This document shows, piece after piece, positions 1 to 35,179 of a stretch of DNA of 35,179 bases. Numbering within the stretch: position 1 is the first letter of the stretch; every line of letters starts with the position of its first letter. Made by a program: the position numbers and the translations under genes. Under the pieces are notes generated by a model. It was not told where the DNA came from. It saw nothing but the letters and a program-made list of their open reading frames with translations, and did not search any database. Origin of the DNA: an uncultured Bacteroidia bacterium (GTDB lineage: Bacteria; Bacteroidota; Bacteroidia; Bacteroidales; UBA932); the NCBI GenBank assembly GCA_902780175.1, contig CACZEU010000025.1, positions 1 to 35,179 of the forward strand. The letters are read 5' to 3'.

Positions 1-557
1 ATGCGGTCGACGTATCCGACGATATTGCCTTGAAGTGTCAGGCTGCCCGCTCCCGATGCATCCGGCGCGGGAATAAGCAGCAGCAGATTGTATCCGACCA
101 GTATTGCGGCCGCTATGACCGCACGCCACTTCCAGCCGAAGGCCATATAGATCCAGGCGGCGAACATCCACGCCAGGCCGATGCGTGCAAGCACGCTCGG
201 GATGCGGAAATTCGGGCTCAGTTCGAATATCCTGTTGTAGACAAGCCCCAGGAGGCACAGGATAAGTCCGCGGAGGACCGTTTTCCAGAAGATCCTCTTG
301 TTGGACGCCCCTTTGGCCCTCCTTGCGGCGAGCGAGAAGGGGAAGGTCATTCCGGAAATGAACAGGAACAGCGGGAAGATAGTGTCGTGATGACGCAGGC
401 CGTCCCACGCCACGTGGGACATCTGGACGCCCAGCCAGCATTCTTCTCCGCCGGGGAACAGCATGCAGGTAGCGCTCAAAATGGAGGCGAACCCCATTAT
501 GAACATCATGTCGAACCCCCTGAGGGCGTCTATTGAAAGAAGCCGTTTGCTATCCAC
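1..557 (-). CDS. DUF5009 / heparan-alpha-glucosaminide N-acetyltransferase-like membrane protein (N-terminal part)
   Basis: The gene is open from a GTG at 557 to the left edge, giving about 185 residues, so the C terminus is missing. It begins VDSKRLLSIDALRGFDMM, the N-terminal signature of the DUF5009/HGSNAT (NagX-like) membrane acyltransferases. It also shows HxxWxGLRHHDTIFPLFLF near residues 46-66 and GNIVGYVDR at the visible end, both family motifs. Hydrophobic stretches fit several membrane helices. In animals the family moves acetyl from acetyl-CoA across the membrane to glucosamine; the bacterial substrate is unknown and sugar acetylation is inferred. The GTG start is chosen because it lies one nucleotide after the oxidoreductase stop (559-561) and directly precedes the conserved SIDALRG. 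The two genes probably share the promoter at 2022-2051. Confidence 0.85.
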   Translation of the reverse strand, partial: MDSKRLLSIDALRGFDMMFIMGFASILSATCMLFPGGEECWLGVQMSHVAWDGLRHHDTIFPLFLFISGMTFPFSLAARRAKGASNKRIFWKTVLRGLILCLLGLVYNRIFELSPNFRIPSVLARIGLAWMFAAWIYMAFGWKWRAVIAAAILVGYNLLLLIPAPDASGAGSLTLQGNIVGYVDR

Positions 558-558
558 T

Positions 559-1998
559 CTACTTGATCTTTTCTTTCTTTCCGCTGCGGCGGGAACGCTC
601 GGCGGCAAAGCCCATCAAGTGGCTTTCGAAGGCCACGTCAATGTTGCTGGAAAGGTGATCGGGATCGTGGCGGTCCACAGCCTCGAGCCAGTCGCGTACC
701 AGACGGTAGTCGCCGCCGCCGTGGCCGGATTTGGCATATTCTCCGATTTCGGCAACCTCGTGGTTCCAAAGCTTCGGGGTCCTGGTGAGGAAGTCGGTGA
801 CCGTGAATGATTTACTGTCTCCTTCGATGTAGCCCATAGTGCCCATTATCCTTGTCCGGCGCCCGCCACTGGGGGCGAAGGCGTCCATTGAGAAGGATGC
901 AGTGATGCCGTCTTCGAAGTCCATGATGGCTACGTAGTGGTCCGGCTGGTTGTTGTCGCAGTGGAATACGCAGCGGGCGTAGCTGTTGTATCGGGGATCT
1001 TTGAGGCGGCTGAGGATGAAGTCGGAATCCTTGTTGCCATGGAGGTCGAAGACGCCGGTGTGCTGCTTGAGGTGGGTGTAGATCTCCACCGCGTCGTAGG
1101 GACATTCTTTCTGGTGAGGGCAGCCGTCGGTGCAGTACCTGGGAGCGTCCTTAGGTGCATTCTCTTCTTTGAAGAAACTGAGGCTACCGGCGGCGGCTAT
1201 GTATTTGCAGGGTTTGTCTATGATCCAGCGGAGAATGTCCAGGTCGTGGCAGGACTTGGCGAGGATGATGGGAGTGGTCTCATCTTCCCGGCGCCAGTTA
1301 CCGCGCACATAGGAATGGGCCATATGAGCATATTGGATCGGTTCCATGTGCTGGATGTTAATCACGTCGCCGATGGCTCCGCTTTTTACCACCTCGCGCA
1401 TTGCCATAAAGTAGGGGGCATAGCGCAGGACGTGGCAGAGCGCCACGACACGCCCGGTTTTCTTAACCATTTCCCTTATGTTCTCACACTGCTTCTTAGT
1501 CTGGGCGACGGGTTTTTCCAGGAGTACGTCATAGCCGAGTTCCAGCGCCTTCATACAGGGCTCGTAATGCCTGTCGTCCGGGGTGGCGATGACCACCGCG
1601 TCGGCAAGCTTCTTTCCGCTGGCAAACACTTCCCGGAAGTGCCCGAAACGCATATCGTCTGGCACATTGTGCTGGTCGCCGAGATACTTTGCCCGGTGCT
1701 CCAGGATGTCCGACACTCCCACTACCTTCATCCCGGCAGGGAATTTTTTGGCGTAGCCGGCGTAAGTCCTTCCACGATTACCGCAACCGATGATTATGAC
1801 ATTGATGGGGCGGCTGACCTCCGGATCGAGAGGGCGTATGGGGGTCAGGCCCTTTATGGGCTCAATCCCGTTCCCGTCCGGAGCCGGACCGGAATCAGTG
1901 GGCCTGGAGATGATTTCTGCAGCGCCTGCCAGGGGGCCTGCCAGGGCTCCTCCGGCAGCAAGGAGGGTCGCTCCCTTGAGAAAATCGCGACGTTTCAT
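559..1998 (-). CDS. Tat-exported Gfo/Idh/MocA family oxidoreductase
   Basis: A 479-residue NAD(P)-dependent oxidoreductase of the Gfo/Idh/MocA family. The N terminus MKRRDFLKGATLLAAGGALAG is a twin-arginine signal, so it is exported folded, probably with cofactor bound. The Rossmann loop GCGNRG lies at residues 71-76, the EKP motif at 161-163, and a conserved KSCHDLDILRW at 248-258. An insert with Cys289, Cys293 and Cys299 (CTDGCPHQKEC) is not part of the core fold and could bind a metal. Exported relatives in gut Bacteroidota include GH109 NAD-dependent glycosidases, so glycan cleavage by oxidation-elimination is possible, but I cannot assign the substrate. The next gene downstream is the DUF5009 acyltransferase, one nucleotide away, suggesting joint work on amino sugars or other periplasmic glycans. 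Confidence 0.9.
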   Translation of the reverse strand: MKRRDFLKGATLLAAGGALAGPLAGAAEIISRPTDSGPAPDGNGIEPIKGLTPIRPLDPEVSRPINVIIIGCGNRGRTYAGYAKKFPAGMKVVGVSDILEHRAKYLGDQHNVPDDMRFGHFREVFASGKKLADAVVIATPDDRHYEPCMKALELGYDVLLEKPVAQTKKQCENIREMVKKTGRVVALCHVLRYAPYFMAMREVVKSGAIGDVINIQHMEPIQYAHMAHSYVRGNWRREDETTPIILAKSCHDLDILRWIIDKPCKYIAAAGSLSFFKEENAPKDAPRYCTDGCPHQKECPYDAVEIYTHLKQHTGVFDLHGNKDSDFILSRLKDPRYNSYARCVFHCDNNQPDHYVAIMDFEDGITASFSMDAFAPSGGRRTRIMGTMGYIEGDSKSFTVTDFLTRTPKLWNHEVAEIGEYAKSGHGGGDYRLVRDWLEAVDRHDPDHLSSNIDVAFESHLMGFAAERSRRSGKKEKIK

Positions 1999-2021
1999 AC
2001 ATTATCGGGTTGCAACTATTG

Positions 2022-2051
2022 CAAAGATAATCTTTTTTATTCCTGCACAAA
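2022..2051 (-). promoter_or_regulatory. Bacteroidota -33/-7 promoter for the oxidoreductase-acyltransferase pair
   Basis: On the minus strand TTTG (2051-2048), an 18-nt spacer and TATCTTTG (2029-2022) match the Bacteroidota consensus TTTG-N19-21-TAnnTTTG, with the spacer one nucleotide short. The ATG at 1998 follows 23 nt after the -7 box. The site starts right after the stop codon of the upstream phosphodiesterase gene (2052), so the oxidoreductase can be transcribed independently of it. Confidence 0.65.
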
Positions 2052-3761
2052 CTATTTATCGTAATAAGCCTTGAGTGCGGCGACGTCGGCTTCGCTCAGC
2101 ACGTCGGAAGTCATGATGAACTCGTCCATACGGGCGGGAAGCTTGTAGTCCAGCTTGCCGGTGCCGTCCTGGCCGATGTTGAGGGGCATCGAGTCGAAGG
2201 ACGTATTGGCAAGAGACGAGGGGATTGCGGCTTCGTCTCCTTCAAAGGTGAAGTCGTAATATATGCGGACCTTGCGGTTGGGACGGTCCACCGTCAGGAT
2301 AACGTGCATCCAGCCGCTGTCGTAATTGGTCGGAAGGAGACGGACGTAGTCCATCCTGTTCTTGCCGCCGTCACCCGCATTGAACTTGATGTCCCGGGTA
2401 CCCCTGTATGACAGGATGAAACCATTGTGCACTCCTTCCTGCCAGTCCTTGTTTGAAATCAGAGAAGGATCGGCCTTCTCCGGCGTGACCGGGGAAGCCT
2501 TCAGCCAGAAGGCTACGGAGAAGGAACCGGTGCTGACTTTCACGTCCTGCAGCGTGACGTATCCGTTATTCAGATCCACTCCTTGTCCGTAGTACGCATC
2601 GGAGTATGAAAGGGTACCGGAGGATGTGGTAGTCACATTGCCCCAGGCGTCACCGATATTGCCGTCGAACGGTAGGTATGCGACCACATTATGCCCGGAC
2701 AGCAGAGCCTGCATCTGGCTCAGGGCAGGTGTCGGCTCCGTCTGATGTCCCCGGTATTCCGCGCCGGGATCTTTATGTGCTGCGGCCTCGGTGACATCCT
2801 TGAAGACGCCGGCGGGAACGCGGCCGGTCCAGGTGCCGGGGCATTCCAGGCCAAGTGCGTAGGCGGCGATTGCGGCAACGTCACGGGATTCGGCATCCAC
2901 GATGGTACTGCTTGCCACGGTCTTGCCCGCAACCCCAAGGAATACATTTCTTTCCACATCGGTGTCCCCGCCGTGGCCCTTGTTGATTCCTCCGTGGTCT
3001 GCGGTGACGATGAACAGGGTGTCGTCAAGAATACCTTTCGCTTTCAGCTTGTCATAAATGCTTCCTATGAGCGCATCAACCGTACTGATCGTGGCCAGAT
3101 AGATGTCGGAGCCGAAACCGTACGTTTCGCCTATGTCGTCAGGAGATGAAAACTGGACGAACATCAGCACTGGGGTGTTGGCAGACAGATATTCAAGGAT
3201 CCTGCCGGTTACTTCGGCGTCATCGGCGCCAGTCCCTTTTACAACATCAAGACCGTTTTCGACGATGCCGACATTGATGGGGTTCCACTCGACAAAGGAG
3301 GCCAGTGGTGCATCCGGCATGGCGTTCCTTACCACCTTGAAAATGGACGGATACGGGCTGTTCGCCGGATAAGGGGTATTCTTGATGATATCGTTGGTGA
3401 GTCCGTGATACTCAGGAAGGACTCCATGGAGGATGGAGCCCCATCCCTGGGCACTCATGGAGGGCATCCCGACCCTGCACGTGTACGTCGTGGCCCCTCC
3501 GGCGAAAATCCCGTCGCACCGGGGCGTATCGGTGTCCCTGAAGAACGCTCCGGCACCGTCGGCTCCTATGATGACGACATGCTTGTAGGCGCCTTTTGAC
3601 ACCACGACCTCGGGAACTCCCGGTTCCTCCGGCTCTTCCGGTGTCTCCGGCTCGGTTATCTGGTCCGGGTCGTTGTTGTCTGGGGTTGGGATTACCTTGG
3701 GGGTGCAGGCTGCGAGGATGCAAAGCAGGAATGCAGCAAGAAAAGTATGTGGCGTTCTCAT
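2052..3761 (-). CDS. Secreted type I phosphodiesterase/alkaline-phosphatase-fold lipoprotein with C-terminal LamG-like domain
   Basis: 569 residues from the ATG at 3761. The frame stays open further upstream, but this start gives the lipoprotein signal MRTPHTFLAAFLLCILAAC, with the lipidated Cys at 19. A Pro/Glu-rich linker follows. The catalytic domain (about 60-330) has the alkaline-phosphatase-superfamily marks: VVIIGADGAGAFF (first metal Asp), a nucleophile region around VGMPSMSAQGWGS, and TADHGGINKGHGGDT with DHGG and a later His for metal binding. The C-terminal 200 residues (FDGNIGDAWGN... to RMDEFIMTSDVLS) form a concanavalin/LamG-like beta-sandwich like that attached to such enzymes in Bacteroides (DUF4983-type). 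It probably hydrolyses a phosphodiester or phosphomonoester at the cell surface; the substrate is unknown. Confidence 0.85.
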   Translation of the reverse strand: MRTPHTFLAAFLLCILAACTPKVIPTPDNNDPDQITEPETPEEPEEPGVPEVVVSKGAYKHVVIIGADGAGAFFRDTDTPRCDGIFAGGATTYTCRVGMPSMSAQGWGSILHGVLPEYHGLTNDIIKNTPYPANSPYPSIFKVVRNAMPDAPLASFVEWNPINVGIVENGLDVVKGTGADDAEVTGRILEYLSANTPVLMFVQFSSPDDIGETYGFGSDIYLATISTVDALIGSIYDKLKAKGILDDTLFIVTADHGGINKGHGGDTDVERNVFLGVAGKTVASSTIVDAESRDVAAIAAYALGLECPGTWTGRVPAGVFKDVTEAAAHKDPGAEYRGHQTEPTPALSQMQALLSGHNVVAYLPFDGNIGDAWGNVTTTSSGTLSYSDAYYGQGVDLNNGYVTLQDVKVSTGSFSVAFWLKASPVTPEKADPSLISNKDWQEGVHNGFILSYRGTRDIKFNAGDGGKNRMDYVRLLPTNYDSGWMHVILTVDRPNRKVRIYYDFTFEGDEAAIPSSLANTSFDSMPLNIGQDGTGKLDYKLPARMDEFIMTSDVLSEADVAALKAYYDK

Positions 3762-3892
3762 AACACTGCGAATATATTCTGGTATCCCGAATCCGGGTAT
3801 AACGGTTATTCTTTTTTTTGCAAGTATTCGGTAAGTATGGTTTGTAGTCCACAAGATATTTATTTTTCACAGAATCTCCTAATTATTCCTGA

Positions 3893-3936
3893 AATATAAA
3901 AATCAGCGGTCCGGGCAGAAACGCTCGGACCGCTGA
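3893..3936 (-). terminator. Intrinsic terminator of the beta-helix lipoprotein gene
   Basis: CAGCGGTCCG (3904-3913) and CGGACCGCTG (3926-3935) form a perfect 10-bp stem (11 with the flanking T-A) around a 12-nt loop. Read on the minus strand it is followed by A and then TTTTT. It lies 21 nt after the stop codon of the beta-helix gene (3957), the expected position for a rho-independent terminator. Confidence 0.8.
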
Positions 3937-3956
3937 GTAGGGTATTGGCTGTCGGA

Positions 3957-6633
3957 TTAGTTCTGGTAGCAGCCGGGCCAGGAGGTGGCGCCGCGATTGT
4001 TGCCATTGATGTCCTTGCCGAGGGCTCCGATGGAGTTCAGCCAGGAGTAGAAGTCGGCGTCGGCGCTCTGGATCTGAGCGTTCACATCGGCGGTGGCAGC
4101 GAGCATATTGCTGTTGGTACCGGTGAGGGTGCCGTTCCAAATCATCGGAGCACTCCAGCCGCCGAAGCTGGCAGAGGTGGCATAATAGTCGTGACCGGAG
4201 CCGGTGTCTTCCGTCCAGTTCGTCCTGTTGTCTCCTTCCTTGGAGATTTTGCTGTACCAGCAATAAACAGGGAGTTTGGGACCGCCGTTTGATATAGTTG
4301 TAGTTCCGTCGACCTTGATGTCTCCGTTAACCCAGAAACTGTTGCCTACCGTATCAAGCGAGCAAAGGATGGTGTTGAGGAAATAGTAATTGCCGGTGTT
4401 CTGGAACTTGATGACACCCCAGTTGTTCTTCCTCAAACCGCCGGCGCTGGGAGCACGATAGTTATCACCTACAATCGTGGTGTTGGCTAGAATGAGGGTG
4501 CTGCTCGCGTTATCCATGCCGATCCAGGAAATATCGTCGGAATTACGTCCGCCATAGTTGTCGTGGAAGGAGCAGTTGTTGAAGGCAAAGGTGCTGCCGG
4601 CCAGGGTGGCGAACACTGTGCCTCTTATACCGCCAAAGACCCCCGTGGAATTACCTGTTCCTGATGTATTCTCCTTGAATTCGCAAGCGTTGAAATAATA
4701 GCTTACGTCACCGATACGGCAGTTGACTATAGCCGCGCAGGGATTATTCGAAGAAGTCTGTTTATTCGAATAGTTCCCATCAAACACGCAGCCGTCGAAG
4801 TGACCGAATTTTCCCGATTGCTGGATACGGATGATGCCACCAGACTGTGTGTTTTCTCCAACAAAATTGTAGTTCTCCTTGAAGAGCACATCTGTACAGC
4901 TGAATGATCCGTAGGAATAAATGGCTGCACCTGCCGCCTTCGTATTGTCGGCACCGTTAGCGTTATTCCCCTGGAACTTGCCGCCGGTAAAGGTAGTATT
5001 GTCATTGGCGTTTTCAATCATGACGGCGCCGCCTCTCTGGTCGCAATCGTTGTCAATGAACTCACAGTCCGTGAAAGTGGTGGTAACATCGGTTCCGTTG
5101 ATACAAATGGCACCGCCCTGGACGGAGGAATGATTCCTGATAAAGTCACAGTCGTCGAAGGTGATGGTTCCGGCACCGGAAATATATGCTGCCGCACCGT
5201 ATTCGCCTGAATCATTATTATCGCTGAACGTTACCCTCGTACATGTGAATGTGTCGAAAGACTGTGCATAAATGGCATTTTTGGTGATATTGCTGGCTTC
5301 GCAGTCCACAATATTCACCTTCGCACTGGCGTGATTGACATGGATGATTCCGCCGGCACCGGTCGCGTTTTTGAATACGCAGTTACTGATATTCACGGTG
5401 GCGCTGTTGAACAGGGAAATGCCGCTGCCGTTTCCGGAAGTCTGGTTGCCATCGAAAATGCAGTGGTCCAGATTCAGTTCCTTGGCACTGTTGTTAACAC
5501 GGATGGCAGACGCATTGGACGCACCATTTGTGCCCGTAAACTTGACGTTCTTGACGGTGATGTATGAGTTATTCTGCGGCCAGAGCACGCCTGCGGTAGT
5601 GCCGGAAGTGGCGGTACGGCCGACGAAGGTGGTCATGCTTGACTCAGAATTGAAGGTGCCTTCCAAGGTGAAAGCGACATTGCCGTGATCCGGGTAATTC
5701 AATACCAGGTAATCGTCGCCAAAGGAGAACTCATCAGCCGAGAAATGGAAGGTGGAGCCCTTAAGGAGGAAGTGGTTGTCCTGGTCGGTTACAAAGGCCT
5801 TGAATTCGGTGACACCCATGGCATTAGACCAGCTTTGTCCAGCCTTTGAGCCGGCACCGGAAGGAGTGACGTAATACTGGCCGGCTTTGTCATCCAGATT
5901 GGTGAGCTTTATGATCTTGCCGCGTTCGGTAGTGAACGAGCCGGCATAGAAGAAAGGAGTGAGCTGTTCTTCACCTCTGAAGTAGCCGATACGGAAACCG
6001 TCGGAAAGGACGACGTCAGGCAAAACGGGAATATAGTAGTTGCCGGGGCCGGAAACTGTCACGCTGACTGTTCCGCCCGTATCAGTTGCTGTGCCAAATA
6101 CAGGGTCACCGCTTCCGTCGAAACTTACAGGGAGATAACCTGAAATGTTTTGAGCCTCAGCGGGTCCACGTCCGCCCATCACCTGGATCTTGGTGATGTC
6201 GCTGGCGGTAACGCCGACCTTGAGCAGGCAGGCTACATTCTTGAAGGCCAGCGTTGTGCTCCAGGTGTCGCCGGTCTTGACGGCCTTGGCCACGCAGATG
6301 TCGTTGGCGGCGAAGGATCCGTCGGTGCGGGAGCCGTTGAAGTGGACCTTTACGTTGCCGCTGTCGTAGCTGCCGCCTGCAGAGGCGGGATACACGGCAT
6401 AAAGCTCAGTGATGCCTTCGCCGACTTCGACGCTGAAGGTGGTGCTGGCACCGGAAGAAGAAGCGGTTGCGTACCTCGTCATTGGAGTCGATGGCGGTCT
6501 TGGTGGGGACGTTGGCTGTGAATACAACCACATTGGAGTCGGCAGGGACAGGCTGTTCCTCGAAATTCTCTTTTTCGCAGGCAACCGAAAGGATTGCCAT
6601 TGCAGTCAATGCAAAAAATATAGTTTTTCTCAT
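3957..6633 (-). pseudogene. Beta-helix surface lipoprotein, reading frame broken near the N terminus
   Basis: The start at 6633 encodes a lipoprotein signal (MRKTIFFALTAMAILSVACEKEN, lipidated Cys at 19) and the beginning of a fimbrillin-like domain ending FTANVPTKTAIDSNDEVR. The frame then runs off into nonsense and stops at 6406. The rest of the gene is in another frame, open from 6584 to 3957, and resumes recognisable sequence at about 6465 with ASSSGASTTFSVEVGEG. It continues with a fimbrillin-like beta-sandwich, then a long right-handed parallel beta-helix with repeated xxNCxFxxN-type coils. It ends GKDINGNNRGATSWPGCYQN, the usual end of choice-of-anchor beta-helix lipoproteins. Read across the break it is about 890 residues, probably a surface glycan-binding or adhesin-like protein. 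It follows two small peptide genes with a 12-nt gap. The break may be a real mutation or a sequencing error. Confidence 0.8.
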
Positions 6634-6645
6634 GATTGGAATGTT

Positions 6646-6783
6646 TTATTCGAACAGGTCAAGGGAATCATAATTCTCGCGGGTCGCGGTTTCGGTCTGC
6701 GAACCCGTGCATAATTGGTCGGTTCGGATGAAGAGGACTTTCACCTCCGGTGCGCTGTAGTGTTTTTTTGTCTGATTATTCAT
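6646..6783 (-). CDS. Small peptide of a Bacteroidales family found before fimbrillin-type lipoproteins (45 aa)
   Basis: ATG at 6783 to TAA at 6646-6648 encodes 45 residues. It begins MNNQTKKHYSAPEVKVLF, then a short hydrophobic centre with DQLCTGS, a Thr/Glu-rich stretch and the acidic end NYDSLDLFE. The pattern basic start, aromatic-x-AP, hydrophobic middle, small/Cys pocket and D-x-F/C-E end is shared with the product of 6796-6948, so the two are paralogues. The gap to the upstream peptide gene and to the downstream lipoprotein start (6633) is 12 nt in each case, arguing for one transcript and a real gene. There is no signal peptide or known domain. Function unknown. Confidence 0.6.
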   Translation of the reverse strand: MNNQTKKHYSAPEVKVLFIRTDQLCTGSQTETATRENYDSLDLFE

Positions 6784-6795
6784 AAAGGAAGATTA

Positions 6796-6948
6796 TTACT
6801 CACAGAGGTCAAAGACTTCATAGTCCTCGAGAGTGGCGTTCCCGTCGTAGGTGACGGCGTCGGATGCCGCAAAGAGGTTCCCGGAGACGGCATATACCAC
6901 CTCCGAGTGCGGTGCGAAATACTTTGAGCGTGATTGATCGTTGTACAT
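6796..6948 (-). CDS. Small peptide, paralogue of the adjacent 45-aa peptide (50 aa)
   Basis: The ATG at 6948 is preferred over the longer frame from 6990 because the product then aligns end to end with its neighbour. It begins MYNDQSRSKYFAPHSEVVYA and ends DYEVFDLCE, against MNNQTKKHYSAPEVKVLF and NYDSLDLFE in the 45-residue peptide. The middle reads SGNLFAASDAVTYDGNATL. It is the first gene of the transcript peptide, peptide, lipoprotein. No clear TAnnTTTG box is visible in the 100 nt upstream. The family is familiar to me as short hypothetical proteins with a Y-x-x-P-E motif in Bacteroidales; no function is established to my knowledge. Confidence 0.6.
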   Translation of the reverse strand: MYNDQSRSKYFAPHSEVVYAVSGNLFAASDAVTYDGNATLEDYEVFDLCE

Positions 6949-7049
6949 TGTGTGTGCGTGTTCTATGTTATTGACACGCAAAGGACACAATTTCTCAGGG
7001 AGAATTATACAACGATTCTTCCTTTGTTTGCGACTATTCTGCAGAAGGA

Positions 7050-7586
7050 TTAATCTTCCCCTTCTTCGTAGACGATTTCCTCTTTGTCGTCGTCTTCGTC
7101 GGCGTCGTCGTCTTCGTCATCGTCGTCATCTTCTCCGTCGGGTATTTCTCCGGGGAGGACGCGGCGCTGCTGGGGGAGGTCTTCGAAGGCTACGTAGCCG
7201 TTCTCGAACTCCAGGGGGATGGGGCCTTTGGATTCTTCCAGGGTGGGGCCGGCGACGGTGCCGGGCTCCTCGGCCTCGAGGGTGATGGTGACGCTCTTGC
7301 GGGCGGCGATGTCGTAGAAATAGACGAAACGCACTATGCCGTCCTTGACCGTCTTCTCTATTGATATGGCGTCCACCGTGCCGAAGCCGATGTCGGTAAG
7401 GGCGTAGCGGGCGGCTACGTTGCCGGCGGCGTCGAAGGCCTTGAAGAGGATGGGCTGGTCCACCGTGAACTCCAGGTCGGCCCTGAGCTGCTTGTGAAAC
7501 GTGTATAACGAGTTGTCTCCGCTGATTTTATAGACTCGGAAGAAACCTTTGATGCCGTCGAGGGTGACCCTGTAAGTGTAGACCAT
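7050..7586 (-). CDS. Plasmid pRiA4b ORF-3-like protein with acidic C-terminal tail
   Basis: 178 residues. MVYTYRVTLDGIKGFFRVYKISGDNSLYTFHKQLRADLEFTVD resembles the N terminus of the pRiA4b ORF-3-like family: a beta-rich module beginning M-x-Y-x-F/Y-R-V followed by a helix with L-x-x-x-H/F. The domain ends near residue 110 (VYFYDIAARKSVTITLEAEE). About 20 of the last 27 residues are Asp or Glu, in a run of DDDDDEDDDADEDDD. Such tails are common in soluble proteins that bind basic partners, but no partner is visible here. The molecular function of the family is unknown. It is divergent from yigZ, with 72 nt between the two starts. Family assignment is moderately sure. Confidence 0.6.
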   Translation of the reverse strand: MVYTYRVTLDGIKGFFRVYKISGDNSLYTFHKQLRADLEFTVDQPILFKAFDAAGNVAARYALTDIGFGTVDAISIEKTVKDGIVRFVYFYDIAARKSVTITLEAEEPGTVAGPTLEESKGPIPLEFENGYVAFEDLPQQRRVLPGEIPDGEDDDDDEDDDADEDDDKEEIVYEEGED

Positions 7587-7643
7587 AACTAGCTCGAATA
7601 ATTAACCGGCTGCGAATATAGGTATTTTCTCAAAATAAATGAC

Positions 7644-7651
7644 TAAATTTG
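7644..7651 (+). promoter_or_regulatory. Probable -7 box of the yigZ promoter
   Basis: TAAATTTG matches TAnnTTTG exactly. No convincing TTTG lies 19-21 nt upstream, so this is a partial promoter match. The ATG of yigZ comes only 7 nt after the box, which puts the expected transcription start at or within a few nucleotides of the start codon. Confidence 0.45.
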
Positions 7652-7658
7652 GGGAGGA

Positions 7659-8255
7659 ATGTCGGATGTTTATAAAAGCATTTCTGCGCGCTCGCAGGGT
7701 TTGTACAAGGAACTCGGCAGCCGTTTCATCGCCCTTGCCTATCCCGTGGAGACGGAAGATGAGGTCAAGGCCCTGCTTGCCTCCGTCCGTAACGAGTACC
7801 ACGACGCCCGCCATCACTGCTGCGCCTACCGGCTGGGCCTGGGCGGCACCGTCTGGCGCGCCTCCGACGACGGTGAGCCTTCCGGCAGCGCCGGCCGTCC
7901 CATCCTCGGACAGATCGACTCCGCCGGCCTGAGCGACATTCTCGTTATAGTGGTACGTTACTTCGGCGGCATCAAGCTCGGCGTGCCCGGACTCATCCGG
8001 GCATACAGGGAGGCAACCGCAGACGCCCTGTCCCAGGCGCAGATAACGGAAAAGATTGCCGGCAGCTGGTACCGCATCGGCTTCGGCTACGATTCCATGC
8101 CTGCCGTAATGAAACTCGTCAAGGACCTCGACCTCCCGCAGCGCAGCCGCGACTTCGGCACCGACTGCACCATGGAGGTGCGGGTGCGCCTCTCGCAGCA
8201 GGAAGATTTTTTGGAAAGAATCGCCACAATGACTAATTTTGCAACCCTTATTTAA
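7659..8255 (+). CDS. yigZ: YigZ/IMPACT family protein (UPF0029)
   Basis: 198 residues, close to the usual 200-210. The N-terminal IMPACT domain has all three signatures: YHDARHHCCAYRLG (47-60), SDDGEPSGSAGRPIL (69-83) and VVRYFGGIKLGVPGLIRAYREAT (99-121). The C-terminal 60 residues fit the small ferredoxin-like domain of YigZ. Family members are soluble and thought to bind nucleic acid or ribosomes; eukaryotic IMPACT modulates Gcn2. The bacterial role is not established. The next gene, serC, starts 6 nt downstream but has its own promoter inside the end of this gene. GGGGAGG just before the ATG is too close to act as a normal ribosome-binding site. Confidence 0.9.
   Translation: MSDVYKSISARSQGLYKELGSRFIALAYPVETEDEVKALLASVRNEYHDARHHCCAYRLGLGGTVWRASDDGEPSGSAGRPILGQIDSAGLSDILVIVVRYFGGIKLGVPGLIRAYREATADALSQAQITEKIAGSWYRIGFGYDSMPAVMKLVKDLDLPQRSRDFGTDCTMEVRVRLSQQEDFLERIATMTNFATLI
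8210..8241 (+). promoter_or_regulatory. Promoter of the serC-serA-TonB receptor-DUF4249 operon
   Basis: TTTG (8210-8213, end of a T run), a 20-nt spacer and TAATTTTG (8234-8241) form a full Bacteroidota -33/-7 promoter inside the last codons of yigZ. The serC ATG (8262) follows 20 nt later, giving a short leader of roughly 12-15 nt. Confidence 0.7.
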
Positions 8256-8261
8256 TACACT

Positions 8262-9335
8262 ATGGCCAAAGTACATGTTTTCAATGCCGGTCCCTGCCTG
8301 CTTCCCCAGGTGGCAATCGACAATTCAATCGAAGCCCTCAAGGATTTTGCGGGCACCGGGATTTCCCTCATCTCCATCTCCCACCGCACCAAGGAATGGG
8401 ACGCCGTAATGGACGAATGCCGCTCCCTCTGGAAAGAACTCCTCTGCATCCCCGATGATTACGAGGTCGTCTTCCTCGGCGGCGGCGCAAGCCTCGGTTT
8501 CCTCTATGTCGCGATGAACTTCCTGGAGAAGAAGGCCGCATATCTCGATACCGGCGTCTGGGCACACAAGGCTCTCAAGGAGGCCCAGGGCCTCGGCGAC
8601 GCATACGCACTCGCCTGCTCCAAGGACCGCAACTACTGCTATGTCCCCAAGGATTACGAAATCCCCACCGACATCGACTACTTCCACATCACCACCAACA
8701 ACACCATCTACGGCACCGAGATCAAGCATGATATCGACAGCCCCGTCCCCCTCATCGCCGACATGTCCTCCGACATCCTCAGCCGTAGGGTCGACGTGAG
8801 CAAGTACGCCATGATCTACGGCGGCGCCCAGAAGAATGCAGGCCCTGCCGGCGTAGCGTTCTATATCATCAAGAAAGACCTCCTCGGCAAGGTGAGCCGC
8901 TATATCCCCACCATGCTCGACCTCCGCACCCACATCGACAAGCTCTCGATGTTCAACACCCCTCCCGTGTTCTCCATCTTCGTGATGAACGAGACCCTCA
9001 AGTGGCTCAAGGGCATCGGCGGCATCGACGCCATCCACGCCATCGACGAGAAGAAGGCCGCCACCCTGTATGCCGAGATCGACCGCAACTCCCTCTTCCG
9101 CGGCACCGCAGACAAGGAAGACCGTTCCATCATGAACGTCTGCTTCGTGATGGCCGAGGGCCGCGAAGACCTGCAGGATGAGTTCCTCTCCTTCGCCAAG
9201 TCCCGCGGCATGGCAGGCCTCAAGGGCCACCGCAGCGTGGGCGGTTTCCGCGCATCCCTTTATAACGCCTGCACCCAGGAGGACGTCGACGCCCTCGTCG
9301 CATGCATGCAGGAATTCGAGAAACTTCACATTTAA
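8262..9335 (+). CDS. serC: Phosphoserine aminotransferase
   Basis: 357 residues, the normal length for SerC. This PLP enzyme exchanges the amino group between glutamate and 3-phosphohydroxypyruvate to make phosphoserine, the second step of serine synthesis; it also acts on a pyridoxal-pathway intermediate in many bacteria. Visible motifs are [10 protein letters not shown] at 6-15, [15 protein letters not shown] at 40-54 (substrate phosphate binding), [10 protein letters not shown] at 71-80, [10 protein letters not shown] at 144-153 and [12 protein letters not shown] at 186-197, where Lys191 is the PLP lysine. serA follows after 8 nt. First gene of the operon from the promoter at 8210-8241. 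Confidence 0.96.
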
Positions 9336-9343
9336 TATACGGC

Positions 9344-10264
9344 ATGAAAGTATTGGTAGCAACCCAGAAGCCCTTCGCCGCCGTCGCGGTAAAAGGCATA
9401 AAGGATATCCTCGAGGCCGCAGGGCACGAGGTTACCGTATTCGAGAAATACGCTGAACAGTCCGACCTGGTGGCCGCAGTCGCGGACGCAGAGGCCATGA
9501 TAATCCGCTCCGACAAGGTTACCGCAGAGGTCATCGCCGCCGCTCCCAAACTCAAGATAGTCGTCCGTGCAGGCGCAGGCTACGACAACGTAGATCTCGC
9601 CGCCGCCAGCGCCCGCGGCGTCGTGGTCATGAACACCCCGGGCCAGAACTCCAACGCCGTGGCCGAACTCGCCATCGCCATGATGATCTTCATGGCCCGC
9701 ACGCAGTTCACTCCCGCCACCGGTTCCGAGGTCCAGGGCAAGCGCCTCGGCGTTCAGGCATACGGCAACGTCGGCCGTCTGGTCGGCGCCAAGGCCCGCG
9801 CCCTCGGCATGGAGGTCTCCGCACTCGACCCGTTCCTTTCCGACGAGCAGATCATAGCCGGCGGAGCCGACCCGGTCCACTCCGTGGAAGAACTCTACGC
9901 CTGCAGCGATTACCTCTCCATCCACATTCCGGCTCTGCCCGCCACCATCAAGAGCATCGGTTACGACCTCATCACCCGTATGCCCAAGGGCGCCACTCTC
10001 GTCAACACCGCCCGCAAGGAGGTCATCGACGAGGACGGCCTGATGCGTGCCCTGGAGGAGCGTCCCGACCTCAAGTACGTCACCGACGTCATGCCCGACA
10101 ATTACGCCGCCCTTCAGGAGAAGTTCGGCCTGCGCGTCTTCGCCACGCCCAAGAAGATGGGCGCCCAGACCAGCGAGGCCAACGTCAACGCCGGACTCGC
10201 AGCGGCCCGCCAGATTGTCGATTATTTTGCAACCGGCAACGTCCGCTTCCAGGTAAATAAATGA
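9344..10264 (+). CDS. serA: D-3-phosphoglycerate dehydrogenase, short Bacteroides-type
   Basis: 306 residues from the ATG at 9344. The frame is open further upstream, but MKVLVATQKPFAA is the natural N terminus and sits 8 nt after serC. It oxidises 3-phosphoglycerate to 3-phosphohydroxypyruvate with NAD, feeding SerC. It has only the substrate and nucleotide-binding domains, without ACT or ASB regulatory domains. The NAD loop is QAYGNVGR rather than GxGxxG. NTARKEVIDEDG carries the catalytic Arg. The usual catalytic His motif (PHxG) is replaced by ATPKKMGAQTSEANVNAG, so Lys stands in for His. I recall the same substitution in Bacteroides and Entamoeba enzymes. Its TGA overlaps the receptor start (ATGA), implying coupled translation. 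Confidence 0.93.
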   Translation: MKVLVATQKPFAAVAVKGIKDILEAAGHEVTVFEKYAEQSDLVAAVADAEAMIIRSDKVTAEVIAAAPKLKIVVRAGAGYDNVDLAAASARGVVVMNTPGQNSNAVAELAIAMMIFMARTQFTPATGSEVQGKRLGVQAYGNVGRLVGAKARALGMEVSALDPFLSDEQIIAGGADPVHSVEELYACSDYLSIHIPALPATIKSIGYDLITRMPKGATLVNTARKEVIDEDGLMRALEERPDLKYVTDVMPDNYAALQEKFGLRVFATPKKMGAQTSEANVNAGLAAARQIVDYFATGNVRFQVNK

Positions 10265-12387
10265 AGCTGAGCCGCATACTGCTGATGCTTGCAGCCGTCC
10301 TTGCGACGGCTGCAAATGCGTCAGCGCAGGAGTATGAGCGCCGCGACACCCTCGAGACGGCCCGCGTGACCGCCGTCAAGGAAAAGATGCGCAACACCAC
10401 CCAGACGGGCCTCATGCGCCTCGACGGCGACAAACTCCGCAGCGGCATAGCGGTATTCGGCACGCCCGACATCATCAAGCAGCTCCAGATGCTGCCCGGT
10501 GTCGCCGCCGGCAACGAACTTATGTCGGGCCTGTACGTCCATGGCGGCGACGGCAACGACAACCTCTTCCTGCTCGACGGCGTACCCCTCTACAACATCA
10601 CCCACTTCGGCGGGCTGTTCTCCAGTTTCAACGCCGACGTGGTCGACAATCTCGACTTCTACAAAAGCGGCTTCCCTGCGCGTTACGGCGGCAGGCTGTC
10701 CTCCGTGGTCGATGTGGAGACCTCCGAGGGCGACATGAACGAGTACCACGGGCACGCGTCTCTGGGCCTCATCGACGGCCGCCTGCAGGCCGAGGGCCCC
10801 ATCATCAAGGGCACCACGTCCTTCAACGTGGGCCTGCGCCGTTCCTGGCTCGACGTCATCACCACCCCGGCGCTGTGGTATGCCAATTCCAAGAACGGAG
10901 TGAATACCAACGTGAACGGCGCGTACAACATGACCGACCTCAACGGCCGCATCACCCATAAGTTCTCCGACCGCAGCAAGATTGCCGCCAACGTCTATTG
11001 GGGCCGCGACAAGCTGTTCGCCGGCATCAAGAATACGGACCTCGGCGCCCTCAATCTCGACGTCGGCTCCACCTGGGGTACCCTCGCCACTAGCGTGGGC
11101 TGGAACTACGACTTCAGCAAGAAACTCCGCAGCAAGCTGCTCGGCTACTACAGCCGCAGCGGGTCCGATGTCGGCTACGGCTTCGAGGTCGATACCTCCG
11201 AAGGCGACGTCTCCCTGCGGATGACCATGTCCGACCACAACGTCTGCACGGTCGGCGACGCCGGAATCAAGTACGATTGGGACTGGCTCCCGAACGACTA
11301 CCACCACGTCCGCTTCGGCCTGGCCGCGGCGTATCACCATTACCAGGTCTCCCGCAGCTACGAGCAGACGCGGATCATTCCCGGGATGGACCCGTACGAG
11401 GATGCCAAAACCACCGGCGAGCCGTACAACGCCTTCGAGCCGGCGCTGTACCTTGAAGACGAAATCTTCATAACTTACAATTTTACGCTCAACGCCGGCC
11501 TGCGCATGTCGATGTTCACAACCGGCAAGCACACCTGGTGGCATCCCGAGCCCCGTGCGGCCCTCAAGTGGCTCTTCACGCACTGGGGATGCTTCAAGCT
11601 GTCATACACCCGCATGAGCCAGTATTCTCACCTGGTGTCGGCAATGTACATCGAACTGCCAACCAACAGCTGGATGCCCTCCACTTCCGGCGCCGGTCCC
11701 ATGATGTCCGACCAGATAGCTGGCGGCCTCTACTTCACTCCGGGGCCCTTCAAGATCAACCTGGAAGGCTGGTACAAGACGATGGACAACATGCTCACGT
11801 ACAACGGCGCCAATGCCTTCTATCCTCCCATCACCAACTGGGAGACCTCCTTCACCAGCGGCAGCGGCAAGTCCTATGGTCTCGAATTCGAAGGCACCTA
11901 CGAGAGCCCCAAGTTCGACTTCTCCGCCTTCTACACCCTCAGCTGGTCCTGGAGGCAGTTCGACGCCTACTATCCCGTGCCCTTCCCCGACCATTACGAC
12001 AACCGCCACAAGGTCAACCTCGTAGGCACCTGGCGGCCGATGAAGGGCCTGAGCGTCTTTTTCAACTGGAATTACCATTCCGGCAACCGCATCACCCTTC
12101 CCACTCACGTCATAGCCATAGGGGAGCACGCATACACCGATATGCTCTTCCAGGCGCCGTACAATTCCAAGCTGCCCGATTACCACAGGCTCGACGTGGG
12201 CGCCGACTTAGTGACTCCGCTCGGCAAGGGCCGCAGCCTCGATTTCAACATCAGCATCTACAACGTCTACAACCATCTCAACGCCTCCTTCGCGATGCTC
12301 GACCACGACGAGAACGGAGAATACATAGGTATGGCCTACGGTCTTGTCCCCATCATTCCGACACTGAGCGTCGGCTACCGTTTCTGA
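10261..12387 (+). CDS. TonB-dependent outer-membrane receptor
   Basis: 708 residues. The signal peptide is MKLSRILLMLAAVLATAANASAQ. The plug domain (about 45-180) includes PDIIKQLQMLPGV, GLYVHGGDGNDNLFLLDGVPLYN and FPARYGGRLSSVVDVETSEG, typical of TonB-linked receptors of the type paired with DUF4249 proteins. The rest is a 22-strand-type beta-barrel with alternating aromatic strands, ending in LSVGYRF with the C-terminal Phe needed for outer-membrane insertion. It lacks the N-terminal carboxypeptidase-like CNA-B domain common in larger relatives, which explains its modest length. It should import a nutrient using TonB energy; the ligand is unknown. It overlaps serA by 4 nt and is followed after 1 nt by its DUF4249 partner. 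Confidence 0.92.
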   Translation: MKLSRILLMLAAVLATAANASAQEYERRDTLETARVTAVKEKMRNTTQTGLMRLDGDKLRSGIAVFGTPDIIKQLQMLPGVAAGNELMSGLYVHGGDGNDNLFLLDGVPLYNITHFGGLFSSFNADVVDNLDFYKSGFPARYGGRLSSVVDVETSEGDMNEYHGHASLGLIDGRLQAEGPIIKGTTSFNVGLRRSWLDVITTPALWYANSKNGVNTNVNGAYNMTDLNGRITHKFSDRSKIAANVYWGRDKLFAGIKNTDLGALNLDVGSTWGTLATSVGWNYDFSKKLRSKLLGYYSRSGSDVGYGFEVDTSEGDVSLRMTMSDHNVCTVGDAGIKYDWDWLPNDYHHVRFGLAAAYHHYQVSRSYEQTRIIPGMDPYEDAKTTGEPYNAFEPALYLEDEIFITYNFTLNAGLRMSMFTTGKHTWWHPEPRAALKWLFTHWGCFKLSYTRMSQYSHLVSAMYIELPTNSWMPSTSGAGPMMSDQIAGGLYFTPGPFKINLEGWYKTMDNMLTYNGANAFYPPITNWETSFTSGSGKSYGLEFEGTYESPKFDFSAFYTLSWSWRQFDAYYPVPFPDHYDNRHKVNLVGTWRPMKGLSVFFNWNYHSGNRITLPTHVIAIGEHAYTDMLFQAPYNSKLPDYHRLDVGADLVTPLGKGRSLDFNISIYNVYNHLNASFAMLDHDENGEYIGMAYGLVPIIPTLSVGYRF

Positions 12388-12388
12388 T

Positions 12389-13528
12389 ATGAAAAAGTAC
12401 GTCCACATATTGCTCCTGCTTGCGCTTGCCGCGGTGTCCTGCGAGATTCCGTTCAAACTTGACGACGTCTCGGAGCCTGCGATCTACGTGCAGTACCTGC
12501 CCTGCAGCGGCGCGCAGAACGGTATCAAGATAGGTTATGCTTCCCCGGCGTTCGGCAAGGCCGACATGAGCAGGCGTCCGTTCAACGTGTCTGACGTCAC
12601 CGTCACCGTGGACGGCGTCAAGGCGGCGGTGGAAGAACTCAATTCCGAAGAGGCCTGGAACATGCACACCCTGAGCCTCACCGGGCTTCCGGAACTCAAG
12701 CCCGGCTCGGAGGTCGCGCTGTCCGTCAAAGGCAATGGCGTGCCGGATGTCCATTCTTCTACCGTCATCCCCCGGAAACCTGTCCTCAAGTCCATAGAAC
12801 TGATTGAGGAAACGGTTGATACCAATTCCGTCCTGCGCGTCGTGGTCAAACTGGACAAACCGGTGGAGGAAGGGGAGTATTACGGAATAAAGGCCTACGT
12901 GCGCAGCACTACCGTCACCCTCCAGGGCAAGAGCATGTTCGACTGTCAGACCGACACCACCGTGATCGTGTCAAGTTTTACGCCCGGCAAGATAGCATCG
13001 TACGCCGACCTCAATTCCCTCGACCTCGACAATTACACCAGCGTCGGCTACCAGAACGGCTTCCTGGATACCGGGCTGTTCTCCGGCAGCGCCATGACGC
13101 TCCTGTCGCAGAGGCAGTTCGACGGCGACACTTACACCTTCTACGCCAACAGTTTCGACTCTTTCGACGCATTCGAGGGCATGTTCGACCTGAACGGCGG
13201 CGAAATTCCCCAGACGCCCCCGGATTTCGAGTGGCCGGAAGAGGAAGAAGGAGAGGGTGAAGAAGGTGGCGAAGAGGAAGAGCCTCCTACCTTCTACATG
13301 GTACTGTCATTCGACCACGAGTACCGGGTGGAAATCTACCGCCTGACCGACGAATTCTACAACTACGCCAAGGCCCAGTACCTCAGCACTTTCAATATGC
13401 TGTCCAACTTCGGCGTCACGCCTCCCAACTTTACGTACAGCAACATTTCCGGCGGTCTTGGCATCGTCGCCGGACTCTCCGTCGTCTCCTCCGACTGGAT
13501 CCCCGGTCCCCGAGAGGAAGAGGAGTAA
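12389..13528 (+). CDS. DUF4249 lipoprotein, partner of the TonB receptor
   Basis: 379 residues. The lipoprotein signal MKKYVHILLLLALAAVSCEIPF puts the lipidated Cys at 18. The domain begins CEIPFKLDDVSEPAIYVQYLP and has a FNVSDVTVTVDG strand and a later STVIPRKPVLKSIELIE, the layout of DUF4249 proteins. These are beta-sandwich lipoproteins regularly encoded after TonB receptors in Bacteroidota and presumed to cap the receptor on the cell surface. An acidic low-complexity insert (EEEEGEGEEGGEEEE) lies near residues 288-302. The C terminus, ending WIPGPREEEE, is also acidic. The gene ends exactly where the inverted-repeat element 13529-13711 begins. Confidence 0.88.
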   Translation: MKKYVHILLLLALAAVSCEIPFKLDDVSEPAIYVQYLPCSGAQNGIKIGYASPAFGKADMSRRPFNVSDVTVTVDGVKAAVEELNSEEAWNMHTLSLTGLPELKPGSEVALSVKGNGVPDVHSSTVIPRKPVLKSIELIEETVDTNSVLRVVVKLDKPVEEGEYYGIKAYVRSTTVTLQGKSMFDCQTDTTVIVSSFTPGKIASYADLNSLDLDNYTSVGYQNGFLDTGLFSGSAMTLLSQRQFDGDTYTFYANSFDSFDAFEGMFDLNGGEIPQTPPDFEWPEEEEGEGEEGGEEEEPPTFYMVLSFDHEYRVEIYRLTDEFYNYAKAQYLSTFNMLSNFGVTPPNFTYSNISGGLGIVAGLSVVSSDWIPGPREEEE

Positions 13529-13570
13529 CGTCAGGCCGCACCGGAAAATCAGCACCTTGATCCTCAGGAC

Positions 13571-13611
13571 TGGATTTGGCAAAACGTCCACTGGACGTTT
13601 TGCCAAATCCA
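13571..13611. repeat. 41-bp palindrome with 20-bp arms and a 1-nt centre
   Basis: The arms 13571-13590 (tggatttggcaaaacgtcca) and 13592-13611 are exact reverse complements around a single C at 13591. It would extrude as an almost loopless cruciform or fold to a very stable RNA hairpin. No T run follows on either strand, so it is not a standard intrinsic terminator by itself. Confidence 0.9.
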
Positions 13612-13612
13612 T

Positions 13613-13645
13613 CCCTCCCACGCCTTTCGGCGCGGGCCCCTCCCC
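13613..13645 (-). repeat. GC-rich hairpin repeat, copy 1
   Basis: Read on the minus strand this is ggggaggggcccgcgccg followed by aaaggcgtgggaggg. The same sequence, differing at the two central bases, occurs on the plus strand at 35138-35170, 21 kb away. CCCGCGCC and GGCGTGGG can pair with one G-U, so each copy is a hairpin unit with G-rich flanks. It behaves like a dispersed REP-type extragenic repeat. Confidence 0.8.
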
Positions 13646-13711
13646 CTCACGCGGCCGGGGGCGGCCACGGTCCCGAGGATCAAGGTGCTGATTTTCCGGC
13701 GCGCCCTGACG

Positions 13712-13762
13712 TTAAAGGTCGACAAACCTGTACCACTGGTCGAAGTTGACCAGGCGGAAGGC
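13712..13762 (-). pseudogene. 3'-end remnant of the secreted-protein gene at 18904-20367
   Basis: The minus strand reads AFRLVNFDQWYRFVDL and a TAA stop. The intact gene 5.1 kb away ends TLRLVNFDQWYRFVDL and TAG. DNA at 13713-13761 matches 18905-18953 in 46 of 49 positions, with a 29-nt perfect core. Homology stops abruptly at 13762, where lower-GC sequence begins. The remnant is in the same orientation as the intact gene, so the two form direct repeats flanking the accessory segment. Confidence 0.85.
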
Positions 13763-14408
13763 CTTATATGTAGCTTCCCATCAATTGTTTCAAATGGATG
13801 AAGGTCTCTTTGAATAGTCCCTTTTCTGTTATACAGGTGGCTACCATCGTTGAGACGTCTATCTTGACAAAAGATAATCTCAGGGGACTGCTTATTCCTG
13901 AATCACTTAGGGAAAACCAAAACGACAAATAACTATGTTTGTTTTACAAAAAAAATAATGCAACGGTGTTTTTTTCGATAATAGTTTGTACATTTGGCTT
14001 GCCATTGAAAGATGGCGCACATATTAGCGAATTGCTCGTCATCGCAAGATGGCAAACATATTTGCGAAAGTGTTTTCGTGTCCTTTGTGGGAAATTCGCA
14101 GTTTCAACGACAGAAGGATTACAATAGCTATTTCCGCTCGTGCTTTGATGATGCAGTTTGCTTCGGTTCTCGGAGCGACACTCCATATCAGGCCGAGTGT
14201 GGAGTGTTATCAGTAGTTTATTTCTGTCAAGGCCCTGCGAAGCCTCCCACAAAATAAGCGAAAGTAGGCTCCACACTTTTGTTTTAAAGTAATGTTGCTC
14301 TGGAGCCTGGCGAAAGAATTTAATCGTTTCATGGGAGAGAATGAGTTCAAAGAAAAGGAAAGCGGAGTAAGTTATAGAGAATTGACTTCTACTGCTGAGC
14401 TATTCCTT
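13763..14408 (+). other. AT-richer non-coding stretch upstream of the island lipoprotein: leader and possible small ORFs
   Basis: I find no recognisable gene here. A TACATTTG box (13989-13996) could start a transcript with a roughly 400-nt leader running to the peptide gene at 14409. Two 21-nt direct repeats (14011-14031 and 14048-14068, 18/21 identical) lie just after it. A hairpin at 14178-14207 competes with an alternative pairing to 14269-14276. Short open frames without known relatives are 13798-13932 (44 codons, MKVSLNSPFSVIQVATIVET...), 14049-14216 (55 codons, MANIFAKVFSCPLWEIRSF...) and the stretch in frame with the peptide gene from 14292. I cannot support any of them as genes. Confidence 0.4.
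13989..13996 (+). promoter_or_regulatory. Possible -7 box for the island peptide-lipoprotein transcript
   Basis: TACATTTG fits TAnnTTTG. A T-rich stretch (13969-13975) stands roughly where the -33 element should be, but TTTG is not exact. If used, the mRNA has a long structured leader before the peptide gene at 14409. Confidence 0.35.
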
Positions 14409-14564
14409 ATGCTCGCTTCTACAAAAAACAAAAGCTATGTCAGCCCGGATTCTTTTTCAATTGAGTCTCTATCAGATTCTTTAATATGCCAGAGCCCAGG
14501 CGCCGGTGGCTCAGAAGGGACTGGTGAGGAAGATTTATTTGGCAATTTGCTATGGAAAGAATAG
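14409..14564 (+). CDS. Small peptide, third member of the Y-x-x-P family (51 aa)
   Basis: The ATG at 14409 gives MLASTKNKSYVSPDSFSIE, then SLSDSLICQSPGAGGSEG and a Gly/Glu-rich end TGEEDLFGNLLWKE. It matches the two peptides at 6646-6948 in layout: basic N terminus, Y-V/F/S-x-P near residue 10, a hydrophobic/Cys centre (LICQS against QLCTGS) and an acidic D-L-F end. A longer reading from 14292 in the same frame is possible, but its first 39 residues have no counterpart in the other two. The stop codon is 2 nt before the lipoprotein start at 14567, so translation is probably coupled. Function unknown. Confidence 0.55.
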   Translation: MLASTKNKSYVSPDSFSIESLSDSLICQSPGAGGSEGTGEEDLFGNLLWKE

Positions 14565-14566
14565 GT

Positions 14567-17500
14567 ATGAAAAGAATAGTGTTGTCAATATGCGCGCTTG
14601 CAATGGCTGCTTGCTCGCAAATGCTTGAAGTAGACGAAGTTAATATTTCATCTGGCAAAGAAATTACCTTTACAGCCACGGTGGAGAGCCGTTGTTGCGA
14701 AACAAAAACCGAAAGACAGGAAGATGGGGCAGTATGGTGGAAACCGGGAGATGCGGTGAGTCTGTTTTTTGTTAAAGGCGAAAAGGGGGGTAGTATGTTC
14801 ATTGCTCAGAATAAGACTGTTTCTGAATTGGCGGAATTCAAAGGAACTATTGACAGTTTTGCCGGTAGTCCTGAAAGTTCCGGCGGTGAGTTCTGGTTCT
14901 GGAGTGTATATCCCTATTCCGAAGACAACAGCTGTGACGGGGAATCTGTTACAATTAAGCTGCCGGCTGTTCAGAAAGCGGTTGCAGGAACATTTGCGGA
15001 CAATACCTTTCCGACGCTTGCCCGTGCTAAAGGTCTTGAGTTGCCTTTTTATAATGTTTGTGGTGGTGCCAAGTTGATTTTGTCCCGGGACGATATAGTA
15101 TCTGTGTCAATAAAAGGCAATAATGGAGAAATGCTTTCCGGTACTGCCAGGGTTGTGTTCCCTGAAGGTTCTTATCCAAGCATAGAAAGACTAACCGGAG
15201 GAGCAACCGAAATAACTCTTAAAGCTACCGAAGGGACAACGTTTGAATCAGGGAAGGATTATTATTTAGTTATTCCCCCCGTTCAGTTTTCTTCCGGTTT
15301 TACTCTGACGTTCAGGACATCAGGTGACAAAGAAGGAACTTATGTTTTCCCAAACACTTATACGGTCAAGCGCTCTACGTTTGTCAGATTACCTAATCTG
15401 GACGCCAGAGTAGAAACATGGGAAACGGTAGAAGATCCCGTTACGCCGGTCCCTGTTACACCGGATCCCATTAATGGAGAGGAGAGTGGATTGTACTTCG
15501 GATTATCTACTTTCGACAGGTTATATCAATATTATCCTGTACGGTTTATGTCTGAAGAGACTCTGGAGGCTTATAACTCGATAGTTAATGATATGCAGTT
15601 GACTGAGTTGAATGGAACGTTGCTATACTATTCATGTGATGAGGATATTACTGCAATGCAGAGCCTTTCACTCCCGTCGGATTTAACGAATGTGTCGTTG
15701 ATTACTTTTACTGATGGATTAGATCAAGGTTCGATTAACAAGCATCTAGATTTGTACACCACGAGGGATGCATATTTGGATGCAGTGCATAATAGACTTG
15801 CAACTGAAACAGTTTCGGGCTTTCCCATCAAGTCGTATGCCATTGGGTTAATGGGTCCTGATGCCCAATCAAACATTACGGAATTCAGGAAGAATCTCAA
15901 CAAGATTGCATCTACCCCTGTTTCATCTTCAGATAAATACGTATATGAAATAGACAACAACCAGTTCTCTGCGCTCAGCGCTGTTTTTTCAAGTATAGCC
16001 AAAGAACTGTCCGAAAGAATCAAAGTCCAGAGCATTCATGTTCATTTCTCTCTGCCGGATGATGGAGAGAGAATCAGACTCACACTTGATGCTCTGAACC
16101 CTAAGACACAAACGGCAGATGCGTCGAGCCTCTATATTGAAGGCGTATTTGACCTGAGCAATTGGTCATTGCGCGATATTACTTATCGCGGATTCAGTGT
16201 TGGGGCTGGAGATAATGTACATATCAGTGATTATGATGGATTCGAGGTCTTTTTTGATTTTGACGGTTTACAGACCGCTACCGGTGCAGAAATCAATGAA
16301 GATAACATTCTGCAGTGGTCGTATACATCGTCCAATTCCTGGCAATGGAATAGCGAATTTACTCCTAAGCAGGGTGCGTCTGTCAAGGTCAAACTGAGTT
16401 CTGCGCTGGTGGTTCTTAATCTTGACTTGTCCAAGTCTCTTGAGGGTAAATTGACGGATCTTAAGAAGTATGTCAAAGAGTTCATTACTACTTTGTATTC
16501 CTCCAGTGTGGATCCAAACGTTGTAAAGTCAATCAAACTGGACAATGATGACATTACCATTTCAGTTGGCCACAAAAAGACTCTGGTGGCTACGGTTTCA
16601 CCATCGACGGCTTCATCGTCAACACTTAAATGGACCTCCAGCCTTCCTTCTGTCGCTACGGTTGATTCCAAAGGTGTTGTCACCGGCATGTCAGAAGGTG
16701 TTACTTATATAACGGCTTCAACCGAGGATGGAAAACAAACAGCAACATGTAAGGTAAGCGTTGAGTACATTGAACCGGGGGCGTTAATCTTGGATGAGAC
16801 GTCGATTTCTTTGTATAAGGGTGCTACATATAAGCTGACAGCTACCTTTCTTCCTGAAAAGGCTTCGATTAGCCCTGTTTCATGGTCAAGTTCTGAGCCG
16901 ATGGTCGCGACCATATCTGACGAAGGTCTGCTGTCGGCAGTCGGCGTGGGAGTGGCGACTATAGAAGCCTCTTTATCAAACGGCATTAAGTCGTCTTGTA
17001 TTGTTATGGTCTTGGATAGTCCTTTCTCTTCCGTTCCGATTGATTTGTCCCTGTCGATTTCTCTGCCATCGGGAGCGCGTTTCTTTGTGACTGCTGAGCA
17101 GTATAAAACTGCCGACCTAAGTGCTTTTATTATTGAAGGTTTATATGTCAAGTCTGCGCAGGGAGACTTTATTATTTCTTTGGGAAATGCGACAACTAAC
17201 ACTGTCAGTTACTCAGCTGCAAGCGCGTTCTTCGACTTGCCCAATAAGGAACAGGGGATAACTATCAGTTCGAGATATACTGACATTAACGCAGCTTTGA
17301 TGTCTTTTGGCGGTGTAAGCTTAAGCGGTACTTATTGGACCAGTGCCATCCAAACTTCTTCATACTATTATGTTATAAACGGTAGCGGAGGAAGCTTGGG
17401 CAATCTCCATTATTCGGATTATGCACGAGTTAGAGAGGTGGTTTCGGTAGCTAATTTGTCAGGTAGTCCTTGGCAGTGCATGTTGCCGGAACGAGGATTG

Positions 17501-17902
17501 TCGCTTGCCATAAGTGACGGTGTCAACAGACAATTTGTCAATTCATTGCAGGAGATTCCTTCGGGGTATTATGTGGAAGGTTTGGCCATCGAAAATAAAG
17601 GTTGTCATTTTATTCTGGCCATGAAAGACTCTTCATCTGATACGATGACTTATTCAGCAGCGTCTGCTAATTATCCCGGAAAACTCCCGAATGAATTACA
17701 GGCATTATTGATAAGTGCTCGTTTTTCTGAGATAAATACTTCTTTGACGTCCTTTGGCGGTGCACGCTTAAGCGGCACTTATTGGACCAGCGCCATCCAA
17801 ACTTCTTCATACTATTATGTTATAAACGGTAGTGGAGGAAGTTTGGGCAATGTCCATTATTCGAATTATGCACGAGTTAGAGAAGTGATTGACACGTTTT
17901 GA
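14567..17902 (+). CDS. Large multidomain surface lipoprotein: fimbrillin-like, vWA-like, two Big_2, twin C-terminal modules
   Basis: 1,111 residues from the ATG at 14567, chosen over 14552 because it yields the lipoprotein signal MKRIVLSICALAMAACSQ (lipidated Cys at 16). Domains in order: a fimbrillin-like domain (about 25-280) with TKTERQEDGAVWWKPGDAVS; a von Willebrand A-like domain (about 305-485) with LITFTDGLDQGS and SYAIGL; a beta-sandwich stretch to about 645; two Big_2 immunoglobulin-like domains (about 655-738 and 742-820); and two tandem 149-residue modules ending SGTYWTSAIQTSSYYYVIN...ARVREV, which recall the DUF1566/FISUMP C-type-lectin-like fold. The last 45 codons of each module are 93% identical at DNA level. 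It probably acts as an adhesin or ligand-binding protein on the cell surface. Base composition is clearly lower in GC than its flanks, suggesting transfer. Confidence 0.8.
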   Translation: MKRIVLSICALAMAACSQMLEVDEVNISSGKEITFTATVESRCCETKTERQEDGAVWWKPGDAVSLFFVKGEKGGSMFIAQNKTVSELAEFKGTIDSFAGSPESSGGEFWFWSVYPYSEDNSCDGESVTIKLPAVQKAVAGTFADNTFPTLARAKGLELPFYNVCGGAKLILSRDDIVSVSIKGNNGEMLSGTARVVFPEGSYPSIERLTGGATEITLKATEGTTFESGKDYYLVIPPVQFSSGFTLTFRTSGDKEGTYVFPNTYTVKRSTFVRLPNLDARVETWETVEDPVTPVPVTPDPINGEESGLYFGLSTFDRLYQYYPVRFMSEETLEAYNSIVNDMQLTELNGTLLYYSCDEDITAMQSLSLPSDLTNVSLITFTDGLDQGSINKHLDLYTTRDAYLDAVHNRLATETVSGFPIKSYAIGLMGPDAQSNITEFRKNLNKIASTPVSSSDKYVYEIDNNQFSALSAVFSSIAKELSERIKVQSIHVHFSLPDDGERIRLTLDALNPKTQTADASSLYIEGVFDLSNWSLRDITYRGFSVGAGDNVHISDYDGFEVFFDFDGLQTATGAEINEDNILQWSYTSSNSWQWNSEFTPKQGASVKVKLSSALVVLNLDLSKSLEGKLTDLKKYVKEFITTLYSSSVDPNVVKSIKLDNDDITISVGHKKTLVATVSPSTASSSTLKWTSSLPSVATVDSKGVVTGMSEGVTYITASTEDGKQTATCKVSVEYIEPGALILDETSISLYKGATYKLTATFLPEKASISPVSWSSSEPMVATISDEGLLSAVGVGVATIEASLSNGIKSSCIVMVLDSPFSSVPIDLSLSISLPSGARFFVTAEQYKTADLSAFIIEGLYVKSAQGDFIISLGNATTNTVSYSAASAFFDLPNKEQGITISSRYTDINAALMSFGGVSLSGTYWTSAIQTSSYYYVINGSGGSLGNLHYSDYARVREVVSVANLSGSPWQCMLPERGLSLAISDGVNRQFVNSLQEIPSGYYVEGLAIENKGCHFILAMKDSSSDTMTYSAASANYPGKLPNELQALLISARFSEINTSLTSFGGARLSGTYWTSAIQTSSYYYVINGSGGSLGNVHYSNYARVREVIDTF

Positions 17903-17966
17903 TATCACAGGCGATGCGTTAAAAATGTGCCATAGAATACTCGGATCCTGGGCAGGGGAAACTGTA

Positions 17967-18000
17967 TCAGGCCGCACCGGAAAATCAGCACCTTGATCCT
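17967..18000 (+). repeat. 34-bp exact copy of the arm of the 13.5-kb inverted-repeat element
   Basis: 17967-18000 is identical to 13531-13564. The bases that follow (ctgtggccgc at 18006-18015) resemble those next to the opposite arm of the element rather than those after 13564, so this is a half-element sharing features of both arms. It lies 65 nt after the lipoprotein stop codon. The rest of 17903-18184 holds no gene I can recognise. Confidence 0.85.
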
Positions 18001-18116
18001 ACAGACTGTGGCCGCTTTTCAACATCCCAAAAAAACAGGTGGGCAAATATTGATGTTGCAGTAGTTTTTACTATATTCGCGTACTACAAGTCTGCACACC
18101 GTAGTACCTTGAGTCT

Positions 18117-18156
18117 ACAAAGCGAGTTAGGTTATATCGTACCTGACTCGCTTTGT
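18117..18156. repeat. Inverted repeat upstream of hicAB
   Basis: acaaagcgagttaggt (18117-18132) and acctgactcgctttgt (18141-18156) pair at 15 of 16 positions around an 8-nt loop. No T run follows on either strand. It ends 28 nt before the -33 element of the hicAB promoter, so it may be an operator or simply a hairpin. The role is open. Confidence 0.7.
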
Positions 18157-18184
18157 GCGGTTGTAGAGAATAAACATAAAATAT

Positions 18185-18215
18185 TTTGTAAATAGTAAAG
18201 AATTTTATACCTTTG
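18185..18215 (+). promoter_or_regulatory. Promoter of the hicA-hicB operon
   Basis: TTTG (18185-18188), a 19-nt spacer and TACCTTTG (18208-18215) match the Bacteroidota consensus in both boxes and spacing. The hicA ATG (18233) follows 17 nt later. The C-terminal DNA-binding domain of HicB suggests self-repression here. Confidence 0.7.
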
Positions 18216-18232
18216 AGGTGCCTTGCTTGACA

Positions 18233-18436
18233 ATGAAGAATTATAAGGTAAAACAAGTCATCGAACTCCTTCTTTCCGATGGCTGGAGGTTGGACAGGAC
18301 AAAAGGCGATCACAGGCAGTTCGTTAATGACGCCAAGCCGGGGACCGTTACTGTCAGTGGTAAGATGAGCGATGATTTGAGTCAGTTTCTATTGAACAGT
18401 ATTTGGAAGCAAGCCGGTTGGAAAAGAGATAAATGA
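18233..18436 (+). CDS. hicA: HicA family mRNA interferase toxin
   Basis: 67 residues from the ATG at 18233; the five residues of an upstream in-frame start are not conserved. MKNYKVKQVIELLLSDGWRLDRTKGDHRQF...KPGTVTVSGK...LNSIWKQAGW is the classic HicA double-stranded-RNA-binding-like fold, with the catalytic His in KGDHRQF (about residue 29) and the PGTVTV strand. HicA toxins cleave mRNA and stop translation until neutralised by HicB. The end overlaps hicB by 4 nt (ATGA), fixing toxin and antitoxin in one translationally coupled operon. It lies on the accessory segment, where such pairs often stabilise inserted DNA. Confidence 0.92.
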   Translation: MKNYKVKQVIELLLSDGWRLDRTKGDHRQFVNDAKPGTVTVSGKMSDDLSQFLLNSIWKQAGWKRDK

Positions 18437-18846
18437 ACATTATGTCAAAGGTTGTTATCAATGTTGATTGGATGGACCATAATTTTGGCGCCGCTCCCCA
18501 GGATGAAGCCCTGGCTTGTGTCGCCACCGGCAAGACGTTGGAAGACGTCGAGACGGCTATCGTTGATGCGATTCGCTTTCATGTTGAAGGCATGAAAGCG
18601 CGCGGAGAGCATGTCCCGGTTGCATGTCAGGGCGATTGGACGCCTGAATTCGTGCTGACTACGAGGGCGCAGCTGCGATATTCGGACAACTATATCACGC
18701 GCAAGGCCCTTTCCCGCGAGACCGGAATAAACGAGCAGCAATTGTGTCATTATGCAACAGGCCTCAAGAAGCCTCGCCCTGCAACGCGCAGAAAAATAGC
18801 TGATGGCATAAAAGCCATCAGCTCTCACCTTTCTTTTATACTCTGA
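18433..18846 (+). CDS. hicB: HicB family antitoxin with C-terminal helix-turn-helix
   Basis: 137 residues. The N-terminal half (VVINVDWMDHNFGAA...LEDVETAIVDAIRFHVEGMKARGE) is the degenerate RNase-H-like HicB domain that binds HicA. The C-terminal half (YITRKALSRETGINEQQLCHYATGLKKPRPATRRKI) is an Xre-type helix-turn-helix, expected to bind the operon promoter. The start at 18433 overlaps the hicA stop; a second ATG at 18442 is equally possible. The last codons contain a perfect hairpin (18798-18823) that may end transcription. Confidence 0.9.
   Translation: MNIMSKVVINVDWMDHNFGAAPQDEALACVATGKTLEDVETAIVDAIRFHVEGMKARGEHVPVACQGDWTPEFVLTTRAQLRYSDNYITRKALSRETGINEQQLCHYATGLKKPRPATRRKIADGIKAISSHLSFIL
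18798..18836 (+). terminator. Terminator-like hairpin inside the 3' end of hicB
   Basis: agctgatggc (18798-18807) and gccatcagct (18814-18823) form a perfect 10-bp stem around ATAAAA, followed by a pyrimidine-rich stretch (ctcacctttctttt). The structure lies wholly in coding sequence (IADGIKAISSH), before the hicB stop at 18844. The T tract is interrupted, so terminator strength is uncertain. Confidence 0.5.
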
Positions 18847-18903
18847 TTCCAGGGTGATCTTACGTCACAGCGCTTCGGGCCTATCGTGGATGGCTTAAAA
18901 CGC

Positions 18904-20367
18904 CTAAAGGTCCACAAACCTGTACCACTGGTCGAAGTTGACGAGGCGGAGGGTGTTGCCTTCCTGGTGCAGGGCGAAGCAGTTTACGCTTTCGGGGGCG
19001 TTCTTGGCGAGGTAGATGGTTACTGCGCCGTCGCGGTCGAGGGCGATGGTGACGACGTCGGGTATGCCGTAGCGGCCGTCGTCATCGACGTTCCACACGC
19101 TGTAGTCCTCGTACTCCGACTCGATGTTTGTGGTAATCGACGTGGAGGCGATGACCTTCCCTTTGGACTGCCAAACGAAACTCACCATCGCTTGATGGTC
19201 CTTGTGCTCGTATTCCACGATGTCCAGTTCGCCTGTGCCGTCACGCAGCCAGGCAGCCTTGCGGCTGTACATCACCGGGCGGCCGGTCTTGCGGCTCATG
19301 GCGCTCTCGATGGCCTTGGAGGCGGATACTTCCTTCTCGGGGAACTTCCAGCGGCCGAAGGCAGGGAAAGTGTGGTTGGCGACATACCATTTGTCGGCCA
19401 CCAGGCCCTCTATTTCAATAGAAGTATAGCCGCGGAACATCTTGGATATCTCCTCCTTGGACGACTGCAGAGTGTAGTAGATGCCCTTGGTGCTGTCGAA
19501 TGCGGCATCGACGCGGCCGTCGCGCTTGCGGTTGTCGCCGGTGGTGTCGCCGCTCTTGAGAGCAGGAGCGAGGTTCTGCTTGAAGATTACCCACTGGAAG
19601 TCGTCATCGGAGGGATTGATTTCGGGGAAATAGGGGATGACGAAGCGTGTGAGGCTCTTGTCGGGGTATGCGAAGTACGGCAGGGGCGATACGCTGAATT
19701 CGTACGTTATGTCCGTGCACATCAGTGCGCCGGGAGAGAAGTACTGCCGGTCGTCGTAAGGCTCGACCTTGGTGATGCCCTTGGAATACCTGAAGGCGTC
19801 GGAGTCGACCCCCAGGACAGGATACATCCTTCCGAAGGGGCCCTTGACGCTCTGAGGCAGGCTGACTATCTCCGTATAGAGGCCGCCGCACGAAAGCGTG
19901 CAGGCGTTGCCGGCGTCATTGATCCTGTACATATAGCCGTCGGGCGTCACGAAGCATCTGCCGTCCCTGTGGTACAGGCCTTCGGGACCGGAGCCGATGA
20001 CGTGGGGAGCGGTCTCGGAAAGCAGGCTCTCGGTGACGAGTATGGAGCCTTCCACCGGGACGTCCTCGTCGTTGACCGGATTGAGGTCGAACGATATGGA
20101 ATAGTCGAATTCCGGGGACGGATGGCGCCAGATGAAGGATCCTTCCTCGAGCCGTATGGGGCTGCCGGCGCTGTCGTAGACTATCTGCGTGCCGTCGGAG
20201 CGCTTGACGACCAGCAGGAATTCGGCCTCGGAGGGGCTGACGGGGACGAGATAAAGGTCTCCGAGGGCCTGTTCGGGAATCTCCATCATATAATGCCCGC
20301 CCCAGTCCTGGGCGCCGAGCGAAAGGCCCGCCAGAAGCAGGCAGGCCGTAAGGATCAGTCTTTTCAT
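18904..20367 (-). CDS. Secreted protein of unknown function, last gene of the metG operon
   Basis: 487 residues from the ATG at 20367, two nucleotides after the metG stop (20370). A TTG two codons upstream is possible but gives no better signal. The Sec signal is MKRLILTACLLLAGLSLGAQ, cleaved by signal peptidase I. The mature protein is a soluble, beta-rich chain with no domain I recognise; notable stretches are PFGRMYPVLGVDSDAFRYS and the polar end LRLVNFDQWYRFVDL. It is probably periplasmic. A 16-codon copy of its 3' end lies at 13712-13762, so this gene end was the site of a duplication or insertion event. Confidence 0.7.
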   Translation of the reverse strand: MKRLILTACLLLAGLSLGAQDWGGHYMMEIPEQALGDLYLVPVSPSEAEFLLVVKRSDGTQIVYDSAGSPIRLEEGSFIWRHPSPEFDYSISFDLNPVNDEDVPVEGSILVTESLLSETAPHVIGSGPEGLYHRDGRCFVTPDGYMYRINDAGNACTLSCGGLYTEIVSLPQSVKGPFGRMYPVLGVDSDAFRYSKGITKVEPYDDRQYFSPGALMCTDITYEFSVSPLPYFAYPDKSLTRFVIPYFPEINPSDDDFQWVIFKQNLAPALKSGDTTGDNRKRDGRVDAAFDSTKGIYYTLQSSKEEISKMFRGYTSIEIEGLVADKWYVANHTFPAFGRWKFPEKEVSASKAIESAMSRKTGRPVMYSRKAAWLRDGTGELDIVEYEHKDHQAMVSFVWQSKGKVIASTSITTNIESEYEDYSVWNVDDDGRYGIPDVVTIALDRDGAVTIYLAKNAPESVNCFALHQEGNTLRLVNFDQWYRFVDL

Positions 20368-20369
20368 AA

Positions 20370-22538
20370 TCAACCTATCTGTGAACCGTTATTGAGTACT
20401 TCGGCGGGCGTGACGAAGCGCATCGTGCCGTCCGCCTGTTTGGCCATAAGGATCATGCCCCGGCTCTCTATGCCCTTGATCACACGGGGCTTGAGGTTGG
20501 CCAGGATGCATATCTGCTTGCCCACCATGTCTTCAGGAGAATAGAATTCCGCTATGCCGGAGACTATGACGCGGCGGTCGACGCCGGTGTCGATGGAGAG
20601 CTTGAGGAGTTTGTCGGTCTTGGGGACGCGCTCGGCCTCCAGCACGGTGGCGGTGCGGATGTCCATCTTCTCGAAGTCCTCGAAGGTGCATTCGTCCTTG
20701 AGGGGCGCTACCTTGCGGGCCTCTTCCGCCTTGCGTGCGGCCTCTATCCTTGCGCGGGCCTCGTCCAGCTTGCGCAGCTGGGCGTCGATGGCGTCGTCTT
20801 CGATCTTGGCGAAGAGGAGCTCCGCCTCGCCGATGGAGTGGCCTGCGGGAAGGATCTGGGGGCGTCCGAGGAGTTCCCAGTCGAGGCGGATCTCTCCGGG
20901 AGCGGGAGCCGGAACCTCTCCGCTGACGGTATGCAGCGCGCGGCCTTCGCCTTCCTTGTAGGTGTTGACGGTGACGGCCTCGCCGACGCGGTGGTCGGAG
21001 CCGGCGAACAGGGTGACGCCGAGCATCCTGCGGAGCCTTTCGGCCGCGAACGGGGTGAAGGGCTCGAAGGCGACCGCGAGGTCGGCGCAGAGCTGCAGGC
21101 AGATGTTGAGTATCGTGCCAGTGCGCTCCATATCGGTCTTGGCGACCTTCCAGGGCTCGGTGTCGGAGATGTACTTGTTGCCGGCGCGGGCCATTCCCAT
21201 GGCGTCGCGCAGGGCCTCCCTGAATCGGAAGGCCTCCAGGTTCTTCTCCATCGACTCCTTGAGTGCGGGAATCTCGGCGAGGACCTCCCTGTCGGCGTCT
21301 TCGAGGTTGCCGCAGGCGGGGACCTTGCCGCCGAAATACTTGTGCGTGAGCACTACCGCGCGGTTGACGAAATTGCCGAATATGGCCACCAGCTCGCTGT
21401 TGTTGCGGGCCTGGAAGTCCTTCCAGCTGAAGTCGTTGTCGGCGGTCTGGGGGGCGTTGGCGGTGAGGGTGTAGCGCATCACGTCCTCCTTGCCGGGGAA
21501 GTCCTCAAGGTATTCGTGAGCCCATACGGCCCAGCCGCGGGAGGTGGATATCTTGTCGCCCTCCAGGTTGAGGAACTCGTTGGCCGGGACGTTGTCGGGA
21601 AGGATGTAGCCGTCGCCGTAGGCCTTGAGCATGGAGGGGAAGACTATGCAGTGGAAGACTATGTTGTCCTTGCCGATGAAATGGATCAGGCGGGTGTCTT
21701 CCGACTTCCACCATTTTTCCCAGCTCTGAGGCAGGAGTTCGCGGGTGTTGGAGATGTAGCCGATGGGAGCGTCGAACCAAACGTAGAGCACCTTGCCCTC
21801 GGCTCCCTCTACGGGAACGGGCACGCCCCAGTCGAGGTCGCGGGTGACGGCGCGGGGCTGCAGGCCGCCGTCCAGCCAGCTCTTGACCTGGCCGTAGACG
21901 TTGGTGCGCCATTCCTTGTGGCCGTCGAGTATCCACTCGGAAATCCACTTCTCATAGTCCTGCAGGGGCAGGTACCAGTGGGTTGTCTTCTTCTTGACGG
22001 GAGCTGCGCCGCTGAGCTTGGAGCGGGGATTGATGAGCTCCTCGGGGCTGAGGGTGCTGCCGCATTTCTCGCACTGGTCGCCGTAGGCGTTCTCGTTGCC
22101 GCAGCGGGGGCAGGTGCCCACAATGTAGCGGTCGGCGAGGAAGGTCTTTGCCTCGGGGTCGTAGTACTGCTCGCTCTCACGGGTGACGAATTTGCCCTCG
22201 TCGTAGAGCTTGCGGAAAAACTCCGATGCGCCCTCGGCGTGCACGGCGGACGACGTGCGTCCGTAGATGTCGAAGTTGATGCCCAGGCCCGTGAAGGAGT
22301 CCTTGATCATCCTGTGGTAGCGGTCCACGATGTCCTGCGGGGTGCAGCCCTGCTCGCGGGCCTTGATGGTTATGGGGACTCCGTGCTCGTCGGAGCCGCA
22401 GACGTACAGCACGTCACGGCCCCGCATGCGGAGGTAGCGGACATAGATGTCGGCGGGCACGTAAACGCCCGCAAGATGGCCGATGTGCACAGGGCCGTTG
22501 GCGTACGGCAGTGCGCAGGTTACAAGTGTTCTGCTCAT
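20370..22538 (-). CDS. metG: Methionyl-tRNA synthetase
   Basis: 722 residues. It charges tRNA-Met with methionine for initiation and elongation. The HIGH motif is at 18-21 in [14 protein letters not shown] and the KMSKS equivalent is KISTS (329-333). The zinc knuckle has Cys143, Cys146, Cys156 and Cys159 (CPRCGN...CEKC). The anticodon-binding helical domain follows. The last hundred residues ([20 protein letters not shown]... to MILMA) are the Trbp111/EMAPII-like tRNA-binding domain that also dimerises the enzyme. A coiled, Glu/Lys/Ala-rich linker precedes it. The start overlaps the dnaG stop by 4 nt. Confidence 0.97.
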
Positions 22539-24517
22539 TTCTTATTATCTGTTTTTTCTCTTCCTATCATTTGGTTTATCCGGCGCTGGGCGGCCTGCAG
22601 CTTGAGCATCTCCTGCATTATGGGAGTCTGTTCCGAGGGCGCTGCGGCGGCGAGCTGCCGGCGGAGGCCGTCGAGCCTGTCCTGTACGCGGCGTTCGGCA
22701 TAGACCATGATGGCCTTGGGCACGCCCACGACGAGGAAGGTGGTGCGGCTGGTGAGCGCGGCCTCGAACGCTCCTACCGTAAGCTGGTACTTTTCGGTGG
22801 AAAAACGGGCCGTGAGGTCTGCCAGGGCGCGGTCCTCGCCGTCGAGGAGGCTCTTGACGATGGCCTGCTGGCCGAGGCCGGAGTCGTACAGGGACATATA
22901 TGCGTCGTACAGTCTGCGGTATGCTGAATTGGCAAATACGGTGCCGTCGTCGTCGAGGGCCTCCCGTATGAACTGTGCCACCGTGGGCTTTTCGTCTTCG
23001 CTGCCGGAGTAATACGGGGAGTCGGTCTCGAAGTCGAGGGGGTCGCGGCCGAAGGTCAGCAGGAAATACAGCAAATCCCTTTCCGCCGGCGCCAGGGTGC
23101 GGTTCTCGATGTAGCTGTCTTCCGGGAGTACCACCGCCGGGGTGACCTCTACCGTGGGCTCCCGGGAAGGTGCCTCGACCCTGTTGTTCCTGTTCCTTTC
23201 GCGAAGGGCTTCTTCCGTCTTCTTGCGGCGTACTCCGTTTATCCTGTTGAAGAGGATGGAGGATTCGATGCCGAAGCGAAGGGATACGGTGTCCACGTAT
23301 ACCGAACGCTTTACCGGGTCTGGTATCTGGGCGATGGTGTCGGCGATGTCGTTGATGAGTTCGGCCTTCTTGAGGGGGTCGCTGCCGGCCTCCCTCAGCA
23401 GCAGGTCGGTCTTGAACTCGATGAAGTCCCGTTCGCCGGAGGCGATGTAGTCCTGTACCTCCTGCAGCGTGTGTTTGCGGCCGAAGGAATCGGGGTCCTC
23501 GCCCTCGGGAAGGGTGACTATCTTGACGTTGAGGCCCTCCTGCAGCACCAGCCCGAGCCCGCGGATTGCGGCGTGGATGCCGGCGCTGTCGCCGTCGTAC
23601 ATTATGGTGACGTTCTCCGTGAATTTGTGGATGAGGCGGATCTGCTCGACGGTGAGCGATGTGCCAAGCGAGGCCACGACGTTCGTGATGCCGAGCTGAT
23701 GGAGGGTGACCATATCGACATTGCCCTCCACGAGTATGCATTTGCCGCTGCGGGAGATTTCGCTCTTGGCGAACCAGATTCCCAAAAGCTGGCGGCTCTT
23801 GACGTAGATTTCCGTCTCCGGGGAGTTGACGTATTTGGCGGGGTTGTCGGCGTGGAGGGTGCGGCCGCTGAAGGCCAGCACGCGTCCGCTTACGGAGTGG
23901 ATGGGGAACATCACCCTTTCGCGGAACTTGTCGGCTACGGTGCCGTCTTCGCGCTGCACGGCGAGGCCGGCGGCGATGAGGTATTCGAGTTTGTAGCCGG
24001 CAGCCGTGGCGGCATCTATGAGGGCCGTGCGGCCCGACGGGGCCCATCCCAGGCCGAATTTCCTAATGGTTTCGTCCTCCAGTCCGCGGGAGCGGAGGTA
24101 GGCGTATCCGACGGCACGGCCCTCGGGCGTCTCCAGCTGGGAGGCGAAGAACTTCTGGGCGAATTCGCTCACCAGCAGCAGGCTCTCCCTGCGCTGGCGG
24201 CGTTCAATTTCCTCTGCGGATTCCTCTTCTTCGACTATGTCGATGCGGTATTTGGCAGCGAGGTAGCGGAGGGCCTCGACGTACGAGCTGTGCTCGTGTT
24301 CCATCACGAAGCCGACGGCGGAGCCGGACTTGCCGCAGCCGAAGCATTTGAAGATGCCCTTGGCGGGGGAGACATAGAACGATGGCGTCTTTTCATTATG
24401 GAAGGGACAGCAGGCCACATAGTTTGCCCCGCGGCGCTTGAGCGTCACGAAGTCTCCTACGACGTCTTCGATGCGGGCGGTGTCGAGGATGAGGTTTACT
24501 GTCTCCTGGGGGATCAC
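22535..24517 (-). CDS. dnaG: DNA primase
   Basis: 660 residues. It makes RNA primers at the replication fork. The N-terminal zinc ribbon has Cys37, His40, Cys58 and Cys61 ([18 protein letters not shown] and [10 protein letters not shown]). The catalytic core has the Toprim motifs [16 protein letters not shown] and [15 protein letters not shown] at about 255-330. The C-terminal third is the more variable helicase-binding region. Start and stop overlap recQ and metG by 4 nt each, so all three are translated from one mRNA. The usual rpsU/rpoD neighbours of other phyla are absent. Confidence 0.97.
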
Positions 24518-26733
24518 GACGCTATCTCGCAGAGGAATTTGATGCGGACGAGGCGGATTTCCATTTCATCGTAGTCGTTCCCGAGGGCTTCCATGGCGTC
24601 GGAGACGGAGTCGGACGCGGCCTCGTCGCGGAAGTATTCGTAAATCTCCTGGACTATCTCTTCGTCGAAATTGGCGTCGATGTAGTAGTCGAGGTTGAGC
24701 TTGGTGCCGGTGGAGACTATGGCTTCGATTTCCGTCATGAGTTCCTCCATGTCGAGGCCCTTGGCGTCGGCGATGTCTTCCAGGGACATGCCCTTGTCTA
24801 TGCTCTGGATGATGAAAATCTTGTTCGCACCCTTGCTGGGGACGGATTTGACGACGAAATCGTCGGGGCGGATGATTTCGTTCTCGTCGACGTACTTGCG
24901 GATGAGGTCGACGAATTCGGCGCCGAATTTCTTAGCCTTGCCCTCGCCTACGCCCTGGCAGCCGCGGAGTTCCTCCAGGGTAATGGGGTAGAGGATGGAC
25001 ATGTCTTCCAGGGCGGGGTCGCCGAAGAGGATCCAGGGCTGGAGGCCGAGCTTGCGGGCGCGGTCGCGGCGCAGGTCCTTGAGCATCGACAGCAGGACAG
25101 GGTCTCCTGCGCCGCCGCCTTTCATCACTGCGGACGCTGCGGCCGCCGCCTCTTCGTCCTCTTCGTCGTCGGGGCCGCCGGTGCCGGAGAAGACGCGGTC
25201 TTCCACCATGATGAGCTCGTGCGGGTGCTTGAGGAATTCGCGGCCGGCGTCGGTGACGTCGATGTGGCCGTAGCTTTCTATCTCTTTCTCAAGCAGGTGG
25301 AGTATGAGACCCTGATGGATGACGGTGCACCAGAACTTGTCGCTGTGGGCCTTTCCGGCGCCGAACAGCGGCAGGGTGTCGTGCTTGTAGGACTTGATCA
25401 TGGCGTTGGAAACGCCGGCAAGTATGCAGGCCAGGTGCTCTATCTTGAAGTGCTCGGGGAGCATCTCGATGAGCTCGATGACCATGCGCATCTCCCTCCA
25501 GCCGTCGAAGGTGGGCTTGGGGTGGATGCAATTGTCGCAGGAACCGCAGTTGTCGCCGGGGTAGTCCTCGCCGAAGTAGTTGAGGAGGAGCTTGCGGCGG
25601 CACTGGTTGGACTCGGCGTAGGCGACGACCTCGCCGAGCAGCTGGCGGTTGATCTCCTGCTCGGAGATGGGCTTGCCCTGCATGAACTTTTCCAGTTTCT
25701 GGATGTCCTTGTAGCTGTAGTAGGCGATGCAGTTGCCCTCCTTGCCGTCGCGGCCGCTGCGGCCGGTCTCCTGGTAGTAACTTTCTATGCTCTTGGGGAT
25801 GTCGTAGTGGAGGACGAAGCGGACGTCGGGCTTGTCGATGCCCATTCCGAAGGCTATGGTGGCCACTATGACGTTGATGTCTTCCCGCAGGAAGGCGTCC
25901 TGGTTCTCGGCGCGGGTCTTGGCGTCGAGACCGGCGTGGTAGGGGCGCGCCTTGATGCCGTTGATGCACAGCAGCTGGGCGATTTCCTCCACCTTTTTGC
26001 GCGACAGGCAGTAAACGATGCCGGACTTGCCGGGGTTCTGCTTGATGTATTTGATCATGTCCTTCTCGACGTCCTGTTTGTCGCGCACTTCGTAGTAGAG
26101 GTTGGGGCGGTTGAAGGATGATTTGAACACTGCGGCGTGCTGGATGCCGAGGTTCTTGAGTATGTCGCTCTGGACCTTTGGGGTGGCCGTGGCTGTGAGC
26201 GCTATGATGGGCAGGCGGCCGATTTCGTCGACAAGGAAGCGGATGCGGCGGTATTCCGGACGGAAGTCGTGGCCCCATTCGGAAATACAGTGGGCCTCGT
26301 CCACGGCGTAGAAGGATATCGTGACGCCGCGCAGCAGCGATACGTTCTCTTCCTTGGTGAGGGATTCCGGGGCTACGTAGAGGATTTTGGTCTTGCCGCT
26401 GAGCAGGTCGGCGCGGACGGCGTCTATCTGCATCTTGCTCAGGGACGAGTTGAGGAAATGGGCGATGCTGCCCTCGCCGGCCTCGAATCCGCGGAGAAGG
26501 TCCACCTGGTTCTTCATGAGGGCGATGAGGGGCGAAATCACTATCGCAGTGCCTTCCATGAGGAGGGCGGGGAGCTGGTAGCAGAGGGATTTGCCGCCGC
26601 CGGTGGGCATAAGCACGAAGGCATCCCCGCCACCGATGAGGTGGCGGATGATGCGTTCCTGGTCGCCCTTGAAGGTGTCGTATCCGAAGAAATCCTTTAG
26701 GGTCTTGTGTATAGTCGCGGAATCGATCTCCAT
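24514..26733 (-). CDS. recQ: ATP-dependent DNA helicase RecQ
   Basis: 739 residues. A 3'-5' DNA helicase of recombination and fork repair. Walker A is PTGGGKS (43-49), the DEAH box VDEAHCISEWGHDF (144-157), motif VI QETGRSGRDG (321-330). The zinc site is formed by Cys378, Cys396, Cys399 and Cys402. It is followed by the RQC winged helix, an acidic/Ala-rich linker (DDEEDEEAAAAASA) and an HRDC domain with ELRGCQGVGEGKAKKFG. About 120 further residues after HRDC resemble the extension seen in Bacteroidota RecQ. The DUF1015 gene ends 6 nt upstream. Confidence 0.95.
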   Translation of the reverse strand: MEIDSATIHKTLKDFFGYDTFKGDQERIIRHLIGGGDAFVLMPTGGGKSLCYQLPALLMEGTAIVISPLIALMKNQVDLLRGFEAGEGSIAHFLNSSLSKMQIDAVRADLLSGKTKILYVAPESLTKEENVSLLRGVTISFYAVDEAHCISEWGHDFRPEYRRIRFLVDEIGRLPIIALTATATPKVQSDILKNLGIQHAAVFKSSFNRPNLYYEVRDKQDVEKDMIKYIKQNPGKSGIVYCLSRKKVEEIAQLLCINGIKARPYHAGLDAKTRAENQDAFLREDINVIVATIAFGMGIDKPDVRFVLHYDIPKSIESYYQETGRSGRDGKEGNCIAYYSYKDIQKLEKFMQGKPISEQEINRQLLGEVVAYAESNQCRRKLLLNYFGEDYPGDNCGSCDNCIHPKPTFDGWREMRMVIELIEMLPEHFKIEHLACILAGVSNAMIKSYKHDTLPLFGAGKAHSDKFWCTVIHQGLILHLLEKEIESYGHIDVTDAGREFLKHPHELIMVEDRVFSGTGGPDDEEDEEAAAAASAVMKGGGAGDPVLLSMLKDLRRDRARKLGLQPWILFGDPALEDMSILYPITLEELRGCQGVGEGKAKKFGAEFVDLIRKYVDENEIIRPDDFVVKSVPSKGANKIFIIQSIDKGMSLEDIADAKGLDMEELMTEIEAIVSTGTKLNLDYYIDANFDEEIVQEIYEYFRDEAASDSVSDAMEALGNDYDEMEIRLVRIKFLCEIAS

Positions 26734-26739
26734 CAGGCC

Positions 26740-27981
26740 TTAGTCTAGGGTGTGAATTGCGAGTCCTGAGCGTAACTTGGGTTCGAACCAAGTGGTTTTA
26801 GGGGGCATGATCATACCGCTGTCGGCGATATTGAGGAGCTGCTTCATGGAGACGGGGTAGAGGGCGAATGCGACCTTCATGCCTGTCTGGTCCACGCGGC
26901 GGACGAGTTCGCCGAGGCCGCGGATGCCGCCGACGAAGTCGATGCGCTTGTCGGTGCGGAGGTCCTTGATGCCGAGTATCCTGTCGAGCACGAGGCGGGA
27001 GAGGATGTCGACGTCGAGGACGCCTATCGGGTCGGTGTCGTCGTAGCGGCCTGGCTTTGCGGTGAGCGAGTACCAGCGGCCGGCGAGGTACATGCTGAAA
27101 TTGTGGAGGCCCTTGGGCTTGACGGGCTCCGCTCCTGCAGGCTCTACGGTGAAATCTTCCTCGAGGGCCTTGAGGAACTGCTCGTCGCTAAGGCCGTTGA
27201 GGTCCTTGACCACGCGGTTGTAGTCTATGATGTGGAGCTGGCTTTCCGGGAAGCAGACGGCCATGAAGTAGTTGTACTCTTCGTTGCCGGTGTGGTGGGG
27301 GTTCTGGGCCCTCTTCTCTGCGCCGACGCGGGCCGCGGCAGCCGTACGGTGATGGCCGTCGGCGACGTAGAAGGCGCCTATGCGGGTGGTGAAGATGGCG
27401 GTGATGCGGGCTATGGTGGCAGGGTCGCTGATCACCCAGAACTCGTGGCCGAAGCCGTTCTCGCAGGTGAAGGAATATTCGGCGGGCTGCTTGACGGTCT
27501 CCGCCACTATTTCGTTGAGTTCGCTGTCGTCGCGGTAGGAGAAGAAGACGGGCTCGATGTTGGCGTTCTGGATGCGGACGTGGATCATGCGGTCGTCTTC
27601 CTTGTCCTTGCGGGTGAGCTCGTGCTTCTTGATGATGCCTTTCTCATAGTCTTCCGTGTGGGCGCAGAGGACGAGGCCGTACTGGGTGCGGCCGTCCATC
27701 GTCTGGGCGTAAACGTAGTAGCAGGGGGCACTGTCCCTTACCAGCCAGCCGCGCTCCTGCCAGAGGCGGAAGTTCTCTACGGCCTTGTCGTAGACGCGTG
27801 GGTCGTGGTCTTCGAGGATGGGGTTGAAGTCGATCTCCGGCTTGGTGATGTGCAGGAGGGACTTCTCTCCTGCCATCTTGCTGGCTTCCAGGGAGTTAAG
27901 GACATCGTAGGGGGGCGCAGCCACTTCCGTGACCATGGATCTGGGGGGCCTGAGGGCTGCAAAAGGTTTTACTCGTACCAT
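26740..27981 (-). CDS. DUF1015 family protein
   Basis: 413 residues, the normal length. MVRVKPFAALRPPRSMVTEVAAPPYDVLNSLEA is the family's N-terminal signature (F-x-A-L-R-P ... PPYDV). HITKPEID, FYVADGHHRTAAA and NYFMAVCFPESQLHIIDYNRVV are further conserved blocks. The fold is distantly like ParB/HTRN-type nucleotide-binding proteins. The role is not established; in many Bacteroidota it lies beside serA/serC, but here those genes are 17 kb away. It is the first gene of the DUF1015-recQ-dnaG-metG operon. Confidence 0.88.
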   Translation of the reverse strand: MVRVKPFAALRPPRSMVTEVAAPPYDVLNSLEASKMAGEKSLLHITKPEIDFNPILEDHDPRVYDKAVENFRLWQERGWLVRDSAPCYYVYAQTMDGRTQYGLVLCAHTEDYEKGIIKKHELTRKDKEDDRMIHVRIQNANIEPVFFSYRDDSELNEIVAETVKQPAEYSFTCENGFGHEFWVISDPATIARITAIFTTRIGAFYVADGHHRTAAAARVGAEKRAQNPHHTGNEEYNYFMAVCFPESQLHIIDYNRVVKDLNGLSDEQFLKALEEDFTVEPAGAEPVKPKGLHNFSMYLAGRWYSLTAKPGRYDDTDPIGVLDVDILSRLVLDRILGIKDLRTDKRIDFVGGIRGLGELVRRVDQTGMKVAFALYPVSMKQLLNIADSGMIMPPKTTWFEPKLRSGLAIHTLD

Positions 27982-28003
27982 AAGGAAACAGATTTAGTGT
28001 TTC

Positions 28004-28035
28004 CGAAGATACGGATTTATTTTGGGAATTGCAAA
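28004..28035 (-). promoter_or_regulatory. Promoter of the DUF1015-recQ-dnaG-metG operon
   Basis: On the minus strand TTTG (28035-28032), a 20-nt spacer and TATCTTCG (28011-28004) differ from the Bacteroidota consensus only in the TTCG for TTTG. The DUF1015 ATG (27981) follows 22 nt later. It lies between this operon and the end of the efflux operon (28059). Confidence 0.55.
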
Positions 28036-28058
28036 CAAACTTTGGCGACGGCCAATCC

Positions 28059-29378
28059 TCAGAACTCGATCTCCCCGCTCCGGTAGAAGTCGAGGAGGCG
28101 GGTCTGGTAGAGGCACTGGAAGCGGGCCTGGATGTGGTCGGATTCGGCCCGGAGCCAGTTGTTGCGGGCGTCGTTGTATTCGGCTATGCCGGCCTTGCCC
28201 ACCTTATACTTCTCTTCAGTGAGTTCGTAGTGCTCGCGGGCGCTGGCGGCTGTCTCGCGGCTGCCGTTGTAGCGGGCCTGGGAGTTTACCGCGTTGTAGT
28301 AGGCCTGCTGGATTTCCTTGTACAGCGCCTTCTTGACGCTTTCCAGCTGTATTTCCTGCCCGCGGAGGCTGATCTGTGCCGAACGGACCTGGTTGCGGGT
28401 GGCGAAGCGCTGGAAGATGGGAACGCTGAGCGACAGGCCGACGTACTGGCTGAAGTTGTTCTTGATCTGGTCGAAGAACGGAGCGGACGTTACCTTGGAG
28501 TTGGTGTAGTAGTTGGTGCCGAGTCCGCCGCTGAGGGACAGCGAGGGGAGGAATGCTCCCTTGGCGCGGTCGATGGCGACCTTTGCGTACTTAAGGTTGA
28601 GTTTGGCGGCCTCCACTGCGGGGCGGGTCTCCACCGCTTCCTCGTAGATGGCCTCGGGACGCATCAGGAGTATGGCGGATACGTCTCCCACCTCCGGGGT
28701 GACGATGCTGAATCCTTCAGGGGACTGAAGCTCAAGCAGCTGGGTGAGCTCCAGCAGGGAGATGCTGAGGTTGCCCTCCGCCTGAATCTCGCTCTGGCGG
28801 CTCTGGGCGAGGGTGGCCTGCTGGGCGGAGACATTGGCGGCGCTCACCTTGCCGGCGGAAAGACGCTCCTTGACCTGTTCGAGCAGCTCCGCGTCGTGAG
28901 CGCTCTGCTCCTTCGCCACCCGCAGCACTTCCTGGTTGTACAGTATCTGGACGAACGCCTGCGCGACGGCGACCCTTATGTCGTCCCGTGCCTTCTCAAG
29001 TTCGGCGGTGGCGGCGGCAAGGTTGAGCTTGCTGAGCTTGATGCCGTTGGTGATGTCGAATCCGTGGAAGATGGGGACGTCGGTGCCGAGGCTGAAGGAC
29101 GTGCTGGACGTATTGGAATTGGAGTAAGTGTTGTCTGCGGTGAGTCCGCGGCCGAACGACAGGTTCTCGCTGGCCCCGGCGCTGAGCGACGGCAGCCTGC
29201 GTCCCTTCGCCGTGCTGAGGTCCACCTCGCGCTGCTCCACGGTGAGGCTGCTCTGCTTGACGGTAAGGTTGTTCTTCAGGGCGTAGTCGATGCAGTCCTG
29301 CAGGCTCCACGGCCCGTGCTGGGCGCTCGCTCCGGCGCACGCAAGCGCGGCCAGCAGCGTCAGTGCTAAACGTTTCAT
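28059..29378 (-). CDS. TolC family outer-membrane efflux channel
   Basis: 439 residues. The signal peptide is MKRLALTLLAALACAGASAQ. Two OEP repeats follow, each opening with a long helix rich in Ala/Glu/Gln. WSLQDCIDYALKNNLTVKQSSL (25-46) is the typical N-terminal OEP motif, and KKALYKEIQQAYYNAVNSQARY begins the matching segment of the second half. It forms the trimeric outer-membrane tunnel of the exporter encoded upstream. Last gene of the five-gene operon, overlapping the fusion-protein gene by 4 nt. Confidence 0.93.
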   Translation of the reverse strand: MKRLALTLLAALACAGASAQHGPWSLQDCIDYALKNNLTVKQSSLTVEQREVDLSTAKGRRLPSLSAGASENLSFGRGLTADNTYSNSNTSSTSFSLGTDVPIFHGFDITNGIKLSKLNLAAATAELEKARDDIRVAVAQAFVQILYNQEVLRVAKEQSAHDAELLEQVKERLSAGKVSAANVSAQQATLAQSRQSEIQAEGNLSISLLELTQLLELQSPEGFSIVTPEVGDVSAILLMRPEAIYEEAVETRPAVEAAKLNLKYAKVAIDRAKGAFLPSLSLSGGLGTNYYTNSKVTSAPFFDQIKNNFSQYVGLSLSVPIFQRFATRNQVRSAQISLRGQEIQLESVKKALYKEIQQAYYNAVNSQARYNGSRETAASAREHYELTEEKYKVGKAGIAEYNDARNNWLRAESDHIQARFQCLYQTRLLDFYRSGEIEF

Positions 29379-30487
29379 TTCCCGAAGCCCTCCTTGCCTA
29401 TCTTGATGATCTTTGAACCGCGTACGACGTCACCTTCGGCAAGGCCGCTGCGCACCTCTATGTTGAGGCCGTCGGACAGGCCGGTGGTGACGGGGGTCCT
29501 GGTATATTCGCCGTCCTCTCCCTTGACGAAGACGAAGGTGCCGGTGCCTTCGAATTCGAGAGTGCTCTCCGGATTGACGAGGACGCTGTCGGCGTGCTCG
29601 AGCACGATTTCCGCATTGGCGCTGTAGCCGGAGCGGATGGTGCGGCCGCCATCGGACTTCACCGCGGCCTTGATTTCGAACTGGTTGGCGCCGTTGTTCT
29701 CGACCGCCTTGGGAGAAATGTACTCCAGGGCGGCCTGGGTGCTGTAGTCGGCGATGGCACCGATGCTGATCTTCATCGGCATGCCTTCCACCAGCGAGCC
29801 TACCTCTGTCTCGTCGATATTGCCGTCGAAGATGAGGTCGGACATGTTGGCGACCGTGGCCACCGTGGTGCCGTCATTCATGGTATTGGCCTGGATGACG
29901 GAGTTGCCCACCTTGACAGGGATGTCGAGTATCAGGCCCGATATGGTTGAACGCACGAGCGTGGAACTGCCGGTGGCGTTGCTCTTGGAGACGCCGTCGC
30001 GTATGACCTCCAGGGACTCCTGGGCGGCGTTCTTTTCCTCCTTGGCCTGATTGTAGGCCTGCAGCACCTGGTCGTACTCTTCGGCGCTTACCAGCTGTTT
30101 GTCGTACAGGGCCTTTTCGCGGTCGTAGTTGGTCTTGGCCTGCTTGAGGTTGATTTCTGCAAGCCTCACGCGGGACTGGGCGGAACTGAGCGAATTCATG
30201 TCGGGGATGACGCGCAGCTTGGCGATGACCTCGCCCTCCTTGACCTGCTGGCCGGCCTCCTTGTAGAGCTCGGAGATGATGCCGTTGATCTGCGGCTTGA
30301 TGTTGACCTCGTTGCGCGGCTCGATCTTGCCGGTGACGACAGTGGTGCGGCTGATGTTGCCGACGGATACCGTGTGCTCGTTGAATTCGGTCTTCTCGGG
30401 GCGGGAGTTCTTGAACAGGAATACGAACGTTCCTATGAACAGGACCGCGATCAGCGCGAAAATGATGTACTTCAGTGCTCGTTTCAT
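29375..30487 (-). CDS. Membrane-fusion (HlyD/MacA-like) periplasmic adaptor
   Basis: 370 residues. A single N-terminal transmembrane helix (about 7-26) anchors it in the inner membrane. The split biotinyl-lipoyl domain is visible as TGKIEPRNEVNIKPQINGIISELY and the later SGLILDIPVKVGNSV. Between them lies an alpha-helical hairpin (about 95-165) that should contact TolC. A beta-barrel domain with ANMSDLIFDGNIDE and a C-terminal membrane-proximal domain follow. It links the MacB-like permeases to TolC, as MacA does. The start is 18 nt after the upstream permease gene. Confidence 0.93.
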   Translation of the reverse strand: MKRALKYIIFALIAVLFIGTFVFLFKNSRPEKTEFNEHTVSVGNISRTTVVTGKIEPRNEVNIKPQINGIISELYKEAGQQVKEGEVIAKLRVIPDMNSLSSAQSRVRLAEINLKQAKTNYDREKALYDKQLVSAEEYDQVLQAYNQAKEEKNAAQESLEVIRDGVSKSNATGSSTLVRSTISGLILDIPVKVGNSVIQANTMNDGTTVATVANMSDLIFDGNIDETEVGSLVEGMPMKISIGAIADYSTQAALEYISPKAVENNGANQFEIKAAVKSDGGRTIRSGYSANAEIVLEHADSVLVNPESTLEFEGTGTFVFVKGEDGEYTRTPVTTGLSDGLNIEVRSGLAEGDVVRGSKIIKIGKEGFGK

Positions 30488-30505
30488 TATGGTTGCGTTT
30501 TATTA

Positions 30506-31750
30506 TTATTCGTCTCTCATTGCGTCCACCGGCTTGATTGCCATCGCCCTGGACGCAGGGGCGAGGCCCGCCACCACTCCCAGTACGGTGAGCAGCGCGG
30601 CTGCCGCCACGGCCGTCCAGAAGCTGATCTGAAATTCCGCGGACATGTTGGGTATGTTGTTTACGATAGTCTGGGTTAGCCTTAGCATCTGCACGGCGAA
30701 GACGATTCCGAAGGAGCCTGCGACGAGCGTGAGGGCGATGCTCTCGAGGATGATCTGGCTGAGGATGTCGCGGGGGGTGGCCCCGATGGCGCGGCGTATG
30801 CCGATTTCCGTGGTGCGCTCGCGGACCGTCACCATCATGATGTTGCTGACGCCGATGATGCCTGCGAGTATGGTCCCGAGGCCGACCAGCCACACCAGGA
30901 AGTTGAGGCCGTTGAACAGGTTGTCCATCAGGGAGAACATCTGTTCGGTGTTGAGCATGAAGACCGCCTGCTTGTCGGAGGGGTCGAAACTGTGCTGGCG
31001 CGCGAGGATCTGGCGCATCCTGTTGTCAAGTGACGACATCACCACTCCGCTGTGTCCGGTGACGCACAGAAGGTCGATGTTGTTGCCGCGGTGGTAAAGT
31101 TTCTGGCCAACGGAAAGGGGGATGCTGACGGCTTCGTCGGCACGCCCGTTGATGCTGATGTTTCCGGAGTTGTAGTCGACTCCGATGACCTGGTAATATA
31201 CGGACCCGACGCGGATGAAGGTGCCGCACGGGTCGCCCCCTTCGGGGAATATGCCTTCGTAGACGCGCCTGCCGATGACGCAGACCTTGCGTTCCTGGAT
31301 GATGTCGGACTCGTTGAGATAGCGCCCGTAGCGTATCCTGGGCTCCTCTATCCTGGCATAGTCCGCTTCCACGCACTTGACGTTGGCGTTGACGCTGTTG
31401 GTCCCGTTGACCGCGCTCTGGCCCCATTGGCTGATGACCGGCGTGACGGTCTCCAGCTCGGGAACCATCTGCTTCATGCGGTCGATGTCTGTGTACGTGA
31501 GGTTCCAGCGCCGACCCTTCCTGAAGCCCTGCCAGGGCTTTGTGGTGGTGCTGGAAAACATTATGGTGGTGTTGGTGGCGAAGCCCTCGAAGTTCTTGGT
31601 GACCAGTTGCTTGAGGCCCTGGCCGCCGCCTATCAGGAACAGCAGCATGAAGATGCCCCAGAAGACGCCGAAGCCCGTAAGGAGGCTGCGGCTGCGGTTG
31701 CGCACCAGGGAATCGGCTATCTCGCGGTATGAATCAATGTCGAATCTCAT
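30506..31750 (-). CDS. MacB-like ABC transporter permease (second copy)
   Basis: 414 residues with the four-helix MacB/FtsX layout: one N-terminal helix (about 22-45, SLLTGFGVFWGIFMLLFLIGG), a large periplasmic MacB_PCD domain, and three C-terminal helices with the FtsX signature VRERTTEIGIRRAIGATPRDI. There is no ATPase domain, so it depends on the separate ATP-binding subunit at 33014. It is clearly paralogous to the next gene upstream and probably forms a heterodimer with it. The upstream permease gene overlaps its start by 4 nt. Confidence 0.92.
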   Translation of the reverse strand: MRFDIDSYREIADSLVRNRSRSLLTGFGVFWGIFMLLFLIGGGQGLKQLVTKNFEGFATNTTIMFSSTTTKPWQGFRKGRRWNLTYTDIDRMKQMVPELETVTPVISQWGQSAVNGTNSVNANVKCVEADYARIEEPRIRYGRYLNESDIIQERKVCVIGRRVYEGIFPEGGDPCGTFIRVGSVYYQVIGVDYNSGNISINGRADEAVSIPLSVGQKLYHRGNNIDLLCVTGHSGVVMSSLDNRMRQILARQHSFDPSDKQAVFMLNTEQMFSLMDNLFNGLNFLVWLVGLGTILAGIIGVSNIMMVTVRERTTEIGIRRAIGATPRDILSQIILESIALTLVAGSFGIVFAVQMLRLTQTIVNNIPNMSAEFQISFWTAVAAAALLTVLGVVAGLAPASRAMAIKPVDAMRDE

Positions 31751-33012
31751 TCTGCCCTCAGTGCTTCAATTGGTCTGACTTTGGAGGCTTTGCGGGCGGG
31801 GAAGAGCCCTGCAAGCGAGCCTGCGATGATAAGGACCAGGGTGGCCTCGATGGCTACGTCCAGTCCGACGGTGGGGTTGACGAGCATTGCAATCTGTTCG
31901 TCCATTACGGCGACCTTGGCCTGGCCGACGGTCTTGTCCAGTATCTGGCAGGCCAGCATGCCGAGGAACATCCCTATGTATCCGAAGACCGCCGTGATGG
32001 TGACGCTCTCCGCCAGGATCAGCTTGGTGATGTCCCATGGCCTGGCGCCGATAGCCTTGCGTATGCCGAATTCGTGCGTGCGCTCCTTGACGGTGATGAG
32101 CATGATGTTGCTGACGCCGACTATGCCGCCGAGCAGCGTGAAGAGGCCGATTATCCACAGGGCGACGTTGAGGATGGAGCCTACGGTGCTCATCTGTAGG
32201 TTCTGGGTGAAACGGTTCCAGATCCAGAGGGCGCGGTTGTCGTCCGGGGCGGCGCGGTGGCGCAGGTTGATGGCGGCGCGGAGTTTCGTTTCGAATTCCT
32301 CGTTTGCCTTTTCGGTGTCGAGGCCGTGGAAGGAGAAGGTCACGTCGTCGACGTCCTCTCCCTTGTTGTAGATTTCCTTTACGGTGGTGAACGGGGCGGC
32401 TATCTGTTCGTTGCCGCGCATGCGGTCGGTCTTGTTGACACCTACTACGAGCCAGGAAAAGTTGCCGACGCGGATGTGCTTGCCTATGATGTCTTCAAGG
32501 GGGGCGTTGTCCGGAAGGAGGCCTTCCGCGGCGCTTTGCGGGAGGACGACCACCTTGCGCCGGTCCTTGATGTCCTTGTCGTTGATGTAGCGGCCGTGGA
32601 GGATTTCGATCTTCTCCATCGAGGCCCTTTCGGGGTAATTGCCTTCTATATAGACGGACAGGCTCTTCTTGCCGTAGGAGGCCGTGCCGTTGACGCCCAC
32701 GGTGGCTATTACATTGTCGACGTTGTCGGAGAATGCGTCGCTGCCGGTGAGCAGTATGTCCTTCTCGTCGAGGCGGATGCGGCGTCCTTCCCTGAGGCCG
32801 TCGTAGGGCTTGGAGGTCCAGCCGCCGCCGAACATCATGGTGTTGCTGGCGAAGCGGTCGCCGCCCTTGAAGAAGGAGTTCTGCAGGCCGTTGCCGGCTC
32901 CCAGGAGGACGATCAGCATGAAAATGCCCCACGAAACCGCGAACCCGGTGAGGCTTGTGCGGAGCTTGTTGCGCCGTACGCTCTCCCATATTTCTGTAAA
33001 GACGTCGCGCAT
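31747..33012 (-). CDS. MacB-like ABC transporter permease (first copy)
   Basis: 421 residues with the same layout as its neighbour: an N-terminal helix (about 22-42, TGFAVSWGIFMLIVLLGAG), a periplasmic domain with FGGGWTSKPYDGLREGRR, and C-terminal helices with VKERTHEFGIRKAIGARPWDI. MacB-type transporters use a mechanical pumping of the periplasmic domain to push substrates through MacA and TolC. Likely substrates are peptides, lipids or toxins; the sequence does not say which. It begins 1 nt after the ATPase gene and overlaps the second permease gene by 4 nt. Confidence 0.92.
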   Translation of the reverse strand: MRDVFTEIWESVRRNKLRTSLTGFAVSWGIFMLIVLLGAGNGLQNSFFKGGDRFASNTMMFGGGWTSKPYDGLREGRRIRLDEKDILLTGSDAFSDNVDNVIATVGVNGTASYGKKSLSVYIEGNYPERASMEKIEILHGRYINDKDIKDRRKVVVLPQSAAEGLLPDNAPLEDIIGKHIRVGNFSWLVVGVNKTDRMRGNEQIAAPFTTVKEIYNKGEDVDDVTFSFHGLDTEKANEEFETKLRAAINLRHRAAPDDNRALWIWNRFTQNLQMSTVGSILNVALWIIGLFTLLGGIVGVSNIMLITVKERTHEFGIRKAIGARPWDITKLILAESVTITAVFGYIGMFLGMLACQILDKTVGQAKVAVMDEQIAMLVNPTVGLDVAIEATLVLIIAGSLAGLFPARKASKVRPIEALRAE

Positions 33013-33013
33013 A

Positions 33014-33736
33014 CTATTTCATTATGGTGGCTGTGCCGAAGGCGGAGGCGTTGTGCTCGCGGTTGTCTTCGATGCGGCCGATGATGCCGTCCTTGATGTG
33101 GACTATCTTGTCGGTGCAGTTGGCGACGCCGCTTTCGTGGGTGACGACGATGATGGTGACGCCTTCTTCGCGGTTGAGGCGGCTGAGGAGCTGCATCACT
33201 TCTTCGCTGGTCTTGGAGTCGAGGGCGCCGGTGGGCTCGTCGGCGAGGAGGATTTTGGGCCCGGTGATGAGGGCGCGGGCGATGGCGACACGCTGCTTCT
33301 GGCCGCCGGACATCTCGTTGGGGTAATGGCCGGCCCAGTCGGCAAGGCCGAGGCGGTCGAGGTATTGCATCGCAAGCTCATGGCGCTTGTGGCGGCTGAC
33401 GCCCTGGTAGAAAAGGGGAAGTTCCACGTTCTCTACGGCGGTCTTGAAGCCTATGAGGTTGAAGGACTGGAAGATGAAGCCGATGAGGCGGTTGCGGTAT
33501 TCGGCAGCCTGCTTCTCGGTGAGGCCCTTGATGAGACGGCCGTCGATATAGTATTCGCCGGTATCGTAGTTGTCGAGTATGCCGAGTATGTTGAGCAGGG
33601 TGGACTTGCCGGAGCCCGACGCCCCCATAATGGAGACGAATTCACCCTTGTCGATGGACAGGTTGATGCCCTTCAGCACGTGCAGCGGCTGACCGTTGTT
33701 GTATGTCTTGTTGACGTCCTTTAATTCTATAAGCAT
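33014..33736 (-). CDS. MacB/LolD-type ABC transporter ATP-binding protein
   Basis: 240 residues from the ATG at 33736. The frame extends 17 codons upstream, but MLIELKDVNKTY is the family's usual N terminus. Walker A is GASGSGKST (38-46), the Q-loop Gln90 in FIFQSFNLI, the signature SGGQKQR (143-149), Walker B ILLADEPTGALD with Glu167, and the switch His in VVTHESG. It powers the two permeases encoded after it. First gene of the exporter operon; no clear TAnnTTTG box is visible upstream. Confidence 0.95.
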   Translation of the reverse strand: MLIELKDVNKTYNNGQPLHVLKGINLSIDKGEFVSIMGASGSGKSTLLNILGILDNYDTGEYYIDGRLIKGLTEKQAAEYRNRLIGFIFQSFNLIGFKTAVENVELPLFYQGVSRHKRHELAMQYLDRLGLADWAGHYPNEMSGGQKQRVAIARALITGPKILLADEPTGALDSKTSEEVMQLLSRLNREEGVTIIVVTHESGVANCTDKIVHIKDGIIGRIEDNREHNASAFGTATIMK

Positions 33737-33984
33737 AGCCCGCGGATTATGCAAAAATCGGTCCAACTGAATAGTTCCACCAATCAAACATTGCTTTTAT
33801 TGTTTTTTGGCTTTTTCTTTCGCAAAGAAAATAATTATTTATCGAAAAACAAAAAATTTTTCGGTTTTTTTGCGTGCGACCGATTTCGCTGCCTTTCATT
33901 GGCCGTCTGCCGGTACCGCGAAGACAAAGTCAGCATTCACACTTACGACGGGATTCCGGGAGCCGTTATTCGCGAAGGATTTGT

Positions 33985-33992
33985 TATCTTTG
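33985..33992 (+). promoter_or_regulatory. Probable -7 box of the sugar-kinase promoter
   Basis: TATCTTTG matches TAnnTTTG. The -33 position has no clear TTTG. The kinase ATG (34000) lies 7 nt after the box, the same spacing as at yigZ, suggesting a nearly leaderless mRNA. The intergenic region upstream (33737-33984) is very AT-rich and holds two small inverted repeats: tttcttt/aaagaaa at 33824-33840, and cgaaaaa/tttttcg at 33843-33863, the latter followed by a T run. Confidence 0.45.
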
Positions 33993-33999
33993 CAACGAG

Positions 34000-35019
34000 A
34001 TGGATAAAAAGATCGTTACTTTCGGAGAGATCCTTCAGCGGTGGTCGCCGCAGGGGGCATGGCGCATCGGCCAGAGGGATATGTGGGAAGGCCAGTTCGG
34101 CGGGTCCGAGGCCAACGTGGCGGTTTCGCTTGCAATACTCGGAAATCCAGTAAGTTACGTTTCCCGCATTCCGCAAAACGTAGTGGGCGATGCCTGTCTC
34201 CGCAGGCTAAAGTATTATGGCATAGATGTTTCGGATGTAGTTCGCGGCGGGGAGCGCCTTGGCACATACTACTTCGAGAGGGCGGCGGACCTGCGGCGTT
34301 CGCTGGTGGTCTACGACAGGCAGGGCTCGTCTTTTTGGTCCTGCGCGCCGGGGATGTTCCCGTGGGAGGAGATATTCAGCCGTGCTTCGCTGTTCCATTG
34401 TTCCGGAATAACATGCGCCGTATCCCAGTCTGCCGCGGACGCCACATTCGAGGCCGTACGTGCAGCGCGCGCCGCCGGCCTCCGCGTTACCTGCGACATA
34501 AATTACCGCCGCAATCTATGGAAATACGAGGGCGCCGATGCCCACTCTACGCTCAACGCTCTCATGCAGTACAGCGACTACATCTTCGGCGACCAGGACG
34601 AATGGGCTGTCGCGACCGGCGTTCCCAAAATTCCGGAAGACGGAATGATGGCCGATTCCGAGCTCGACCTGGAGGCCTACGGACGCTACTTCGACGAGAT
34701 GCACCGCCAGTTCCCGGGATGCAGCGAGATGATGCTCGGCCTCCGTAACCAGCTGACTACCAACCACCATACCCTTACCGCGCTACTGTGGTACAAGGGC
34801 ACGATCTACAAAACCCGGATATTCGACATCCAAGGCATAGTTGATTCCGTCGGAGTCGGCGACGCCTTCGTGGCGGCATACATCCACGCTGCCGGCAAGT
34901 GGCCCGGCGACCCCCAGCGCTGCCTGGACTTCTGCGTTACGGCCGCTATGCTCAAAAATTCCGTCGTCGGCGACTTCAACCTTGTAACTGAAGAGGAAAT
35001 CCTCGCCTGCCTGAAGTAG
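34000..35019 (+). CDS. kdgK: PfkB family sugar kinase, probably 2-dehydro-3-deoxygluconokinase
   Basis: 339 residues from the ATG at 34000; an upstream in-frame start gives a basic leader with no family resemblance. The PfkB N-terminal motif is GQFGGSEANVAVSLAILG (31-48), with substrate-binding Gly/Asn. DINYRRNLW (about 209-217) is typical of KDG kinases. The ATP/anion-hole motif DSVGVGDAF places the catalytic Asp at about 288. It would phosphorylate 2-keto-3-deoxygluconate from pectin or alginate uronates. No other uronate genes are in view, so another sugar is possible. The gene is the only plus-strand gene at the right end. Confidence 0.85.
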   Translation: MDKKIVTFGEILQRWSPQGAWRIGQRDMWEGQFGGSEANVAVSLAILGNPVSYVSRIPQNVVGDACLRRLKYYGIDVSDVVRGGERLGTYYFERAADLRRSLVVYDRQGSSFWSCAPGMFPWEEIFSRASLFHCSGITCAVSQSAADATFEAVRAARAAGLRVTCDINYRRNLWKYEGADAHSTLNALMQYSDYIFGDQDEWAVATGVPKIPEDGMMADSELDLEAYGRYFDEMHRQFPGCSEMMLGLRNQLTTNHHTLTALLWYKGTIYKTRIFDIQGIVDSVGVGDAFVAAYIHAAGKWPGDPQRCLDFCVTAAMLKNSVVGDFNLVTEEEILACLK

Positions 35020-35122
35020 ATACCTTCTTCTCTGCGAACCCCGCCATTATTGTTCGCGAAGACGATTTGAAAAGAAGAGGCCGCTGAAAAATTTGGGTGC
35101 CTCCTCCTGAAACCTTTGGTCG

Positions 35123-35170
35123 CCCGTGACCATGAACGGGAGGGGCCCGCGCCGCCAGGCGTGGGAGGGG
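35123..35170 (+). repeat. GC-rich hairpin repeat, copy 2, at the window edge
   Basis: 35138-35170 repeats, in opposite orientation, the 33-bp unit at 13613-13645. A small stem CCCGT/ACGGG (35123-35127 with 35136-35140) stands just before it. The repeat lies about 100 nt after the kinase stop codon and may continue past the edge, where gcggaggccg follows. The remaining 35020-35122 holds only a weak gcgaac/gttcgc stem (35034-35057) and no gene. Confidence 0.8.
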
Positions 35171-35179
35171 CGGAGGCCG

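What the first reader, a model, noticed from the sequence alone, without database searches (positions are those of the whole stretch)
6646..6948. Tandem genes for a short-peptide family in front of a surface lipoprotein
Two adjacent minus-strand ORFs of 50 and 45 codons encode products that align over their whole length: basic start, aromatic-x-A-P near residue 10, hydrophobic centre, acidic D-x-F/L-x-E end. They are spaced 12 nt apart and 12 nt before the beta-helix lipoprotein. Duplication with preserved pattern but diverged sequence implies selection on the peptide. They could be chaperone-like partners, secreted signals or export tags for the lipoprotein. I know of no described function.
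Basis: partly seen in the sequence, partly recalled or inferred. Interest (0 to 1): 0.7.

Follow-up and report, generated by a model that had tools for sequence, protein, structure and literature searches.

The report
Tiny partner genes for pilin-like lipoproteins
The two short genes are real and belong to an unnamed family of about 45-residue proteins, one of which sits directly in front of most pilin-like surface lipoprotein genes of this bacterium, about 45 copies in one genome, possibly as a dedicated helper for a kind of pilus that has no known helper.

Summary
They are homologous (z 8.8), four other same-genus genomes carry the pair, and dN/dS is 0.19 and 0.35.

The pair is a small part of something larger. 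None of 19 family members scanned has a Pfam or NCBIfam match: Y-x-x-P, 15-16 residues, S (often C-x-S), acidic tail with aromatic end. In this genome 42 of 64 strong copies of a fimbrillin-like lipoprotein N-domain have one directly upstream (27 of the 49 not first found through a peptide), against 1 of 263 other genes sampled. In other genomes 46 of 51 such peptides lead into a lipoprotein. Many sit inside operons, some as repeated [peptide-lipoprotein] units, so they are not simply 5' leaders.

Best explanation (0.4): a cytoplasmic partner made just before its lipoprotein, whose tail serves that lipoprotein's pilin-like domain. Chief rival (0.3): a reinitiation leader ORF; spacing (mode 12-13 nt) favours it, amino-acid conservation does not. 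RiPP export through C39 or lasso-B2 proteases is not supported. Function is inferred.

The parts
6796..6948 (-). peptide gene A, 50 aa, first of the tandem pair
   Evidence: ORF; orthologs in 4 other same-genus genomes, dN/dS 0.19 against G004; A1 profile E 3.1e-14 in own genome (the peptide is itself a row of A1)
6646..6783 (-). peptide gene B, 45 aa, second of the tandem pair, 12 nt before the lipoprotein
   Evidence: ORF; orthologs in 4 other tandem genomes plus single-copy loci in G121, G033/G224 and G039; dN/dS 0.35 against G004
3957..6633 (-). surface lipoprotein: SPII signal (ATG 6633), fimbrillin-like N-domain, right-handed beta-helix; read in two frames (6406-6633 and 3957-6584)
   Evidence: PF13229 Beta_helix E 8e-14; relatives; N-domain profile matches C25:5961-6470 and 6475-6633
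14409..14564 (+). third peptide of the same family, 51 aa (ATG choice uncertain; the longest ORF starts at 14292)
14567..17902 (+). its lipoprotein, 1111 aa, SPII signal and fimbrillin-like N-domain
   Evidence: (N-domain profile E 1.8e-62; it is a row of that profile)
7050..7586 (-). syntenic neighbour upstream of the pair (weak PRiA4_ORF3 match, below cut-off; acidic tail); boundary marker, not part of the cassette

Best explanation
Shown: the two ORFs are genes of a conserved family of about 40-55 aa proteins (Y-x-x-P, 15-16 residues to an S that is often C-x-S, acidic tail with aromatic end) that forms a two-gene cassette with a downstream surface lipoprotein carrying a fimbrillin-like (type V pilin-like) N-domain. 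The cassette occurs about 44 times in this genome. Inferred: the peptide is a dedicated cytoplasmic partner (escort) of its own lipoprotein precursor. It is made immediately before the lipoprotein, with the 12-13 nt spacing coupling the two. Its common YxxP...S half would contact a shared factor, and its acidic-aromatic tail would serve the cognate N-domain, keeping it export-competent or timing its assembly.
For: In other genomes, of 51 peptides not found by way of a lipoprotein, 42 directly precede a lipoprotein and 4 are first-of-tandem copies; 25 of 28 loci in ruminant Bacteroidales MAGs; 9 of 11 peptides shown from two genomes of another order in the class. The peptide stays with its lipoprotein inside operons: for 19 of 41 a long same-strand ORF ends -10 to 40 nt before the peptide, in several cases another such lipoprotein (crude ORF calls). 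Amino-acid selection: dN/dS 0.19 and 0.35; at this locus the tail is the more constrained half (pooled pN/pS tail 0.21 and 0.41, leader 0.80 and 0.68). 45 of 45 own-genome tails are net negative and 44 of 45 have an aromatic in the last six residues. Tail, not leader, covaries with the lipoprotein N-domain among 41 own-genome pairs (rho 0.25, p 0.001; double-centred 0.175, p 0.0005, middle region 0.10, p 0.002, C-terminus 0.05, p 0.09); 45 pairs from other genomes give rho 0.19, p 0.001.
Against: No physical or functional evidence. Alignment of peptide to its own lipoprotein N-domain is no better than to others (p 0.14). The covariation weakens to rho 0.08, p 0.08 in the second set once the closest 10% of lipoprotein pairs are left out, and its fall from N- to C-terminus is also what genetic linkage would give. 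22 of 64 strong N-domain genes have no real peptide call (16 of these have a long gene ending within 100 nt, 6 do not). AlphaFold gives pepB no fold (pLDDT 64.6, pTM 0.16). Spacing equally suits the leader-ORF rival. Outside the genus few genomes match.
Confidence: 0.4

Rival explanations
1. Translational leader ORF: its translation delivers ribosomes to the lipoprotein start by reinitiation. The peptide itself is a by-product, or acts only as a nascent chain in cis.
For: 45 of 73 peptide-to-lipoprotein gaps are 10-20 nt (30 are 11-14), against 12 of the 77 generic co-directional gene pairs with gaps of -30 to 60 in twenty stretches of this genome, which peak at -4 (Fisher p 5e-9; generic starts are crude calls). 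PMC4833913 (abstract and Results section read) reports a leader-gene distance peak of 11-14 bp in Bacteroidetes and proposes reinitiation.
Against: Y and P invariant in the 77 aligned members (partly by selection), orthologous amino-acid constraint and tail covariation are not expected of a by-product. 19 of 41 peptides seem to lie inside operons, where ribosomes already arrive.
Confidence: 0.3
2. Leader-core precursor of an exported (perhaps modified) peptide: the YxxP half is recognised by a common machine, cut after C-x-S, and the tail is released and acts with or on the surface lipoprotein.
For: In the rumen subfamily the first half is nearly invariant and everything after S-G is hypervariable. 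YxxP also marks lasso leaders that bind RRE domains (recalled; the term was seen only in the listing).
Against: C39 peptidase is found in 2 of 25 same-genus genomes and lasso B2 protease in 1 of 25, neither in G000. At the window locus the tail, not the leader, is the constrained half. Neighbours were read as ORF maps only and not scanned for modification enzymes; RRE/PqqD was not searched.
Confidence: 0.12
3. Antagonist or stoichiometric regulator: the peptide restrains its lipoprotein (premature folding, polymerisation) or reports its synthesis to a regulator.
For: Pairing, locus-specific tail and acidic-aromatic ends would suit an inhibitor as well as an escort.
Against: No second component is known (none was searched for); the cellular compartment is unknown.
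Confidence: 0.13
4. Chance or decaying ORFs.
For: Short length; no database family for those scanned.
Against: Conservation in frame, copy number and pairing.
Confidence: 0.01

Closest known systems
Leader genes spaced for ribosome reinitiation (PMC4833913)
   Same: Short gene a few nucleotides before a structural gene; the 11-14 bp peak given for Bacteroidetes matches the 12-13 nt mode here
   Different: The Results section finds a variety of downstream domains and no reason to name one type; here one protein family precedes one family of lipoproteins, with conserved amino acids
Type V pilins of Bacteroidota (FimA/Mfa superfamily; PF13149 Mfa_like_1; PDB 3sy6 BF1861), for the downstream gene
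   Same: SPII lipoprotein precursors; N-domain profile matches 3sy6 (E 5e-4); variable C-terminal domains as described for tip pilins (PMC12632263 section 14)
   Different: 11 places in this genome match Mfa_like_1 at E<=0.01, 5 over its cut-off, against 80 at E<=0.001 for the profile built here; pilus formation not shown; the passages read of PMC5789003 and PMC12632263 mention no peptide partner
Lasso-type RiPP precursors with YxxP leaders
   Same: YxxP motif (recalled for lasso leaders), conserved first half and variable tail in one subfamily
   Different: No B2 protease found in 24 of 25 same-genus genomes, acidic tail
Dedicated secretion or pilus chaperones encoded next to their substrate (recalled as a kind)
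   Same: One small partner gene per substrate gene
   Different: Here 40-55 aa, without predicted fold or signal peptide; binding not shown

Membership tests
Any Pfam or NCBIfam family (peptides) | profile match over the curated cut-off | tested here: not met
   Peptides A and B: none at E<=1; the 19 members of A1: two stray Pfam hits (E 0.12, 0.26) and one NCBIfam hit (E 0.05), each in one member. The other members were not scanned
Type V pilin (downstream lipoproteins) | signal peptidase II lipobox | tested here: met
   73 of 82 peptides are followed by a protein with an SPII-like signal by a pattern written here
Type V pilin (downstream lipoproteins) | sequence relation to FimA/Mfa pilins | tested here: met
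   A3 vs PDB: 3sy6_A Fimbrial protein BF1861, E 5e-4; Mfa_like_1 matches 11 places in G000, 5 over cut-off; none of the ten lipoproteins scanned matched it at E<=0.1
Type V pilin (downstream lipoproteins) | pilin fold | tested here: inconclusive
   AlphaFold model of the N-domain failed, pLDDT 38; no fold search was run
Type V pilin (downstream lipoproteins) | clostripain/Rgp cleavage site and polymerisation | not tested
   cleavage described in PMC5789003 and PMC12632263 (passages); not examined here
Reinitiation leader gene | stop-to-start distance near the phylum's peak (11-14 bp) | tested here: met
   30 of 73 gaps are 11-14 nt, 45 of 73 are 10-20 nt
Reinitiation leader gene | peptide sequence irrelevant | tested here: not met
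   dN/dS 0.19 and 0.35; Y and P invariant in 77 sequences (membership was partly selected by profile, and the patterns demand Y/F and P)
Lasso or PCAT RiPP precursor | leader protease (lasso B2 or C39) in the genome | tested here: not met
   PF13471 in 1 of 25 and PF03412 in 2 of 25 same-genus genomes including G000, which has neither; G000 is 85.5% complete
Lasso RiPP precursor | YxxP leader motif | tested here: met
   that lasso leaders carry it is recalled
Sec-exported peptide | hydrophobic signal core | tested here: not met
   median best 9-mer hydropathy 1.45 (82 peptides) vs 2.7 (73 lipoprotein signals); 14 of 82 reach the lowest signal, 6 of 82 the 5th percentile
Escort/chaperone | binds its cognate substrate | not testable with these tools
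   no complex prediction or binding assay available

The most novel reading that the evidence does not exclude
A cassette-encoded class of micro-chaperones for type V pilus-like lipoproteins: each of dozens of adhesin-like surface lipoproteins per genome comes with its own tiny cytoplasmic escort, with a shared recognition half and a substrate-specific acidic tail. This would be the helper that type V fimbriae were thought to lack.
Probability: 0.25. Interest if true: 0.88.

Novelty: new variant of a known kind. Interest (0 to 1): 0.7.

Why it matters
PMC5789003 (passages read) calls it an enigma that no chaperone- or usher-like helper has been found for P. gingivalis fimbrial assembly and judges that there probably is none. 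A conserved small gene paired with pilin-like lipoproteins tens of times in one genome is a direct, testable candidate; if it proves a leader ORF instead, it shows how a whole lipoprotein repertoire is translated. Either way a large family of genes under 60 codons, unmatched in the two protein-family libraries searched, can now be found by its place and motif.

Tried and rejected
Databases: Pfam and NCBIfam on 19 members, PDB by the 77-row profile and plasmids by tblastn with one subfamily peptide gave nothing useful. PHROGs and PADLOC were not searched.

RiPP route: C39 and lasso B2 searches argue against it; PqqD/RRE was not searched.

Structure: pepB is extended with one short helix, pLDDT 64.6; the N-domain model failed, so no fold search was run.

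Cognate alignment of peptide to its own lipoprotein: not significant.

Promoter scan: no sigma-70-type site between 6580 and 7100; the tool does not cover other promoter types.

Literature: ten searches listed no paper whose title or shown abstract start describes this family; most listed papers were not opened, no preprints are held and most subscription papers are missing, so absence from print is not established. Papers opened: PMC10352776 (abstract and outline), PMC4833913 (abstract, Results), PMC5789003 (passages), PMC12632263 (passages, section 14).

Limits: outside the genus the profiles find few genomes: 12 of 295 of the order at E<=0.01, including own and one same-genus; 6 of 392 of the phylum, including own. 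The genus count (183 of 200) is at E<=1 with a profile containing members from some of those genomes. The lipoprotein profile A3 was built from genes that follow peptides, 12 of its 39 rows from this genome; hence the 27-of-49 figure. Seven of 80 N-domain matches were dropped as split or partial before the 73-gene count, and three peptide calls were judged false by eye. In the count for other genomes 13 peptides of the 82 were left out because they were first seen beside a lipoprotein fetched. Lipoprotein and gene starts come from simple scripts.

Full report
WHAT IS THERE. The ORFs at 6796-6948 and 6646-6783 (minus) are as described, with 12-nt gaps to each other and to the lipoprotein ATG at 6633. 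They are homologous (z 8.8, 5000 shuffles). The window is bases 1-35179 of contig C25 of a 2.5-Mb draft genome, 85.5% complete. I think the genus is Cryptobacteroides, from its very large number of species; that is recalled, no call names it.

SAME LOCUS IN RELATIVES. G004 has both peptides, the same 178-aa neighbour upstream and the same lipoprotein downstream. NG86 dN/dS for G000 against G004 is 0.19 (A) and 0.35 (B), neighbour 0.12; bootstrap 95% of pN/pS 0.18-0.56 and 0.33-0.84. The pair is also in G124, G199 and G192, before lipoproteins with a like N-terminus; one copy was detected at the G121, G033/G224 and G039 loci. A-copies and B-copies align as separate sets, so the duplication is older than these species. 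Pooled over all pairs of sequences, the acidic tail is more constrained (pN/pS 0.21 A, 0.41 B) than the first half (0.80, 0.68); many pairs are saturated at synonymous sites and pairs are not independent.

A LARGE FAMILY. A profile of 19 members (A1) matched 183 of 200 same-genus genomes at E<=1, up to 25 places per genome, and 19 places in G000 at E<=10. 82 distinct peptides were read from the loci. For 73 of 82 the next gene, at -4 to 37 nt (one at 143), is a lipoprotein with an SPII-like signal. Split to remove bias: 18 are from G000 (17 directly before a lipoprotein, the other is peptide A); 13 had first been seen beside a lipoprotein fetched and are left out; of the remaining 51 from other genomes 42 are directly followed by a lipoprotein, 4 are first-of-tandem copies with a second peptide between (L067, L072, L079, L083), and 5 are not followed by one (L017, L018, L110, L113, L117; L018 precedes a protein with a plain signal peptide at 13 nt).

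THE REVERSE TEST. A profile of the first 265 aa of 39 of these lipoproteins (A3) matched 80 places in G000 at E<=0.001. Seven were dropped as split or partial; 73 genes were examined upstream. Of 64 with E<=1e-10, 45 were flagged with a YxxP peptide; three I judged false (C77:5330, C3:28868, C120:1823, in-frame ends of longer genes), leaving 42. Of 9 weaker ones, 2. Because 15 of the 42 had been found through their peptide in the first place, the fair figure is 27 of 49. Of the 22 strong genes without a real peptide, 16 have a long gene ending within 100 nt upstream and 6 do not. With the second tandem copy in the window this genome holds about 45 such peptides.

NOT MERELY 5' LEADERS. For 19 of 41 own-genome peptides a long same-strand ORF ends -10 to 40 nt before the peptide ATG; some are lipoproteins of the same kind, giving repeated [peptide-lipoprotein] units, as on C16. 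The ORF calls are crude and a few of these 19 may be spurious.

OTHER LINEAGES. A search of GTDB contigs with a subfamily from the order search (A4) gave 28 loci in six MAGs titled Bacteroidales, five of them from goat, sheep or other rumen/abomasum samples by their titles and one from red deer; 25 of 28 are followed by a lipoprotein. Two genomes of another order in the class (G499, G839) show 11 distinct peptides in the script output, 9 followed by a lipoprotein. Outside the genus the profiles find few genomes (12 of 295 including own and one same-genus; 6 of 392 including own), so either the family is patchy or the profiles are too narrow.

ANATOMY. In 45 own-genome peptides: 15-16 residues between P and S in 38; Cys two before S in 20; every tail net negative (mean -4.9); aromatic in the last six residues in 44; Trp in the tail in 32. 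In the rumen subfamily the first half is nearly invariant and the tail after S-G hypervariable (about 2-3.5 bits per column), so tails differ between loci, while at the window locus they are conserved between orthologs. Most lack a Sec-like core; pepB has no predicted fold.

THE LIPOPROTEINS. The N-domain profile matches Fimbrial protein BF1861 (3sy6_A, E 5e-4); Mfa_like_1 matches 11 places in G000, 5 over its cut-off, but none of ten peptide-linked lipoproteins scanned at E<=0.1. Six of those ten have another domain over its cut-off: tyrosine phosphatase, endo/exonuclease, beta-helix, DUF285 (with a sub-threshold BspA LRR match), BACON, Ig/fn3. [quoted passage not shown] That these proteins form pili is not shown.

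MECHANISM. Two readings fit best. (1) Escort: tail under selection, tail but not leader covarying with the lipoprotein N-domain, one peptide per lipoprotein even inside operons. (2) Reinitiation leader: 45 of 73 gaps of 10-20 nt against 12 of 77 close generic pairs, matching the 11-14 bp peak that PMC4833913 reports for Bacteroidetes. They are not exclusive: coupling would deliver the partner just before its substrate. I commit to the escort reading at 0.4. Against it: no binding evidence, a null cognate-alignment test, covariation that fades without the closest pairs in the second data set and that linkage alone might produce. Leader-core export is disfavoured by the rarity of C39 and lasso-B2 proteases (2 of 25 and 1 of 25 same-genus genomes, none in G000).

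NOVELTY. No Pfam or NCBIfam match for the 19 members scanned beyond three stray sub-threshold hits; ten paper searches listed nothing describing it in titles or shown abstract starts, with the limits given under Tried and rejected. PMC5789003 (passages read) says no chaperone- or usher-like helpers are known for P. gingivalis fimbriae and that they are probably not present. Because both leading mechanisms are known kinds, I rate it a new variant; the micro-chaperone reading would be categorically new.

Noticed in passing
window 6406-6633 and 3957-6584 (-): The beta-helix lipoprotein reads in two frames that change near 6470; the G004 relative has one open frame of 871 codons. Assembly error or real break, not decided.
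   Followed up: partly
window 7050-7586 (-): 178-aa protein with a sub-threshold PRiA4_ORF3 match and a long Asp/Glu-rich tail, strongly conserved with G004 (dN/dS 0.12).
   Followed up: partly
G000 genome: 73 genes matching one shared fimbrillin-like lipoprotein N-domain profile (64 strongly), with very different C-terminal domains, in a 2.5-Mb genome; 11 places match Mfa_like_1.
   Followed up: partly
L214, L226, L242, L244, L254, L255 (contigs C51, C50, C77, C120, C3 of G000): Genes just upstream of several of these lipoproteins end in a DH[YLF]P-type motif followed by a few hydrophobic residues.
   Followed up: no
L018 1450-1575 (-): Family peptide 13 nt before a secreted protein with a plain (non-lipoprotein) signal peptide, an exception to the rule.
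   Followed up: no
L186-L205 (G499, G839): Genomes of another order in the class carry peptides, often with an E-x-x-I-A-x-x-S core and an acidic-W tail, before lipoproteins, suggesting a class-wide family.
   Followed up: partly
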